From assembly GCF_000186345.1 (NCBI RefSeq), contig NC_014962.1, positions 2,942,450 to 3,006,449 on the forward strand: DNA of 64,000 bases, written 5' to 3'. The notes beneath the pieces were generated by a model. The model did no database searches. It was given only the letters and a program-made list of their open reading frames with translations, and was not told where the DNA came from. Source of the DNA: Isosphaera pallida ATCC 43644 (GTDB taxonomy: Bacteria > Planctomycetota > Planctomycetia > Isosphaerales > Isosphaeraceae). The stretch's first letter is position 1. Each line of letters opens with the position of its first letter. Both the position numbers and the translations under genes were made by a program. Below are positions 1 to 64,000 of the stretch, piece by piece.

Positions 1-285
1 AACCTGAACCTTGCGGGTGGTACCGGGAAAAATCGCGCTGCGGTCGAACTCGAACGACAGCATCTCCCCACGCGGCGGCTCGTCTTGAACGCTTGCGGTC
101 CCTGGTTGTTCGGCCCGAACCGACGGGATCAGGGCTAAAGCGACGAGCGCCGTTGCCACCAGTCCAGCCGCGGCGAATTGTCCGGTGAGTCCGTCGCCGG
201 CCTCCGGCAGGCCCGATCCCGCCGATCGATCCCAACTGGATTTCCAACCTTGACGGCTCCGATCGAAACGCGCACGTTGAAACAT
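1..285 (-). CDS. Truncated N-terminus of a secreted esterase-like protein (enterochelin esterase/gluconolactonase type)
   Basis: A reading frame runs off the left edge on the minus strand. From the ATG at 283-285 it encodes a basic leader, a hydrophobic stretch (GLVATALVALALIPSVRA) that looks like a signal peptide with an A-x-A-type cleavage site, and then LSFEFDRSAIFPGTTRK. The phrase 'S.IFPGTTR' is what I expect at the start of the beta-sandwich of secreted enterochelin-esterase-like or SMP-30 fusion proteins of Planctomycetes, so an exported alpha/beta hydrolase is likely. Only about 95 residues are visible and no catalytic residue can be seen. The leader before the hydrophobic core is long (about 38 residues), so the true start may be further downstream. 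No convincing Shine-Dalgarno sequence precedes the ATG. Confidence 0.55.
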   Translation of the reverse strand, partial: MFQRARFDRSRQGWKSSWDRSAGSGLPEAGDGLTGQFAAAGLVATALVALALIPSVRAEQPGTASVQDEPPRGEMLSFEFDRSAIFPGTTRKVQV

Positions 286-638
286 CGACACAGTTCCATT
301 GCAGAGCGAAGCAGTGACGAGCAGGCAAAGCGCGGCCCGCGACGCTCAGACCACGACCTTGGAGAGGAGATCCGAAAACGCAATGAACATCCTCGGACTG
401 GTCCGTAGTGGATGACGACTTGGACTTGAGTGTGGCCCACCCCTAGGTCTGTTGTCTAGACCCCGCCGGGGGACAGGGCTTTGGCCGGTCGCGGGCCGCC
501 GCTTCGCGCTTGCGTGCGTTTCGAATGAGAAACTTCAGGCAGGATGACCACGAGATCGCCCTGGCCGTGGTCGCGGGATGCCCCCAAATCGTGCCGTATG
601 CGTCGCGTGTTCCCCTTTTCCAATTCGGAGTTGAAACC
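286..638. other. Intergenic region, divergent promoters presumed
   Basis: About 350 bases separate the minus-strand esterase-like gene from the plus-strand GlsB-type gene, so promoters for both should lie here. I recognise no RNA gene, repeat or clear sigma-70 hexamer pair. The only defined element is the GGAG at 627-630, eight bases before the ATG at 639. Confidence 0.4.
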
Positions 639-887
639 ATGATGTCGTTGGTTTGGTTCCTGCTAGTGGGTCTAGTGGCTGGGTCGGTAGCGGTTTGGAT
701 TCGTGGTGGCCCTGATCGCGGCTGGATCGGCAACATGGTCCTCGGGATCGTCGGTGCCCTCGTGGGCGGCTTCCTCTTCCAGTTGCTCGGCTTCACCACC
801 AATAGCCTTCTCGGCGAACTGATCTCCGCGGTGGTGGGCGCGTTGGTCTTCCTCTGGGCCCTCAAGGTTATCTCGAAGTCCACCTAA
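639..887 (+). CDS. GlsB/YeaQ/YmgE-family (transglycosylase-associated) small membrane protein
   Basis: An 82-residue, very hydrophobic protein with three predicted membrane segments: about residues 2-20 (SLVWFLLVGLVAGSVAVWI), 28-48 and 55-76. The pattern G-L-V-A-G ... G-x-(I/V)-G-N-M-V-L-G-I-V-G-A-L-V-G-G is the hallmark of the YeaQ/YmgE family, whose members are general-stress-induced inner-membrane proteins of unknown mechanism. The ATG at 639 is chosen over upstream in-frame codons because GGAG lies eight bases before it and the protein then begins directly with the first membrane segment, as in the family. The gene stands alone, with divergent and downstream gaps on both sides. The family call is firm; the physiological role is inferred. 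Confidence 0.88.
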   Translation: MMSLVWFLLVGLVAGSVAVWIRGGPDRGWIGNMVLGIVGALVGGFLFQLLGFTTNSLLGELISAVVGALVFLWALKVISKST

Positions 888-1329
888 CTTAGTCGATAAG
901 ACGTGGACCGAGGGACGTGGTGTAACAAACGCCACGTCCCACCCTTCCCAACCCACTCCCCGATCGCGTCTCTCCCACGCCAACCCTCACTCCCTAGCCT
1001 CCCACCCCCCTTCCCTTACTCCCAAATCGCCTCGCCGACCAAACGCGATCAACGACTCGTTGGTTCCGAACAACCCCTTTCCCAAAACGCCTCGCTTCAT
1101 CCCCTTGGCTTGAATGGGTCAACCGTTTTTTGTTGCTTGTTTTCGTATTCTGGAACAACCCGCTAAAAAATCGAAACGCTCCGAAGGAAGTTGTCCTAGA
1201 TTGCGGTTGGTGTCAAGCGCGGTTGAATGTGAAGTGAAGTTGGCGGGCGAAATCAATGGCTCGCGGTTGTGGGTCGTTGCTGCGGCGGAAGAGGGGACCG
1301 ACTGAGCGTCCCAATGAGGGAGCGGTCCG
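888..1329. other. Pyrimidine-rich intergenic region
   Basis: About 440 bases between the GlsB-type gene and the large kinase. The stretch 930-1030 is strongly C/T-rich on the plus strand (runs such as CCCACCCCCCTTCCC). I see no RNA gene or defined promoter. The last 14 bases hold a good ribosome binding site (GAGGGAG at 1316-1322) for the kinase. Confidence 0.4.
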
Positions 1330-3924
1330 ATGTGGATGAGGGCAGTGGCGCGGGTGGTGGCGAAGCTGGCGGCCGATCGTTTGGCCGAGGGGCGTCTGCG
1401 TGGCACCTTGGAGGAGGTGGCGGCGCGGTTGTGGGCCGAAGAGGGGCCGGTTCGCTCCGACGCCCAATGGCGTGCGGCGTTGTCAGCCGAGGCGCGACGG
1501 GACACGGAGGAAGCGTTGCGACGCGCCGACGAGTTGGCCGTGGAGTTTGGCGGGAATCTCAGCGAGGCGGCGTCGCTGGCGCTACGGTCGTATCTGGGGG
1601 TGGTGCCCTCGCGCGTGCGGCTGTCCCAGCGTCGTCCCGACGACCCTCAAGGATGGACCACTCCCGATTGGTTGATCCCGCGGCGCGCGCATGACCTGAT
1701 GCGGTTTTTGCCGCCGGCGGTGCCCACCTTCCAGCCAGGCGCGATGCCGTGGGACTCGGCCGACTGGGAGTTGACCGACCTGTTGGGGATTGGTGGCTTT
1801 GGCGAGGTCTGGAAGGCGCGCAATCCGCTGTTTCCGGCGGTTCCTCCGGTGGTCTTCAAGTTTTGCACCCTCAAACGCGCTGAGCAAATGGCGTTTCGTC
1901 ACGAGGCGGCGATCTTGTCGCACGCAATCCGCGAGCGGGTCCATCCCGGGTTGATTCCGCTTCGGGCCACCTTTTTGGAGCGTCAACCTCCGTGCCTGGC
2001 GTTTGAGTACGTCGAAGGGGGCGATCTTCAGCAGTGGTTCCTGGGACGGGCCCACCCGGAGCGTCCCTTGAGCCTGCGGCGGGTGACTCGGATCGTGGCG
2101 CGTTTGGCGGCGATCTTGGCGTTTCTGCATCGTCGCAACCCACCCGTGGTTCACCGCGACCTCAAACCCGCCAACATCCTGGTGAGGCGTCGTCCGGGCA
2201 GGCGGGGTGGTTTGGAGTTCCTGATTTGCGACTTCGGCATCGGCGGCTTGGCGGTCCCAAGCGACCCAGAATCGACCATCCAGGGCCGCGCAGGGCGGTC
2301 CGCGGCGGGGCTGGGCGATTCCACGGCAACGACCGCGTCGGACAAGCTGATTCAATCCGCCCGGTTTCAGGGCTCGTTCACGCCTGGTTATGCCTCGCCT
2401 CAACAGGCCCGCGCCTCAACCCCCAGCCCGCGCGACGACGTGTTCGCCCTGGGGGTGGTCTGGCACCAGTTGCTGGTCAACGACCTCAACGCCTTCCCGC
2501 CCAACGATCTCTCTTATCGACGCATCTATGAGCGCTTGGATCGTGGGATGACCCAGAGTCAGATGGAGTTGGTGGGATCCTGCTTCTCGTCGCGCGCCGA
2601 TTTGCGTCCGCCCGACGCCGGCGCGTTGCTTCAGGCCATGCGGAAGGAGTTCGCCGACTTTTTCCCGCCCCCGCGGCGGCGGGTCGGTCAAGGCGGTGTC
2701 CAACCGGAGGGGTCCGGCGGCGGTTCCCCATCGAGCGGCTCCCGTCGCCTCGTCGAAGGGGGGACAGCGATCCGTAACGGCATCCGACGGTTGATTGGCG
2801 GCTCGCCCAGGTCGGACGGTGGGACCTCGGCGACTTTGGAATCGCCTCGGTCTTCATCTTCCCCACCGCCCTCTCCACCGTCCGCCTCTGCCACGACTTC
2901 GACAGTCCACGACGCGCCGTCTCTTGAGGCGTCGGCGGACCCAACGGCCAATCTCCTCGCGGCTGAACCAGAGTCCAGGGCCAGTCGGGAGGCGCAAACA
3001 CTCGCGTCCACAACCTCGGCCGCCGGCTCCACGTTGCCTCACCCCTCTACATTGCGCCATTCCTGGATTCGGCGTGCGGCTGGGTCCTCGCCCGGTTCGT
3101 CTTCAACATCCACGATGGCCGTGGCCACGCCGCCGACGCCTCCAACCTCTCCACCTTCGACCTCGCGGCGACCGTCGCCCACGCCGTTGCAAGACACAGC
3201 CTCCTTGTTGAATCCGCCCGTCGATCCAACAACGTCCGACTCGACGCGCGGGGTGTCCCATCCGGCTTCCGACCCAGGCCACGAGACCCACCCTCCTTCG
3301 ACGATCGCAACCGAGGGGTTCACCATGTCCGCGCGTTTCGACCCACCGTCTTCAGGCAGTTCCTCCAGCGTAATCCGTCCTGAGCCTCCGACCGCTCCGC
3401 CGCCTCCTACGGCTCCTCTGTCCTCCTTCGAGAGTTCGGACGACTCGTTGGATTCGTTGAGAGGGTGGGATTCGGACAGCTCGCTGGAGGCCGCCAGTGA
3501 ACTCGGCTCGGTTGATCCGGGAGCCGTCTCGGTCTCGGAAGTCAATCTCATCGCGCCGATGCCTGGCGTCTGGCGCGAAGACCCCGAAGGCGGGTTGAGA
3601 TTGGATCAGCCCGACCATCCCCGGATCGCCTCGGCCAAGATTCACCTCTCGGCGTTGCGGACTTGTGGTTCGGCTCGGGTCAAAGCGCTGGCCAAGACCT
3701 TGGAGGCCGGTCTGAATCAACGGTTCATCACCCAATCGGCATTGATCGAAGTGACCATCCTCTGTCACGGCGGCGGCGACGACGAGGAGTTGGTCAAAAG
3801 CGCCACGGTCAAACTGTTCGGTCTGCTTCCCCCTGCCCTGGCCGATCTCAAGGGGCGTCCCCTGGTCGATGACGTGACCCTGGCCGCGTTGTATCAACGC
3901 TGGATTGAAGCGATTGTTTCCTAA
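1330..3924 (+). CDS. Large serine/threonine protein kinase with Ser/Pro/Thr-rich linker and C-terminal domain
   Basis: An 864-residue Hanks-type kinase. After an alpha-helical N-terminal region (1-150) comes the glycine loop GIGGFGEVW (about 153), the VFKF lysine (about 178), the catalytic loop HRDLKPANIL (about 275) and DFG (about 299). The DFG is followed by an unusually long activation region before FTPGYASPQQ, the equivalent of the APE motif. The kinase fold ends near 437. Residues 440-715 are very rich in Ser, Thr and Pro and probably disordered. The last 110 residues become ordered and acidic-hydrophobic again, a separate C-terminal domain I do not recognise. There is no transmembrane segment, unlike the PASTA-type kinases, so it is probably cytoplasmic. 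GAGGGAG at 1316-1322 supports the start. Substrates are unknown. Confidence 0.9.
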   Translation: MWMRAVARVVAKLAADRLAEGRLRGTLEEVAARLWAEEGPVRSDAQWRAALSAEARRDTEEALRRADELAVEFGGNLSEAASLALRSYLGVVPSRVRLSQRRPDDPQGWTTPDWLIPRRAHDLMRFLPPAVPTFQPGAMPWDSADWELTDLLGIGGFGEVWKARNPLFPAVPPVVFKFCTLKRAEQMAFRHEAAILSHAIRERVHPGLIPLRATFLERQPPCLAFEYVEGGDLQQWFLGRAHPERPLSLRRVTRIVARLAAILAFLHRRNPPVVHRDLKPANILVRRRPGRRGGLEFLICDFGIGGLAVPSDPESTIQGRAGRSAAGLGDSTATTASDKLIQSARFQGSFTPGYASPQQARASTPSPRDDVFALGVVWHQLLVNDLNAFPPNDLSYRRIYERLDRGMTQSQMELVGSCFSSRADLRPPDAGALLQAMRKEFADFFPPPRRRVGQGGVQPEGSGGGSPSSGSRRLVEGGTAIRNGIRRLIGGSPRSDGGTSATLESPRSSSSPPPSPPSASATTSTVHDAPSLEASADPTANLLAAEPESRASREAQTLASTTSAAGSTLPHPSTLRHSWIRRAAGSSPGSSSTSTMAVATPPTPPTSPPSTSRRPSPTPLQDTASLLNPPVDPTTSDSTRGVSHPASDPGHETHPPSTIATEGFTMSARFDPPSSGSSSSVIRPEPPTAPPPPTAPLSSFESSDDSLDSLRGWDSDSSLEAASELGSVDPGAVSVSEVNLIAPMPGVWREDPEGGLRLDQPDHPRIASAKIHLSALRTCGSARVKALAKTLEAGLNQRFITQSALIEVTILCHGGGDDEELVKSATVKLFGLLPPALADLKGRPLVDDVTLAALYQRWIEAIVS

Positions 3925-3957
3925 TCGCGTGACGAGGCGATTCGTTCCAGCCAACTG

Positions 3958-4003
3958 CGACGGAGCGGAACCAAAGGGGAATTCTCCTGGTCGCGCTCCG
4001 TTG
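3958..4003. terminator. Hairpin between convergent genes, candidate bidirectional terminator
   Basis: CGACGGAGCG at 3958-3967 pairs with CGCTCCGTTG at 3994-4003 (one G-T pair). The loop contains the near-palindrome AGGGGAATTCTCCT, which extends the stem inwards. It sits between the convergent kinase and tenA genes. A short T run (GAGTTTTTC) lies about 20 bases downstream on the plus strand, so it is not a textbook intrinsic terminator. Confidence 0.45.
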
Positions 4004-4063
4004 TCGTCTCGACTCACAGAGTTTTTCAATTGTCCAAACCAACCGCATGGGCCGAGGCGTTGG

Positions 4064-4765
4064 TCAGACCGGCCAGGCTTCGCGGCGAAACGCCATATCC
4101 CAAAACATCCATTCATAGCGGCTTGAGAGTACGAACTGCTGGGTCATGGCCGCGCGTTGGTCGGGGGTCAGGGTGGGAGCCAGGCGGTCGGTCAGGTCGA
4201 GAACCTGGCGCGTCACGGCTTCAAATTCGGCTCCGCCGTAGGTGGCGATCCAGCGGGCGTAAAGCGGGTCGGGGGAGCCTTGAGCCGCCAGACGTTGCCC
4301 CACGTCTTGATAAATCCAATAACAGGGCAGCACCGCGGCCAAACCTTCGTGAAACGGACGACCCAGCACCGTGGACTTCAAATGACTGACGTAAGCCCGG
4401 CAAGTCGGCGCGAGTTCGGAGGCCTTGACCTGGGCCGAGTCGAGTCCCAGATCAACGATCAAGCCGCCGTGAAGCGCGTTCTCGACAGCGATGGCGTCGG
4501 CAGCGTGACGGTTGAACATCGCCGAATCGGCCGGGTCGGGCGCGAAGGCGGCCAGGGCCGACAGCGCCTGGGCGAACTCCACCAAATAAAGAGCGTCCTG
4601 CACGATGTAAAACGCGAAACGATCCCGCTCTAGGTCGCCGGTCGTTAGTCCAACCAAAAATGGATGAGACTTCAAGGCGTCGTTGATCGGTTCAATCGCT
4701 CGCCATAACACGTTGGTGAAGGGTTCGCAGGTCGTCTTGACATCGAGAGCTGGATCTCGCATCAT
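4064..4765 (-). CDS. tenA: TenA-family aminopyrimidine aminohydrolase (thiaminase II)
   Basis: A 233-residue all-helical protein of normal TenA length. It carries the TenA signature VLPCYWIYQDVG with the catalytic cysteine at about 148, the helix FAFYIVQDALYL that lines the pyrimidine pocket, and the C-terminal SSRYEWMFWDMAF with the conserved acid residue. Known members hydrolyse the amino group of aminomethyl-pyrimidine, salvaging degraded thiamine to HMP. The product would feed ThiD, which is encoded about 12 kb away in this window (16343-17269), so the two are functionally linked but not in one operon. Two consecutive ATG codons (4765 and 4762) are possible starts. It is convergent with the kinase on the left and follows the von Willebrand protein gene after about 78 bases. 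Confidence 0.9.
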   Translation of the reverse strand: MMRDPALDVKTTCEPFTNVLWRAIEPINDALKSHPFLVGLTTGDLERDRFAFYIVQDALYLVEFAQALSALAAFAPDPADSAMFNRHAADAIAVENALHGGLIVDLGLDSAQVKASELAPTCRAYVSHLKSTVLGRPFHEGLAAVLPCYWIYQDVGQRLAAQGSPDPLYARWIATYGGAEFEAVTRQVLDLTDRLAPTLTPDQRAAMTQQFVLSSRYEWMFWDMAFRREAWPV

Positions 4766-4843
4766 TGATCAATCATCCAAAAAGGTAACAATGCTTGAAA
4801 GGAACCCAAGGAGCCGCTTGGGATGGGAGGGAGCGATGGCAAC

Positions 4844-6013
4844 TCAACGCCGCGGCGCGACGAGGATGCCGCCCGACTCGCGGGCGATCCGGGCCAGTTC
4901 ACGGCTGGGGAGACCGCCCGAGAGGTCGATGCAGTGGATCGGCACGAGATCGCCGCCATTGGCCTGAGCCGCGCGGGCGTTGAGTTGGGCGGTTTCCTGG
5001 GCCGTGCCGGGCGGCAGTTCGCCATCGGTCAGCAGAAACACCGCGTCGGGACGAATCGCCAGAGCCTCCGCCAAGGCGCGTCGGGGCTCGGTCCCTCCCT
5101 CGGGAACGATCGTCCCCAGCCAACGCTCGAACTTTTCCTTCTCGCGCTCAGTGGCGGTCGCGGGCAACGACTGACAAACGCGGGTGACATCGTTGAACGC
5201 GATCACTTGAAACCGTTGCGGGAACTCCAGGGCCCGGATAGTAGACCGCAACTCGCGCTTGGCCCGGCTCATCCGATCACCCGCTTCCATACTGCCGGAT
5301 TGATCAATAATGAAGACGAACACTTGTCCGGGCGCTTCCACTCCGAAAAACCGCGTTTTGTGGTGCGAGGGCAACGCCGAGGTGGAAACCACCGGACGCC
5401 CCCGCGAGTCCGTCACCCATCCCTCCGCGCCCTCCTGGGCCGCGGCTTCCTGGTCAGTTCGTTCGGGGAATAGATCGACCTTGACGGGAGTTTTCAAAAG
5501 CTCGGCCGTTGTGGGTTGGCGGCGGCTTCCCACACGGGGCGCGACAGGTGGCAATCCCGACTCGCCACGAGAGGCCGACTCGCTAGGTTGTCTCAACGAA
5601 TGACGAGCCGGCTCGCGCTCCACATGGTCGTTCGCCGCCGGCGAGCCGATGTTGGGCCGCGCAGATCGAGACGTTGAACGATTGGTCGAAGACCCGCCCG
5701 ACTTGCCCGCCGCGGCCTCTGACTTCCCTCCCACCGCTGACGGGTCGAAGCCGATTCTTGGGGAACGGGGTTGGGATGGGGTCGAAGAACGGGGCGTCCC
5801 GCGTTTGGCGGGAGTGGAGGAAGGCGATGGCAAAGCGGGCGGGTTGGGTTGGGGGCGAACAATGATCGGAGCAGGCACCGGCGCGTTGTCGGGCGTCTCC
5901 ACCTCGTTGGTCGGAGGCTGCGCGGGGGCGGAACGGCCCGATCCCCAGGGGACCAGGATCAACATCAACGCCGCCGGCAAGATCCACCTGAGACTTTTGG
6001 AAGAGTGCTGCAT
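4844..6013 (-). CDS. Secreted or membrane-anchored von Willebrand factor A domain protein
   Basis: About 389 residues. The chosen ATG at 6011-6013 begins MQHSSKSLRWILPAALMLI, a basic start plus hydrophobic core that reads as a signal peptide or anchor. An upstream in-frame start at 6097 would add 28 residues before it. Residues 35-200 are a Pro/Ser/Arg-rich, low-complexity region. The VWA domain occupies about 225-389 with an intact metal-ion-dependent adhesion site: DQSGS (about 236), the Thr in EGGTEPRR and the Asp in LLTDGE. Such domains bind protein ligands through a divalent cation. Planctomycetes carry many periplasmic or surface VWA proteins of unknown partner. It is followed by tenA on the same strand, and co-transcription is possible but there is no functional link. 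Confidence 0.85.
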   Translation of the reverse strand: MQHSSKSLRWILPAALMLILVPWGSGRSAPAQPPTNEVETPDNAPVPAPIIVRPQPNPPALPSPSSTPAKRGTPRSSTPSQPRSPRIGFDPSAVGGKSEAAAGKSGGSSTNRSTSRSARPNIGSPAANDHVEREPARHSLRQPSESASRGESGLPPVAPRVGSRRQPTTAELLKTPVKVDLFPERTDQEAAAQEGAEGWVTDSRGRPVVSTSALPSHHKTRFFGVEAPGQVFVFIIDQSGSMEAGDRMSRAKRELRSTIRALEFPQRFQVIAFNDVTRVCQSLPATATEREKEKFERWLGTIVPEGGTEPRRALAEALAIRPDAVFLLTDGELPPGTAQETAQLNARAAQANGGDLVPIHCIDLSGGLPSRELARIARESGGILVAPRR

Positions 6014-6167
6014 CACCAATGAGGCCGTTTCCCGACGAGTACAAGGAAACCCGCCGGACCGCCTGATCAGATTCTGGTAAGATGATCTATTCATCATCGA
6101 ATCTCACCGGAATGAACGCGACGAGCAGGAGGCGAACCACAATCCCGATGAGCAGCCCGACTCGCAA

Positions 6168-6323
6168 TCACAACGAGGTCGTGGGACCGAAGATCAGATC
6201 GAGAAGGCGTTTGAACATCGCTAGAAACAGAAACATCAGCGACGAGCCGAAGAAGCTCAGGAGGAACAGCGCGATGAGTTCGGAGGATTTGAACGAACCC
6301 CGATCCCGGAACATCCGTGCCAT
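6168..6323 (-). CDS. Small single-pass membrane protein of unknown function
   Basis: A 51-residue protein starting MARMFRDRGSFKSSELIALF and continuing with a hydrophobic helix rich in Leu and Phe (about residues 15-40), ending FGPTTSL. The ATG at 6321-6323 is preferred because an excellent Shine-Dalgarno sequence (GGGGGAGG at 6329-6336) stands about five bases before it. The longer reading frame upstream has no such signal. It lies about 150 bases upstream of the VWA gene on the same strand, so they may share a transcript. I recognise no family. The ribosome binding site and membrane segment are the whole case for it being real. Confidence 0.6.
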   Translation of the reverse strand: MARMFRDRGSFKSSELIALFLLSFFGSSLMFLFLAMFKRLLDLIFGPTTSL

Positions 6324-6716
6324 GATCGCCTCCCCCTTCGATCCGATCCGGCCGTGTTGAGGTGATGCATTGCAACGCGACAACCGCTTTCGAGGCGAGT
6401 CGCTGCATGGTCGCGGTTCTCGTTGGGTTGCGTCCGCAGGCGCGGTTTCGACTCCAGCTCGCTGCGACTAGCCTAGCCGATGGAGGGCGTCTTGACCAGA
6501 GACCTAGGGCCTTTGTTGGGTGACGAAGAAGGCAGGAGCAAGGCAAGGCCAAAACAGTGGGAAATCGCCTGGGATTCGGTGCGTTTGTTCCATGATGGAG
6601 GTTGGGGGGTTGACGCCGTCGCAAGCCCCCCGCGATCATCAACCATGTCGGGGCGAGGAAGCGGGAGGGCCGACCAACCGTGGAATGTCCGCCCCTGGGA
6701 TGGGAGGCCGCCGACC
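6324..6716. other. Intergenic region before the VOC gene
   Basis: About 390 bases between divergent genes. There is no RNA gene or repeat that I can support. A strong GGGAGG at 6702-6707 sits nine bases before a TTG codon at 6717 and decides the start of the next gene. Confidence 0.4.
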
Positions 6717-7172
6717 TTGAAACCGATCGCCGATTCCGACGCTTCGAACGCCGCCGAATTCACCCCGCCAAGATTGGGGTATGTGATTGTTTATGTCAAC
6801 GATGTTCCCGAGGCGCTGAGGTTCTACGGCAAGGCGTTCGGCCTGCCGACCCGGTTTTTGCACGAGTCCAATCAGTACGGCGAACTGGAAACCGGCGGCA
6901 CCGCCCTGACTTTCGCCTCGCACGCTCTGGGTGCGGCCAACTTGGCCGTGTCGCTCCCCGAAGGCTATCAGCCGGTCGAGCCGGCGGGACGGCCCTTCGG
7001 GTTGGAACTTTCCCTCACCGTGGCCGACGTGCCACTAGCCTACCAACGCGCCTTGACGCACGGCGGAATCGGCGTGACCGAGCCCACCATCAAACCTTGG
7101 GGACAGACCGTCGCCGTGGTACGCGACCCGTTCGGCCTGCTGGTCGAGATCGGCACGGCTATCAATGAGTGA
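6717..7172 (+). CDS. VOC-superfamily (glyoxalase/bleomycin-resistance-like) protein
   Basis: About 151 residues if it starts at the TTG at 6717. The core starts LGYVIVYVNDVPEALRFYG, the standard first beta-alpha unit of the vicinal-oxygen-chelate fold, and ends with WGQTVAVVRDPFGLLVEIG, the typical last strand with its metal-binding Glu. Members bind a divalent metal and act as isomerases, dioxygenases or resistance proteins. The sequence is closest in style to short stand-alone glyoxalase-like proteins, whose substrates cannot be told by reading. The TTG start is chosen because GGGAGG precedes it by nine bases and because the in-frame ATG at 6645 has no ribosome binding site and would add an odd, low-complexity leader. 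A heptamer repeat array begins eight bases after the stop. Confidence 0.8.
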   Translation: MKPIADSDASNAAEFTPPRLGYVIVYVNDVPEALRFYGKAFGLPTRFLHESNQYGELETGGTALTFASHALGAANLAVSLPEGYQPVEPAGRPFGLELSLTVADVPLAYQRALTHGGIGVTEPTIKPWGQTVAVVRDPFGLLVEIGTAINE

Positions 7173-7180
7173 TCCAATAT

Positions 7181-7271
7181 GTGGGGTGTGGGGTGTGGGG
7201 AGTGGGGTGTGGGGTGTGGGGAATGGGGAATCAGGGATGGAGCATTGGGCGTTTGGAGTGGGAAGTGAGAA
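7181..7271 (+). repeat. G-rich heptamer tandem array (array 1)
   Basis: From 7181 to 7229 there are seven contiguous 7-bp units of the form GTGGGG(T/A) or ATGGGGA, giving GGGG runs spaced by three bases. They grade into diverged heptamers to about 7271. The last three (GTTTGGA, GTGGGAA, GTGAGAA) resemble the components of the 28-bp repeat at 23915-24194, so this is a decayed or nascent member of the same family. Confidence 0.85.
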
Positions 7272-7306
7272 ATTCCTCGATTCGCAGCCCCGCTAGGTTC
7301 ACTCCC

Positions 7307-7711
7307 TGTAGACCAGGGCACAAGCCCTGGGAACTGGGTTGCATAGACCAGACGACCTCCCATCAAACCATCCGAGGGCCACGCGATATTTCATCTCATC
7401 CCACCATGCCAGTTGATGACGCGGCCTCCCGGGCCCCGGTGCAGTCGTTTCCAAAGGAACACTGGCATCATAGCAAATGGAATTTCAACACGTCGATGTA
7501 CTCTCAAACCGGAGAAATGATAACGTCTTTAATTATCAGAGAAAACTAGATTAAAGTCCCGGTTCTTAGGGCTTTGGGAACCACCCCGGTCGAGTCGGAC
7601 AAGCATGGATAGATGAACTGGAGTGGTGAGATGAGATGGCGCTTGGTTCATCCTTTTGTTTCCCAGGGCTGTGCTCTGGGCTGGGGGAACGACCCGGGTG
7701 GAGTTGGGTAA
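7307..7711. repeat. Diverged palindromic repeats (REP-like)
   Basis: AGACCAGGGCACAAGCCCTG at about 7306-7325 is matched in reverse complement near 7663-7685 (CCCAGGGCTGTGCTCTGGGC). The sequence following the latter, GGGAACGACCCGGGTGGAGT, has a diverged direct copy at about 7576-7595 (GGGAACCACCCCGGTCGAGT). Each copy can fold on itself through the GCCC/GGGC arms. This looks like a dispersed repetitive extragenic family, but copies outside the window cannot be seen. Confidence 0.4.
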
Positions 7712-7940
7712 TAGGCGGCAAGAGATTCGAAGCCCCTCTTCGATCGTGTGGATCGAAGCGAGGCGCTCTTGTTTGACGGCTTCGGTTCGATTCGCTGAGG
7801 CAGAGGCGGGGTGATTGTGGTTCGATTGCTCGCTATCTTGAATCGTCTACAGCCGCGGCTGGGTTTCCACGGATCAAGCGACCCACGAAGAGCGACGACC
7901 GGACATTTCAATTTTGACGCATCCCTGAGGATGGAGTGGT

Positions 7941-9620
7941 TCACGGACCAAATGGCCCACGAAGAGCGACGACGGTGGGTTTGGGGAGGGCGTCGCCGCC
8001 GTCGGGCCAGTGGCTGGTAAGTTCGTCGAGCGAGGAGCTGAGTTCGCCAGGGTGTTGGACCGAGAGAAACAGGGTTTGGCCGTCCTCGGTAAACCAGGGG
8101 CCGGTCAGTTCGCAGTCGTTGGGGCCGCTGGCGAACTGGAAGGCGTCCCCGGCGGAGGGTCCGGTGGTGGGCACGACGAACAAGCCGTTGTTGCCGAATG
8201 GTCGATAGGCTCCCGCGCCGATCTTGTCGGACGACATGTCGCAGACCACCCAGAGATTGCCGTGACGGTCGAACGCCAGATTGTCTGGGCAGGCCAGGCC
8301 GCATTGGGGACCGCCCGCCAGGAAGATTTCGTAGCGGAATGTTTCGGACGCGGCGTCGTCGCCATCCTCGACGATCCGCACGATGTGGCCGTAAAGGTTG
8401 CCGTGCTTGGTGTTGTTAGTCATCGCCACATACACCGAGCCGTCCAGCGGGTGGACCTCGCAATCCTCGCAACGGTCCAACGGGGTGGCCCCCAACGCCC
8501 GCGCGGCGACGCGGGTGTGGATCAGCAATTCAGCCTGGTTGGTGATCCGCAACGACGGATTGGCCGCCTTGGCCGCCGCGAAGGCGGGCGAAGCCTCGAT
8601 GAGCCGGCCCACCTTCTCGGTATACACCAGAGGAATCCAACGGCCATTGGCAAGATCAGCCGCGTAGAGCGTGCCGTCCTCCAGCAAACGGCGACGCTCG
8701 GCGCGGGAGGCATTGGGGTGATCCGTCCCATTGGAGACGTACTTATAAAGGTGTTGATCGTTCTCGTCGTCGCCCATGTACACGACGACGCGGCCGCTAG
8801 TGGTTCGGGTGACGGCGGCGTTTTCATGCTTGAAGCGCCCGAGGGCGGTGTGTTTGACCGGAGGCAGTTGGCCGAAGGGATCGACCTCCATGACCCAGCC
8901 GTAGCGGGTTTCGTCCAGGGCCAATGTAGGCTGGTCGGACCAACGGAACTCCGTGTTGTAGTCGGGATAATTTTCTTCGCAGGAAAGCGCCGTGTACCAG
9001 GGGGTGCGTCCCCCGGAGCAGTTGGCCAGCGAGCCAATGGCCGTGGGTAGCAACGAGGCGGCCGGGCCGGTCAGGGCGATGGGGGGGTAGGCCGCGGTGA
9101 TCCGTCGGGGATAAGGCGAGTTGAAGACCCGTTGCCAGCCTTGGGGACCTCGGCGCACATGCAGCACGCTGCCGCCCACCGAGCGGCGCTCGGCTTCGAT
9201 CTGGGTGAGAGTCTTGGGTTTGTTGGCCTTGAGATCGTCCGGGGTGTAACCCGAAACGAACAGCGGGTTGGGATACTCGTGGTTGACCCAGAGCAACCCT
9301 TCGTTGGAGTTGACGCCGCCCTCGAGCGCGTCGATTGGAAAATACGCAATGAAGTCGTTATTGAAGCCAAAGTGCTCGGGCAAGTTATCGGGGTCTAACG
9401 ATCCGAGGGGGTCGTTCCAGGAAATCACGCGGTCGAAGCTGAACCCCTTGGGCAACAGCAGGGCGTCCTCGCAGCTAGGGGCGATCGGCTCCAGCCAACG
9501 GGGGGGAGCGGCCTTCCCGCGGGGCAGCGGGAAATCGACGCGACGGGTAGCCCCGGCGACCAACGCAGCGTACCCCCCCATGCCCAACGACGTTAAAAAC
9601 GAGCGGCGTGTCAAACTCAT
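7941..9620 (-). CDS. PhoX-like (DUF839) alkaline phosphatase, Tat-exported
   Basis: About 559 residues. From the ATG at 9618-9620 the protein begins MSLTRRSFLTSLGMGGYAAL, a twin-arginine signal (T-R-R-S-F-L), and the good Shine-Dalgarno GGAGAGG at 9626-9632 fixes this start. The body has PhoX/DUF839 blocks in order: GLLWVNHEYPNP (about 110), LSCEENYPDY, GWVMEVDPFG, VYMGDDENDQHLYKYVS, EDCEVHPLDGSVYVAMTN and NLAFDRHGNLWVVCDM. These carry the acidic residues used for Ca/Fe binding in known PhoX proteins. The expected role is periplasmic release of phosphate from organic phosphate esters. There is no pho box that I can identify upstream. It ends LRGPFGP, and a near copy of this tail lies just downstream (see findings). 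Confidence 0.85.
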   Translation of the reverse strand: MSLTRRSFLTSLGMGGYAALVAGATRRVDFPLPRGKAAPPRWLEPIAPSCEDALLLPKGFSFDRVISWNDPLGSLDPDNLPEHFGFNNDFIAYFPIDALEGGVNSNEGLLWVNHEYPNPLFVSGYTPDDLKANKPKTLTQIEAERRSVGGSVLHVRRGPQGWQRVFNSPYPRRITAAYPPIALTGPAASLLPTAIGSLANCSGGRTPWYTALSCEENYPDYNTEFRWSDQPTLALDETRYGWVMEVDPFGQLPPVKHTALGRFKHENAAVTRTTSGRVVVYMGDDENDQHLYKYVSNGTDHPNASRAERRRLLEDGTLYAADLANGRWIPLVYTEKVGRLIEASPAFAAAKAANPSLRITNQAELLIHTRVAARALGATPLDRCEDCEVHPLDGSVYVAMTNNTKHGNLYGHIVRIVEDGDDAASETFRYEIFLAGGPQCGLACPDNLAFDRHGNLWVVCDMSSDKIGAGAYRPFGNNGLFVVPTTGPSAGDAFQFASGPNDCELTGPWFTEDGQTLFLSVQHPGELSSSLDELTSHWPDGGDALPKPTVVALRGPFGP

Positions 9621-10221
9621 GACGACCTCTCCAGGAACCAACGGGGACACAACAAGAAGGAAATGATCTGTTGGGAGCGGCGTTCCCCACTGAGTTTGGG
9701 TCAGTTTATCCCGACACCCGCTTCACGGCCACGACGGATCACCATCCCGCGCGACGTTCGCTCACCTCGACCTCACCCACAACCCTCCCCCATTCGCGCT
9801 TCACACGCGGCCCCGCCCACGCGCGTGTTTCAACCCGTCGGGGCGTTCGTACCGGAAAACGCGGGGCGAACCTCCACTCGATTTGAACAACCCTTTGAAA
9901 TCTCACTGATCAACCAAACCGAACATCAACATTGGCACCCGCTCAAGCTACGACCTGAGATTCACGCCGATTTCATCGAAGATTCATCCATTTTCCTAAG
10001 TGTGAACCGCCGTCCGCCAGCGAGGTGGTCCGGGAGACCCTCTTGCCGGTCGCGCTGCTGATCAGTACACTGGGGCTTTCCTTTCGGCGCAACCGCGTCA
10101 GCCGTTTCGATTAGGGAAACCCGATCTCCGCGCGTGAGTGGAGTGGGGACGGAGTTCGGGAAACCTCGAAGCGCGACGCGATTGCGACCGCGTCACATCG
10201 GGTCGTGGAAGGAGGGGAAAC
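9621..10221. other. Divergent intergenic region
   Basis: About 600 bases between the PhoX-like gene (minus) and the SWIM-motif gene (plus). Promoters for both are expected, but I see no clear hexamer pair, RNA gene or repeat. GGAGGGG at 10211-10217 is the ribosome binding site for the gene at 10222. Confidence 0.4.
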
Positions 10222-11903
<1,682 letters not shown>

Positions 11904-11939
11904 GAGGGGCGCGGCTCCACTTGCAGGGGCGCAGACTGG

Positions 11940-13211
11940 TTACTCCAAGGCGTCTGCCAGAGCGATCAGGTCGGCGGCGCAGTCGTCCCACGAACGTTTG
12001 CGAAGGTGTTCGCTCAGGGGAGTGAACCCTTGGCGGGCCTGGTCGAGGTTGGCCCGCCAGTGTTCCAACGCAGACGCCAGGGCGTGGGGGTCGCGTGGTT
12101 CATCGAGCCGATAGGGCCGCAACGCCTCGGCAACCTCCCCTCCCAGTTCGTCGTAGCGCTCGGCAACCCCGGCCGATCGGCTGACGATCGCCGGCAGGCC
12201 TGCACAAATCGCCTCATGCACATTCAAGCCGTAGGCTTCGTAACGGGTTGGGCTGACCAGGAGGTCGGCGGCGGCCATCAAGTCCGGCACGTCGGCGCGA
12301 TAGCCCAGCTCGACAACGGTTTGGGAGCGATCCAAGCGGGGCGTGCTCAAGCTCAAGGGAGGAAGATGAGGAGGGCGGCGTCCAACAATCAACAGCTGCG
12401 CGTCCCAAGACTCGCCTAACATCTCAAATGCGTTGAAAATCCGATCGAGACCTTTACGGTGGTCTCCAAGTGCACCGACGAACAACACCCAGGGGCGGGC
12501 GGGATCAAGGTGGGCCAACGGCCCGATGGAAGCAGCCAGTTCCTGACGCAAACGGACGCGGGTTTCAGCTGGGACTGGGTGAAAGCGGTCGGCGTCAATT
12601 CCGTAGTAAACCACGCGCACCCGGTCAGGATCGAGAGAATAATGTGTCAGCAGATCTGTGCGGGTTCGTTGCGAATTGACCACAACCAACCGCGGTCCAT
12701 CGGAGCCGCGTCGGGGAGCCAGGGCGCGGCGTTCCAGGTCTAGGAAGAGCCAACGGGCGATTCGCCGTTTGGCCAGGTGGGCAGCGTGAAGGCGACGTGG
12801 GGGGGTGTTCGGATCATGGTCGGGGAAAGTGTCGTTGCGATCTTCGGGGTTCCAGGCGCGATGAAGGTAGTGGACCCAATTGAGGTCAGGGCGACGGACC
12901 AGACAGTTACCGCCGTTGACCACCACGACCGCATGAGGGCGGGCCGCCGCCGCGGCCCAGCGTCCGGCTTGGTCGAGCAACGGGCTGCCTAGAAGGTGGC
13001 TCCCCCGGGGTCGTGACACCCGCCAGACGCGAGTGACAGGGGACGGATCCGTGGTACGACGCCATTGAACATGGTGGGTGACCAAGCGGTTGGGCCTCGC
13101 GCGGTCGGCAAGTCCCTCAGCCAAAGCGAGGTTAGCCCGATCCATGCCGCCGCCCACCGCGAAGTCGCCCGCCACCACCACCCAAGTCCGCGGCGAGGTC
13201 TGGGCGTTCAT
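11940..13211 (-). CDS. GT4-type glycosyltransferase family 1 protein
   Basis: 423 residues with the GT-B fold of group 1 glycosyltransferases. N-terminal acceptor domain: VVVAGDFAVGGGMDRANLAL. Linker: VVNSQRTRTDL and VVYYGIDADRFHP, the classic 'NG(I/V)D...F' region. Nucleotide-sugar domain: WVLFVGALGDHRKGLD, QLLIVGRRP and then SPTRYEAYGLNVHEAICAGL, which contains the E-x7-E catalytic motif. It probably transfers a sugar from a nucleotide donor to an envelope or exported glycan; donor and acceptor are unknown. The ATG at 13209-13211 overlaps the TGA of the upstream histidine kinase gene (ATGA), so it is translationally coupled to that gene. An upstream in-frame start at 13352 is rejected for this reason. 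Confidence 0.88.
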   Translation of the reverse strand: MNAQTSPRTWVVVAGDFAVGGGMDRANLALAEGLADRARPNRLVTHHVQWRRTTDPSPVTRVWRVSRPRGSHLLGSPLLDQAGRWAAAAARPHAVVVVNGGNCLVRRPDLNWVHYLHRAWNPEDRNDTFPDHDPNTPPRRLHAAHLAKRRIARWLFLDLERRALAPRRGSDGPRLVVVNSQRTRTDLLTHYSLDPDRVRVVYYGIDADRFHPVPAETRVRLRQELAASIGPLAHLDPARPWVLFVGALGDHRKGLDRIFNAFEMLGESWDAQLLIVGRRPPHLPPLSLSTPRLDRSQTVVELGYRADVPDLMAAADLLVSPTRYEAYGLNVHEAICAGLPAIVSRSAGVAERYDELGGEVAEALRPYRLDEPRDPHALASALEHWRANLDQARQGFTPLSEHLRKRSWDDCAADLIALADALE

Positions 13212-15271
13212 GTCAGGCCAGTCTCCGGCGTCGCCGCAATCGCCCGTGCCGACTGGGTCGTGGTGGAATGGTCGCTGTCCCAAGTGGTCAGGTCGATGAC
13301 TAGACGACGCAATCGTTCCGGGTCGAACGGCTTGGAGAGATGTTCGTCGCACCCAGCCTCCAGCGCAGAGAGGCGGTCCTCGTCGGCAGTCAGGGCAACG
13401 ATCGGCCCAGTGTAGCCGGCGTGTCGGAGGGCGCGGGTAGCGGAGCGCCCATCAAGAATCGGCATACGAAGATCCATGAGAATCAAATCGAACGGTTGGC
13501 CCGCATCCTGTTGGGCCAAGGCTTTGAGAATGGCTTGGCGGCCGTCGAACGCCATGACGACCTCAGCCAAGCCGCCGAGCCAATGCGCCACCAGCATCCG
13601 GTTGTCCTCCCCGTCGTCGGCCAGCAGGACCCGCGGGCGTCTGGCGGTCGGCCGATGGACAAGGTGTTGGACATCGGCGAGGTGTTCCTCGGGCAGGAAG
13701 TTCCAGGAGGCGCTCGAGGGGTCATCGCCCGGATACTCGTCCTGGCCAGGGAGCGGGGCCTCGAAATCGAGGTCGTGTTCGAGGTCATCGGCGTCGGCGT
13801 CGTCGCGTTCCACCTCGCGTAGGTCGCTGGGTTCGGAGTCGGGCAGGATTTGCCGTTGGGCCTCGTCGGGTCGGACCGGCAGTTCCAGGGTGAAGCAACT
13901 GCCACGGCCCGGTTGGGACTCGACCGTGATGTCACCGCCAAGCAACTCGGCTAGACGCTTAGAGATGGCCAGCCCCAGCCCCGCCCCGCCTTCGGGGTCG
14001 TCGGTATTGCCCAACCGCGTGAATGGACGAAACAACCGTTCGAGGTGGTGCGGTTCCAAGCCGCGTCCAGTGTCGTGGATCGAGAGGGCCAAAATGTGAC
14101 GCTCGCGAAGGTACTCAACCCTGAGCGTCACGCCGCCGCGCGTGGTGAACTTGACGGCGTTGCCCAGCAGATTAACCAGGATTTGCCGCAGACGGACCGG
14201 ATCGACCCGCACCACTTCTGGAATCGGCCCAGCGAACTCGACCCCTAGACTCAACCCCTTGGCCGAGGCGCGGGGACGGATCAACGCGGCCGTCTCACGC
14301 ACCGCCTGCGCGATCGCCACCGGTTCGGGATCAACACGGATGAGATTTCGCTCCACCTTGGACATGTCGATGATATCGTTGATCAGAACGCTAAGATGCT
14401 CTCCACTTCGTTTGATGATCTCGAGACGTTTAACGCGGTATCCCAAGCGTCGTCGGACTTTGGGGTCTTCGAGCAGGATGCTGGTGTGTCCCAAAATAGC
14501 GGTCAAGGGGGTGCGGATTTCGTGGCTGACGCAGGCGAGGAACAGGCTTTTGGCCTCGTTGGCCTCGTCGGCCAGCCGCCAGGCGCGGGAAAGTTCCTGT
14601 TCGCGGGCGGCGTTACGCAAGGTTTGCCGCCGCAGCATCCAAGCCCACATACCGCACAGCGTCGCTTGGAGGATGGCGATGGCGAAATGGAAAACCAGTT
14701 GCCAAAAGCCGATAAACGCCTTCTCGAAGAACTGGAACCCCGCCAACGTCCCCAGCATTCCACCCACTAACGGAGCCGCGGTCAGTTCCTTCAACTCCGC
14801 TGGACCCAGGTTCTGCAACCAGGCAAAGAGGATATGCTGCAAAATGATCAACACCGTACCCGGCCAAAAACATCGCCAATCTTGATAGATGATCAACATC
14901 GTCATTGATGTGAAATACCAAAAATGCATTTCAGACAAGCCATGCATTTGATAAATATGAAGAATGACAAACAAATTCAATGCAATCCCGGCCACGCAGC
15001 GGGTCGTCAGGCTGCCAGGCAGCAGCAGCCGGGTGCCGAAGAACATGGCCGCGGCGCAGAAACTCACCCCAATCGACAACGCCCAGACCTCGCTGAAGGC
15101 GGCCAACCACAACGCAATGACGAGATGTGCTAGTACGAACCACCCGACGATCCGATCGCCTCGACGATGGATCGGGGTCATGATCGCGGCGATTTCTGCC
15201 GGACTGAAGTCATTGGTGACACTGTCCAGCGCCATCGCCTCGGCGTGGTGGCTGGTGGATCGGTGGGGCAT
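13208..15271 (-). CDS. Membrane-bound hybrid sensor histidine kinase with receiver domain
   Basis: About 687 residues. Residues 40-220 carry six or seven hydrophobic helices, a membrane sensor of unassigned type. HisKA follows with the phospho-acceptor in CVSHEIRTPL (His about 249). HATPase_c: LLGNAVKFT (N box, about 374), HDTGRGL (G1) and GGAGLGLAISKRL (G2). After a linker of roughly 80 acidic residues comes a receiver domain from about 550: VLLADDGEDNR, the phosphorylated Asp in ILMDLRMP (about 598), and the conserved Lys in HLSKPFD. No output domain is present, so it signals through phosphotransfer to another protein. Starts at TTG 15283, GTG 15274 and ATG 15271 are all possible; a GAAGG precedes the GTG. 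Its stop overlaps the start of the glycosyltransferase gene, and the thioredoxin-like gene precedes it by about 60 bases. Confidence 0.92.
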   Translation of the reverse strand: MPHRSTSHHAEAMALDSVTNDFSPAEIAAIMTPIHRRGDRIVGWFVLAHLVIALWLAAFSEVWALSIGVSFCAAAMFFGTRLLLPGSLTTRCVAGIALNLFVILHIYQMHGLSEMHFWYFTSMTMLIIYQDWRCFWPGTVLIILQHILFAWLQNLGPAELKELTAAPLVGGMLGTLAGFQFFEKAFIGFWQLVFHFAIAILQATLCGMWAWMLRRQTLRNAAREQELSRAWRLADEANEAKSLFLACVSHEIRTPLTAILGHTSILLEDPKVRRRLGYRVKRLEIIKRSGEHLSVLINDIIDMSKVERNLIRVDPEPVAIAQAVRETAALIRPRASAKGLSLGVEFAGPIPEVVRVDPVRLRQILVNLLGNAVKFTTRGGVTLRVEYLRERHILALSIHDTGRGLEPHHLERLFRPFTRLGNTDDPEGGAGLGLAISKRLAELLGGDITVESQPGRGSCFTLELPVRPDEAQRQILPDSEPSDLREVERDDADADDLEHDLDFEAPLPGQDEYPGDDPSSASWNFLPEEHLADVQHLVHRPTARRPRVLLADDGEDNRMLVAHWLGGLAEVVMAFDGRQAILKALAQQDAGQPFDLILMDLRMPILDGRSATRALRHAGYTGPIVALTADEDRLSALEAGCDEHLSKPFDPERLRRLVIDLTTWDSDHSTTTQSARAIAATPETGLT

Positions 15272-15337
15272 CACAGTTCCCAACCTTCAGGGGGATGGGA
15301 TGAGGACGGAGCGGTCAAGAGGCTCCCGAACGGTGGC

Positions 15338-16207
15338 TCACCTCGCCTCCTCCAACGCCAGCAGGGACGTCTGGGACGACCTGGCGGCGGCCAACCGATT
15401 CGCCTGGTTCTGGAGCATCGGCAGGGGACAACCAATCGAGCTCAGGGCTTGCGGAGGAGGTTGAAAGTCACGACGCCCCTCCAAGAATGCTTCGATCGCC
15501 TGACGGGCATATTGCGAGGAGACCGTCATGCAGAATCGTCCCTGATTGTAGTTGCCACGATACACCAACCGATAGTCTTCGTCGAGAAGCACCGCCGTGG
15601 GGGTGGCGTAGACGCCCATCGCCCGCGCCAACATCCCTTCGGGATCGCTCACCACTCGGAAGTGAGGGAACAACCCCGAGACGCCGCTTTGGTAGACCGT
15701 TTGGTCGTGGGACGGCAGCACCGCCACGAATCGCAAGCGATCGCCGAACATCTTGTAAAGTTCCCGCACATGTTCTTCCATGTATTTCGAGCATGGGCAG
15801 TCGGGGTTGGCGAAGTGGAACAGGGTGGCCTGCCCCGGATGCAACCAATCCTGATCATCCGGCCCAAGCGGGCGAGCGGAGATGGAATCGGCGGTGTTCC
15901 TTGACAGGTGGGCGGCGAGGTGGTCGAGTTGGATCATTTGACCCAGGGGCACGGACGGCAACCAGGAGGGGCGTGGTACGGGGAGGTTGTCCTTCCAGCT
16001 TTGCCACCAGAATAGCGCTGCGCTCACCACCAACAGCGTCGCGTTGAACACCACCGCCGCCGCCAAGCGACCCCACGACGATGGAACCACAGCGTCTGAG
16101 TCAGCGGGCCATGAACCGGGTTCCGCAGCCCAGCGAGGCGAGAGCGAGTGGAGGGAAACTTCTCTGGAGGACCGGGGGGGGTGAAGCGCGGAGGGAGGAG
16201 GAACCAT
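15338..16207 (-). CDS. Membrane-anchored thioredoxin-fold protein with CPC motif
   Basis: 289 residues from the ATG at 16205-16207. Residues about 40-62 (RLAAAVVFNATLLVVSAALF) form a single membrane anchor. The rest is probably periplasmic with a thioredoxin fold: FHFANPDCPCSKYMEEHV puts a C-x-C pair where thioredoxins have C-x-x-C, and GVYATPTAVLLDEDYRLVY supplies the cis-proline loop. Proteins with 'PDCPCS' form a DUF6436-like group of uncharacterised redox proteins. The gene lies about 65 bases upstream of the histidine kinase on the same strand and is likely the first gene of that unit. A longer in-frame TTG start at 16330 exists; it lacks a ribosome binding site and would only add a disordered leader. 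Confidence 0.7.
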   Translation of the reverse strand: MVPPPSALHPPRSSREVSLHSLSPRWAAEPGSWPADSDAVVPSSWGRLAAAVVFNATLLVVSAALFWWQSWKDNLPVPRPSWLPSVPLGQMIQLDHLAAHLSRNTADSISARPLGPDDQDWLHPGQATLFHFANPDCPCSKYMEEHVRELYKMFGDRLRFVAVLPSHDQTVYQSGVSGLFPHFRVVSDPEGMLARAMGVYATPTAVLLDEDYRLVYRGNYNQGRFCMTVSSQYARQAIEAFLEGRRDFQPPPQALSSIGCPLPMLQNQANRLAAARSSQTSLLALEEAR

Positions 16208-16314
16208 TGAGGTGATTCCTGACACGGCTGGGGGGGCGGACGCGGTTGTGGGGCACGTCGGATGAAACGCGAGGTTCCACAAGGCGGGGCACGTTTCATG
16301 GATTGTCGTCGATT

Positions 16315-16353
16315 CGACGGAATGGATCAAGGGGTGATTCGCTCATTCCGTCG
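16315..16353 (-). terminator. Hairpin at the end of thiD
   Basis: CGACGGAATG at 16315-16324 pairs perfectly with CATTCCGTCG at 16344-16353. The right arm overlaps the last codons and stop of thiD. It separates thiD from the thioredoxin-kinase-glycosyltransferase unit. No T run follows on the minus strand (one does on the plus strand, at 16355-16359), so a terminator role is inferred from position. Confidence 0.4.
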
Positions 16354-17269
16354 GTTTTTGGGATGACGTCTTTGCGTCGTGATCTGGCTCCTGCCAGCCG
16401 TGACGGATTCCCAACGGGCCGTGGCCTTTGCCCAGACCGGGAGGACGACTCAACGCGCGGGTCACGAACTGTTTGGCCCAGCCCACCGCCTCCCTCAATT
16501 CCAGGCCGCGGGCCAGGCCGACGGTCAAGGCGGCCGCCAGCACGCAACCGCTGCCGTGGGTCGCGGTGGTTTTCAACGGCGCGTGGGGTACGGTAAAGCG
16601 GGTCACGCCCTCGGCGTCGATGAGCCAGTCCAGCGCGCCGGGGAGAGCCGCTCCGCCTTTGACCAGTACCGGGCGGCGCACGGTCTGGAACACCAGGCGT
16701 CCGGCCTTCTCGAGGTCATCGGGATGAGCAAGGTCGGGGATGGCGTCGAGGTCACCAACCGAGCAGCCCGAAATCCAACTGGACAGCCAGGCCGTCTCGC
16801 GGCGGTTGGGCGTCACCACGTTGGCCAAGGGGAGCAGGCGTTCCACCAGGGCCTCGAACGCCGCGGGGTTGAGCAGACGGTCTCCACTCCGAGCCACCGC
16901 CACTGGATCGATCACGATCGGCAACGTGGGGCACTCGGCCCTCCAGAGGCGCAACGCCTCGGCCACCGCTTCAATGGCCGGGGTATCGCCCACCATCCCC
17001 ACCTTGATCGCCGCCACCGGCAGGTCGTCGCGCACCGCTTCGATTTGACTGCGGATCAGCGCAGGGTCGATCAGGCCGACCCCACGCACCCCTTGGGTAT
17101 TCTGCGCAGTCACCGCCGTGATCACCGAGGCTCCGAAGACGCCGCACGCTTCAAACGTCTTGAGGTCGGCTTGAATTCCGGCTCCTCCCGAGGAATCGCT
17201 GCCAGCGATCGTCAAACAGACACGTGGTGGGGTGGTCGGTGCTTCGACCCAATCATCATGGCGACTCAC
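16343..17269 (-). CDS. thiD: Hydroxymethylpyrimidine/phosphomethylpyrimidine kinase
   Basis: About 308 residues from the GTG at 17267-17269. It phosphorylates HMP and HMP-phosphate to HMP-diphosphate in thiamine synthesis. Signatures: CLTIAGSDSSGGAGIQADLK at the N-terminus, AVTAQNTQGV, AAIKVGMVGD, VIDPVAVARSGDRLL, VVTPNRRETAWL and the catalytic-anion-hole motif TTATHGSGCVLAAAL. The usual D-x-V-M-V in the middle is replaced by DPVAV. The body is standard length (about 265), with a C-terminal tail ending KTSSQKPTE. The true start is uncertain: the reading frame is open to 17461 but the extra residues look non-coding, and no strong ribosome binding site precedes the GTG. It pairs functionally with tenA at 4064. 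The UVR-motif gene ends about 200 bases upstream on the same strand. Confidence 0.93.
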   Translation of the reverse strand: MSRHDDWVEAPTTPPRVCLTIAGSDSSGGAGIQADLKTFEACGVFGASVITAVTAQNTQGVRGVGLIDPALIRSQIEAVRDDLPVAAIKVGMVGDTPAIEAVAEALRLWRAECPTLPIVIDPVAVARSGDRLLNPAAFEALVERLLPLANVVTPNRRETAWLSSWISGCSVGDLDAIPDLAHPDDLEKAGRLVFQTVRRPVLVKGGAALPGALDWLIDAEGVTRFTVPHAPLKTTATHGSGCVLAAALTVGLARGLELREAVGWAKQFVTRALSRPPGLGKGHGPLGIRHGWQEPDHDAKTSSQKPTE

Positions 17270-17466
17270 GGGTGGTTGAGTCCTGGGACAGGCAATGCGG
17301 CTGAGCTTCGCCGACCCGCTGATTATCTTGATCTTGAAGATTGGCGGGGGCGATTGGATCGGAGAACGGCAAGGCGACGCCCCATCATCCTCAAGGGGAG
17401 ATCGAGCGTTGGTCGCGGGGGTTGGTCTACGGGGTCTAGCAACCCGCCCACTCCTCCACAACCGCG

Positions 17467-18537
17467 TCAGCGGCGATCCGAGCGGGCTTTGATCTGATCG
17501 CGGAGGACCGCGGCGGTCTCGTAATCCTCACGCGCCACCGCGTCTTGAAGCTGCTCCAACAATGTGCGGGGCACCTCGAAGGCGTGACGGATCTCGGCGT
17601 CGAGCTTGCGAAGTTGCGCCACCAGGCTACGTGACGAGACGACCTCGCCTTCGCCCAACTCGCTGAGCGTGTCGTCGAGTTCGTCGCCGCTTTCCGACGT
17701 GGACAACGGCAAGCTGAGCGCGTCCTCAGAACCGGCAACCGCCAGACCCGGCGGCATCGCCAGATCTTCCTCGTCGCCGAGAAGTCCCAACGGAGATCCC
17801 TGGAAGCGGAGGCGGTGTTCCTCGATTCTCTGCATCCCTTCGGCCAGCGCGTCGAGGGCGTCGTCAGGACGATGCTCCTCCAACGCCAGAGCAGCTGCGG
17901 CTTGGGCGCGATGAAACAGCACCAAAGGCCGGAATCGCTCATGCAGAGGCGGCATCTCCGGTGCCGAGTGCCGGGTCACAAAATCCATCAGCGCTAGCGA
18001 ATGTTCCGCGTCCCTAAGCGCCTGGTCGTAGCGCCTCAGCGCCAGCCAGGCGATCCGACGGTGATAGAATTGGAGGAACTCGCGGTCCACCTGGCGATGG
18101 TGATCTCGATTCATAGTCCAACGGTCGTGAGCCTGGGCGCTTCGCGTGGAATCGACCTCGGGGGGTGGGAATGGGTCGAACAACGGTTCGGATTCGGAGT
18201 CCAAACCCGCGATCCCCTTCCCTGCCTCCTCGCTTTCGTCCCAATCCGGCCCCGAGACGCTAGCCCAATCTAGGTCCCGAGGACGGCGACGAGCGGAGCG
18301 ACGATCCAGTTCATACTCCCGCGCGCGAAACCGCAGATAGTCGAGATAGGTCGGAAAGCCGTGGGGACGGGTGCCGTCGGGGCGTCCCTGGACCTCCAGT
18401 TGCAGAATGCCCAGTTCCACCCGGATTTGGAGCAACGTCCGACCGTTGCGGGCGCTGATTTCTCGAACCGCCAGACCCGAGGGGTTCGGATCGGACGGCC
18501 AACCCCGCAGCGCCTCGTCGATGTCGCGTCGTCGCAT
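17467..18537 (-). CDS. UvrB/UvrC (UVR)-motif protein with TPR-like helices
   Basis: 356 residues. The N-terminal 70 residues include VREISARNGRTLLQIRVELG and GFPTYLDYLRFRAREYEL, followed by an acidic linker. Residues 165-255 are amphipathic helices of tetratricopeptide style (RRYDQALRDAEHSLALMD, then RPDDALDALAEGMQRIEE). The C-terminus ends with LLEQLQDAVAREDYETAAVL, the UVR motif that in UvrB and UvrC mediates their mutual contact and also occurs in McsA-like proteins. No nuclease or helicase domain is present, so a DNA repair role is not established. It starts at the ATG at 18535-18537 with GGAGGG six bases upstream. A similar UVR protein is a recurrent planctomycete hypothetical. Confidence 0.75.
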   Translation of the reverse strand: MRRRDIDEALRGWPSDPNPSGLAVREISARNGRTLLQIRVELGILQLEVQGRPDGTRPHGFPTYLDYLRFRAREYELDRRSARRRPRDLDWASVSGPDWDESEEAGKGIAGLDSESEPLFDPFPPPEVDSTRSAQAHDRWTMNRDHHRQVDREFLQFYHRRIAWLALRRYDQALRDAEHSLALMDFVTRHSAPEMPPLHERFRPLVLFHRAQAAAALALEEHRPDDALDALAEGMQRIEEHRLRFQGSPLGLLGDEEDLAMPPGLAVAGSEDALSLPLSTSESGDELDDTLSELGEGEVVSSRSLVAQLRKLDAEIRHAFEVPRTLLEQLQDAVAREDYETAAVLRDQIKARSDRR

Positions 18538-19510
18538 TGGCGACCCTCCTTCCCAACCCAGCTGAACCCATCATCCCAGTCGGCCATCGCTTACGCCAAA
18601 TCAAGTGAACCCCATCGCTCCGGGGAATCAAGCCGACTCGTTGGTTCACTCCTCCCGCTCCCTCCCTGAAATCTCCAGCGGTTCCCAGCTTCCCTGATCC
18701 AACACCAGAAGCGGCGGGAGGCGGCGAGGCGATCGTCTGGCCGAGTCAACGTCGTGGGCGGGGTGGATCAACCGGCGGGGCCGACGATCCCGCAACCTCC
18801 GCTCATTGAACGTCAACACGGGCCGCCTTGTCGCGCGGACGCGGCGCGACCAAAGCAACCCGCGCATTATACACCCAGCCCCCACTCACGTCACCCCGCG
18901 GACCTCCCCCAGGGTTCCCCAATCGAAACGAATGCGCCGTTTAAGCAAGAATCTATAGAACAATCGGTGCTGCATGTTCAACCGCCGTTCCAAGCGCGGC
19001 CAGGCTTGAACTACCGCCCACGTTCCGGGGCGATGCTCAAAGCCTGAACAGCGCCTTGGCGTTTGATCTGCCCCAAGCAACTGATCGCTTTATTTAGAAT
19101 TTCGAGGACCCTAACCATCGATTGCGAATTTGTGTGGAGAAAGCGAATCTAATGTAGATTGGACGCGATCATCGCCGTGAGTCCGACGAGCCAGGCACGG
19201 GCGACCGGGTCGCGCATCGGGTGACGGACCAACGCCGCGGCCACCTTGGCGTCAGATCGAGACCCTAAAGGCCCCGTGGTTTTGAAACCATCGACCGGGA
19301 TGGGTTGACGGTCAATGAGGACGGACACGGAGCCAGACCGCGTTCTTGACCTCGGTTCGCCACACCCTTACCCTGGATTCGCGCGGATCATGCCTCGCGG
19401 GACGACCTCGGGAACGGACTTCCGCGTGGTTCGGCCGACGGTGGATGAGGCCACTCGGGGCGTGATTGGGAGCGAGGGCCTTTCGTCGGGAATGAGGATG
19501 GGAATCAAGC
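18538..19510. other. Long intergenic region, no gene recognised
   Basis: About 970 bases between divergent genes. The part 19085-19165 is clearly AT-richer than its surroundings (for example GCTTTATTTAGAATTTCGAG) and is the best place for a promoter, but I cannot assign hexamers with a sensible spacer. A 79-codon minus-strand frame at 18646-18885 lacks a ribosome binding site and recognisable product, and I leave it uncalled. No tRNA or other RNA gene seen. Confidence 0.45.
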
Positions 19511-20131
19511 ATGGCGACCGCGACCGAACCCGCGACCCTTCGGGTTCCCAACGCCGACGCGCCTTTCGACCTGACTAGCGACCTCTACTCCCGTATGGTC
19601 GAAGCGGGCCTGATCCCGAGGGATCGACGAGTCTATCTCCGGGGTGGGAAGCTCTATGAGAAAATAGCCAAGACCAAAGCGCACGGGTCGATCGGGGCGG
19701 CGATCACCTGGGCGATCACTCGTCGATTGCCCAACACCTGGAGCCTCTGGCCCGAAAGCACGATCGTTCTGGACGCCATCAACGCCCCGTTGCCCGACTT
19801 CGCCGTGATCCGCTCCGGAGAACTCATGGGACGCGCCAACCCCGAGCGCGACCCCGGACCCCACGACGTGGCCCTCATCATCGAGATCGCCGTCATCAGC
19901 CTCCGCGACGACCTCACCACGGCTCTCGAGTTGTACGCCCGCGCGGGGATTCCAGCGTACTGGGTGGTCGATGTCCCTAGCCGTCGCATCCTGGCTCATG
20001 GCGAGCCGCGGATCGTCGAGGGCCGAGGCGAGTACGCGCGGGTCGAAACCTATCGAAGCGGCGACACGCTTCCCCTGTTGCTCGACGGCGTCGAGGCGAT
20101 CTGCGTTCCCTTCGACGAACTCCTCCGTTGA
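19511..20131 (+). CDS. Uma2-family (DUF820) putative endonuclease, degenerate active site
   Basis: 206 residues. The fold markers of the Uma2/DUF820 restriction-endonuclease-like family are in order: LYLRGGKLYE-type N-terminal strand (RVYLRGGKLYEKI, about 41), LPNTWSLWPESTIVLD, PDFAVI (about 97), ALIIEI (about 122) and LYARAGIPAYWVVD (about 145). The family usually reads P-D-x-A-V-V, then (I/V)-E-V-S-D and a lysine just before LYARAGI. Here the Asp after the Glu is replaced (IEIAVISL) and the lysine position reads Ala (TTALELYARAGI), so catalytic competence is doubtful. The start ATG at 19511 follows GGAATCAAGC. Planctomycetes hold dozens of such genes, often without partners, and the function is unknown. 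Confidence 0.85.
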   Translation: MATATEPATLRVPNADAPFDLTSDLYSRMVEAGLIPRDRRVYLRGGKLYEKIAKTKAHGSIGAAITWAITRRLPNTWSLWPESTIVLDAINAPLPDFAVIRSGELMGRANPERDPGPHDVALIIEIAVISLRDDLTTALELYARAGIPAYWVVDVPSRRILAHGEPRIVEGRGEYARVETYRSGDTLPLLLDGVEAICVPFDELLR

Positions 20132-20153
20132 TGGGGGCGGCCGCATCGAGTTC

Positions 20154-20399
20154 TCAGCGGTGCGAGCTTCCGTGCGGATCGGACGGCGGAGACGACTCAC
20201 GGGTCAAACCGGCTTGCGCGAGTTGAGCATCGGAGAGTTCCCACAAGCGTCTCAAGAGCGAGTCGCGGCCCCAGTCTTCGTTCTCGATCGCCTCTAGGGG
20301 AGGCAGATCGGTGACGCCGAAGGTGTCGCGCAACAGAACATACGCCTCTTCGACCGCCAGCTCGAAGATTGAGGTCAGCTCATTTCCTGGTTGAGTCAT
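20154..20399 (-). CDS. Small protein coupled to the BNR-repeat gene, unknown function
   Basis: 81 residues, acidic and probably helical: SIFELAVEEAYVLLRDTF and then DSLLRRLWELSDAQLAQAGL. It has no signal peptide, membrane segment or cysteine. Its ATG (20397-20399) overlaps the TGA of the upstream BNR-repeat gene (ATGA), strong evidence that it is translated and coupled. The product looks cytoplasmic while its partner is exported, so they probably do not form a simple complex. I recognise no family. Confidence 0.65.
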   Translation of the reverse strand: MTQPGNELTSIFELAVEEAYVLLRDTFGVTDLPPLEAIENEDWGRDSLLRRLWELSDAQLAQAGLTRESSPPSDPHGSSHR

Positions 20400-21883
20400 G
20401 ACTGAGGGTCCGGGGTCGGGGGAGCCGGGATAAGGACGGCGTTGAGGCGGAGGTTGCCGTTGTGGTCGGGGTCGGGCCGGGGGAAGACAAAGACAACGCG
20501 GCCATCGCGGGCGTCCAACCCCAGGTAGTCGCCCAGGAAGAGGCCGGGGGCGGGTTGGAACGGCGGCACTTCGCTCAAAACGCGGCGGCGGAAAGAGTTA
20601 CCGCCGTCGTCGCTATAGGCCAGCACCGCGACGAGGTCACCCGGTCCATCCCCCTGACGCTCCAGGTGGGCGACGATCACTGCGCCATCAGTAGGATCGA
20701 CCGCCAAACTAACGAATACCCGTGAGGGAATGGAAGCGGGATCGGTCCCCTCGGGAGTCGGATGAATCACCCGGGGAGCCGTCCAGGTCGCGCCCCGGTC
20801 GTCCGACCAGCAAAGACGGGCATCAGGACGACCGTTGCCCCGGTGGTCGTCCAGCCAGGCCAGATAGAGCCGTCCCCGGTGAGGCCCGGACGAGGCGTCG
20901 AGCTTCAAGGTGGGCAAACCGTTGTGGACCGCCAGACCTTTGAGTGGCAAATCCCAACCTCCCGGAGCCTCGGCGGCGCGTTGGTCGTTGCCAAAGTTGC
21001 GGACGCCGGGTTCCCGACGATCAAACCAGATCGCCCCGTCCCGCGCCCAGGCGACAAACACCGCGCCATCCTCGGCGACCGCGAGCGTGGCCCCCATGAC
21101 GGTCTGGTCCGAATCCCGGGCGTCGCCGAAGCCGTCGGGGTCGGTGATTGTGAGAGGGGGGGTGAAGGTTCGCCCGCCGTCATGGGAGACGGAGTAAACC
21201 AAGCGGGTGCGATGTTCGGGACGATCCGACCCATAGACATCAAACCGGGACCAAGCAACGTGGATCGTGGGCGGTCCCCCCTCGCGGCGGGGCGGCCCCA
21301 ACGCGAAACCTGGCTTGTCCTCAAATGGTTCGACAGTATTGATATGATCGATCACTGGAATCGGTTCGAACCAGACGCGTGTCGGAAGATCGCCCTGGAG
21401 GTGTCCGCGTTGGAGAAAGACGCCGTTGCGGGCGCGACGGGGTCGGGTCTGACGAATCCCCTCAAAACCGATGAACCCATGCCAGGCGACGCCGTCGGGA
21501 CCGATCAGCACCACGTCGTCGCCCTGGTTGCGACGGTCGGGGTTGGGCACGGTCTGGTCGTCCCAGGTCAGGCCGCCGTCGCTGGATTCGGAGAGACCGG
21601 CCACCGAATAGGGACCGTCGCCGTGGCGCGCTGTCGCCAGCCTCAGACTGGCCACCACGATCCGCTCGGGGTGGGTCGGGTCGATCGCCACTGACGGCTC
21701 GACCGCGTGGAATGGTCCCGGAGGCGTGACCACGACCATCTTAGCCGGTTGATCCCGCCACGAGCGTGGCGACGGAGGCGTTGGCGGTTCGGACGCCCCC
21801 ACCCACCTTCCCCCCGTGATGGCCGTGCCCAGCGTAATTCCAAGCCAGGTGATGAGGATCCGTTGCGAATGGGTCCAGACCAT
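20396..21883 (-). CDS. Secreted BNR/Asp-box repeat (sialidase-like beta-propeller) protein
   Basis: 495 residues. It begins with a signal peptide (ILITWLGITLGTAITGGRWV, cleavage probably near VGAS). Four clear Asp-box motifs (S-x-D-x-G-x-T-W) follow: SSDGGLTW (about 102), SHDGGRTF (about 245), SDDRGATW (about 365) and SDDGGNSF (about 432), with VAWSRFD- and VAWARDG-type strands between them, as in six-bladed sialidase-like propellers. The catalytic Arg triad and Tyr of true sialidases cannot be confirmed by eye, so a glycan-binding or general exo-hydrolase role is as likely. Convergent with the Uma2 gene beyond the coupled 81-residue protein gene. Confidence 0.82.
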   Translation of the reverse strand: MVWTHSQRILITWLGITLGTAITGGRWVGASEPPTPPSPRSWRDQPAKMVVVTPPGPFHAVEPSVAIDPTHPERIVVASLRLATARHGDGPYSVAGLSESSDGGLTWDDQTVPNPDRRNQGDDVVLIGPDGVAWHGFIGFEGIRQTRPRRARNGVFLQRGHLQGDLPTRVWFEPIPVIDHINTVEPFEDKPGFALGPPRREGGPPTIHVAWSRFDVYGSDRPEHRTRLVYSVSHDGGRTFTPPLTITDPDGFGDARDSDQTVMGATLAVAEDGAVFVAWARDGAIWFDRREPGVRNFGNDQRAAEAPGGWDLPLKGLAVHNGLPTLKLDASSGPHRGRLYLAWLDDHRGNGRPDARLCWSDDRGATWTAPRVIHPTPEGTDPASIPSRVFVSLAVDPTDGAVIVAHLERQGDGPGDLVAVLAYSDDGGNSFRRRVLSEVPPFQPAPGLFLGDYLGLDARDGRVVFVFPRPDPDHNGNLRLNAVLIPAPPTPDPQS

Positions 21884-22136
21884 GAGGATCGTCTCTTAGG
21901 GTGCCTGACACGTCTTCGATGGTTGATGGTTCAACCGCGCCCTGGACCCCGTGTCGAGGAGGTAGGCCGTGGGGCTTGCCGATCACCTGCCTAGGGTTCA
22001 AAGTGAGCCGAGCCGTTGACTCTGCGATCCGAGGGGAGCAGGGGCGGTCATCGTACCATCTCGACCGACGCGCTGTCTCCCGCCGCTCACTCCCCAAGGT
22101 ATTGGTATCATCCCTAAACCTCCTACACATCCACAT

Positions 22137-22949
22137 ATGTCCAACTTAGATTCTCCCTCGCAGGGGTTCGCCGCCTGTTCGTCTCAGACGATCTTCGACC
22201 TGACGGGAAAACGGTGCGCGGTGATCGGCTCGACTTCGGGCATCGGTCACGCCACCGCCTGGGCGTTGGCGAGGGCCGGAGCCGACGTGGTGGTTCATGG
22301 TCGTTCCAAAATCGCCGAGGGGGAAGCCCTGGCGCGGGCGATCGCCGGTTTGGGTCGCCGCTCCCGTTTCATCGCTGCTGACCTCGCCGATCCGGAGGGG
22401 CGTTCGCGGTTGCTCGACGACGCTTGGAACGCCTTCAATGGTCTAGACGCTTGGCTGCACTTCGCTGGGGCCGATCTGCTCACGGGACCCGAAGCCCATT
22501 GGTCCTTCGAGGCCAAGCTGGAACGGCTTTGGCGGGTCGATGTCGAACCCGCGATTCTGCTTTGTCGTGCGGTGGGCCGACGTATGTTCGAAGACCCTGC
22601 TGGCGGCGCGATCGTGACGATGGGCTGGGATCAGGCCGAGACTGGCATGGAGGGCGATTCCGGCCAAGCCTTCGGCGCGACCAAGGGAGCAATCCATGCC
22701 TTCACTAAGGCGCTGGCGGTTGAACTGGCCCCCAAAGTGCGGGTCAACGCTGTGGCCCCTGGCTGGATCAAGACCGCCTGGGGCCGTCACGCCTCTGACG
22801 CCTGGCAGCGTCGCGCGATCGCCGAAGCCCCCCTCGCCCGCTGGGGCACCCCTGAGGATGTTGCCCACGCCGCGTTGTTCCTGGTCTCTCCCGCCTCTTC
22901 GTTCTGGACTGGCCAAATCATGAGGGTCAACGGCGGCGCAGTGCGATAA
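22137..22949 (+). CDS. Short-chain dehydrogenase/reductase fold protein lacking the catalytic tyrosine
   Basis: 270 residues with a complete SDR Rossmann fold: CAVIGSTSGIGHATAWALAR (nucleotide loop, G-x3-G-I-G), IAADLADPEG (acidic adenine contact), WLHFAGADLL (N-A-G equivalent) and VNAVAPGWIKTAWG (after the active site). The catalytic Y-x3-K reads F-G-A-T-K: Phe at 179 and Lys at 183. The catalytic serine region reads VTMGWDQAETGMEG. I recall planctomycete SDRs with the same '...WDQ...GMEGD...F.ATKGA' block, so this is probably a conserved subfamily rather than a broken gene. The gene ends NGGAVR, the usual SDR C-terminus. The ATG at 22137 is taken as the start. The reaction is unknown. Confidence 0.85.
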   Translation: MSNLDSPSQGFAACSSQTIFDLTGKRCAVIGSTSGIGHATAWALARAGADVVVHGRSKIAEGEALARAIAGLGRRSRFIAADLADPEGRSRLLDDAWNAFNGLDAWLHFAGADLLTGPEAHWSFEAKLERLWRVDVEPAILLCRAVGRRMFEDPAGGAIVTMGWDQAETGMEGDSGQAFGATKGAIHAFTKALAVELAPKVRVNAVAPGWIKTAWGRHASDAWQRRAIAEAPLARWGTPEDVAHAALFLVSPASSFWTGQIMRVNGGAVR

Positions 22950-23020
22950 GAACGGCTCACTATTGATGGAATCGGTGAATTTGCATTGCCGTGTCAACCA
23001 CGGTTGAGAACCCGTCGGCT

Positions 23021-23611
23021 TCATCGAAGCAACGACGACTCTGTTGGCATCGCGCGCCATATGGCCGCGGAGAAGTCCGGCAGTTCACCTAGACTTCGAA
23101 CCTCTTTGAATGAAGTGGGAAGGACAGGATTGAGCGGCTCCATTTCCTTCTCCGGCGAGCCGCCCAACGTCCAGGAAAGGGTTCCGTTGGCGAACGAGCT
23201 GGGAGCGAACGTGGAGGTGAACGCCCAAAACATTTCCCCCGAGACCGCGATTTGCGATGAGTTCACCGCGCCCACGATCGGCAAGGGAACGCGATGAGGA
23301 ACCGTGTTGGTCGTCGTCAGGACGACTTGCCAGTCCGGTTTGGTCGCGGTCAAACACGCGAGGAGCAGTCCCGATTTGATTGAAGTGATCGTCCATGAAG
23401 TAGAGTCGGGGATGATTTGGGCGGCGATCTCGGACGAGGGCGTTTGCCAGAAGGCGTGAAACTCGTCAGTCTGCCACGAATCTAAGGAGGATGTTCGGAT
23501 GGTGGCCGCCTGGCAGGGGAAAGCCTCGGCGAAAACCAACAAAGTCAGCACCAACAAACAAACTAACATCCTTGAACAAGCAGATCGCAACCATAACCAT
23601 TGTCGAGTCAT
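23021..23611 (-). CDS. Secreted protein of unknown function
   Basis: 196 residues from the ATG at 23609-23611. The N-terminus MTRQWLWLRSACSRMLVCLL continues as a long hydrophobic core and ends FPCQAA, a convincing signal peptide. The mature part is rich in Ser, Thr and Trp with strand-like stretches (WQTDEFHAFW, VVLTTTNTVPHRVPLPIVGA, FWAFTSTFAPSSFANGTLSW), suggesting a small beta-rich extracellular domain. I recognise no family. Codon use and base composition are less GC-rich than neighbours (TTA, AAA and AGT codons near the start), which may mean recent arrival. The heptamer arrays begin about 170 bases upstream. Confidence 0.55.
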   Translation of the reverse strand: MTRQWLWLRSACSRMLVCLLVLTLLVFAEAFPCQAATIRTSSLDSWQTDEFHAFWQTPSSEIAAQIIPDSTSWTITSIKSGLLLACLTATKPDWQVVLTTTNTVPHRVPLPIVGAVNSSQIAVSGEMFWAFTSTFAPSSFANGTLSWTLGGSPEKEMEPLNPVLPTSFKEVRSLGELPDFSAAIWRAMPTESSLLR

Positions 23612-23781
23612 TGCGACTGGCCTTTCGCTCGATTCCATTCCACGTCGTCGAGTCAGCTTGGAGGAGCTGCCGACCTCAAGCGGATGAACTCCCCTCCAAA
23701 CGGGAACCAATCCTTCGCTCAAGACCCCAAAGATAAGTCACCTCGAAATCGGTTTGCAAGGTGATACCACATAAATCAACT

Positions 23782-23914
23782 GTGGGGTGTGGGGTGTGGG
23801 GTGTGGGGAGTGAGGAGTGGGGTGTGGGGTGTGGGGTGTGGGGTGTGGGGTGTGGGGAGTGGGGAGTGGGGTGTGGGGTGTGGGGAGTGAGGAGTGGGGT
23901 GTGGGGTGTGGGGA
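23782..23914 (+). repeat. G-rich heptamer tandem array (array 2)
   Basis: Nineteen contiguous 7-bp units, mostly GTGGGGT with some GTGGGGA and two GTGAGGA. GGGG runs are separated by exactly three bases, the canonical pattern for intramolecular G-quadruplex folding on the plus strand. The array passes without a break into the 28-bp repeats at 23915. Confidence 0.95.
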
Positions 23915-24215
23915 GCTTGGAGTGGGACGCGAGAAGCGGGGAGCTTGGAGTGGGACGCGAGAAGCGGGGTGCTTGGAGTGGGACGCGAGAAGCGGGGTGC
24001 TTGGAGTGGGACGCGAGAAGCGGGGTGCTTGGAGTGGGACGCGAGAAGCGGGGAGCTTGGAGTGGGACGCGAGAAGCGGGGTGCTTGGAGTGGGACGCGA
24101 GAAGCGGGGTGCTTGGAGTGGGACGCGAGAAGCGGGGTGCTTGGAGTGGGACGCGAGAAGTGGGGTGCTTGGAGTGGGACGCGAGAAGCGGGGTGCTTGG
24201 AGTGAGGTGTGAGAA
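23915..24215 (+). repeat. 28-bp higher-order tandem repeat built from four heptamers
   Basis: Ten full 28-bp copies (starts at 23915, 23943, 23971 and every 28 bases to 24167) plus a diverged partial copy from 24195. Each copy begins GCTTGGA and ends GCGGGG followed by T or A. The copies differ only at that last base and at one C-to-T change near 24161. The unit divides exactly into four heptamers in phase with array 2, so it arose by amplification of a block of four diverged heptamers. Because 28 is not a multiple of three, reading frames cycle through three translations and are meaningless. Confidence 0.95.
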
Positions 24216-24331
24216 TGGCGAAGTAAGTGCGGAAGGCAAAAGAATTAGGGTGTGGACAGGAAGAATCCTAGGTCCATTCCAAAATCGCCCTCACTTGCCC
24301 AAGAGAATGGCCGCGCGACCACCATTTTCCC

Positions 24332-24492
24332 ACACCCCACACCCCACACCCCACTCCCCACTCCCCACTCCCCACTCCCCACTCCCCACTCCCCACTCCC
24401 CACTCCCCACACCCCACACCCCACACCCCACACCCCACTCCTCACTCCTCACTCCTCACTCCTCACTCCCCACACCCCACTCCCCACTCCCC
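24332..24492 (-). repeat. Inverted G-rich heptamer tandem array (array 3)
   Basis: Twenty-three contiguous 7-bp units reading A-C-(A/T)-C-C-C-C on the plus strand, with four ACTCCTC variants near the end, so the G-rich strand is the minus strand. It is the inverted counterpart of array 2. The two could pair as a long cruciform or hairpin around the unique 24216-24331 segment. The Rieske gene stops 20 bases beyond its right end. Confidence 0.95.
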
Positions 24493-24511
24493 ACACTCTT
24501 CCCCAAATTGA

Positions 24512-24904
24512 TCACGAGGAAGGCACAGCCACCTGTATTTCGTCGCCCACCACCCGCACCGGATAGGCTTCCACGCCGTCGCGCCGCCCGTCGATCCAAC
24601 GACCGGTCTTGAGGCAGAATCGCCAGCCGTGATGACGGCACGTCACCGACTGGTCAAACACCAGGCCATCGTGCAACTCCGCCCCCTGATGCGGACAAAA
24701 ATCGTCGATCGCGTAGTGGGCCGACCCATCGAAGAAGACTGCCACTAACCGGCCCTCCACCACGAACCCCTTGCCCGTCGCTGGCGCGATCTCGCCGACC
24801 CGCGCCACGGTTCGCCACGGCGCGCCGTTGGGACCCACCGCGTCGTCGCCGCAACCAAGGGGAGACTCTGGATTCGTTCTTTCAGAAGAGTTGGGACTGG
24901 ACAT
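24512..24904 (-). CDS. Small Rieske [2Fe-2S] ferredoxin-like protein
   Basis: 130 residues from the ATG at 24902-24904, which has GAGG eight bases upstream. The Rieske cluster ligands are complete: CPHQGAELHDG (about 71) and CRHHGWRF (about 88), the two Cys-x-His pairs. The surrounding strands (VAVFFDGSAHYAIDDFCPH, LKTGRWIDG) match the NirD/dioxygenase-ferredoxin type. There is no signal peptide or membrane anchor, so it is a soluble electron carrier or a small oxygenase subunit. No oxygenase or nitrite reductase gene is adjacent, so its partner is unknown. An open frame continues upstream to 25318, but those residues look non-coding. It is divergent from the PSD1 gene. Confidence 0.87.
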   Translation of the reverse strand: MSSPNSSERTNPESPLGCGDDAVGPNGAPWRTVARVGEIAPATGKGFVVEGRLVAVFFDGSAHYAIDDFCPHQGAELHDGLVFDQSVTCRHHGWRFCLKTGRWIDGRRDGVEAYPVRVVGDEIQVAVPSS

Positions 24905-25312
24905 CGCGCGACCTCGAATGTCAAACTTGTGTGCAACGTCAAACCACCATCCGGGCCGAATCTTCCCATGACCCCGTCGGATACTTGACCCGGCCCGACT
25001 CGACCCGTGTTTTCCAGGACGATCGGCTCCGATTGCCCCCTTCGCGTTCTGCTCGTCGTCCCCGACGATCGGCTTCAAGTTGGAGAATGGAATGAAATCA
25101 CGAGGCAAGTCAGGCTGAGGAGGTTTGGCCATCTCCGAGGTGACGGGCCGTTGTGAGGGGGTTCTTGCGTTGATGGTAGCGGTCTCCGACCACGCGGCCA
25201 ACCTGAAGACCCCAAGCGCGTCGTGAGCGGGCAACGCCTGGGGAGCGTGTCCCGCGCAGATGACCCGTTTTTCCGATCGATCCCGGCGGTGACCGTTAGA
25301 GGAGGCGTCTTG
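24905..25312. other. Divergent intergenic region
   Basis: About 400 bases between the Rieske gene (minus) and the cytochrome-domain gene (plus). No RNA gene or repeat seen. GGAGG at 25301-25305 is the ribosome binding site for the plus-strand gene. Confidence 0.4.
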
Positions 25313-28258
25313 ATGCACCGAAGGTCTCCAATCCCTCCGCGACGTCGGGCTGGACTGGTTTTAGCGATCCTGCTGCTCGATCTCTTCTCGTGGCGTTGCT
25401 TCGCTCAGGATGCGACCAAGCCCGACACCTCCCGAACCGACAACCTCGCTGTGTCCGCCTTGGCGTTGCTCGAGGCGCGTTGCGTGAAGTGTCACTCCGC
25501 CGTCAAGTCCTCAGGCGGGTTGCGGGTCGATTCACGCGCGGCGTTACTTCAAGGTGGCGACGGCTTCGGCCCAGCGATTGAACCGGGACACGCCGAGGAG
25601 AGCCCTCTGATTCACCGCGTCGAGGGCCGCGACGGTGAGGAGCGTATGCCCCCCGAGTCGTCTGGCCCCCCCCTAGACGCCGACGAAATCGACCTCCTCC
25701 GCCGCTGGATCGACGCTGGAGCCGTTTGGCCCGCCGACTCGACCACAACCCAACCCCAACCCCAGACCGCCGACCACTGGGCCTTTCGGCCGATCGTCCG
25801 GCCTGTGGTTCCCGAGCGTGACGGCGGGGGTCGGGCGATTCATCCGATCGACGCCTTGATTGAGGCACGTCTGGAGCGCGAGGGCATCACCCCGGTGGGG
25901 CCGGCCGATCGTCGAACCTTGTTGCGTCGCTTGGCGTTCGACCTGACCGGCCTGCCGCCCACGCCGGAGGAACTCGACGCCTTCGAGAACGATCCGGATC
26001 CCGACGCCTACGAGCGACGGGTCGAGTCCTATCTGGCCTCTCCGGCCTATGGCGAGCGTTGGGCGCGCCACTGGCTAGATGTGGTCCGGTTCGCCGAAAG
26101 CACCGGCTTCGAGACCAACCAGCCCCGCCCCCGCGCCTGGCCCTACCGCGATTGGGTGATCGCCGCGTTCAACGCCGATCTGCCATTCGACCAATTCATC
26201 CGAGCGCAGATCGCCGGGGATACCCTCGACCCACCCCATCACGCCGCTACCGGGTTCCTTGTGGCCGGGCCGGAGGATCAGGTCAAGAGTCCCGACCCCG
26301 GCCTGACCGCCCGCCAACGGGCCGACGAACTCTTCGACATGGCCGCCGTCACCGGCACCGCCTTTTTGGGGTTGACCGTCGGCTGCGCCCGTTGCCACTC
26401 GCACAAGTTTGACCCGATCTCACAACGCGAAGCCACCGCGATCGTGGCCGCCCTCGCCGGAGTCCGTCACGGCGAACGCCCGTGGAACCCCCAAGCCGAA
26501 GCGCTCAATGGACCTGGCGTCCAAGAGCGGCTCGCCCGACGCGCTGCGCTGCGACGGCAACTCGACGATCAGCTGATTTCCTGGCTGGCCGCCGCGCCTC
26601 TGGCCTCACCGCCACCGTTGGCCGATTCCGAAGGCCGCTCGCCCGCTGTTCCGCGTCCCCCGGTAGACGCCGGCGAAACGGTCGATCGGTTCGCCCCGGT
26701 GATTGCCCAGGCGTTGCGGTTTCGAGTGAACCGGGTCAACAACGGCACCGAACCGTGTCTGGACGAACTGGAGGTCTGGGGAGGCGACCCGGACACCCCC
26801 TCCGGACCCCTGATGAATCTGGCCCGCCGCGACGATGTCCGAATTGACGCCTCGGGCACCTACCCCAATAGCCTGATCCATCGCCTCGACCACCTCAACG
26901 ACGGAGTTTACGGCAACAGCCGCAGCTGGATTTCCGATACCCCCAACCGTGGCTGGGTCCGTCTGACGTGGAACCGCCCCGTGCGGATCGAGGCGGTCGC
27001 TTGGAGTCGGGATCGCTCGGTTCCCCGGGTTTACAACGACCGCGTGGCGGTCGAATACGTTATCGAGGTCGCCGAGCGGATGACGAACCAGGACGACCCC
27101 GAACAACCGGAACCCTCGTGGCGTGTGGTGGCCTCGTCATGGGATCGCGCCACCGAGACCGACCACGCGGAGCCCTCGGCCGAGTTCATCGCGGCGACCA
27201 ACCGACGCGACCAGCTGCGGCGCGACCTGGCCGGCTTAGAGCCGCCCGCGACAATCTATGCCGGACGCTTCGAGCAACCGACTCAAGCCACTCGACGGTT
27301 CCATCGCGGCGACCCCACCCAGCCCCGCGAGCCGGTTCCGCCCGGCGGCATCGCCGCGCTCGGCGTGCCGTTCCCGCTCCAAGTCCAAGCCGACGACGCC
27401 GTGCTGCCCGAAGCCCACGCCCGACGGGCGCTGGCCGACTGGATCGCCCATCCCGATCAGGTTCTGCCGGCTCGGGTCATCGTCAACCGCCTCTGGCGTC
27501 ACCACTTCGGACGCGGCCTCGTCACCACGCCCGACGACTTCGGCCGCAACGGCGCGCCCCCCAGTCACCCCGAACTGCTCGACTGGCTGGCCGACGAATT
27601 GAAACGTCAAGGGATGCGCCTCAAACCGATCCATCGCGCGATCGTCACCTCGGCGGCTTATCGCCGCGCCTCGACCTACGATCCAACCGCAGCCGCCCGC
27701 GACCGCGATGCGGCCCTCTTGTGGCGCTATCCCCCTCGTCGCCTAGAGGCCGAGGCGATCCGCGACGCTATGCTGGCCGTCTCCGGCGAGTTGAACCGCG
27801 ACGCCGGGGGCCCAGGGTTCGACCTGTTCGAGCCTAATACCAATTATGTGAAAGTCTATACGCCCCGGTCGTCGTTTGGACCCGACGAGTTCCGGCGGAT
27901 GATTTACTGGTCCAAACCTCGGATGCGTCTGGACGACGTGTTCGGCGGGTTCGATTGCCCCGACGCCGGCCAACCGGCCCCCAACCGCACCTCCTCGACC
28001 ACCCCGTTGCAGGCCCTGGCGCTCTGGAACAGTCCCTTCGCGCTGGGACGCGCCGAGGCGCTCGCTCGCCGAATCGAACGCGAGACCGGTCCCCAAGCAA
28101 ATGCGTCCCAACAGGTCGAACGCGCCTTCCGCCTGACCCTGGGTCGCGCGCCCCGGCCCGAAGAACAAGCTGAAGCGGTCGCCTTGGTTGAGCGTTTCGG
28201 CCTGGCAGCGCTGGCACGGGTGCTATTCAATACCAACAAGTTTTTATTCATCTTCTAA
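25313..28258 (+). CDS. PSCyt1-PSCyt2(DUF1549)-PSD1(DUF1553) planctomycete cytochrome protein with a discoidin-like insert
   Basis: 981 residues. Signal peptide: RRAGLVLAILLLDLFSW to CFAQ. PSCyt1 domain (about 45-140) with the haem-binding CVKCH at about 56. PSCyt2/DUF1549 (about 165-390), containing WARHWLDVVRFAES and a second CxxCH, CARCHSHKFDP (about 362). Residues about 455-610 (LRFRVNRVNNGTEPCLDELE ... VRIEAVAWSRD) resemble a discoidin/F5-8C carbohydrate-binding fold placed between the two catalytic-type domains. PSD1/DUF1553 covers about 700-980 (VNRLWRHHFGRGLV, HRAIVTSAAYRR, NRTSSTTPLQALALWNS). The start is fixed by GGAGG eight bases before the ATG. These periplasmic c-type cytochromes are abundant in Planctomycetes and thought to act on polysaccharides; the function is unproven. 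The DUF1501 gene follows by about 70 bases. Confidence 0.93.
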   Translation: MHRRSPIPPRRRAGLVLAILLLDLFSWRCFAQDATKPDTSRTDNLAVSALALLEARCVKCHSAVKSSGGLRVDSRAALLQGGDGFGPAIEPGHAEESPLIHRVEGRDGEERMPPESSGPPLDADEIDLLRRWIDAGAVWPADSTTTQPQPQTADHWAFRPIVRPVVPERDGGGRAIHPIDALIEARLEREGITPVGPADRRTLLRRLAFDLTGLPPTPEELDAFENDPDPDAYERRVESYLASPAYGERWARHWLDVVRFAESTGFETNQPRPRAWPYRDWVIAAFNADLPFDQFIRAQIAGDTLDPPHHAATGFLVAGPEDQVKSPDPGLTARQRADELFDMAAVTGTAFLGLTVGCARCHSHKFDPISQREATAIVAALAGVRHGERPWNPQAEALNGPGVQERLARRAALRRQLDDQLISWLAAAPLASPPPLADSEGRSPAVPRPPVDAGETVDRFAPVIAQALRFRVNRVNNGTEPCLDELEVWGGDPDTPSGPLMNLARRDDVRIDASGTYPNSLIHRLDHLNDGVYGNSRSWISDTPNRGWVRLTWNRPVRIEAVAWSRDRSVPRVYNDRVAVEYVIEVAERMTNQDDPEQPEPSWRVVASSWDRATETDHAEPSAEFIAATNRRDQLRRDLAGLEPPATIYAGRFEQPTQATRRFHRGDPTQPREPVPPGGIAALGVPFPLQVQADDAVLPEAHARRALADWIAHPDQVLPARVIVNRLWRHHFGRGLVTTPDDFGRNGAPPSHPELLDWLADELKRQGMRLKPIHRAIVTSAAYRRASTYDPTAAARDRDAALLWRYPPRRLEAEAIRDAMLAVSGELNRDAGGPGFDLFEPNTNYVKVYTPRSSFGPDEFRRMIYWSKPRMRLDDVFGGFDCPDAGQPAPNRTSSTTPLQALALWNSPFALGRAEALARRIERETGPQANASQQVERAFRLTLGRAPRPEEQAEAVALVERFGLAALARVLFNTNKFLFIF

Positions 28259-28325
28259 TGAGTGATCTCGTTCCGAGCCGGTCAGCAATGACGCTCCGCT
28301 TGGTCTCGGCGTGGAGGGCCGCGTG

Positions 28326-29855
28326 ATGAATTCGTTGTTCTCTCATGGTGCTATGTCGCCGAGTCCCGCTGGCCGGGCGTTGATGGATCGTCGGCGGTTC
28401 CTAGGCGACGCGGCCGGCGGGTTAGGGGCGATCGCCCTAGGCGCATTGCTCGCCGAATCCGGAGCGCTCGCCGCGCCCCGCGCGCTACGACGAGGCGACC
28501 GGTCCAACGCGGGACCAATCCGCCCAGTGATCGATCCGGCCCGTCCCCTGGCCGCCCGTCCCCCCCACTACGCCCCCAAAGCCCGCCGGGTGCTGGTGCT
28601 GTTTTGTTCGGGCGCGCTGAGTCATGTCGATACGTTCGACTTCAAGCCGCAACTGATCAAGCGAAGCGGTCAACCTCTGCCTGGCGTGGACAAGCTGGTG
28701 ACGTTCCAGGGGGAAAACGGTGCCCTCGTGGGGCCATTGTGGAAATTCCGGCCCCGAGGCGAAAGCGGCAAGCCGGTTTCCGACCTGCTGCCACACCTGG
28801 CCGAGCTGGCCGACGAGTTTTGCTTCATCCACTCAATGACTGCGATGAGCAACACTCACGGCCCAGCGGAAAATCAAATGTCCACCGGTTTCACGCTGGA
28901 CGGCTATCCCGGCATGGGGGCGTGGGTCACCTATGCGTTGGGAACCGAAAACGAATCGTTGCCCGCCTTCGTGGCGATTCCCGACCCCAGGGGCGTGCCG
29001 CAGGTCGGCTCGAACCACTGGAATTCGGCCTTTCTGCCCTCGGTGTTCCAAGGAACCGCGTTCAACGCCGCGCAACCAATCGCTCACCTAGAGCGTCCCC
29101 CAACGATCGACCCGACCGAGGAAACCGCCGCGCGACAGTTGCTCGACCGCCTCAACCAAATCCATCTGGCCGAACATCCCAGCGAGTCCGACCTGGCCGC
29201 GCGGATCGCCGGCTACGAGCTGGCCGCGCGAATGCAACTGGCAGCCGTCGAGGCCAACGACCTCAACGGCGAATCGCCTGCCACCCGCGCGTTGTACGGC
29301 ATCGACGATCCCGACCCCCACCGCGCTGGCTTCGCCCGTAACTGCCTGCTGGCGCGTCGTTTGTTGGAGCGGGGCGTGCGATTCGTCCAACTCTTCAACG
29401 GGTCCTACGCGATGGGCGAAGGGGTGGGCAACTGGGATGGCCACAAGGTCATCCGGGATCAGTACCCCATTCACGCGGCGATCCTCGATCGGCCCGCCGC
29501 CGCCCTGATCCGCGACCTCAAAGCCCGCGGCCTGCTCGACGATACCCTGGTGGCGCTGGTGACCGAATTCGGACGAATGCCTACCTTCCAAAAGGGAGCC
29601 AACGGACGCGACCACAACCCCCAAGGCTTCACCGTTCTACTGGCCGGGGCCGGAGTCAAACGTGGTCACACCCACGGCGCAACCGACGAGTTTGGCCTCA
29701 AAGCGGTCCAAGACGTGGTCACGATCCACGACCTTCACGCCACAATCCTGCACCTTCTCGGCCTGGATCACACCCGTTTGAGCGTCTACCACAACGGCAT
29801 CGAACGCCGACTCACAGATGTTCATGGGCATGTCATTGAAGGAGTCCTTTCCTAG
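28326..29855 (+). CDS. DUF1501 protein, Tat-exported partner of the PSD1 protein
   Basis: 509 residues. The ATG at 28326 has GGAGGG about seven bases upstream. The export signal is [20 protein letters not shown], with the twin-arginine motif D-R-R-R-F-L at about residue 21. The body shows the alkaline-phosphatase-like/DUF1501 blocks: [59 protein letters not shown] and [17 protein letters not shown] with [20 protein letters not shown]. These contain the Asp/His residues expected to bind metals in sulfatase or phosphatase relatives. PSD1 and DUF1501 genes occur as tandem pairs throughout Planctomycetes, which implies that their products work together in the periplasm; the substrate is not known. 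Confidence 0.93.
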
Positions 29856-30178
29856 ATCAAGCGGGATGTGGGATGATCAGAGGGAAGAGGGTGGGGAGGG
29901 AAGGGAGGGGGAAGCGATCCGATTTTTACCGATTCCTGTTGAAGTTGTTCCAACAGCTCAGAGTGAAACGCTGGGAACGAGAAACGTCCACGACACCAAT
30001 CCCACCGATCGCGCTTGATTGGACCAGTTTCCCGACCCCGTTGGAGGCGTCCCCACAGCGTGAGGTGAGTTTGGAACTGGGTTGGCGCGATCTTGACCAA
30101 TCCACCGATCGCGCCTGGATTGTGCTACGCTGCGGTGTGGTTGGGGATGTGGTGAGAGGCGGAGCCGTTGGCAGCGTG
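29856..30178. other. Intergenic region between convergent genes
   Basis: About 320 bases. The plus strand is purine-rich at 29870-29915 (GAGGGAAGAGGGTGGGGAGG). CCACCGATCGCGC occurs twice (30002-30014 and 30102-30114), a short direct repeat. No terminator with a T run and no RNA gene were found. Confidence 0.4.
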
Positions 30179-30607
30179 TCAGCCATCACCACGGTTGGGA
30201 ATGTCGGGGGGAGGCCATTGGAGATCGAGTTCACCCAGTTCAGGAGTGATGTCCACAGTGATGTTCATTCCGTCCTGATCGCGGTTGGGCTTGAAGTCGG
30301 GACTATTCACTTGAATGATATTCTGGCCTGTCAGAGTAGTAATCTGATAGCGGCCCTGGTCGTCGATGGTCGCAGTGCGGGCTGGGACGTTGCGCATGTA
30401 GTTGGCGGGGTCGAATACGACTTCGCCCCGTTTGGCCGGCTTGCCGTTAATGAAAACCCTGCCCGTGATTTGCACCTCTTGATTCGATGAGGAGACGGGG
30501 GGAGCCGACCCTACGCCGCCGCAGCCGGCCGTCACAACCAGAACCATTGCGAACAACGCCGCGGGAAAGGCCATGACGGCCCGCGCGGAGAGAGGACGTT
30601 TGGTCAT
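30179..30607 (-). CDS. Small lipoprotein with a transthyretin-like domain
   Basis: 142 residues from the ATG at 30605-30607. The signal sequence (AVMAFPAALFAMVLVVTAGC) ends in a lipobox, V-T-A-G-C, giving a lipid-modified Cys at about 28. The mature part reads QEVQITGRVFINGKPAKRGE, then RTATIDDQGRYQITTLTGQN, which is the pattern of the short 'carboxypeptidase regulatory-like' or transthyretin-type beta-sandwich (G-x-V-x-x-N-G-x-P ... D-x-x-G-x-Y). Planctomycetes encode very many such lipoproteins, frequently beside DUF1559 genes; here the neighbour is convergent DUF1501 instead. Role unknown, probably envelope structure or binding. Confidence 0.8.
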   Translation of the reverse strand: MTKRPLSARAVMAFPAALFAMVLVVTAGCGGVGSAPPVSSSNQEVQITGRVFINGKPAKRGEVVFDPANYMRNVPARTATIDDQGRYQITTLTGQNIIQVNSPDFKPNRDQDGMNITVDITPELGELDLQWPPPDIPNRGDG

Positions 30608-31208
30608 CGCCAAGAAACTCCTGGAGTGGAGAAGGGAGACCCCGAAGATTGGCTCGTGTTTGGTTGAGTGGGTTGGCTGGTTCAAACCGAGCTGGAATCA
30701 CCGAACGCACGGCGATCCCTTCTGGCGCGGACCAGCCAACCGGAAGGGGAGGTCTCAGCATACCAGAAGCGCGGACCGATCCGGGAGGGACTGAAAACTG
30801 CGTGACCGCCCGGTTGGAAACCGCGACCAACCGAATCACCGTCCGATCACCTCGTCTTCACCGCAAGGATCGGAAGGTGGAGTGGCAATCAGCGCGGTTG
30901 GGTCAAAGCCGGTTTCGACTTCCAAGGACTCCAACCGTGGAGGGAGAATTGGTCGATCCCGGAGCGAAGCAAGCTAGGTGGCCTAGCCATCAATCCCTCA
31001 GACCGTTCGCATCCCTAGGGCAAATCCGCCCCCAATGGGGTCGTTCCGACGATAACTCAGGACGCAAACCCGAGGAAGGACGAACGTGTTGGCATGCTCC
31101 AGCGTGACTTAAACTGAATCCCCCGACTGTGTTTCGTCGCAAGGAAGAGGAACGAAATCTCATCTTGGAACGACCTGGTGATGGTCAGGAGAGCCTAGAA
31201 ATCAAACC
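30608..31208. other. Intergenic region, no gene recognised
   Basis: About 600 bases between two minus-strand genes. Frames here have no ribosome binding site and no recognisable protein. No repeat or RNA gene seen; the lipoprotein promoter should lie near 30610-30780. Confidence 0.4.
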
Positions 31209-32285
31209 TCAAGGGGCGTCGAGATCGGCGAGGCGTGCCACTTTGCGAAGGGTGAGCTTGCGCGCCAGGCTTTCCAGGGCGCTTTGAAGTGTGTCGTCCC
31301 GCGCTTCCAGCCGGATCGGTTGGCCGTCGGCCTCGGTTTCAGGGCAAATTGCCCAGGCGATGATCGTGGGAGCAACGGAAGTGGCGGCGTTGGCCGTGTT
31401 GCGACTCTGATCGTCGTGGTTGTTGGTCGTGGTCCTCGGGTCGTCCAACCGTGCTTCAACGCCGAACCGCGTGACCCCTAGAGTGTGGAGACGAGCGACC
31501 GCGTCGGTCCAGGGATCGCGTTGAGCAGGGTGAGAGTCGGGATCGTAGGAAGCAGAGTGGGGCTGGAGACGGGAGGGGTCCACCCCGGCGGGAAGATGCA
31601 ACGCATGTTTGAGGTCCGGGTCCGGCGTAGGGGGCTTGGCGGCCGAATTGGGGGACGGTGTCGTGGGATGGGAGGACGTTGTGGAAGCCAGGGATTGGCT
31701 GGCGGTCAATTCATTTTGCGAGGAACTGGGCTGGGGTGTTCCGATCGTGTCCCGCGCGTCGTGTTCCAAGTCGGGCAGATCGGGCAAAACCACGGTGCCT
31801 CCAGTGCGGGTCACGGCGGAATCACGATCGCGGTGGTTTCGATCGGGACGAGCCAAGGGGCCGGTTGGAGCCCGGGCTGGCGGTGGTTCTGGTCGTCCCG
31901 TCTCCAGCTCGTTCAGGGAGGGGTTCCGAAAGGCGAGTGGCCCAGCGGGGTCGTCGAATGTCGGCGACGCTTCATCGTGGGCGGGTTCGTTGACTTCGAC
32001 TTCGTTGGCGGTGGCGATTTGACCGGTCGAGTTGGTTTGGGAACGAAACCGGGAGCGTTCGGACTCGAAGACCAGAGCAGGGATGGGGGCGGCGGGCACG
32101 TCACGTCGCCGGGGTTTGGCGGAATCTTCCCCCTCGACCGCCGAGGGAGGATCGACGCTCGCCTCAGCGAGCCAGGTCCGCAGCGTCCCCTTGAGCCGTT
32201 GCGTGTTCCAGGACGCGGGGTCGATCCAGGCTCCACCGAAGAACGAGAGGACGAGGAGTGTGAGAATCAAGAGGGGGTTTTTCAT
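31209..32285 (-). CDS. Membrane-anchored protein with disordered middle, unknown function
   Basis: 358 residues from the ATG at 32283-32285, preceded by GGAGG at eight bases. Residues 1-22 (MKNPLLILTLLVLSFFGGAW) form a signal anchor or signal peptide. Residues 30-245 are rich in Pro, Ser, Thr, Asp and Arg and probably disordered. The last 110 residues look folded: DPWTDAVARLHTLGVTRFGV and, after a linker, DTLQSALESLARKLTLRKVA. I recognise no family. It lies about 190 bases downstream of kdsA on the same strand and may share its transcript. Confidence 0.65.
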   Translation of the reverse strand: MKNPLLILTLLVLSFFGGAWIDPASWNTQRLKGTLRTWLAEASVDPPSAVEGEDSAKPRRRDVPAAPIPALVFESERSRFRSQTNSTGQIATANEVEVNEPAHDEASPTFDDPAGPLAFRNPSLNELETGRPEPPPARAPTGPLARPDRNHRDRDSAVTRTGGTVVLPDLPDLEHDARDTIGTPQPSSSQNELTASQSLASTTSSHPTTPSPNSAAKPPTPDPDLKHALHLPAGVDPSRLQPHSASYDPDSHPAQRDPWTDAVARLHTLGVTRFGVEARLDDPRTTTNNHDDQSRNTANAATSVAPTIIAWAICPETEADGQPIRLEARDDTLQSALESLARKLTLRKVARLADLDAP

Positions 32286-32472
32286 GCGTCGCGCCTCCAT
32301 GCGCTGGGGATGTCAAATCAGGTCGGTGATGCGGATGAGAACAACAACCATGTGAATGGCTTGTCCGGGACTGGAACGCCCGCGTGGGGGATTGAACCGT
32401 GAGCCGCGCAGCGGGACAACCGCGAGCGAGTTGGTCTGGCGGGTGGGGCGGGGTCGCTGAGGCGGCGGTTGG

Positions 32473-33384
32473 TCAGCCGAGGGCGGCCCGAAGGGCTAAA
32501 CAGACCTTCAACAGTTCGGGGAGGTCGTCGAGCTTGAGGGCGTTGGGTCCGTCGGAGAGAGCGTGGTCGGGGTCGGGATGGACTTCCAGAAACAGGGCGT
32601 CCACCCCGACGGCGACCGCCGCCCGGGCGAGGGGGGGGACCATTTCACGCTCGCCCTGGGTGACGCCAGCCCCGGCGCTAGGGAGTTGAACCGAGTGGGT
32701 GGCGTCGAAGACCACGGGTGCGCCGGTGGCCCGCATAATCGGCAACGCGCGGAAGTCGTTGACAAGCCGTCCGTAGCCGAAGGTGGTGCCGCGTTCGGTC
32801 AGGAGCAGGTCACGCGCGCCAGCGGCAGTCAGTTTGCCCACCACATGGGTCATGTCCCAGGGGGCCATGAATTGCCCCTTCTTCACATTGACCGCCCGCC
32901 CGGTCGCGGCGGCCGCTTCCAGCAGGTCGGTCTGACGGGCCAGAAAGGCGGGAATTTGCAACAGATCGACCACCTGGGCCACAGTCGCGGCCTGATGCGA
33001 CTCATGAATGTCGGTCGTCACTGGTAGCCCGGTCTGGGCCTTGATGCGTTCAAAAATCTTGAGACCTTCGTCGATGCCGATCCCTCGATAACTCGATCTG
33101 GAGGTACGGTTGGCCTTGTCGAAGGAGGCTTTGAAGATGAGGGGCACCTTGAGTGCGTCGCCGATTTCGGCGAGGCGTCCGGCGATGCGGCGGGAGAGGT
33201 CGCCGGGTTCCATGACGCAGGGACCGGCGATTAGGACCAAGCCGCGTCCTCGGCCAATCTCGACGATGCTGGAGCCGCCGAACCCGCCAACGCGGGCCGG
33301 GTCGCGGGGGACGTGAGGGGGCGTGACCGCCGACGGAGGGGAGCCGCCGGGGTCGGCGGTGAGAGGGGAGTGGGTCAACGCCAT
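32473..33384 (-). CDS. kdsA: 3-deoxy-8-phosphooctulonate synthase (KDO-8-phosphate synthase)
   Basis: 303 residues from the ATG at 33382-33384, with a strong AAGGAGG about nine bases upstream. It condenses arabinose-5-phosphate and phosphoenolpyruvate to KDO-8-phosphate, the precursor of the lipopolysaccharide inner-core sugar KDO. Family motifs: [45 protein letters not shown] and [18 protein letters not shown]. The Cys in GPC marks a metal-dependent (class II) enzyme; the E. coli metal-independent enzyme has Asn there. Its presence means the organism makes KDO, consistent with the Gram-negative-type envelope now accepted for Planctomycetes. The N-terminal 45 residues before the barrel are longer than usual. 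The lipid kinase gene lies 80 bases upstream. Confidence 0.95.
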
Positions 33385-33463
33385 GTCGGCACGCCTCCTT
33401 GCTGGCTTACGTGTAGGGTTAGTCGGCGATCGGTTTGGGATGCGGGCGTGGTTGCCTCGGCGT

Positions 33464-34630
33464 TTAGGCGGAGGTTGCGGCGGGTTTCCGAGGAGTGCGA
33501 CGGGACTCAACGATCGTCGTGGGAGGAACAGGGACACGAGCCGCCTCGGGTCGATCGATCAAGCCGTCGCTCTGGCCGTCGTTAAAGACCCGATGACGAC
33601 GGCAACCAGATCGTCCCAGGTGGAAGGCCAGAGGACCGCGAGGCGCGCGCCAGCGGTAGCGGGGCGGAACCATGACCGAGACCGCTGAGGGGACCACGCG
33701 GATCGTCTTGAAGTGGCCTGGTTCGAGAAAGCCGCCGGGATCGCCGTCGAGCTGGATGGGAGCCGGGCGTTCGCCTTGGATCGAGAGGGTGGCTTCGACG
33801 ACACGGCAATGAGTCACGTCGGGACGGTTCAGATGAACGCCTCGAGCCACCATCCAGAGGTAGCGGACCATGTGAGGTACGCCGGGACGTTGAAAGACAA
33901 TCAGATCGAGCTTGCCGTCAGCGGCGGGCCGGGGCGGGACCACTGGCAAGCCCAGGGCGTAGCGGGGCAGGTTGAACATGAAGACCATCGCCCCTTCGAG
34001 AACCTGGTCGCGCCCGCTGGTCGGTTCAAGAAACCGCGCTTGGACGGTGGGGAAACGGTATTCCCAACTCGACTCCAGAATCGAGCGGACATACGCCAAA
34101 CGCGAGGTGGTGCCAACGCTTCCTTCGGGGCGTCCCTTCAAACGGGTCAGGTGGTGCCGTGTCACCACGTCGGCGTCGAAACCCACCCCGGCCATGAGTG
34201 AGAACAATCGGCGGTCTTCGACCACCTCGCCTAGGTCGATCGGCTGGGGAGTCCCCAACGCCACCGCCCGCGCCACTTCGTCGGGGCAGCTGTTGAGTCC
34301 AAACTCGGTCGCAAACAGGTTTTCCGTCCCCGAAGGCAAGGTCGCGATAGGAATGGGACGGGCGGGCCGTTCATTGAGCAGAGTAGCTACGGTGCCGTCG
34401 CCACCGGCCGCCACAAGACAGCGGCACGAGGGATCGGCGACCGCCTGGGCGATCAGAGCGCGGCGTTCGGCGTGGGTCCAGGCGACCTTGCAGGCGAAAC
34501 CATACTTGGCGAGGGCTTCGACGAACCGGGCGACTCGGCGGCGTCCATGACCACGCCCCGCCGAGGCGTTAGCAATCACCCCCACCCAAGGCTTCAACGT
34601 CGTATGATCGATTTGGTCCGCCGGTCTCAT
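33464..34630 (-). CDS. Diacylglycerol-kinase-family (YegS/BmrU type) lipid kinase
   Basis: 388 residues if it starts at the ATG at 34628-34630; another ATG at 34657 is in frame. The catalytic domain has [19 protein letters not shown], the ATP-binding [12 protein letters not shown] (about 77), [14 protein letters not shown], and [13 protein letters not shown] in the second domain. [20 protein letters not shown] and IQLDGDPGG are typical of the lipid-binding half. Members phosphorylate diacylglycerol, sphingosine or related lipids. The final 60 residues ([20 protein letters not shown] onwards) are an added basic tail. Together with kdsA 80 bases downstream it may form a small envelope-lipid operon. 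Confidence 0.88.
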
Positions 34631-34909
34631 CGTGACCACGCCGCCTCCGCCTGCCATCGCAAGCCCCACCCGGTTGTTCTGGTTTTTCCCGGTGATGGTT
34701 CAACGTTCACCGACGGCGCGGCATGAAACAACCCCGTCGCGGCTTGGAACCCGTACCACGGGACCAACCCGAAACGGGGGTATCCTAGAATCAATTTGCC
34801 AACCCGTCAACACGATCCGGGAGGACGCGCAAGCTGAGTTCTTACCCTGCCCGCGCGGTGGGCGGTTCATTGTCACAAATGCGGGCCGAGACCTGGCGGC
34901 TCAATGAGT

Positions 34910-35467
34910 TCAGCGCGATGAGCGGACCAGACGGGCCACGCTGGCGGCCAGACCCAGGCGGGAACGATTGGCGTTGAGCAACTCGACGAACCGGGTTTGC
35001 AGTTCCTCCAAAATCTCCCGACGCTCGGCGTTGAGCCGCTGGGATTCCTCGTTGATCGCCAGAGCATCGCGGGTCTCGTTCTGGTAACGAGCCAGTTCCG
35101 CCTGACGAAAATCGAGATTGCTCTGGGCGGCGTCCAAAGCGGCCTGAGCCGCCTGCAGTTCCAGGTTGAGCCGCGTGACCAGTTCTTGCCGTTCCACCAA
35201 CAGAGTGCTGGCGGCCTCCACCTTGGCTTGGTACATCGCGGTGGCACGGACGACCTCCTGAGTCGCCCGCTCGGCTTTCAGGCGGGCCGGCAACACGGCC
35301 GCTTTGGCCACCTCAAGGTTGGCCACTTCGGTCGCGCGGGTCTTCTCGGCGTCGGCCAACTTGCGGCCATACTTGCTGTTGAGCGATGCCACCGCCGACA
35401 GCAAAACCATCAGCACCAACGCCATTAGAATCACCAGGACGCTCAAAACTTTGCTTGCCGTGGACAT
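34910..35467 (-). CDS. Single-pass membrane coiled-coil protein, unknown function
   Basis: 185 residues from the ATG at 35465-35467, with TGGAGG about eleven bases upstream. Residues 3-26 (ASKVLSVLVILMALVLMVLL) form one membrane helix. Residues 30-170 are a long coiled coil rich in Ala, Glu and Arg (QELVTRLNLELQAAQAALDA, then RREILEELQTRFVELLNA). It has no cysteine and no enzymatic motif. The architecture suggests a cytoplasmic or periplasmic scaffold. Such proteins recur as unnamed families in Isosphaeraceae, as I recall. It has no close neighbour gene on the same strand, the next being the lipid kinase about 280 bases downstream. Confidence 0.75.
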   Translation of the reverse strand: MSTASKVLSVLVILMALVLMVLLSAVASLNSKYGRKLADAEKTRATEVANLEVAKAAVLPARLKAERATQEVVRATAMYQAKVEAASTLLVERQELVTRLNLELQAAQAALDAAQSNLDFRQAELARYQNETRDALAINEESQRLNAERREILEELQTRFVELLNANRSRLGLAASVARLVRSSR

Positions 35468-36563
35468 CGGGACGAGATCCTCCACAACGAGAGGGTGGCC
35501 GACGAATTCGAACCGGGAAGACCAACACGAACACCGGGCGGAACCCAACGGCTTGAGCGTCCGACCACTCGTTCAGCAACCAAACATCATCCAAACTCAA
35601 CCAATCGGATAACGAGCGACTCGGCCAACGCGAGCGATGAATCGCCAGGGTCAGCCGATCCCTCGCTCGAATTGTATCACCCGAGAGGAACACGGGCCAT
35701 TTCCAGGCTTCCGCTTCATCCCAGCGACGCGCTTTGGCGCGATCGAAACGATTTCGTCTGGGATCATCGCCGCGATCGGATAGCCAAACCGGATCGCCAA
35801 CCGATCGGCCGATCCGACCCCAGCCGGCCCAGCGCGTTGAAATTGAAATTCTGGACTAACTTGACAACCGGGGATCGCGGCGGCTATGTTCAGCTTCGAC
35901 GGTTTGAAACGCCCGTGCGGGTCCGATCCGCGCGAAGACCGTTTCAATGTCGTCGCGCGTCCGTGGAGCAAGGTGAGACCACGATTCGATCCACCGCGTT
36001 TCGCAACTTGGACGATTGCGTGATCTCCGGGAACCCGGTGCAACTCCGGGACGGCCCCGCCGCCGTGACCAGGACCAATCCCCGCGTGTCTTTGTTAGGA
36101 AGGATTCATTCGCATCCCTCCAACTAAGCGCGGCGCGAACTTGACCGCTCGCCGTGGTCGTTCGCTCCGCCACGCCATTGCCGATCGGACCCGGCGAGAA
36201 GGCGCGACCCGCGGCCCTGGGAGTCGGAAGACCGACCTTGCTTCCTGTCCTGACGGCGCTCCCTGCGAGGGACGGGCTGCGTCGTCGCGGTGGAATCGGT
36301 TTGGAGAGGTCGGTCGTTGGCGTTTGGGGTCGTATTCCTTCCCCCACGCCCGTCGTCTGTCGTCCGAGCCGTTCGGCCGTTATGTCACGCGGTTTTCCTA
36401 GGAAAGGATCGATTCGGCTCGGCTTCATCCGCTTGCCACATTGATTGGAACGAGCGCGTGTGGCTTCACATGGCGTCTTGACCAGTCATGTCGCGCTGCG
36501 CTGTGGTCACCTCGGCCAATGCCGTCGCCCTAGAGCGCTGCGGGGGCAACCGTCGAGCTAATC
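35468..36563. other. Long intergenic region, no gene recognised
   Basis: About 1.1 kb between a minus-strand gene and the DUF1559 gene. A 210-codon plus-strand frame covers 35495-36127 but is mostly polar, has no ribosome binding site and no recognisable domain, so I leave it out. No tRNA, repeat or clear terminator seen. Confidence 0.45.
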
Positions 36564-37439
36564 GTGTTTCAAAGCATGTGGATTCCACGTCTTTCTCGGG
36601 CCAACCCGCCCTTCCAAACAACCGGCGCTGGTAACGCAGCGCCTCCCAAGATTCAGCCCCCCAGTCGGGTTGGGTTCACGCTGATTGAATTGTTGGTGGT
36701 CATCGCCATCATCGCCGTGCTGATCGGATTGTTGTTGCCCGCGGTCCAGGCAGCGCGACAGGCGGCGCGTCAGGGGCAATGCTTGAACAATCTGAGACAA
36801 ATCGGGATCGCCATGCATGGCTACCACGGCACCTACGCCTACCTGCCGCCAGGTGGTTGGGAGTGGCGGCCGTTCAACAACCGAACTCGTAAGCAACTGG
36901 CTTGGTCGGCGTTGATTCTGCCTTGGCTAGAGCAGCAACCCCTGGCCACCTCGCTGAACCTGGGTCTTGCCTTCGACCACGCCGGCAACGCCACTGCCGC
37001 GGCCACGGTGTTGATGGTCTACCTCTGCCCCGAAGGCCCGCGGGGGACCAGCCTCACCGAGGGGCGCGGCTCCTGCGACTATGGCGGCATCTTCGGCGAG
37101 CGGATCACCTCGCCTAACAACCCACCCAAAGGGGCGATGCTCTACGACAGACCGTTGCGGCTGGTTCAAATCAAGGATGGCACCTCCACCACCTTGATCG
37201 TCAGCGAGGACACCGGCTGGCCCGACGGCCAGTGGATCAACGCCCGCAATGTTTTCGATCAGGCGTTCGCCATCAACGCCGCGCCCCCGTTCGAGAACGA
37301 CATTCGTAGCAACCACCCTGGCGGAGCCAACGGGTTGTTCGCCGACGGCTCGGCACGGTTCCTCAAGGAAACGATGAACCTCAGAACCCTCGCCGCCATT
37401 TGCACCCGCGCCGGGGGCGAGATCGTCGGCGAGTTCTGA
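36564..37439 (+). CDS. DUF1559 pseudopilin-like protein (prepilin-type N-terminus, H-X9-DG C-terminus)
   Basis: 291 residues. After a 35-residue leader comes the type IV prepilin signature [20 protein letters not shown], with cleavage expected after the Gly before FTLIE, followed by [20 protein letters not shown]. The DUF1559 domain continues ([20 protein letters not shown]) and ends with the family's C-terminal H-x9-D-G motif: [18 protein letters not shown] (about 250-268). These proteins are a huge planctomycete-specific pseudopilin family, thought to be assembled by a type II secretion or pilus-like apparatus. The leader is longer than usual, so an internal start is possible, though no better ribosome binding site is seen. 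A hairpin follows at 37489. Confidence 0.92.
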
Positions 37440-37488
37440 GTCCGAGTCGATCGTCGTCAAAACAGGAGAACGGAGTCTTGTCCGGTCG

Positions 37489-37511
37489 ATCTCCTCCCAC
37501 TCGGAGGAGAT
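37489..37511 (+). terminator. Perfect 9-bp hairpin between the DUF1559 gene and the DUF4465-like gene
   Basis: ATCTCCTCC at 37489-37497 pairs with GGAGGAGAT at 37503-37511 around a five-base loop. It lies 50 bases after the DUF1559 stop. No T run follows, so it could be a weak terminator, an RNA-stability element or a protein site. The arms contain GGAGGAG, a Shine-Dalgarno-like sequence. Confidence 0.4.
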
Positions 37512-37624
37512 TCGGCCGCGATCTCTCTGCGCGCCGTTGCGCTAGTGAGATTCGTGTCATCGCCGTCTCCAAACCCACACAGGGTTTTCCTCAACACAAA
37601 ACCCAATCACAAGGGATCCCCATC

Positions 37625-38446
37625 ATGCGTTGCTTTGCCCCACGATGGCTCGCCGTTGCGGCCCTCATAGTCGCCACCGCCCCTATGACCCGTGCTGAGA
37701 CGGTCGTAGTCGATTTCGACGAACTGGTTGTTCCTAGTACGGGCTTCGTCAACAACTCTGATCCTGGCTTCACCAGCGGCGGGGTGTTCTTCAACAACAA
37801 CTTTACCGACTTCGGATTCTTCACCGCGTGGTACGGCTGGTCGTACTCGAATGTGAACGACACGACCACCCCCGGATTCCTGAATCAGTACGCCGCGATC
37901 ACCGGGACCGACTTTTCGGGCACGGGCAACTACGCAGTGGCCTACTCGTTCGCCGAAGACGGGCGGGTGGCGTTTCTCAACCTGCCAGTGGGCTTCAACC
38001 CGGTCTCGGCCCGAATCACCAACACGACCTACGCCTTTTACTCGATCCGCGATGGTGACCAGTTCGCCACCGCCTTCAGCGACGGCGACTTCTTCCGGTT
38101 GGACATCGTGGGCTACGACGACCTAAACGCCACCGGCAACGAGATCGGCACGGTTGAATTCTTCCTGGCCGACTACCGCAACGGCGGCAGCCTGATTGTC
38201 AACACCTGGGAGTTGGTCGATCTTTCCAGCCTAGCCGGCGCGCGTAGTCTGGGAATCCGGTTTTTCTCGACCGACACCGGTCCGTTCGGAATCAACACGC
38301 CGGCCTATTTTGCGATGGACAACTTCACATTGTTCCGTCCGCTTGACGACGCGATTCCCGAACCCTCGGCCATCCTCCTGACCGCGATCGTCGTCGCGGC
38401 GGCGGGATGGAGAGCCGCGCCGCGCCGCCAACGTCCCCAAGCCTGA
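37625..38446 (+). CDS. DUF4465-like secreted protein with PEP-CTERM-type sorting tail
   Basis: 273 residues from the ATG at 37625, which follows AAGGGATCCCCATC. Signal peptide: RWLAVAALIVATAPMTRAET. The mature part reads VVVDFDELVVPSTGFVNNSD, then AWYGWSYSNVNDTTTPGFLN and NTTYAFYSIRDGDQFA, the pattern I associate with DUF4465 (a secreted beta-sandwich). The C-terminus has FRPLDDAIPEPSAILLTAI, followed by a hydrophobic helix and then an Arg-rich end (APRRQRPQA): a PEP-CTERM-like exosortase recognition tail with IPEPS in place of VPEPS. It would be exported, cut by exosortase and attached or released at the surface. It is followed after about 120 bases by a second gene with almost the same tail. 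Confidence 0.82.
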   Translation: MRCFAPRWLAVAALIVATAPMTRAETVVVDFDELVVPSTGFVNNSDPGFTSGGVFFNNNFTDFGFFTAWYGWSYSNVNDTTTPGFLNQYAAITGTDFSGTGNYAVAYSFAEDGRVAFLNLPVGFNPVSARITNTTYAFYSIRDGDQFATAFSDGDFFRLDIVGYDDLNATGNEIGTVEFFLADYRNGGSLIVNTWELVDLSSLAGARSLGIRFFSTDTGPFGINTPAYFAMDNFTLFRPLDDAIPEPSAILLTAIVVAAAGWRAAPRRQRPQA

Positions 38447-38567
38447 CCACGCCCCCCCACTTCTCCCTTCACCGCCATCCCACCACCCTAACCACACTCA
38501 ACCCGGTTGGCCAACAGGGTCGGAAAGTCCTTGGCTAACCTTGCTGCCTGTTTCATGAGGGTATTCA

Positions 38568-39608
38568 ATGACAGTGACTCGCGCATCAAAGTCTATTCTC
38601 TTATCCTTGATTAGTCTTGGCGGATTGGCGGTCGTGCCGCTAACCACCCACGCCGAAATCTTTTCGAGTTTTCAGGGGGTGACCCCTGGCGCGCCGGACA
38701 ATCCGATTCCCCGATCGGCCCTTTCGGTATGGGAGACCACTGTGGTGGAGTACCGACCCGCACCGGGCGTGGGCGCGGCATTCACTTCGCCCACCACTGG
38801 GTTTGGCTCGCTTGGGGATCTGTACAGTCCAGTCACTCGTCCAGATGGGCCCAACATCCCGTTCGACCGCCGGTTCCATCCTGAACCGGGCACCTCGCCG
38901 CCGTTTCATCCCGGCGGGCCGTTCAACGGAAACATCTTCGACCTGACCGATAATTATGGGTTCATTGGCATTGACCAACCCGGCTCGATCACTTTGGGGT
39001 TCGGTGTGGCGATCATCAATGGGCCGGGCCACGACTTCGCCGTCTTCGAGAACGGCTTTCAATTCGGCGGCCCCCACAGCCTGTTCGCCGAGTTGGCTTA
39101 TGTCGAAGTCTCAACCGACGGCCTGAATTTCGCCCGCTTCGCTTCGATCTCGCTCAACACTGCTCCCACCGCCACGGCGGGCACCTTCCAGGGCTACGAC
39201 GTGCGCAATATCTACAACCTCGCGGGCAAACACGCCACTAACTGGGGCACCCCGTTCGATTTGGAGGAGTTGACCAGCCACCCGCTCACCCAGGCGGGCC
39301 TGCTCGACCTCATGAATGTTCGGTTCGTTCGATTGGTGGATGTGGTGGGATCCGGCGAATTGCTAGACAACAGCGGCAATCCGGTCCCCGGAATCGCCCG
39401 CGATTCGGAAGGACGGCCGATTTTGGATAACTGGGTGACCTTCAACTCGGGCGGCTTCGATTATCTGGGGTTGCCCACCGGCGCAGTGGGGGTCGTCCAT
39501 TTCCGCCCGCTGGACGACGCGATTCCCGAACCCTCGGGACTTTTCCTGGCGGCGATCGCCGTCGCGGCGATGGCGCGACGGATCGTCCAACGCCGCCATA
39601 GGGGTTGA
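38568..39608 (+). CDS. Secreted cell-surface protein with PEP-CTERM-type tail, partner of the DUF4465-like protein
   Basis: 346 residues. Signal peptide: KSILLSLISLGGLAVVPLTT to HAE. The core has GPGHDFAVFENGFQF and AELAYVEVSTDGLNFARFAS, which I know from a family of 'cell surface' beta-rich proteins found beside DUF4465 proteins in several phyla. The C-terminus FRPLDDAIPEPSGLFLAAIA, a hydrophobic helix, and RRIVQRRHRG form a PEP-CTERM-like signal nearly identical to that of the gene just upstream. The DNA encoding DDAIPEPS is identical in both genes, suggesting tail duplication or gene conversion. The pair is probably one operon; what they bind is unknown. Confidence 0.82.
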   Translation: MTVTRASKSILLSLISLGGLAVVPLTTHAEIFSSFQGVTPGAPDNPIPRSALSVWETTVVEYRPAPGVGAAFTSPTTGFGSLGDLYSPVTRPDGPNIPFDRRFHPEPGTSPPFHPGGPFNGNIFDLTDNYGFIGIDQPGSITLGFGVAIINGPGHDFAVFENGFQFGGPHSLFAELAYVEVSTDGLNFARFASISLNTAPTATAGTFQGYDVRNIYNLAGKHATNWGTPFDLEELTSHPLTQAGLLDLMNVRFVRLVDVVGSGELLDNSGNPVPGIARDSEGRPILDNWVTFNSGGFDYLGLPTGAVGVVHFRPLDDAIPEPSGLFLAAIAVAAMARRIVQRRHRG

Positions 39609-39632
39609 TGGGATTGGAATCGCAAGCCATGC

Positions 39633-39650
39633 ATCAGCGAATCCGCTGAT
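39633..39650. terminator. Small hairpin between convergent genes
   Basis: ATCAGCG (39633-39639) pairs with CGCTGAT (39644-39650) around a four-base loop, 25 bases after the surface-protein stop and before the end of the minus-strand gene at 39701. There is no T run; the terminator role is inferred from position only. Confidence 0.35.
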
Positions 39651-39700
39651 TCCGTGCCAAACCGCGTGACCACGTCCAGCCGCCCGAGGGGCGATTGGGA

Positions 39701-40054
39701 TCATTCCCGGTCGTCCATTCGGGCGTCGTCGTTGTTGTTGTCCAGGCGGTGGTACTGCAACACCGAGACGGCCTCAGAGGAAGGGATGGGCTCGGTCCAC
39801 TGGGTGTAGCCCCATCCCTCAGTCCGCACCCAAGACTCCAGCCAATCGCGTAGGCTGTCCCAGCCCACCGCGCGGCGGTCGAGGATCAAGCTCTGAATGG
39901 TCCCTTCGAGTTCAGACATCACCGCCACCGCCGGGCCGTGACGCTCCACCAGCGCCTCGCGCAGGCGTCCCAGGTCAATTCCTTCGGACTGACCCGGTGG
40001 AACGGCTTCCACAAGATGACTGCTTCCCACTCGGCGAAGCAATAGTTTGGGCAT
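39701..40054 (-). CDS. Hypothetical small protein
   Basis: 117 residues from the ATG at 40052-40054. It begins MPKLLLRRVGSSHLVEAVPP, continues with a helical middle (DLGRLREALVERHGPAVAVM) and a conserved-looking block DSLRDWLESWVRTEGWGYTQ, and ends in an Asp/Asn-rich tail (LDNNNDDARMDDRE). There is no signal peptide, membrane segment or metal motif. The ribosome binding site is weak (GGGACG). The reading frame extends upstream to 40522, but that part does not read as protein. I recognise no family, and the gene stands alone between convergent and divergent neighbours. Confidence 0.5.
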   Translation of the reverse strand: MPKLLLRRVGSSHLVEAVPPGQSEGIDLGRLREALVERHGPAVAVMSELEGTIQSLILDRRAVGWDSLRDWLESWVRTEGWGYTQWTEPIPSSEAVSVLQYHRLDNNNDDARMDDRE

Positions 40055-40679
40055 GGTCGTCGTCCCGTTGAGTGCCAGGGGATGAGGCAGCGGCGCGACA
40101 TCTTGGGACCGAAAACGTCGCAAACCCAGCCACCCAATCCCTACAATCGGCTTAACCCGAACCAAGCCGGCACGATTTGACACCCTACGATCCTGTCGAA
40201 TCGCTCGGGAGTCGTCAAGAATGCACAGCCGGATTGGGTGTCTCGACCGAATTGATGTGTAATCTGGGCAAATCCGGCCGAATCGCCCCATCGGGATGAT
40301 ACACTTCCTTCGACATCGCCCGTGGACTAGGCGCGATTGGTTCCCTAGGCGTCGTTGAAACGAGTCGTTCGCTTCAACACGACGCGATGCGATGAGGAAA
40401 CGCGAACGCGCCTCTGGTTGAGGGAAGACAGGGTTTGGTCTTCCCAACGTGGACGATGGGATGGAAGGGGAAGAATCGCCGCCCGCGCCAAGTTGAGCCG
40501 GGTCGAGTGCCGCCGCGCCCAACCCTGACTCGTGGTTGACGCGGAATGGAGCGTCCAGTCCGGATCGCCGTGGCGTTTCCTCCTTGAACCAATCCTATCG
40601 CGCCGCGACCGCCTCGGGTTGGCCGCCTCTCGCCGCGAGCATGTCAGGGAGGATCGCCGCGCCTTCGAGGTTTTCTGCC
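40055..40679. other. Divergent intergenic region before the YTV gene
   Basis: About 625 bases. No RNA gene or repeat recognised. GAGG at 40667-40670, about ten bases before the ATG at 40680, is the probable ribosome binding site of the YTV protein. Confidence 0.4.
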
Positions 40680-42224
40680 ATGACTCGCCCACGCCCTTCG
40701 CGGTTCCGATTCCGGGCCGCGCGGTTCGCGTTCCCTGGGGTTGCTGCCCTAGCGCTGACGGCTCTGGGAACGGCCCCTGCCTCCGCCTGTTACTGCGGCG
40801 CGACCCGGTTCAACGCGGTTCCGTCCTCCTATGCCGTGACCGCCTGTCAGACCGTCACGCTGGCTCCCCAATGTCACACCGTCACCCGCAACGTAGTGGA
40901 GACGGTGTTCCAGGATTGTCCCGTCACCGTTTACGAAACCCGTTACCGCGAAGAAATTCGCACCGAAACCTACAACGTCCAACGCCCCGTTTACGAGACC
41001 AGTCAGGTCGAACGCCGCTACACGGTCCAGCGTCCCGTCTACGAGACCACCAACACCGTGCGCAAATACACCGTCATGCGTCCGGTCTATCAGACCGAGC
41101 AACGCGAACGCCGCTACACGGTCCAGCGTCCCGTCTACGAGACCACCAACACCGTGCGCAAATACACCGTCATGCGTCCGGTCTATCAGACCGAGCAACG
41201 CGAACGCCGCTACACGGTCCAGCGTCCCGTCTACGAGACCACCAACACCGTGCGCAAATACACCGTCATGCGTCCGGTCTATCAGACCGAGCAACGCGAA
41301 CGCCGCTACACGGTCCAGCGTCCCGTCTACGAGACCACCAACACCGTGCGCAAATACACCGTCATGCGTCCGGTGGTCCAAACCCAGGTGGTTCGCCAAC
41401 CTTACACCGTGTACCGCCCGGTGATTGAAACTCGTCAAGTGGTTCAAGAATGTGGCGGGTTCGAGACTCAGTTGGTGGAGATTCCCGGTCGGATCAAGTG
41501 TCAGCGGGTCGTCGTGCACGATCCGTGCGGCCCGGTGGTCGCCACGGCGTTAGTACAGCGGCCCTCGCGTTTTGTTTGCCGACGGGTCTTCGTTTCCCGT
41601 CCAGTGGTGCGCGAAGTGCAGACCACCCGCTACGTCGCCGAGACCGCCTACCGCGAAGTTCCAGTCCAAACCTGCACCTATGTGGCCGAGGAACGCGAGG
41701 AAACCGTTCCGGTGACCACCTGCCGCATCGTCACCGAAGAACGGGTTGAACCCTATCAGGTGACTGTCTGCCGCATGGTGGCCGAGGAACGCGAGCAAAC
41801 CGTTCCGGTAACCACCTGTCGCATCGTCACCGAAGAACGGGTCGAACCCTATCAGGTAACCACCTGCCGCATGGTGGCCGAGGAACGCGAGCAAACCATT
41901 CCGGTGACCACCTGTCGCATCGTCACCGAAGAACGGGTTGAACCCTATCAGGTGACCGTCTGCCGCATGGTGGCCGAGGAACGCGAGGAAACCATTCCGG
42001 TGACCACCTGCCGCATGGTGGCCGAGGAACGGGTCGAGCGCGTACCGGTGACCACCTGCCGCATCGTCACCGAAACGCGAAGCCGTCAGGTCAAGGTTTA
42101 TGTGCCCGAGCGCGTGCCAGTCACGCTGATGCGACGAGTTTCCCGCCAGGTTCTCCGGCCGGTTGTGACCCAATCCTGCGTGATGGTTCCAGTAGTTCAA
42201 CCCGCCTGTTTGATCTGCCAATAA
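40680..42224 (+). CDS. Secreted YTV-repeat protein
   Basis: 514 residues from the ATG at 40680. Signal peptide: FAFPGVAALALTALGTAPAS with A-S-A cleavage before CYCG. The mature protein is almost entirely short repeats of about 16 residues. Residues 85-245 use units such as RYTVQRPVYETTNTVR and KYTVMRPVYQTEQRER, the planctomycete-specific YTV motif (Y-T-V-x-R-P-V-x-E/Q-T). Residues about 333-463 use a second type, VPVTTCRIVTEERVE and YQVTVCRMVAEERE. It ends VVQPACLICQ. Regular cysteines in the second array could crosslink. YTV proteins are predicted surface or wall structural proteins of Planctomycetes; none is functionally proven to my knowledge. The DNA of the first array is nearly perfect (separate entry). 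Confidence 0.9.
   Translation: MTRPRPSRFRFRAARFAFPGVAALALTALGTAPASACYCGATRFNAVPSSYAVTACQTVTLAPQCHTVTRNVVETVFQDCPVTVYETRYREEIRTETYNVQRPVYETSQVERRYTVQRPVYETTNTVRKYTVMRPVYQTEQRERRYTVQRPVYETTNTVRKYTVMRPVYQTEQRERRYTVQRPVYETTNTVRKYTVMRPVYQTEQRERRYTVQRPVYETTNTVRKYTVMRPVVQTQVVRQPYTVYRPVIETRQVVQECGGFETQLVEIPGRIKCQRVVVHDPCGPVVATALVQRPSRFVCRRVFVSRPVVREVQTTRYVAETAYREVPVQTCTYVAEEREETVPVTTCRIVTEERVEPYQVTVCRMVAEEREQTVPVTTCRIVTEERVEPYQVTTCRMVAEEREQTIPVTTCRIVTEERVEPYQVTVCRMVAEEREETIPVTTCRMVAEERVERVPVTTCRIVTETRSRQVKVYVPERVPVTLMRRVSRQVLRPVVTQSCVMVPVVQPACLICQ
41010..41372 (+). repeat. 96-bp coding tandem repeat within the YTV gene
   Basis: Three copies starting at 41010, 41106 and 41202 are identical base for base over 96 bp. 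A fourth from 41298 is identical until 41372, where it diverges. Each copy encodes 32 residues, that is, two 16-residue YTV units. Identity at third codon positions shows recent unequal exchange or gene conversion. Confidence 0.95.
41680..42070 (+). repeat. 48-bp-based coding repeats, second array of the YTV gene
   Basis: Roughly eight 16-residue units alternate between TCRIVTEERVEPYQVT and VCRMVAEERE(Q/E)T(V/I)PVT forms. The DNA copies are clearly related but carry scattered differences, so this array is older or less homogenised than the one at 41010-41372. Confidence 0.85.
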
Positions 42225-42353
42225 TCTCGACAACCTTCGACCCCCTCCCCGCGCGTTCCGGGTCAGCCTCAAGGCAAATCCGAGCCGCGGGGGTGGGGCG
42301 GACGGACGGACGGCAATAAACGGAGAAGGACATCGAGGGGAGGGAGTCCTGTG

Positions 42354-43766
42354 ATGCGGATGCCTTGGCGTTGGTTGATTCCGGTGTTGGGTTTGGGAAC
42401 CACGTTGCTGCTCTTGATGGGCTCTGAACCCGGAGCGGCGATGTTGGCTCTGGCCGTCACCGTGGCCGCGTCGATCCTGCTGGAATGGGTCGCGTGGCTT
42501 AAAGGTCGAACATCTCGGCATCCCGACACGGCGACCCTCACGCCATCCTCCCTCTCGGATCGGCTCGACCTGCGCCTCGATGGTCGCCACCACCTTCAAA
42601 GTTTGAAGGGATGCAAACGTGTTCCGAATACGTCCGATCCTCGTTGGTTTCGCTTCAATGGGCGTCGGCGGGACGACGCGGATCCACTCCAAAGGTCGTC
42701 GGCCTCCCTGACCCGTAACCGCCCCACCGTTCCCTGGACGTGGACCCCCCCTCCTCTATTGGGTCGTGTGGCAATCGCGTCGGCGTTCCTGGGCAAGGAT
42801 GGCCGCTCTTGGACCGACCGTGAAATCGCTCGCACCTTCGAGGCGGTTCTCAAGGCCGCCGATTGGCTAGCCGCTCAAGCCCGACGCTGGCGCGCTGCGG
42901 TGGAGTTCGTCGTGATCGACACCGCGTTTGTGTTCGACGACCCTATTGATGATCTTCCTAAAGCACTTGAACTTGTCGATTTTATGCACCAAACCCAACT
43001 GGCCGAAGCCGACGTAACCCAACTCGAACTCGCCGCCTTGAGCCGCGCGGCAGTAGGCTTAGGATTTACCGACCTTTACGATTGGTTCGGCTGGACCCGC
43101 GTGGCGCTGGAACAGTCGCTCGCCACTGCGCGTCACCATCTTCAACCATCATCGGAATCCACGATCGGGCTGGATGACGCATCTCGACTATTGAACGTGG
43201 ATCGAGTGGTGTGGCTGATCCACCCGATGAGGGCCGGCCAATCGGTGGCGTTGCCGATTGATCAGGTCCGCCTTCCCGAGGTGCATGTGGCGATTTGTCG
43301 GGCCGTGGAGGATGACCAAGCTGGTCCGGTCCTCGACGCCGTCAAACCCGACCCAGTGACGATGGCCCATGAGCTGCTTCACCTCTTCGGCGCGACCGAC
43401 AAGTACGGTCTGCCGCTTACCGCGTTCGAAGGGGACGGGGTGACTCCTCGGGACATCATGAGGCTGGACCTGCAACGTCTCTCGGCGTTGAGGATCGATC
43501 GCGCCACCGCCGGGGAACTCGGTTGGCGAACGGACCAGGACCCGATCGACGATTCTGCCCCCCCGCCTCTCTCCTCTCGAAGACGACGCCCCTCCCGGTC
43601 TTCGCGTCGCGGCCCCAAACGTCGCGGCCGTTCTTCCCGGCCCACGTCGGATCACCTATCCTTCGCCTCGTTTGAGTCCGAAAGCGCCACGGCGTGCGAC
43701 CATCCCACAGCCCCGCCAGAGGATTTCTCCAACCAGACGGTTCCCCACCCGCCCGCAGCGCACTAA
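42354..43766 (+). CDS. Putative membrane-anchored zinc metallopeptidase-like protein (HExxHxxGxxD)
   Basis: 470 residues from the ATG at 42354, which has GGGAGGGAG about seven bases upstream. Two membrane helices lie at about 8-24 (IPVLGLGTTLLLLMG) and 27-46. Residues 120-260 are helical (WTDREIARTFEAVLKAADWL). At about 338 stands MAHELLHLFGATDKYG, which matches H-E-x-x-H-x-x-G-x-x-D, the metzincin-like zinc motif with Asp as third ligand. After about 395 the sequence becomes an Arg/Ser/Pro-rich tail. The substrate is unknown; the fold assignment rests on one motif. The FHA-kinase gene follows after about 150 bases on the same strand, so the two may be linked. Confidence 0.65.
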   Translation: MRMPWRWLIPVLGLGTTLLLLMGSEPGAAMLALAVTVAASILLEWVAWLKGRTSRHPDTATLTPSSLSDRLDLRLDGRHHLQSLKGCKRVPNTSDPRWFRFNGRRRDDADPLQRSSASLTRNRPTVPWTWTPPPLLGRVAIASAFLGKDGRSWTDREIARTFEAVLKAADWLAAQARRWRAAVEFVVIDTAFVFDDPIDDLPKALELVDFMHQTQLAEADVTQLELAALSRAAVGLGFTDLYDWFGWTRVALEQSLATARHHLQPSSESTIGLDDASRLLNVDRVVWLIHPMRAGQSVALPIDQVRLPEVHVAICRAVEDDQAGPVLDAVKPDPVTMAHELLHLFGATDKYGLPLTAFEGDGVTPRDIMRLDLQRLSALRIDRATAGELGWRTDQDPIDDSAPPPLSSRRRRPSRSSRRGPKRRGRSSRPTSDHLSFASFESESATACDHPTAPPEDFSNQTVPHPPAAH

Positions 43767-43912
43767 ACTTTCCCTTGGGATCGCGCTCACGGAGGTCGAT
43801 TCGCATGGCCGGCTCTCAGACGAAGCGTCCTCTCCCGACAGCTTCTCCCCCCGGTCATCAAAGCGCGACCCTCTAAGCATTTCGGCGAGTGTCGATTGGA
43901 TCGGGCGTTACG

Positions 43913-45340
43913 ATGGCGATTGTGTTACGGATCATCGACGGTCCATGTTCAGGCCGCGAGTTTCGCCGGGATCGCCTCGACACGTTCGTGGTGGGGCGTT
44001 CACGGCTGGCGAGTTGTCCGGTGGCCGATCGCTACCTTTCACGCTACCATTTCCTCATCGAAGCGCACCCCCCCCACTGCCAGGTGCGCGACCTGGGCAG
44101 TCGCAACGGAACCAAACTCAATGGTCGCTTGATTGAAGGTTTGGTGCCCCTGCGCGACGGAGACCGTTTGGAGGCTGGCGACAGCCTGTTCGAGATTCGC
44201 GTCGAGCCGGAAACCCACGAGTTCAGAGATTCCTTCGGAAACAGCGGTCCCCTCTCCGACAGCGAGACCACCCCTGGTCTCCCACCAACGTTCGAGCTGT
44301 TCCTGACCCCGCGGCCCTCGTTGGTCACGTCCCAGACCCGTTGTCTGGAATGTGACACTCCCCTTCGACTCGAAGAACGGGTGGATGGCTTAGCCCCAGA
44401 CGACGACCCCAACGGGGTGGCTTGGATCTGCCCGGCGTGTCGCGACCGGCTCAGCCGGTTTCCTCCCCCCCCGCCGGGTTACGTGTTGGAACGGTGGCTG
44501 GGACGCGGAGGCATGGGCAGCGTTCACCTGGGACGTCACCTACAAACCGGAACCCGCGTGGCGATCAAGACCCTCATCCCCCAAATCGCCTCCCACCCCC
44601 GCGCACGCGCCTACTTCCGCCGCGAGGTCGAGGTCATGCGCGCGCTGAGGCATCGACGGATCGTCCGCTACTACGGCGTCGTGGAAACGGCGGGTCGATT
44701 TCAACTCATTATGGAATATGTGGAAAGCATCGACGCCGCCCAACGGCTCCGCATCCAAGAGGGACCAATGGAGACCGCCACCGTGCTGCGGATCGGCCTC
44801 CAACTGCTGGACGCCTTGCAGCACGCCCACGAACGGGGTTACGTCCATCGCGACATCAAACCCTCCAACCTGCTGCTAACCCCGCGGCCCGGCGGCGCGG
44901 TTGGCTACGACCTGAAGCTGGCCGACTTCGGTCTGGCCCGCAGTTTCCGCGACCAAGCCGGATTGACCGGACTGACCAATCCCGGCGACCTGGTCGGCAC
45001 CCTCGGGTTCCTCGCGCCCGACCTGATCCGCGACGCCCGCGCCGTCACCCAATCGTCCGATCTGTACTCAGTAGGCGCGACCCTCTACTATCTTCTCACT
45101 CGTGAATATCCTTATTTGAACTTCGATCCTCGACGCGATGACTCGTTCCAGGTGGTTTTGGAACATCCGCCCCTGCCTCTGACGGCGCGGCGTCCCGATC
45201 TTCCCGAGGCGTTGAGCCGGGTTTTAGAGCGTGCGTTGGAGAAGTCGCCGCGGCGGCGTTGGCCGACGGCCGCGGCGATGGCCGACGCGCTGAGGCGGGT
45301 TGCGCACTTGATGCCCCGTTCCGAGTCCTCTGGTTCGTGA
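43913..45340 (+). CDS. FHA-zinc ribbon-Ser/Thr protein kinase
   Basis: 475 residues from the ATG at 43913. FHA domain at about 5-100: FVVGRSRLASCPVADRYLSR (phosphothreonine-binding Gly-Arg-Ser), VRDLGSRNGTKLNG. A likely zinc ribbon sits between the domains: CLECDTPL (about 144) and CPACRDRL (about 173), four Cys in two C-x2-C pairs. The kinase domain follows: GRGGMGSVHLG (about 197), VAIKTL (Lys about 217), YVHRDIKPSNLLL (about 312), ADFGLARSF (about 336) and a complete C-lobe ending near residue 465. There is no transmembrane helix. The FHA domain could bind phosphorylated partners or the kinase itself. It is convergent with treS. Confidence 0.93.
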   Translation: MAIVLRIIDGPCSGREFRRDRLDTFVVGRSRLASCPVADRYLSRYHFLIEAHPPHCQVRDLGSRNGTKLNGRLIEGLVPLRDGDRLEAGDSLFEIRVEPETHEFRDSFGNSGPLSDSETTPGLPPTFELFLTPRPSLVTSQTRCLECDTPLRLEERVDGLAPDDDPNGVAWICPACRDRLSRFPPPPPGYVLERWLGRGGMGSVHLGRHLQTGTRVAIKTLIPQIASHPRARAYFRREVEVMRALRHRRIVRYYGVVETAGRFQLIMEYVESIDAAQRLRIQEGPMETATVLRIGLQLLDALQHAHERGYVHRDIKPSNLLLTPRPGGAVGYDLKLADFGLARSFRDQAGLTGLTNPGDLVGTLGFLAPDLIRDARAVTQSSDLYSVGATLYYLLTREYPYLNFDPRRDDSFQVVLEHPPLPLTARRPDLPEALSRVLERALEKSPRRRWPTAAAMADALRRVAHLMPRSESSGS

Positions 45341-45476
45341 CTCGCCGTCCTGGGGTTGGGCTTGGTTGGCCCGTCGCCCGATCGCGCCGCGGCTTACGGT
45401 GGTTGGTGGGGGGGGTGGGCGGAAGTCGGCGTTCGACTTTGGCTCGGCTCCCATCAACTCATCAACGTCCCGAACT

Positions 45477-47126
<1,650 letters not shown>

Positions 47127-47610
47127 CGCGGCGGCGGCTCCCAGGCAAACGAAACGTACAGGAAGCGGGGCAGATTCGTCGAACGAGACCAAACGGAGGA
47201 CGCAACAGCGCGGGTTGGTGGACGATCACCCGCCCAGGCAGCGGGTTCGTCGGCTTGACTCTAACCCAGCGCCGTTTGGGAACGGATCCCCCTCCCAATC
47301 CGCGGCTGGGGTTCAGGGGGTCTTATCCTAGCCCCTTGTCTCGGCTTTTCCAGGTCGGAATTTGCCGGCCAACCTCCTCCGAGGGCGGTGTCGAACTCGA
47401 TCCCGTTGGAGGCTGGTTCCAAATCGAGAAACCGGACATTCTTGAGGATAGGGGCGACTTGAACCCGAACCCTTCGCGGTCCTACAATCTGATACGCCGA
47501 ATTGAATGGTTTTGTCCTCGAATGTGACCTCTCAAGCCGCGTGGGGGCGGACGGTTGGAACATGACGATTTCCAACCGGTTCCGATTTCAACGCAAAGGA
47601 AGCTCAAGCC
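47127..47610. other. Divergent intergenic region between treS and the DnaJ-type gene
   Basis: About 480 bases with both promoters presumably inside. I find no CIRCE-like inverted repeat, heat-shock promoter or RNA gene. AAGGAAG at 47596-47602 is the ribosome binding site for the gene at 47611. Confidence 0.4.
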
Positions 47611-48624
47611 ATGGCGGCGGATTACTATCAAATCCTGGGGGTGGATCGCACCGCCACGGCCGACCAAATCAAGAAAGCCTATCGGACGTTGGCCAAGAAA
47701 TACCACCCCGACTCCAACCCCAACGACAAGACGGCGGAGGCCAAATTCAAAGAGATCCAGGCGGCCTACGACGTTCTGGGCGATTCGGAAAAGCGGGCCG
47801 TCTACGACCGAATCGGTCATGAAGCCTACGTGGCGACCGGCGGCCAAGGATTCCCCGCCGGTTCCTGGGTTGGCGGTCGGGGACCACGAGGAGCTGAAAC
47901 GGTCAACATTGACTTCGACTTCAGAGACCTGTTCCAGGGAGCCAATGGCGCGCGGGGATGGAAATCCAGCGTGGTGGGCGGTGGGGGGATTTTCGAGGAA
48001 CTCTTTTCCAGCTTCAAAGGCGGCGGACGCGGAGGAGCGGCGACCGCCAGCCATCGTCACGCCACCAAGCCCGCGGATCAGGAAATCCACCTGAAGCTGC
48101 CGTTCCTGGTGGCGGTTCGCGGCGGCCCTTACACCTTCGAGGTTCCCGGTCCTGGCGGCTTCCCCGAACCGATGCGGTTTGATTTCCCTCCCGGTGCCAA
48201 GACCGGCGACAAGCTCCGCCTCAAGGGCAAGGGCGTCCAAGCTCACGGTGGCGTTCGGGGCGACCTTGTTTTAGTCCTAGAGGTTGAGCCTCACCCTCAC
48301 TTCACCCGACCCGGGGATGGTCGGGACCTTCAGGTGGAAGCCCCCATCACCTTTGGCGAGGCTGTCAACGGCACCCGCATTGACGTACCGACCCTCGACG
48401 GACCCAAACCACTGACGATCCCTCCCGGGGTCTCTTCCGGCCAGAAACTCCGCATCAAAGGCAAGGGAGTCCCCGCTTGGCGCGATCGTCCCGCGGGTGA
48501 CTTGCTGGTGGCCGTCAAGATTGTCCTTCCCAAAAACCTTGACGACCGCGCCCGCGAACTCGCCCGCGAGTTCGACGAACGCTATCCTCTAAACCCCCGC
48601 GAGGGTTGGATCACCTCCGCCTAA
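47611..48624 (+). CDS. DnaJ/CbpA-type co-chaperone without zinc finger
   Basis: 337 residues. The J domain (2-70) begins [20 protein letters not shown] and contains the HPD tripeptide ([10 protein letters not shown]) needed to stimulate Hsp70 ATPase. A Gly-rich region (90-145) follows, then two DnaJ C-terminal beta-domains ([40 protein letters not shown]), ending with the short dimerisation segment. The four C-x2-C-x-G-x-G zinc-finger repeats of true DnaJ are absent, so it is of the CbpA/DnaJ class II type and cannot be assumed to be the housekeeping DnaJ. No dnaK or grpE is adjacent. It starts at the ATG at 47611 with AAGGAAG upstream. Confidence 0.93.
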
Positions 48625-48716
48625 TTGGATCAAGTTCAAGTCACCCGGACGCTCGATAGTCACCCCCCCCTCTTCTCGCGCTCACGCGGTTCCCACTCCG
48701 GAGGAGTTCCGCCCAC

Positions 48717-49109
48717 GTGATCCCGGTTCATCCCTTCGGCCAAACCACCACTCCCATCCCGACGGACGATCCGCCTCCCAATCGACAGGCTGAGAGCGAA
48801 GCGGAACCGGTCTTCACCGTTCGCACCGATCTTGCCAACAAGACCGCCGCCGGTACCAATGTCGGGGTTGCGGTTCGCTCCGCCCCGCTTGATCCCCCCT
48901 CCCGCGAACTTGGTCTGGCCGCTGCGCTCCTCATGGGAGTCACCCTGGCGATCATCGTGGTGTTCGGCCTGCTCCTGGGTTGGTACGTGGTTCGTCGGGG
49001 CCGGTTGCTCCGCGAACGCATTCCTCTCCCCCGTGTGATCGAACCGCTCCGCGACCCCAACGCCGACCTCGATCAACCCACCGCCGATGGTCCCGTCACC
49101 CAACCCTGA
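48717..49109 (+). CDS. Small single-pass membrane protein upstream of rnpA
   Basis: 130 residues starting with GTG at 48717, supported by GGAGGAG at 48700-48706. Residues 1-65 are polar, with many Pro, Thr and Asp. One transmembrane helix lies at about 67-90 (LAAALLMGVTLAIIVVFGLL), followed by a basic stretch (WYVVRRGRLLRERIPL) and a polar tail, so the C-terminus is probably cytoplasmic. I recognise no family. The gene lies about 40 bases before rnpA and about 90 bases after the DnaJ-type gene, all on the same strand. A role in membrane protein biogenesis is possible but only inferred from position. Confidence 0.65.
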   Translation: MIPVHPFGQTTTPIPTDDPPPNRQAESEAEPVFTVRTDLANKTAAGTNVGVAVRSAPLDPPSRELGLAAALLMGVTLAIIVVFGLLLGWYVVRRGRLLRERIPLPRVIEPLRDPNADLDQPTADGPVTQP

Positions 49110-49152
49110 GTCCACTTCTCCTTTCCCCTAGCAACGACATCGACAACCAACA

Positions 49153-49650
49153 GTGAGCGACCCTCCGACCCCGGCGCGTCCCACCTCCCCGACTCCCCCC
49201 CACCGCCGCCGTGCGGTCTTCCGCAAGACGCATCGCCTGCGCGCTGCTGCTGAGTTTGCCGCGGTGTTTCAACATCGCAAGACCTGCTCCGACTCGATTC
49301 TGATCGTCTACGGTCATCCCAATCATCGCTCCGAAGCCCGTCTGGGCCTCTCGGTGGGCAAACGTAAATACCGTCGCGCCCACGAGCGCGCTCGCTTCAA
49401 ACGATTGGTCCGCGAGGCATTCCGCCTCGCCCGCGCCAGCGGCGAACTGCCCGAGGGAATTGACTACGTTGTGGTTCCCCGAGGCGGCCCCCTGCCCCGC
49501 TTCGATCAGGTTCGCGCCTCGCTGACCCATCTTTGCCGCGGCGTGGCCCGCCGTTTGAGTCTCTCGGTCTCGGGACCTCGACACGCCCTTTCCCAACCCG
49601 CGCCTCGACCGAGAACCCTATCCCCACCCCCGATCGAACTCGATCCTTGA
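49153..49650 (+). CDS. rnpA: Ribonuclease P protein component
   Basis: 165 residues from the GTG at 49153. RnpA binds RNase P RNA (its rnpB gene lies at about 56.4-56.9 kb here) for 5' processing of pre-tRNA. The family signature is [20 protein letters not shown] with the RNR motif continuing RLVREAFRL (about 70-92), and [14 protein letters not shown] near the end of the fold. The usual size is about 115-130 residues; the excess is a Pro/Arg-rich N-terminal extension and a Pro-rich C-terminal tail ([12 protein letters not shown]). No strong ribosome binding site precedes the GTG, so a later start is possible. yidD follows after eight bases. The normal upstream gene rpmH is missing. Confidence 0.93.
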
Positions 49651-49658
49651 GCGTTGGC

Positions 49659-49937
49659 ATGTGCGCGTCGCCCGACACCCCGGATTCTCACGCCCGGCTT
49701 GGCCCAGTTTCCCGTCTGATCTCCGCCGGCTTAATCGGCATGACCCGGCTTTATCAGTTCACTTTGAGTCCTGTGTTCACGCTGCTGGTCGGTCCGGTTT
49801 GCCGCTTCGAGCCGACCTGCAGCCACTACATGATCCAGGCGATTCAGAAACATGGACCTTGGCGCGGCTTGCTCAAAGGGTTGCGTCGTCTAAGCCGTTG
49901 CCATCCCTGGGGAGGTCATGGTTACGACCCCCCGTAA
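49659..49937 (+). CDS. yidD: Membrane protein insertion efficiency factor YidD
   Basis: 92 residues from the ATG at 49659. The YidD family core is [20 protein letters not shown], then [40 protein letters not shown]. The three conserved Cys and HPW-G-G-x-G-Y-D-P motif are complete. YidD assists YidC in inserting membrane proteins. The gene begins eight bases after rnpA, the standard rnpA-yidD arrangement. No yidC follows: the next gene is convergent and unrelated. Confidence 0.94.
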
Positions 49938-50027
49938 ACCGTCCTATTCCACGCTAAGCGACGCCAACTCGCCAACCTGATCATCTTCTGATGGAGATAT
50001 CCAATCGTCTCCCTTGCTTTGCTTTGC

Positions 50028-51377
50028 TCAACGCGACACGAATGTTCCCCAACCCCGCGTCAGACAGGCTGGTGTCTCCTGGCGCAACCGTGTGATCCAA
50101 CGTTGAGCTGATTGGCGCTCTGACGTGGGTAAGAGTGGGGTGATTGCCTCCAGCTCCGCCAAAGCGCGGCTGCCCTCACCCTTCTCGGCTAAGATCAATC
50201 CCAGACGATAGCGGAACAGGGTCGCCGCGTGAGGAAGCTCCGCGAGAGCCGAACGACAGCGGGTCTCCGCCTCGTTCAAATCGCCCGCTCGGGTGGCGTT
50301 GACGATCAGGCCGTCCCACGATCGACGAACCAGTTCCGCCACGCGCTCCGGTGTGGGGTTCCACTCCTTAATGTTCCCCAGTCGGTTGGGGTCGAGCGAC
50401 TGCCGCCGTGCCGCCCACAGTGCTTCATCGCTTCGCGGGAAGTCGGCCTCCGCCTGCGCCATCATCCCTTCAAGCAACAACGCGTCGGGATGGGACGCCG
50501 CTTGGGGATCGCCTTCCAGAATCACGCGCGCTTCGGCGAAGCGATCCAGTTGGGCCAAGCTCTGGGCGAGTCGAATCCGGTCGATCAGGCTCGATTTCGA
50601 GTCGGTCGAGACGGCTTGCGCGATGTGATGGGTAAGGCGCGCGATCGTCCGATCGAGACGCGCTTTGAGAACAGGAGGGGGTTGGCCGTCCAGCGGCGTG
50701 TTGTCGCCCAAGGCGATCAGTTGGTCCACGTATCTCCGGGCTTGGACGTAACGTTGAGCTTGGAGCGCGTCTCCAATATCGATTCGCAGTCGCTCGGCTC
50801 GGTCGGTGACATAGAGGAGGGAGGGAAGGGTGGCGATCAGAACCGCCGCCGCGTCACCACCGATCCGGTCGAAACGATTCCCAGGGGGGGATTCTCCGGT
50901 TGCGACACCGACCCTCTCCCGCAACCAACGCGCGGTCAGAGCAAAGGGCAGGACCAGTCCCAACCCGATCACCACCCGCGCAGCGGCGGCAAGCTCCCAT
51001 TCCAAGGAGTCTGCGAAGTTGAGGCTGTCGGGGCGATGCCACACCGCCGCGGCGAGGGCTATCACTGCCCCCCAAAGAGCCACGGCGACCAGGCCAACCC
51101 GTCCGGCCCGCCACCTGACCGCCACTCCGCCCAAACGCCACGCCAGGGGCCAACCCATGCACAGAATGACTAACGCTATATCCCAACATCCAAATGGATA
51201 AGGTAAAAGAGAGCGCGTTTCTGCGGAGTCGGTTCGCGTCCAAACGATTATGAGCAGGTTGAGTGGAATCGATCCCAGCATCAGCGCCGCGACGCCAAGC
51301 CTTCGCGCGTGGTCGGAATGACCACGTGAGGTCTTGATTGAGGAACCCGTGGAAGTGATGCCAAGTGGATTCGTCAT
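50028..51377 (-). CDS. Membrane protein with TPR-like C-terminal half, unknown function
   Basis: 449 residues. Residues 25-165 carry four or five hydrophobic helices (LGVAALMLGSIPLNLLIIVW, ALVILCMGWPLAWRL, VGLVAVALWGAVIALAAAVW, ARVVIGLGLVLPFALTARWL). Residues 195-449 are amphipathic helices in tetratricopeptide style (AQRYVQARRYVDQLIALGD, LDRFAEARVILEGD, AGDLNEAETRCRSALAELP, EKGEGSRALAELEAITPL). It looks like a membrane anchor with a protein-binding solenoid. It starts at 51377, five bases after the stop of the gene at 51382, so the two form an operon. I recognise no named family. Confidence 0.7.
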   Translation of the reverse strand: MTNPLGITSTGSSIKTSRGHSDHARRLGVAALMLGSIPLNLLIIVWTRTDSAETRSLLPYPFGCWDIALVILCMGWPLAWRLGGVAVRWRAGRVGLVAVALWGAVIALAAAVWHRPDSLNFADSLEWELAAAARVVIGLGLVLPFALTARWLRERVGVATGESPPGNRFDRIGGDAAAVLIATLPSLLYVTDRAERLRIDIGDALQAQRYVQARRYVDQLIALGDNTPLDGQPPPVLKARLDRTIARLTHHIAQAVSTDSKSSLIDRIRLAQSLAQLDRFAEARVILEGDPQAASHPDALLLEGMMAQAEADFPRSDEALWAARRQSLDPNRLGNIKEWNPTPERVAELVRRSWDGLIVNATRAGDLNEAETRCRSALAELPHAATLFRYRLGLILAEKGEGSRALAELEAITPLLPTSERQSAQRWITRLRQETPACLTRGWGTFVSR

Positions 51378-51381
51378 CGGT

Positions 51382-52350
51382 TCAGACTCCCAGCGAGCGG
51401 GCGGTCTCGGGTCGTCGCAGTTTCCAAATCATTCCGTCGTACGTGTAATGCAGGAAGGCGGCTCCCAAATTGAGGCCGGCGGCCCACTCGAAGAAATGAT
51501 GATGGAGCATCCAGTCGGCCATGCCCCAGAGGGTTAGATAGAGCAGTAAGACCACAGTCCAGTGTCGCGCCATGCGTTGAAACAAGCAGGCGGTGCCCCT
51601 TTCGGCGCGCCCTCGGGCGTAATGGGTAACGATCGCCAGATATTCAATTGCATGGAACAGCGCCGCTGCCAAAAAGAGCGCGTTCATGGTGGTCGAACGG
51701 CCCAGGGTTTGCGTCAGGATCATCGCCGAATACAAGAGGCAGACGCTGGTGAGATAGGCTAGACGTCCCCAGGTTGCCTCGTTGGGACGCAGCAGCGTGC
51801 GGGTCAAGATGAGGGCGGGCACAGTCAACGCCAGACTGTCGGCCAGGGGCAGCCAGGCACGCCACGCTTCGGGCAGACCGCCCGCCGACCATTCGGGAAT
51901 CCGAAGGATCGCATAGACGACTAGAAATCTCATTCCCTGTTTTTCCAGGGTCGAGGGGGCTGCGCCAGCCTTGCGTCCGTAGATGCGAGCGACTCCGGCA
52001 TGTTGCGAGCCGAAGTGCCAGGCGTTCCACACGAAGTCGATCAGCACTAGGCACAAGAAGGCGTTGGTCGAGAGCCGCAAGGTCAAGACCGCCACCGTCA
52101 CGATCACCGCCAACCCGAGAAAGAACCGTCCCCGGCCGCTGCGGCGGTCGGGATCGAGCGCGACGAGGAACAACGTGATCCAACGATGAGGCGTCGTCAG
52201 GAAATAAATCTGAATAAAATCGATTGGTCCCGACCGTCCCGAATCGACCAGGCCGGGGATGAGCAGGACAACCCAAGCGAGGTTAGCCAGGAACAGCAGG
52301 TCGAACCAGGGCGCGACGATCCAACCGCCGGGGATGCGGGACGACGGCAT
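51382..52350 (-). CDS. Polytopic membrane protein with conserved-looking His motifs, unknown function
   Basis: 322 residues with about eight or nine hydrophobic segments spread evenly from residue 15 to 300. Histidines cluster at helix ends: FVWNAWHFGSQHAGVARIYG (about 108-127), LFHAIEYLAIVTHYARGR (about 236-253) and WMLHHHFFEWAAG...AFLHYTYDGMIWKLRRPET (about 283-318). This spacing recalls membrane di-iron or haem proteins, but I cannot match it to a known oxygenase or desaturase family. The N-terminal helix pair (FDLLFLANLAWVVLLIPGLV) also resembles Brp/Blh-type proteins only loosely. It is the first gene of a two-gene unit with the TPR membrane protein. Confidence 0.7.
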   Translation of the reverse strand: MPSSRIPGGWIVAPWFDLLFLANLAWVVLLIPGLVDSGRSGPIDFIQIYFLTTPHRWITLFLVALDPDRRSGRGRFFLGLAVIVTVAVLTLRLSTNAFLCLVLIDFVWNAWHFGSQHAGVARIYGRKAGAAPSTLEKQGMRFLVVYAILRIPEWSAGGLPEAWRAWLPLADSLALTVPALILTRTLLRPNEATWGRLAYLTSVCLLYSAMILTQTLGRSTTMNALFLAAALFHAIEYLAIVTHYARGRAERGTACLFQRMARHWTVVLLLYLTLWGMADWMLHHHFFEWAAGLNLGAAFLHYTYDGMIWKLRRPETARSLGV

Positions 52351-52432
52351 GACAAAGCGACTCGCAGCAGACGCGGCGGTGGGCGGAAGAAGTGGGAAGG
52401 TCCGAACTCACGTCAAGGGTTCTGGATCGCGG

Positions 52433-52852
52433 TCATGGCAGCGGAGCCGACTTGAGCTTCCAGACGTCGCCTTGCTTGACGAGCGACCACTCTACGATCC
52501 CCTTGGGTTCCTGGGATGCGTCGCCGGCGGGTGGCGGAGCGCTGTCGTCAAACACCTTGACTTGAATCGTGCAGGCGTCGCTTCCAGAGAAGATCGGTCT
52601 GGAGGCCGGCTCGAACGAAAGCCCCTCGTACTTCTTCAGCTCAGCTTTGGTCAGCGCCGAGCCGTCCACAAACTGACGCGAGAAGGCTGGACTGCCTACA
52701 AGATCGGCCATTGACATGATGTATTGTTCAACCTGGGTGTCGATGGAATCCCCTCCCGAACCGACCGGCTGGCCGCCTCCGCAACCTCCAAGCCCAACCA
52801 ACCACGCAAACCCAAGCCAACCCACAAGCCGGCTGGATGAAACCCGCGCCAT
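52433..52852 (-). CDS. Small lipoprotein, unknown function
   Basis: 139 residues from the ATG at 52850-52852, with GAGG eight bases upstream. The signal peptide LVGWLGFAWLVGLGGCGGG contains the lipobox L-G-G-C (Cys about 24). The mature part is short and mixed: DTQVEQYIMSMADLVGSPAF, LTKAELKKYEGLSFEPA, then IVEWSLVKQGDVWKLKSAPL, which resembles the small strand-rich ends of planctomycete envelope lipoproteins. It lies about 200 bases downstream of the DUF1559 gene, an arrangement common in Planctomycetes, with two hairpins in between. Confidence 0.72.
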   Translation of the reverse strand: MARVSSSRLVGWLGFAWLVGLGGCGGGQPVGSGGDSIDTQVEQYIMSMADLVGSPAFSRQFVDGSALTKAELKKYEGLSFEPASRPIFSGSDACTIQVKVFDDSAPPPAGDASQEPKGIVEWSLVKQGDVWKLKSAPLP

Positions 52853-52950
52853 TGCGTTGTCCTCGCATCAAATCAAGTGAGGTTGTGCAGTTCGCCGAGC
52901 AGAGTTGGACGGATGATGAGCAAAACCGAGAGCAGGTGGGTTGGATCGAG

Positions 52951-52967
52951 GGTGGCTTCACGCCACC
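52951..52967 (-). terminator. Hairpin downstream of the DUF1559 gene (distal)
   Basis: GGTGGC (52951-52956) pairs with GCCACC (52962-52967) around a five-base loop. The flanks TCGA on each side extend the stem with one mismatch. It lies between the DUF1559 gene and the lipoprotein gene, so it may attenuate read-through or protect RNA ends. Confidence 0.45.
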
Positions 52968-52990
52968 ATCGACCGACCTGATTGAACGCT

Positions 52991-53018
52991 GGCGAGCGGG
53001 TGCACCCACCCGCTCGCC
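52991..53018 (-). terminator. Strong perfect hairpin downstream of the DUF1559 gene (proximal)
   Basis: GGCGAGCGGGTG (52991-53002) pairs perfectly with CACCCGCTCGCC (53007-53018) around a four-base loop: a twelve-pair, GC-rich stem 43 bases after the DUF1559 stop. No T run follows on the minus strand. It is either a terminator of a T-independent kind or a stabiliser of the DUF1559 transcript 3' end. Confidence 0.6.
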
Positions 53019-53060
53019 TGATTGAAGTTCAATGGTCTATCTTATTGAGAAGTTTTTTGT

Positions 53061-54245
53061 TTAGAAGGCGTCGGCGGAGACGACTTCGCCGCCGGCGCGA
53101 GTGCCAGTGGCCTGCCAAATCAGAGGGTTGATCGTATCCTTGACAAACCGCACGCTGCCGTCGGCCATCGCCACGTTGACCCCGCCGGGGTGACGGCTGC
53201 GGGCCGCCGCGAAGAAGCCGCCGTTGAGAGCGAGATGTCGGGCAAGGGTACTGTTGGGGTCGGTCCCGCAGTGTAAAATATTGTTCACAGGGATTGTCGA
53301 TTCGCAGGAGGCTAGCAAGTCGTTGACCCGCGAGTTGGGCGTGGTCTGGGTCGAGAAGGCATTAGCTCCCATCGTGGGGACGACCCAGACGCCGCGGATG
53401 TCGCGGGTGTCGGCTCGCCCTGGCGTGTTGCCGTCCCAGGTCAACACTTCTGAGATCATAGCCGTGTTGCTAGTGCCGTCATTGATTTGAGCCAATCGCA
53501 CCCCCGTGCCGGCACGGCCCGCCGGCGGGAACTTCTGGATGGGTCGGGTCGAAAACACGCCGAGCATCATCGGGTTGGGGTTGGCGGTGGCCATACCGTC
53601 CATCGTGGTGGCCATCGTGCCGCCGCCGAAGCAACCAGCGTAGTTGGCCTTGCGCAGACCTTCCAGGCTCAGCGAGCGGAAGAAGATCGTGTCGTGGTTA
53701 GTCCCCGAGCTGGGACACCGCCAGACCGCGAAAATCGTCGAGCCTTGAGAGCCGTAAAGCGGTCGACCCGCATCCAGATTATCCATCGGGTTGGACTGGA
53801 TGTATTCCTCGGGATTGTTTTCGATACCTTCACGGAGCAAATCAGCCATCGCCCGTTGCTCGACGAAGGCGTGCAGTTGAAGCGTCCAGCTTGGACCGTA
53901 GCACTCGGCACGCGAACCGCCGCCTCCCGTGAATTGCGTCCCCGAAACCAACCAACCTGGTTGATTCTGGTTCACATAGCCGGGACTGGGACCATCCGCC
54001 GGGGCCGGCATGCTCGCCTGGCGATCCACGCACGAGGGATTACCCGCCGGGAAGTAGCCATAGGTACTCTCGAAGTTGTGGGCCGAAAGTGAGATTTGCT
54101 TAAGATTGTTGACGCACTGGGAACGACGGGCCGCTTCTCGCGCTGCCTGCACCGCCGGCAGCAGCAGTGCGATCAACACAGCAATGATGGCGATGACCAC
54201 TAACAACTCGATCAGTGTGAACCCTACACGACGATTCAAACGCAT
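53061..54245 (-). CDS. DUF1559 pseudopilin-like protein
   Basis: 394 residues from the ATG at 54243-54245, chosen for GGAAG about six bases upstream and because it gives a short basic leader. The prepilin motif [20 protein letters not shown] is followed by [40 protein letters not shown] and a long beta-rich middle with [19 protein letters not shown]. The C-terminal H-x9-D-G motif reads [20 protein letters not shown], and the protein ends [18 protein letters not shown]. It is longer than the family member at 36564 (291 residues) but shares all blocks. The AT-rich leader region (54245-54370) probably holds the promoter. Hairpins and a lipoprotein gene follow downstream. Confidence 0.94.
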
Positions 54246-54366
54246 AACTGCTTCCATAATCAAAAGAGGCGAAATACGATGAAGCCGTTACCTCATGGGT
54301 CAACTCAGGCAAACGGCGCGCGGAGTGAAACATCACGCCTCTGTAGTATAAAGTCCGATCGTGAAA

Positions 54367-54561
54367 TTAACGCGCCGATCCAATGAAAATCTTGTGGTGA
54401 AACCAAGAAGTTGCAACAAAGACGCCATTGTGAACCGGCGCGCCGCGGGGAACACGGTCGCGGTCGATGAGGACGACCCGCAGCCTGTTCTCGGCGGCGT
54501 GGAAGGCGTGGAACGCTCCTAGAACGCCGCCGCCGATTACATCAGTTCCGGTTGGGTCCAA
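54367..54561 (-). pseudogene. Relic of an FAD-dependent oxidoreductase N-terminus
   Basis: A 64-codon frame reads DVIGGGVLGAFHAFHAAENR, then LRVVLIDRDRVPRGAPVHNG. This is the FAD-binding beta-alpha-beta (G-G-G-x-x-G) with the acidic ribose contact and the following 'PRGASVRN'-like block of DAO-type oxidoreductases, close to the phosphonate-associated TIGR03364 group as I remember it. It starts only with TTG and misses the normal hydrophobic first strand (V-I-V-I-G-G-G shortened). It stops after about 64 residues, with no substrate domain before or after. It lies between the DUF1559 gene and the M3 peptidase gene. I read it as a decayed gene remnant, though a short functional product cannot be excluded. 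Confidence 0.5.
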
Positions 54562-54588
54562 CCTGTCGCGCCGGTCATGGGCGGTGAC

Positions 54589-56310
54589 TCATTCGGGCAG
54601 CTTGGCGAGTTCATCCTGAATGGTGGCCATCAGCGGACCAATCGTCCTGGGCGAGAAGTCGAAGCGGGCTCCGGCGGCGTGGAAGAGTTCGGGAAGGGGG
54701 CGGGTGCCGCCCAGCGCCAGGGCGCGGCGGTAGGCGGCCACGGCCCCGGCCCGATCGTCGAGCGATCGTTTCCAGATTTCCAGCGCGCCGATCTGAGCGA
54801 GGCCATATTCGATGTAGTAAAAGGGATAGAGGAAAATGTGAAGCTGACGATGCCAGGTGTGGGCTTTCGCTTCGTCCAGGTCGGACCAATCGACCCCAGT
54901 GTTGAAGCGGTCCATCAGGTCGCTCCAGGCGGCGCGACGTTGGGCGCGGTCGTGGTCGGGGTGGTCGTAGACCCAATGTTGGAAGGCGTCCACCGTGGCG
55001 ATCCAGGGGAGGATCGTAACGATGCCTTCGAGCAACTGGCGATGCGACCGCGCTGCCTGGTCGGGCTGGTAGAACGGGGCGAGGTCGTTGGCCCCGAAGA
55101 GTTCCATTGTCATCGAGGCGACTTCGCAAAACTCGATGGGAGCTTCGCGGAGCGGGCCATAAGGCAAATGGCGGGCTTCCAGGGTGTGGAAGGCATGACC
55201 GCCTTCGTGGAGCAAGGTGCGCACGTCGTCGTCCACTCCGACGGCATTCATAAAGATGAATGGCAGGCGTTGGAATTCCAAGGTCGTCTGATAGCCGCCG
55301 GGGGCCTTCCCTTTGCGGTTGGCCAGATCGAGCAGGTCATGGGTGCGGAGATATTCGAAGCGGGCTCCGAGTTCGGGGTCGATCGCGTTGAAGACCGCTT
55401 GACAGCCAGTCGCCAGGCGTTGGGCGTCGTCGAAGGGGCGCAACGGGGGACGTCCCAAGGGATCGACCGCCAGATCCCAGGGACGCAGACGCTCGACCCC
55501 CAGGCGTTGGCGGCGTTGTTCGCGGAGTTGACGGGCCAGCGGCACCACTTCGGTTTCGACCGCCTTCTGGAAGTCGGCAGCCGCGGAGCGGTCGTAGTCG
55601 AATCGTTCCCGATCGCGGTAGGCGTAGGCGACGTAATCGGCGAACCCGGCCTCGCGGGCGATTTCGACACGCAAGCGGATCATCTTGTCGAACAGATCAT
55701 CGAGCGTCTCCTTGTCTTGGAGACGACGCTGGGTGGTCAGCCTCCAGGCTTGCTCGCGGACGGCGCGATCGGTTTCTTCCTGGAACTTGGCCATCGCCGC
55801 CAGGGTGCGCTCCTCGCCCTGAAAGGTGACAGTCATCGCGCCGATGATCTTCTGATAGGATTGTCCGAGTTCGGCGAGTTCGGTTTCGCGGGGGATGTTG
55901 GCCTCACGGAACAGGTCGCGGCGGTTGGCCCACAACCGGGTCAAGGGGGCGGTGGTCTCTGGTGGCAACTCGGCGCGGAAGGGGCAGTCGAGGTATTTGG
56001 AGCGGAGGGTGTTGACGACTGATTTGACGTGGGGATCGACGTCGCGGAGGAATTCGAGGTAGGCAGCTTCGCGGGCGGGGTCGTCGGTCTGGCAGGTCAT
56101 GGCGATGTGGCGGCGTTCCCGTTCTTGACCGACAGCAGACTGGAGCTCGTCAAAGTCGGCCAGCCATTCTTCCAGGTCGCGGGCCGAGGAGATCGGCCGT
56201 TCGACAAGTTCGCGGTACCACGGTTCGATTTCGGCCCAGGTGGTCAGGCGGGTCTGGTCGTTGAGGCGACGGCGGGGGATCGGCTCGGGTTGATAGGTCG
56301 TGACGCTCAT
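54589..56310 (-). CDS. pepF: M3-family oligoendopeptidase (PepF-like)
   Basis: 573 residues from the ATG at 56308-56310. The zinc motif is LLHEGGHAFHTLE (H-E-x-x-H), with the third ligand Glu in PIEFCEVASMTMELF about 25 residues later, typical of M3B peptidases. Upstream is the helical PepF-type region (LTRLWANRRDLFREANIPRE, FADYVAYAYRDRERFDYD). Downstream are IATVDAFQHWVYDHPDHDRA and LYPFYYIEYGLAQIGALEIW, the conserved peptide-binding Tyr-rich segment. It cleaves short peptides in the cytoplasm. An upstream frame to 56529 is rejected because rnpB occupies that DNA. It lies about 100 bases downstream of the rnpB 3' end on the same strand. Confidence 0.93.
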   Translation of the reverse strand: MSVTTYQPEPIPRRRLNDQTRLTTWAEIEPWYRELVERPISSARDLEEWLADFDELQSAVGQERERRHIAMTCQTDDPAREAAYLEFLRDVDPHVKSVVNTLRSKYLDCPFRAELPPETTAPLTRLWANRRDLFREANIPRETELAELGQSYQKIIGAMTVTFQGEERTLAAMAKFQEETDRAVREQAWRLTTQRRLQDKETLDDLFDKMIRLRVEIAREAGFADYVAYAYRDRERFDYDRSAAADFQKAVETEVVPLARQLREQRRQRLGVERLRPWDLAVDPLGRPPLRPFDDAQRLATGCQAVFNAIDPELGARFEYLRTHDLLDLANRKGKAPGGYQTTLEFQRLPFIFMNAVGVDDDVRTLLHEGGHAFHTLEARHLPYGPLREAPIEFCEVASMTMELFGANDLAPFYQPDQAARSHRQLLEGIVTILPWIATVDAFQHWVYDHPDHDRAQRRAAWSDLMDRFNTGVDWSDLDEAKAHTWHRQLHIFLYPFYYIEYGLAQIGALEIWKRSLDDRAGAVAAYRRALALGGTRPLPELFHAAGARFDFSPRTIGPLMATIQDELAKLPE

Positions 56311-56413
56311 CGCGGAGGACGTTCCAATAAGATCAGAAAATGAAAAGGAGAGCGGCAGGCGCAGTGGATCGAAATCCCATCGAGCAGGCGAACGAACGAA
56401 ACAGCGAGGAGGA

Positions 56414-56927
56414 AACGAGGCGGATCGATAAGCCGGATTCTGTCGAACAGCGGGCAAGGGAAGGCGTCTCCCCTCGCCGCGCCGAACGGACGGCCATTTC
56501 TCTAGGCCGGCGGTTGCCCGACGGCTCAAGCGACCTACCCGGGAGTCGAATTGGTAGCGGGCCGGGCCGACCCGCGGCGGGAGTCTGTCCCTCGGGCCAA
56601 GCGGCCGGATCGAAGCCCCCGCGCTGCTCCCCTATTTGGTCTTGCTCCCGATGGGGTTTACCGAGCCGAGGCGGTCACCCGCCCCGCTGGTGAGCTCTTA
56701 CCTCACCGTTTCACCCTTACCGCGCCGCCGGAACGGAAACGAGTTGCCGCGTGGCCGCCCGGCGTCGAGGCGGTTTGTTTTCTGTGGCACTGTCCCTACC
56801 CGACCGAAGCCGGGCGGTGGGCGTTACCCACCATCGCGCCCTGAGGAGTCCGGACTTTCCTCCCGCGTCCACCCTGATCCCCGAAGGAACCACAAGTGAC
56901 GCGAGCGGCCGTCTGATCCGCCTCGTT
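56414..56927 (-). ncRNA. rnpB: RNase P RNA
   Basis: Read on the minus strand, this gives the universal bacterial RNase P RNA landmarks in order: GAGGAAAGTCCGGACTCC near the 5' end (56844-56862), AGTGCCACAGAAAACAAACC, GGTGAAACGGTGAGGTAAGA, GAGCAAGACCAAATAGGGGA, and ACAGAATCCGGCTTATC (56427-56443) near the 3' end. The two ends pair in a long P1 helix: AACGAGGCGGATC at the 5' end with its exact complement at the 3' end (56414-56426). The length is about 514 bases, longer than the usual 350-420, with GC-rich extra helices in the specificity half. It forms RNase P with RnpA (49153) to mature tRNA 5' ends. Exact ends are estimated from P1. Confidence 0.95.
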
Positions 56928-56941
56928 CCTCTTCGCCGTTC

Positions 56942-56947
56942 ATTTTA
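56942..56947 (-). promoter_or_regulatory. Probable rnpB promoter -10 element
   Basis: On the minus strand TAAAAT lies at 56947-56942, about 14-20 bases before the inferred 5' end of rnpB. A weak TTTCCC stands about 17 bases further upstream as a possible -35. It is the best sigma-70-like -10 near the gene. Confidence 0.45.
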
Positions 56948-57004
56948 CCGACGCGCTTCCCTTGGGGAAAGTTCCCGACCTGGCCGGAAAATGCGGTTCA
57001 ACGC

Positions 57005-58291
57005 CTAGCGGCCCGACTCAAGGTCCATAGCCGCGATGTAGCGGGCGATCAAGGGCGGATCGACTGGGGGACAGACAATCCCCCGCGGTTCCAGCAAGGC
57101 GCGGGCATCCCGATCGTCGAACCGGATGCGATAGACCAACGGAAAGGTTTTGTGTTTGGCCGCGGCCGCCGGAGGGAACAGCCGCACTGCTGCGCCGATC
57201 CGGGGATCGTGAGTCTCAAAGGCAAGACGCTCGGCGGCCTCCAGCCAATCCTCATAGGGCAGCATCTCGACCCGATGACCGAGTTCGGCCAGCATCGCCA
57301 GCAGTTGCGGCACGGTCCAGTTCCGGGCGTTGACTAGATGGAAAGCCCGTCCCACGCTGGCGGGCGTTGTCGTCAACGCCACAATCCCCCGCGCGACGTA
57401 ATCGACCGGCGTGAGGTCGAGATCCCCCTCGAACGGAAACGCGGCGTGGAACCGCACCCAGGAGCGCAGCAGGTTCGAGAGCAGGTCGTCGGCCTCCCAC
57501 GCTCCGGTAACGCTGTCGCCAATGAGCAGGCCGGGACGGTGGATCGTCACCGGCATCCCAGCGCGTCCCAGGCGGGCCACTAGGGTTTCGGCCACGGCCT
57601 TAGTCTGGGGGTAGCCGCCGTTCATGCCGTCCAGGTCGCGCGGGGGGTCGTTCTCGTAGGCGTGGCCGAGTTCAACGTACCAACGGGCGCTCACCGATCC
57701 GATTGACGAGACGTAATGGAGCCGCTTTCCTCGTCCGGTCACCGCCAGTTGCAGGGCCGCGAGGGTGCCACCTACGTTGATCGGCTTGAGACGGGTGTAG
57801 CTGTTGGCTAAATTGATCCGCGCCGCGTTGTGTAAAATGGTGTCGATTCGACCAGCCAGATCGCTCCAGGTCGGTTCGTCCAACCCCCAGCGCGGTTTGG
57901 AAACATCGCCCACCACCGCCTCGACTCGATCGGCCAGCGCCTGGGGATCGAAGGTCCGGCGTTGGCGGGTCAGGTTGGCAGCGATCCGCTCCTTGAGCGC
58001 GCCGGGGTCCGAAGCGCGTCCCAGACAGACGATGCGGGCGTCGGTCTCCGCCAGCAACTCGGCGAGCAGAAAACCGCCCAGGAATCCAGTCGCGCCGGTC
58101 AACAACAGCGTGCCGGGACGATCCACCACCCGCCACGCTTCCGCCACCCGCTTGGCTTCGACCGTCGGTCCCGCGGCGCATTCCGTCTCCCACGGTTCGC
58201 CCAGGTCGGGCGGTTTGACCGCGATCAATCCAGGCCGTTCTTGCCATGCCCTTGGTTCGGTGAGGGACCTCTGAGGCGGGGAGTCGGACAC
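57005..58291 (-). CDS. Stand-alone thioester-reductase-like SDR (extended, NAD(P)-dependent)
   Basis: 428 residues from the GTG at 58289-58291, which has AGGTAGG about six bases upstream. Nucleotide motif: LLLTGATGFLGGFLLAELL (about 62). Further blocks: ARIVCLGRASD, VVGDVSKPRWGLDE, DTILHNAARINLANSYTRLK, INVGGTLAALQLA, LHYVSSIGSVSA and the catalytic Y-x3-K in GGYPQTKAVAETLV. This order matches the reductase domains of carboxylic acid reductases and Lys2-type proteins, which release thioester-bound acids as aldehydes. Here the domain stands alone with a 50-residue polar N-terminal extension and no carrier or adenylation domain nearby. Substrate unknown. The gene lies about 80 bases upstream of rnpB on the same strand. 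Confidence 0.85.
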   Translation of the reverse strand: MSDSPPQRSLTEPRAWQERPGLIAVKPPDLGEPWETECAAGPTVEAKRVAEAWRVVDRPGTLLLTGATGFLGGFLLAELLAETDARIVCLGRASDPGALKERIAANLTRQRRTFDPQALADRVEAVVGDVSKPRWGLDEPTWSDLAGRIDTILHNAARINLANSYTRLKPINVGGTLAALQLAVTGRGKRLHYVSSIGSVSARWYVELGHAYENDPPRDLDGMNGGYPQTKAVAETLVARLGRAGMPVTIHRPGLLIGDSVTGAWEADDLLSNLLRSWVRFHAAFPFEGDLDLTPVDYVARGIVALTTTPASVGRAFHLVNARNWTVPQLLAMLAELGHRVEMLPYEDWLEAAERLAFETHDPRIGAAVRLFPPAAAAKHKTFPLVYRIRFDDRDARALLEPRGIVCPPVDPPLIARYIAAMDLESGR

Positions 58292-58398
58292 GTTGGACCT
58301 ACCTCGCTTTCGTGGTTGAGCGATTCGCACAAGATTTCATTGACGTTCGAGAATCAAGTAATTTTGATCAACGTGAACGTATACATCAACGAGTCGAT

Positions 58399-59427
58399 TC
58401 AGGCGTTGCTACGGAAGTAGATGATATCGCCGTCCTTGACGATGTAATCCTTGCCTTCCAGCCGGGTTTTGTTCTGGGCTTTGGCCTCTTTGACCGAGTC
58501 GCATGCGAGCAGGTCGTCGTAGGCGAGAACCTCGGCGCGGATGAATCCTTTGGCGAGGTCGGTGTGGATTTTACCGGCGGCTTCGACGGCGTTGGAGCCG
58601 GCTTCGAGGTTCCAGGCGCGGACTTCGGGATCGCCCGCGGTAAAGAACGAGATCATCCCCATCGCGTCGTAGGCCGCGCGGATCAAGCGGCCGCGACCCA
58701 GTTGGGTGATCCCCAGGTCCTCCATGAAGGCGGTTCGTTCCTCCTCGGCCATCTCTTCAAGCTCCAGTTCGAGCTTGGCGTCGAGAGCCAGCGTGTTGGG
58801 AGCCATCGCGCGGAGCGACTCGGGCACGCCTGCGTCAGTGGGACCATTGAGGACGATCACCTGGGGCTTGTCGGTCAACAGGCCGAAGGAACGCATCGGC
58901 TTTTTCTCCTCGGCCGAGAGGTTCAGCTCGGCTACGGCGCGTCCCTCCTCCAGCGCTGCTTTGACCCGTTGAACCAGTTCGAGTTCCTTCTGCTGAACCT
59001 CCCAGTCGGGACGGTGCTTTTTGACCGAGGCTTCCAGACGTTCGGCCCGGTTGGTGACGACCGAAAGATCGGCGAACAGCAGTTCCTCGCGGAAGGCGGC
59101 GAGGTCATTGACGGGGTTGGCTCCGGAGAAGCCGTCGAGGATGACCACCAGGGCGTCAGCCTCGCGGATCAGAGCCAGACGCTGGGGGTTGTCGCCGTGG
59201 GAGCCTTGGATGAGTCCCGGAGTATCGACCAGTTCCATCGAGGCCGGGGTGATCTTGCGGTTGCGGGGCTTGTACCAGTCGGCCAGACGCTCCAAACGAG
59301 GATCGCGCAGGACCGCCGTGCCGACCTGGCCGGAGAAGACCTTGCCGGGATCGGGTTTGGCCCCGGTGAGCAGTTGGAACACCGTGCTTTTGCCGCCGCC
59401 GGTGAACCCGGCCAGTCCCGCCCTCAT
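58399..59427 (-). CDS. ychF: YchF/Obg-like (OLA1 type) GTPase
   Basis: 342 residues. P-loop: LAGFTGGGKSTVFQLLTG (G-x4-G-K-S); switch II: LVDTPGLIQG. A coiled-coil insert (RLEASVKKHRPDWEVQQKEL) follows. The C-terminal DUF933/TGS-like part is complete: MGMISFFTAGDPEVRAWNLE and DGDIIYFRSN. YchF proteins prefer ATP because their nucleotide-specificity motif differs from N-K-x-D; here the region reads VIVLNGPTD, in keeping with that. They bind ribosomes and act in stress and translation control. The protein is slightly shorter than E. coli YchF (363). Gene order: ychF is followed downstream by the thioester-reductase-like gene and preceded by purF on the same strand. Confidence 0.88.
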   Translation of the reverse strand: MRAGLAGFTGGGKSTVFQLLTGAKPDPGKVFSGQVGTAVLRDPRLERLADWYKPRNRKITPASMELVDTPGLIQGSHGDNPQRLALIREADALVVILDGFSGANPVNDLAAFREELLFADLSVVTNRAERLEASVKKHRPDWEVQQKELELVQRVKAALEEGRAVAELNLSAEEKKPMRSFGLLTDKPQVIVLNGPTDAGVPESLRAMAPNTLALDAKLELELEEMAEEERTAFMEDLGITQLGRGRLIRAAYDAMGMISFFTAGDPEVRAWNLEAGSNAVEAAGKIHTDLAKGFIRAEVLAYDDLLACDSVKEAKAQNKTRLEGKDYIVKDGDIIYFRSNA

Positions 59428-59518
59428 GAAAATCCGCCTTTGCTTGGGGAACGTTGGATGAGAATCAATCCTTTCAAGGGGATCACATCCTCGTTAGAAC
59501 AGATGGAGGGAGGTTGGG

Positions 59519-61237
59519 TCAACCTGTTCCCAGAGGAGCGCTGGTCTCATAGGCGCGACGTCCCGACCTACTTGAACTTGAACCGGCTTCCCGAGCCGAC
59601 CCGCTGCGGATTGCCTGAGTTGTGTCTGCCCCTGAAACCGAGCAGGCGGGCACCTGTTGGGCGTTGATCCGATAAAGCTCCGCACCGGTTGGGGTGGGAT
59701 AATTGCCGGTGACGCAGGCGCGGCAAAGATGACTGACCGGCTTGCCGATTGCCTCGGCCAGCGAGGAGACTGAGAGATATCGCAGGCTGTCGGCTCCCAA
59801 CTCGCGGGCCATGCGATCGAGAACCTCGCGGGGATAGCCGCCGTTCTCTAATTCGTCGGGCAGGCCGAATTTGGGGGCGAAAAGCTCGTCGGTCGTGGAC
59901 ATGTCGATCCCGTAGTAGCAGGGCGCGACGATGGGGGGGCAGGCGACTCTCAGGTGGATTTCGCGCGCTCCTCCCCGGGTACGCATTTCGTGGACTAGGG
60001 CCCGAAGGGTGGTGGAGCGCACGATCGAGTCTTCGACCAACAGCACTCGTTTGCCCTGAAGGACTTCGGGGATGGGGGTGTATTTGAGTTTGGCGCGGGT
60101 GGCGCGGTCAGCGTTGCCTTCGATGAAGGTGCGGCCGAGGTAGCGGTTGCGCATCAAACCTTCGACCGAGGGGACGCGCAGGGCGTAGGCCATTGCGTCG
60201 GCGGCGGCCTTGGCGGTGTCGGGAACGGGGACCACGATGGTGTCCACGTCGATGGGGACATCCTCCAGAGCGGCCAGGCGACGACCCAAGCGGCTGCGGC
60301 TGACGTACACCGATTGATCATCCAGCACGCTGGCGACGTTAGCGAAGTAGATCCATTCGAAGAAGCAGTGTTTGGGGGCGACGGGTTCGGCAAACCGCTC
60401 GAAGCGTGCTCCTTCGGGACCGAGGATCGCCAGGGTACCCGGGGGCAGCGGTTCGACCTTTCGGAACCCCAGGTTGGTCAGGGGCACGCTTTCGCTGGCG
60501 AAGGCCCAAAGCGCTCCGGAGTCGTCCTGCGCTTGGCAAAGCGGATGGATGCCCAGAGGGTCGCGGACCACCACGAGTTCCCCCCGCGCCGAGAGCAGCA
60601 CGATGTTGTAGGCCCCATCCCACCGCTTCGAGGCGCGACGGAAGACTTCGACCCAATCGACCGGACTGTTGTTATTGGCCGCGTCCCGACCATCGGCGGC
60701 TCGGCCATGCACTTCCGCCAGTTCGTGGCTGATGGTGTGCATGACGATTTCGGTGTCGGTGTCGTATTTGAGGTGATAGTCGCCGGTGGTCAACAGATCG
60801 TGGCGCAGTTGGGCGACGTTGGCGAGTTGACCGTTGTAGGCGAAGGTGAACCAGCGTGAGGTGCGGCCGTGGTGGCGCTCGAAGGGTTGAGCCTGGCCCA
60901 GGTCGTCGCCGCCGCAGGTGGCGTAGCGGACGTGGCCGATCGCGGCGTGGCCGTCCAGACCGGCCATAAGCGACTCGAAAACGTCGCGGCGGTTGAGCCG
61001 GAACGCCTCGCCCACGGTGCCGAGGTCTTTGTGGACGGTCAGAAGTGAGGGCCGGGCCGGGTTGAAGCTGGACATGCCGGCGGCGAGTTGGCCGCGGTTT
61101 TGCATGTCGAGTAACATTCGCGGGACCAAGCGACCCACCCGCGAGGCGGCTCCGTCGGGAGCCAGAGGAGAGGGAATGGTGGCTCGGGGGTCGTGGTACA
61201 CCGCTGCGACCCCGCACTCATGACGCAATTGGCCCAT
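59519..61237 (-). CDS. purF: Amidophosphoribosyltransferase (glutamine PRPP amidotransferase)
   Basis: 572 residues. It makes 5-phosphoribosylamine from PRPP and glutamine, the first committed step of purine synthesis. The N-terminal nucleophile Cys stands at position 8 (MGQLRHECGVAAVYHD), so a seven-residue propeptide is removed, as in the Bacillus-type enzyme. Glutaminase motifs: GHVRYATCGGDD and FAYNGQLANV. The PRPP-binding loop is VLLVEDSIVRSTT. The C-terminal cysteines in APCYYGID and LCRACVTGNYP point to the [4Fe-4S] cluster of Bacillus-type PurF. The length exceeds the usual (about 480) by a larger insert after CGV and a Ser/Arg-rich tail. ychF lies about 90 bases downstream. Confidence 0.95.
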   Translation of the reverse strand: MGQLRHECGVAAVYHDPRATIPSPLAPDGAASRVGRLVPRMLLDMQNRGQLAAGMSSFNPARPSLLTVHKDLGTVGEAFRLNRRDVFESLMAGLDGHAAIGHVRYATCGGDDLGQAQPFERHHGRTSRWFTFAYNGQLANVAQLRHDLLTTGDYHLKYDTDTEIVMHTISHELAEVHGRAADGRDAANNNSPVDWVEVFRRASKRWDGAYNIVLLSARGELVVVRDPLGIHPLCQAQDDSGALWAFASESVPLTNLGFRKVEPLPPGTLAILGPEGARFERFAEPVAPKHCFFEWIYFANVASVLDDQSVYVSRSRLGRRLAALEDVPIDVDTIVVPVPDTAKAAADAMAYALRVPSVEGLMRNRYLGRTFIEGNADRATRAKLKYTPIPEVLQGKRVLLVEDSIVRSTTLRALVHEMRTRGGAREIHLRVACPPIVAPCYYGIDMSTTDELFAPKFGLPDELENGGYPREVLDRMARELGADSLRYLSVSSLAEAIGKPVSHLCRACVTGNYPTPTGAELYRINAQQVPACSVSGADTTQAIRSGSAREAGSSSSRSGRRAYETSAPLGTG

Positions 61238-61698
61238 GTTGGCACCGGTCTCCCCGTTCCGCGCCCGCCCACGCTTCGCGGCGATCCCTCGCCGATCCGA
61301 CTCGCCACCAAGTCGAACTGAACCGGATCAAGCTGCGACGCACGCCTCGCGGTGGTGAGGACGCCATTTGGGTCGCAACGCGATTCGGCTGGGCCGCCGA
61401 CATTGTTTCACTATAATGGCCAAGCGGCGGTGGGGCAACCAGTGAGGGTCAACGGATCGGTTGGCCTGGCGCGAACGCACCACGAACCACGCGCCGCTCC
61501 GTCTTTGTCTCCGTCCTTGATGGCGCGGTTTGTCCCGATGGTGTGCGTTCCTCGGTCCCCCGGTGGAGTCTTTCCGAGGCCATGATCGCCCCTTTCGCTT
61601 CCAATGCGGTTTCGTCCAACGAGGCACTCGCTCGCCAGGCGGGTGGACCACGACCCGGTTCGCCCCTAGTCCGCGATCTGGTGCGTGACGAAGTGGTG
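61238..61698. other. Divergent intergenic region between purF and proB
   Basis: About 460 bases. A perfect -10 hexamer TATAAT on the plus strand (61412-61417) is the only sigma-70-like element seen, without a matching -35. No PurR-like box, T-box or other riboswitch recognised. The proB frame stays open back to 61543. Confidence 0.4.
61412..61417 (+). promoter_or_regulatory. Candidate -10 element upstream of proB
   Basis: TATAAT on the plus strand in an otherwise GC-rich region, about 280 bases before the chosen proB start. The sequence 17 bases upstream (CTGGGC) is not a -35 consensus, so promoter activity is uncertain. Confidence 0.3.
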
Positions 61699-62820
61699 AT
61701 GTCGGCCGACGTGTGGGTCGTCAAGGTCGGCTCCAGCGTCTTGACCGGCCCCGATGGACGGATCGACCCGCAACGTCTTCACCTAATCGCCCGCGAGATT
61801 GGCCAGGTGTGCGACACCGGACGCCGGGTCGCTTTGGTTTCCTCAGGCGCGGTGGCCGCGGGGATCGGTCAACTCGGGCTGCCGGGACGTCCCGAAGCGC
61901 TGCGGCAACTCCAGGCGGCCGCGGCAGTGGGACAGGCCCATTTATTGCACATCTACGACGAGGTTTTCCGCCGTCAGGGCCGCCACGCCGCGCAACTGCT
62001 GCTCAACCATGACGACTTCGACAACCGCGAGCGTTACCTCAACATTCGCAACACCATGCACGCTCTGTTCGAGTGGCGTGCGGTGCCGGTCATCAACGAA
62101 AACGACTCCGTAAGCGTTAATGAAATCAAGCTAGGCGACAACGACACCCTGGCGGCGATGGTCGCCAACCTCATCCCTGCCCCCTTGCTCGTCATCCTCT
62201 CGGTCGTGGATGGACTATACCCCACCGACCCAACCTGCGAAACCGCTTCGGACCCCACTCGACCTAACGAGCCAATCCGATTGGTTCCTCGTCTTGACGA
62301 GGCCACCCTCAAACTCGCCGGGTTGTCCAAAAGCGCGTTGGGGACCGGCGGCATGACCACCAAGCTGCGGGCCGCCGGCTTGGTGACCCGCGCTGGTGGA
62401 TCAGTCATCATCGCTTCGGGACGCCACGAACGCCCTTTGACCCGCTTTCTCAACGGCGAACCGGGCGGCACCCTGTTTCTGGCCGAAGGTCGAAGCCAGG
62501 ACGCCCGCCGTCGTTGGATCGGTCTGACCGCGCGGCCCAAGGGCCGTCTCATCGTTGATGACGGCGCGAAGGTCGCACTCGTCGAGAAGGGCCGCAGTCT
62601 GCTGCCGATCGGTCTGCTCGACGCCCGCGGCGACTTCGACAAAGGGGATGTGGTGGCCGTCGAGGATCGTCAGGGCCGCGAATTCGCCCGGGGACTCGTC
62701 AACTACGGCCTGGTGGAAACCCTTCGGGTCCGGGGGTTGCGGGCCGATCAACTCAAGAAAATCCTGGGAGCCGCGCTGCATGATGAAATCATCCATCGCG
62801 ACAACCTGGTCATTCTCTGA
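61699..62820 (+). CDS. proB: Glutamate 5-kinase
   Basis: 373 residues from the ATG at 61699, which gives the normal family start DVWVVKVGSSVLTG. It phosphorylates glutamate to gamma-glutamyl phosphate, the first step of proline synthesis. The amino-acid kinase domain has VALVSSGAVAAGIGQLG, VINENDSVSVNEIKLGDND (glutamate and ATP contact), ILSVVDGLYPTDP and GTGGMTTKLRAAGLVTRAGG. A C-terminal PUA domain (about 280-373) begins KGRLIVDDGAKVALVEKG and ends DEIIHRDNLVIL. Alternative upstream starts (61582, 61543) would add a Ser/Pro-rich leader with no counterpart. proA is not adjacent. Confidence 0.95.
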   Translation: MSADVWVVKVGSSVLTGPDGRIDPQRLHLIAREIGQVCDTGRRVALVSSGAVAAGIGQLGLPGRPEALRQLQAAAAVGQAHLLHIYDEVFRRQGRHAAQLLLNHDDFDNRERYLNIRNTMHALFEWRAVPVINENDSVSVNEIKLGDNDTLAAMVANLIPAPLLVILSVVDGLYPTDPTCETASDPTRPNEPIRLVPRLDEATLKLAGLSKSALGTGGMTTKLRAAGLVTRAGGSVIIASGRHERPLTRFLNGEPGGTLFLAEGRSQDARRRWIGLTARPKGRLIVDDGAKVALVEKGRSLLPIGLLDARGDFDKGDVVAVEDRQGREFARGLVNYGLVETLRVRGLRADQLKKILGAALHDEIIHRDNLVIL

Positions 62821-63023
62821 GCCAACGCCCTCGTTTCCAACGCCACGGCCAAACCCGCCTGATTTGGATCGCGGTCTTTCCGCAAGATTTCCCCCACGCC
62901 GTCGAATCACTCAATGGATGAAGTGAGGGTTGTTATCCCGCTTCCTCCCGGTAGATTGCTTCCCACGGATTTTGCCCCCACTTGGTCGGCCAACCCCGGC
63001 CCAATCACAAGGGTTTTTAGGTC

Positions 63024-63815
63024 ATGGGACTCGACCTTGCGCTCCTCGTCGTGGTCGGCATCAACGCGGTGGTGGGCCTGTTTCGAGGCGTCTTCACTCA
63101 AATTCTGAACTTGACCGCCCTGGTTGCCTCGATTTTCCTGGCCGACCCCGTGCGGGATTGGGCTTTGCCCCATGTTCACCCCTATTTCCAGGCCATTGCC
63201 GAGCCGACCTTCGCCAAAGTCCTCTGGTGGGTCTCAGCCTTGGTGATCATGTGGACAATAAACGGTCTAGGCAGCTGGCTAGGTCACCTGCTCTTCCAGA
63301 CGTTGCCCAAGACGGTCGGCAATCCCCTTGAGCGGGTCAACCAAGGGCTTGGATTTTGTTATGGAGCCGCCGTCGGTACCCTCGTCACAGCGATTCTCTG
63401 CGCCGGCCTCATCCGCTTCGAGGATATGGCCTCGCGGTTGCCCTGGGTCGGCGACCAGTTGCCAGAATCGCGCGCGGTGGAGTTGAGCCGGCGTTTTGAT
63501 CCGATCGGTCGCCTTTGGAACGCGCCACCAATCCTGGTTCTCCGTGATCAAATTGCCGCCAACGGATTCATCGACCTTGGTGTGGCCGCCACTCCGACCG
63601 AAGATCAACCCCACTTTGGCGCCGCCGACTCTCAACCTCCAGCTCACGACGAGGAGGTGCCCAAGCGGTCTGGAGATTCCCGTTCTCCCTTGGAATCCAA
63701 CGCCCCACGCGACGACGCCGACCGGATCGGGACCGACGACAACGCCGACCCCGCCGCGTTGCCTAACGACGACGCCGAGTGGTGGTGGTCGATCTTGACG
63801 CCGAAGCGGGGCTGA
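63024..63815 (+). CDS. CvpA-family membrane protein
   Basis: 263 residues. Four hydrophobic segments: LALLVVVGINAVVGLFRGV (about 4-22), QILNLTALVASIFLA, LWWVSALVIMWTINGLGSWL and GLGFCYGAAVGTLVTAILCA. The first segment with G-x-x-R-G-x-x-x-Q is the CvpA signature (colicin V production protein family, linked to biofilm and envelope traits in other bacteria). After residue 165 it becomes a long hydrophilic tail rich in Asp, Pro and Ser (DDADRIGTDDNADPAALP) and ends WWWSILTPKRG. Such C-terminal extensions are common in planctomycete CvpA proteins. It follows proB after about 200 bases. Confidence 0.85.
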   Translation: MGLDLALLVVVGINAVVGLFRGVFTQILNLTALVASIFLADPVRDWALPHVHPYFQAIAEPTFAKVLWWVSALVIMWTINGLGSWLGHLLFQTLPKTVGNPLERVNQGLGFCYGAAVGTLVTAILCAGLIRFEDMASRLPWVGDQLPESRAVELSRRFDPIGRLWNAPPILVLRDQIAANGFIDLGVAATPTEDQPHFGAADSQPPAHDEEVPKRSGDSRSPLESNAPRDDADRIGTDDNADPAALPNDDAEWWWSILTPKRG

Positions 63816-64000
63816 GGTCTGGTGAATCTCCCGCCAACGGGCCTCAGCAAGGTGAGGGGTGGGGGAGGGGAGGGTGAGGAAATGGTGTGAAGAGGGGTAG
63901 GGGATGTGGAAGCCTGGTCCGTCTTCATCTCATTCCGTCTTCATCTCGTGAGGTACACCCAACTCAGATCGGCTCGTTACGCTCGACCGGCCCTACCCCA
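63816..64000. other. Right-edge sequence without a gene
   Basis: 185 bases after the CvpA-like gene. The plus strand is purine-rich at 63850-63905. TCCGTCTTCATCTC occurs twice (63918-63931 and 63934-63947) as a short tandem duplication. No gene is recognised before the edge. Confidence 0.4.

What the first reader, a model, noticed from the sequence alone, without database searches (positions are those of the whole stretch)
23782..24492. Inverted pair of G-quadruplex-capable heptamer arrays
Seen directly: 19 plus-strand heptamers (23782-23914, GTGGGG(T/A)), continuing into a derived repeat, and 23 heptamers in the opposite orientation (24332-24492). GGGG runs every seven bases with three-base loops are the canonical four-repeat quadruplex pattern, repeated many times over and on opposite strands left and right of a 116-bp unique core. 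Known: heterocystous cyanobacteria carry 7-bp STRR repeats with CCCCA-type units, which these resemble. Inference: an unusual structural element in a planctomycete, which might form a cruciform/quadruplex, block transcription from the Rieske gene, or mark a recombination or replication pause site.
Basis: partly seen in the sequence, partly recalled or inferred. Interest (0 to 1): 0.65.

Follow-up and report, generated by a model that had tools for sequence, protein, structure and literature searches.

The report
Seven-base repeat ends of jumping element
The two mirror-image stretches of a seven-letter, G-rich repeat are one of about twenty similar sites in this planctomycete's genome, and they look like the ends of a small, poorly known mobile element that inserts just after genes, which could explain seven-base repeats that have puzzled people in cyanobacteria for decades.

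Summary
The array pair is real and not unique. The genome (size and replicons fit Isosphaera pallida) holds about 20 GTGGGGW array sites; 13 are pairs, all pointing inward. 21 of 34 array heads start 0-17 nt after the stop codon of an intact gene, G-rich strand in sense (random expectation 3%). Core sequences recur at unrelated sites. Related G4 heptamers with stop-proximal placement and convergent pairs are known in Xanthomonas and Nostoc (Rehm 2015), without explanation.

New here: the genome's only 23S-rRNA-intervening-sequence-protein (IVP, PF05635) gene lies inside one such pair. IVP genes elsewhere are bracketed by tandem 7-bp repeats: both sides in 49/80 loci versus 3/240 control placements, and in 10/16 plasmid copies chosen without regard to repeats. 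Other periods are not enriched. Units differ between genomes, but the period is 7, usually inverted, usually starting at a stop codon. Relatives with empty sites show arrays plus IVP arriving as a ~430-bp insert at a stop codon; ORF-less and decayed copies occur at the same sites.

Best reading: an ORF-less copy of a stop-codon-inserting, IVP-type element with overgrown heptamer ends. Mobilisation by IVP in trans, and any effect on Rieske transcription, are inferred.

The parts
23782..23914 (+). Left heptamer array, 19 units GTGGGGW/GTGAGGA, G-rich strand +
23910..24204 (+). 28-bp higher-order repeat (four diverged heptamers), 10.5 copies, 98% matches; inward continuation of the left array
   Evidence: sequence
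24205..24328 (.). Core without repeats; unique in the genome; no IVP gene and no homology to other cores
24329..24494 (-). Right heptamer array, about 23 units, G-rich strand -, head facing the Rieske stop codon
24512..24904 (-). Rieske-type [2Fe-2S] ferredoxin gene (start codon uncertain); TGA stop 17 nt from the right array; C-terminus intact (domain matched to 103/104)
7181..7229 (+). Second heptamer array of the same family in the window, 8 nt after the TGA of a glyoxalase-type gene (6717-7172)
7275..7499 (+). Core D that follows this array; homologous DNA (78%) lies in another array pair at chromosome 2549618-2549715

Best explanation
The finding is an ORF-less copy of a small insertion element whose ends are inverted tandem 7-bp repeats and whose coding form carries a four-helix-bundle IVP gene (PF05635/TIGR02436). 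SHOWN: (1) the genome has about 20 such array sites, and the pairs all point inward; (2) array heads sit 0-17 nt after stop codons of full-length genes; (3) several cores are shared between unrelated sites; (4) the only IVP gene of the genome lies inside one pair; (5) IVP genes in other phyla are bracketed by tandem 7-bp repeats, mostly inverted and mostly starting at a stop codon; (6) sister plasmids of cyanobacteria show empty, filled, ORF-less and decayed states of the same site. INFERRED: the IVP protein recognises the 7-bp repeats or their RNA and moves full and ORF-less copies in trans; the arrays in this genome then grew by slippage to long G4-capable tracts, with the freshest units at the gene-facing end. 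Likely side effect (inferred): the Rieske transcript gains a G4-forming, then hairpin-forming 3' tail that may slow RNA polymerase or protect the RNA end.
For: Genome survey: 81+81 overlapping four-unit matches, array pairs all + left / - right, with a 13th pair found through core A. Stop abutment: 21 of 34 heads within 20 nt, null 0.030. C-termini intact: DNA pol I, formate dehydrogenase, HemW, gamma-glutamyltransferase and hibernation-factor profiles end at the proteins' ends. Shared cores A-D; same-core sites are neighbours, 5 pairs within 50 kb, reached in 0 of 20,000 permutations. Single IVP gene, inside the pair at 2792571-2793786. IVP loci: period 7 upstream 59/80, downstream 60/80, both 49/80, against 10, 22 and 3 of 240; periods 5, 6, 8-12 hardly or not enriched. 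G-rich arrays: inward bracket 23/80 versus 0/91 control genes, reverse bracket 0/80. Plasmid set chosen without regard to repeats: 12, 11 and 10 of 16. Upstream array edge within 20 nt of a sense stop in 41 of 71 IVP loci. Empty sites with 96-99.5% identical flanks. Independent published case: the Coxiella 23S rRNA IVS has 2-3 tandem heptamers upstream of its S23p (IVP) ORF, copy number varying by strain (PMC4990558).
Against: No IVP remnant was found by tblastn in the window's core or in cores A-D; the link of these copies to IVP elements rests on architecture, not core homology. Microcystis viridis and Planktothricoides carry arrays but gave no IVP match, so arrays can exist or persist without it. 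No transposase or nuclease activity is known for IVP. A target-site duplication (GTAAT, overlapping the stop codon) is seen in only one of three empty-site comparisons. About ten array heads lie 17-222 nt from start codons instead of stops, and two single arrays lie in divergent regions. The 30 genomes were chosen because they hold heptamer arrays, and related genomes are not independent; the plasmid set is small.
Confidence: 0.68

Rival explanations
1. Ordinary STRR-type microsatellites: heptamers grow by replication slippage in intergenic DNA, are tolerated only outside genes and promoters, and have no link to any element.
For: The identical heptamer is widespread and patchy. Arrays are pristine at the gene-facing end and decay inward (29 versus 3 arrays), as in polar repeat growth. 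Array lengths range from 1-2 units (L209) to over 20.
Against: Slippage does not explain inward pairing at all 13 pairs, shared cores at unrelated sites, heads at 0-17 nt from stops, or the bracketing of IVP genes by period 7 only. DNA after stops is not G-rich in this genome.
Confidence: 0.17
2. A selected bidirectional 3'-end element: the arrays were kept because G-rich RNA right after the stop codon pauses polymerase or blocks 3' exonucleases, with a hairpin formed between the arms.
For: Sense G-rich strand right after stops; the array alone folds only as G4 (-123 kcal/mol) and the whole element as a hairpin (-404 kcal/mol) in the model. No canonical U-tract terminator was found between 22900 and 25400. 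Stop-proximal sense placement is also known in Xanthomonas and Nostoc (PMC4692102).
Against: The genome encodes Rho. None of the 36 same-family genomes searched has such arrays, so the function is not needed. Start-side heads have arrays as long as stop-side heads. No transcript data.
Confidence: 0.1
3. REP/BIME- or REPIN-type repeats moved by a RAYT (Y1 transposase).
For: Extragenic, at gene 3' ends, in inverted pairs.
Against: The single PF01797 match lies about 2 Mb away in a very long frame. The units are 7-bp tandem arrays, not 20-40-bp palindromes with GTAG or CGTC tags.
Confidence: 0.02

Closest known systems
G4-forming heptamer repeats of Xanthomonas and Nostoc (Rehm et al. 2015, PMC4692102)
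   Same: 7-bp G-rich unit, intergenic, sense strand near stop codons, convergent inverted pairs (70-75 in Xanthomonas)
   Different: Unit GTGGGGW, not GGGAATC or GGGGA(C/T)T; here shared cores, polar arrays, stop abutment of 0-17 nt, and a link to IVP genes that I did not find in the parts of the paper I read
Cyanobacterial STRR repeats
   Same: 7-bp tandem units; GTGGGGW is found mostly in cyanobacteria
   Different: STRRs are described as simple repeats without an encoding element (from memory of the 1990 description; not read here)
23S rRNA intervening sequences (IVS) with the S23p/IVP ORF, e.g. Coxiella (PMC4990558)
   Same: Four-helix-bundle IVP gene within inverted repeats; tandem heptamers upstream of the ORF with strain-variable number; proposed selfish element
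   Different: IVS sits in 23S rRNA helices; these copies sit after stop codons of protein genes, and most copies in I. pallida have no ORF
REPIN-RAYT system
   Same: One coding gene plus dispersed inverted repeat pairs without the gene, as a working analogy
   Different: No Y1 transposase in the element, different repeat, different protein fold
Avd of diversity-generating retroelements
   Same: Weak profile match of the IVP protein (E 3e-4, below the curated cut-off)
   Different: No reverse transcriptase or variable repeat was looked for or seen in the element

Membership tests
G4 heptamer repeats (Rehm type) | 7-bp unit with four or more consecutive G-tracts | tested here: met
[quoted passage not shown]
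   22 of 34 heads genome-wide, Rieske stop at 17 nt
G4 heptamer repeats (Rehm type) | Convergent inverted pairs | tested here: met
   13 pairs, all inward
G4 heptamer repeats (Rehm type) | Unit GGGAATC or GGGGA(C/T)T | tested here: not met
   unit GTGGGGW
G4 heptamer repeats (Rehm type) | G-quadruplex formation in vitro | not testable with these tools
   energy model only
23S rRNA IVS element | IVP/S23p ORF inside the element | tested here: not met
   absent from the window element; present in the sister element at 2792571-2793786
23S rRNA IVS element | Located in a 23S rRNA helix | tested here: not met
   intergenic after protein genes
23S rRNA IVS element | Inverted terminal repeats able to form a stem | tested here: met
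23S rRNA IVS element | Excision of the RNA by RNase III | not testable with these tools
   no transcript data
IVP element outside rRNA, as delimited here | Inverted tandem 7-bp repeats at both ends | tested here: met
   reference set
IVP element outside rRNA, as delimited here | Insertion at a stop codon | tested here: met
   right head 17 nt from the Rieske stop; reference set 41/71 and empty sites
IVP element outside rRNA, as delimited here | IVP gene inside, or shared core with a coding copy | tested here: not met
   no IVP remnant in the window core or cores A-D; the window copy could only be an ORF-less derivative
IVP element outside rRNA, as delimited here | Empty site in a close relative | not tested
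   no second Isosphaera genome available; shown only for cyanobacterial plasmids
REP/BIME or REPIN-RAYT | 20-40-bp palindrome with GTAG/CGTC tag and a RAYT gene | tested here: not met

The most novel reading that the evidence does not exclude
The heptameric tandem repeats long known from cyanobacteria, xanthomonads and other bacteria are the ends and remnants of one widespread class of mobile element. It inserts at stop codons, carries only a four-helix-bundle IVP gene (no transposase), and spreads ORF-less copies in trans. The IVP family thereby gains a function.
Probability: 0.5. Interest if true: 0.9.

Novelty: new variant of a known kind. Interest (0 to 1): 0.75.

Why it matters
Heptamer repeats have been reported repeatedly without explanation, and the IVP/S23 protein family has no known function. 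A shared 7-bp architecture and insertion at stop codons ties the two together. It gives a directly testable model of how an element without a recognised transposase could move with little damage to its host: it lands right after the stop codon, so genes stay whole. It also gives a natural source for many G-quadruplex-forming tracts in bacteria.

Tried and rejected
Replication origin/terminus mapping: GC skew in 20 samples showed no clear switch. Seeding of arrays from G-rich 3' DNA: rejected, base composition after stops is not G-rich. Gene truncation by arrays: rejected, C-termini are intact. TGA-specific targeting: 21 of 22 stops are TGA versus 72% background, p 0.007, but cyanobacterial stops are mixed, so not general. 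Transcription-coupled growth: start-side arrays are as long as stop-side ones. RAYT: one distant PF01797 match only. Rfam: no match above a family's threshold. Core A in plasmids: none. IVP in phages: none. Inverted pairing is rare in the cyanobacterial sample for this unit, so it is not a property of the heptamer as such.

Full report
WHAT IS THERE. The two arrays are present as described: period 7, 19 copies at 23781-23913, a 28-bp repeat (four diverged heptamers, 98% matches) at 23910-24204, and period 7, 23.7 copies on the other strand at 24329-24494. Shuffles of the window give 0.03 matches where 46 are seen. The right array faces the stop codon of a Rieske ferredoxin gene at 17 nt. That gene is full length by profile. 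The left array lies upstream of an unassigned minus-strand ORF.

A FAMILY IN THE GENOME. The genome has 81 forward and 81 reverse overlapping four-unit matches, falling into about 20 chromosomal sites plus the plasmid. Thirteen sites are pairs (12, one more), and every pair has its G-rich strands running inward. Sites concentrate at 2.5-3.7 Mb (14 of 20, a post hoc observation). None of 36 same-family genomes has the three-unit pattern, and 2 others of 244 sampled in the phylum have 1-3 matches. The same unit is common in cyanobacteria. An earlier survey noted strong over-representation of G-patterns in I. pallida, Microcystis, Anabaena and Nostoc (PMC4060949).

PLACEMENT. With a simple codon-usage gene finder, 21 of 34 array heads (5' ends of the G-rich strand) lie 0-17 nt after a stop codon in sense. 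A random intergenic position and orientation would do so with probability 0.030 (counted on 32 heads the binomial probability is about 1e-24). Flanking proteins are not truncated: matches run to the profile ends for DNA polymerase I, formate dehydrogenase, HemW, gamma-glutamyltransferase, a ribosome hibernation factor and Rieske. Arrays are sharp and pristine at the head and decay inward (29 versus 3 arrays).

DISPERSAL. Cores recur at unrelated sites: A at 3059, 3070 and 4130 kb; B at 3422, 3456 and 3462 kb; C at 3299 and 3307 kb in opposite orientation; D at 2549 and 2949 kb, the last inside this window. The third copy of B has arrays of only one to two units yet still abuts stop codons on both sides. 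Same-core sites are close neighbours.

KNOWN RELATIVES. Rehm et al. 2015 (PMC4692102) described G4-forming heptamers in Xanthomonas and Nostoc, near stop codons on the sense strand and often as convergent pairs, with function unknown. In loci with GTGGGGW arrays from other genomes, mostly cyanobacteria, a sense stop lies within 20 nt of the head in 19 of 108 arrays, against 3 of 108 for the mirrored control.

THE IVP LINK. One array pair (2792571-2793786) holds, between 65-bp inverted arms, a 123-aa ORF that matches PF05635 (E 7e-40) and TIGR02436, with a solved homologue, 2GSC of Xanthomonas. It is the only PF05635 gene of the genome. Two array loci from other phyla, Nostoc L129 and a Nitrosomonadales genome L141, also hold an IVP gene between inward arrays. 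This prompted a test on 80 IVP loci drawn from 30 genomes. G-rich heptamer arrays bracket the gene inward in 23 of 80, in 0 of 91 control genes, and never outward. Without fixing the unit, tandem repeats of period 7 occur upstream in 59, downstream in 60 and on both sides in 49 of 80, against 10, 22 and 3 of 240 control placements; periods 5 and 8-12 stay at 0-3 of 80 and period 6 at 4-8 of 80. Where both sides could be compared, the units were inverted in 36 and direct in 12. Units differ: GGGACCG in X. codiaei, GGGAACA in Moorena, GGGGCAA in Microcystis, GGGATTT in the Nitrosomonadales genome. Because those genomes were chosen for carrying arrays, IVP genes on public plasmids were used as a set chosen without regard to repeats: 12, 11 and 10 of 16, with further degenerate cases visible by eye. 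In 41 of 71 IVP loci with an upstream array, the array starts within 20 nt of a sense stop codon, the same rule as in I. pallida. The Coxiella 23S IVS independently shows two to three tandem heptamers before its S23p ORF, varying by strain (PMC4990558).

EMPTY SITES. At a TraM/hypothetical junction, Nostoc C057 is empty, Nostoc C052 and CCNP1411 hold arrays plus IVP, and Nostoc ATCC 53789 holds an inverted heptamer pair without the ORF (flanks 96% identical). At a second junction N. linckia and A. laxa are empty, T. variabilis is filled (flanks 98-99%), and a C052 plasmid holds a decayed copy. At cas10/cmr3, Picosynechococcus 7002 is empty and 7003 filled. Inserts are about 430 bp and begin at or within a few bases of the stop codon. 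In one case the pentamer GTAAT, which contains the stop codon TAA, is duplicated.

MECHANISM. Shown: shared architecture, stop-codon placement, dispersal of cores, and insertion of arrays plus IVP as a unit in plasmids. Inferred: that IVP acts on the heptamers, that ORF-less copies are moved in trans, and that arrays then expand by slippage. In RNA the right array alone folds only as G4, the whole element as a hairpin (model); whether this affects Rieske transcription is open. Rho is encoded.

LIMITS. The window's core has no IVP remnant, so its membership rests on architecture. Two array-rich genomes lack IVP. No Isosphaera strain pair was available. The literature library does not cover subscription journals or most preprints, so absence of a published IVP-heptamer link is not proof of novelty.

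Noticed in passing
window 7181-7229 and 7275-7499: Second heptamer array in the window, 8 nt after a glyoxalase-type gene stop, followed by core D, which recurs at 2549 kb
   Followed up: yes
window 41009-41374 and 41682-42064: Long 48/96-bp tandem repeats, up to 100% matches, lengths in multiples of three, probably a repetitive protein
   Followed up: no
window 23910-24204: 28-bp higher-order repeat of four heptamers at 98% identity, suggesting recent block-wise amplification
   Followed up: partly
L154 2175-2341 and L155 1-50 (plasmid contig ends): The 56-kb plasmid record is cut open inside a heptamer array, so its length there may be an assembly estimate
   Followed up: no
L175 11-1230: Tandem repeats with about 73-bp spacing and a palindromic unit, CRISPR-like, next to an array and a CsrA-like gene on the plasmid
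   Followed up: no
L353, L355, L357: IVP genes sit between cas genes of type III-B and type I-D CRISPR operons (cas10/cmr3, cas6/cas4) on cyanobacterial plasmids
   Followed up: partly
L282: In Xanthomonas codiaei an IVP element lies between two genes that look like carA and carB (by eye, not checked against profiles)
   Followed up: no
L156-L172, L210: Arrays are pristine at the gene-facing end and decay inward (29 versus 3 arrays); cause unknown
   Followed up: partly
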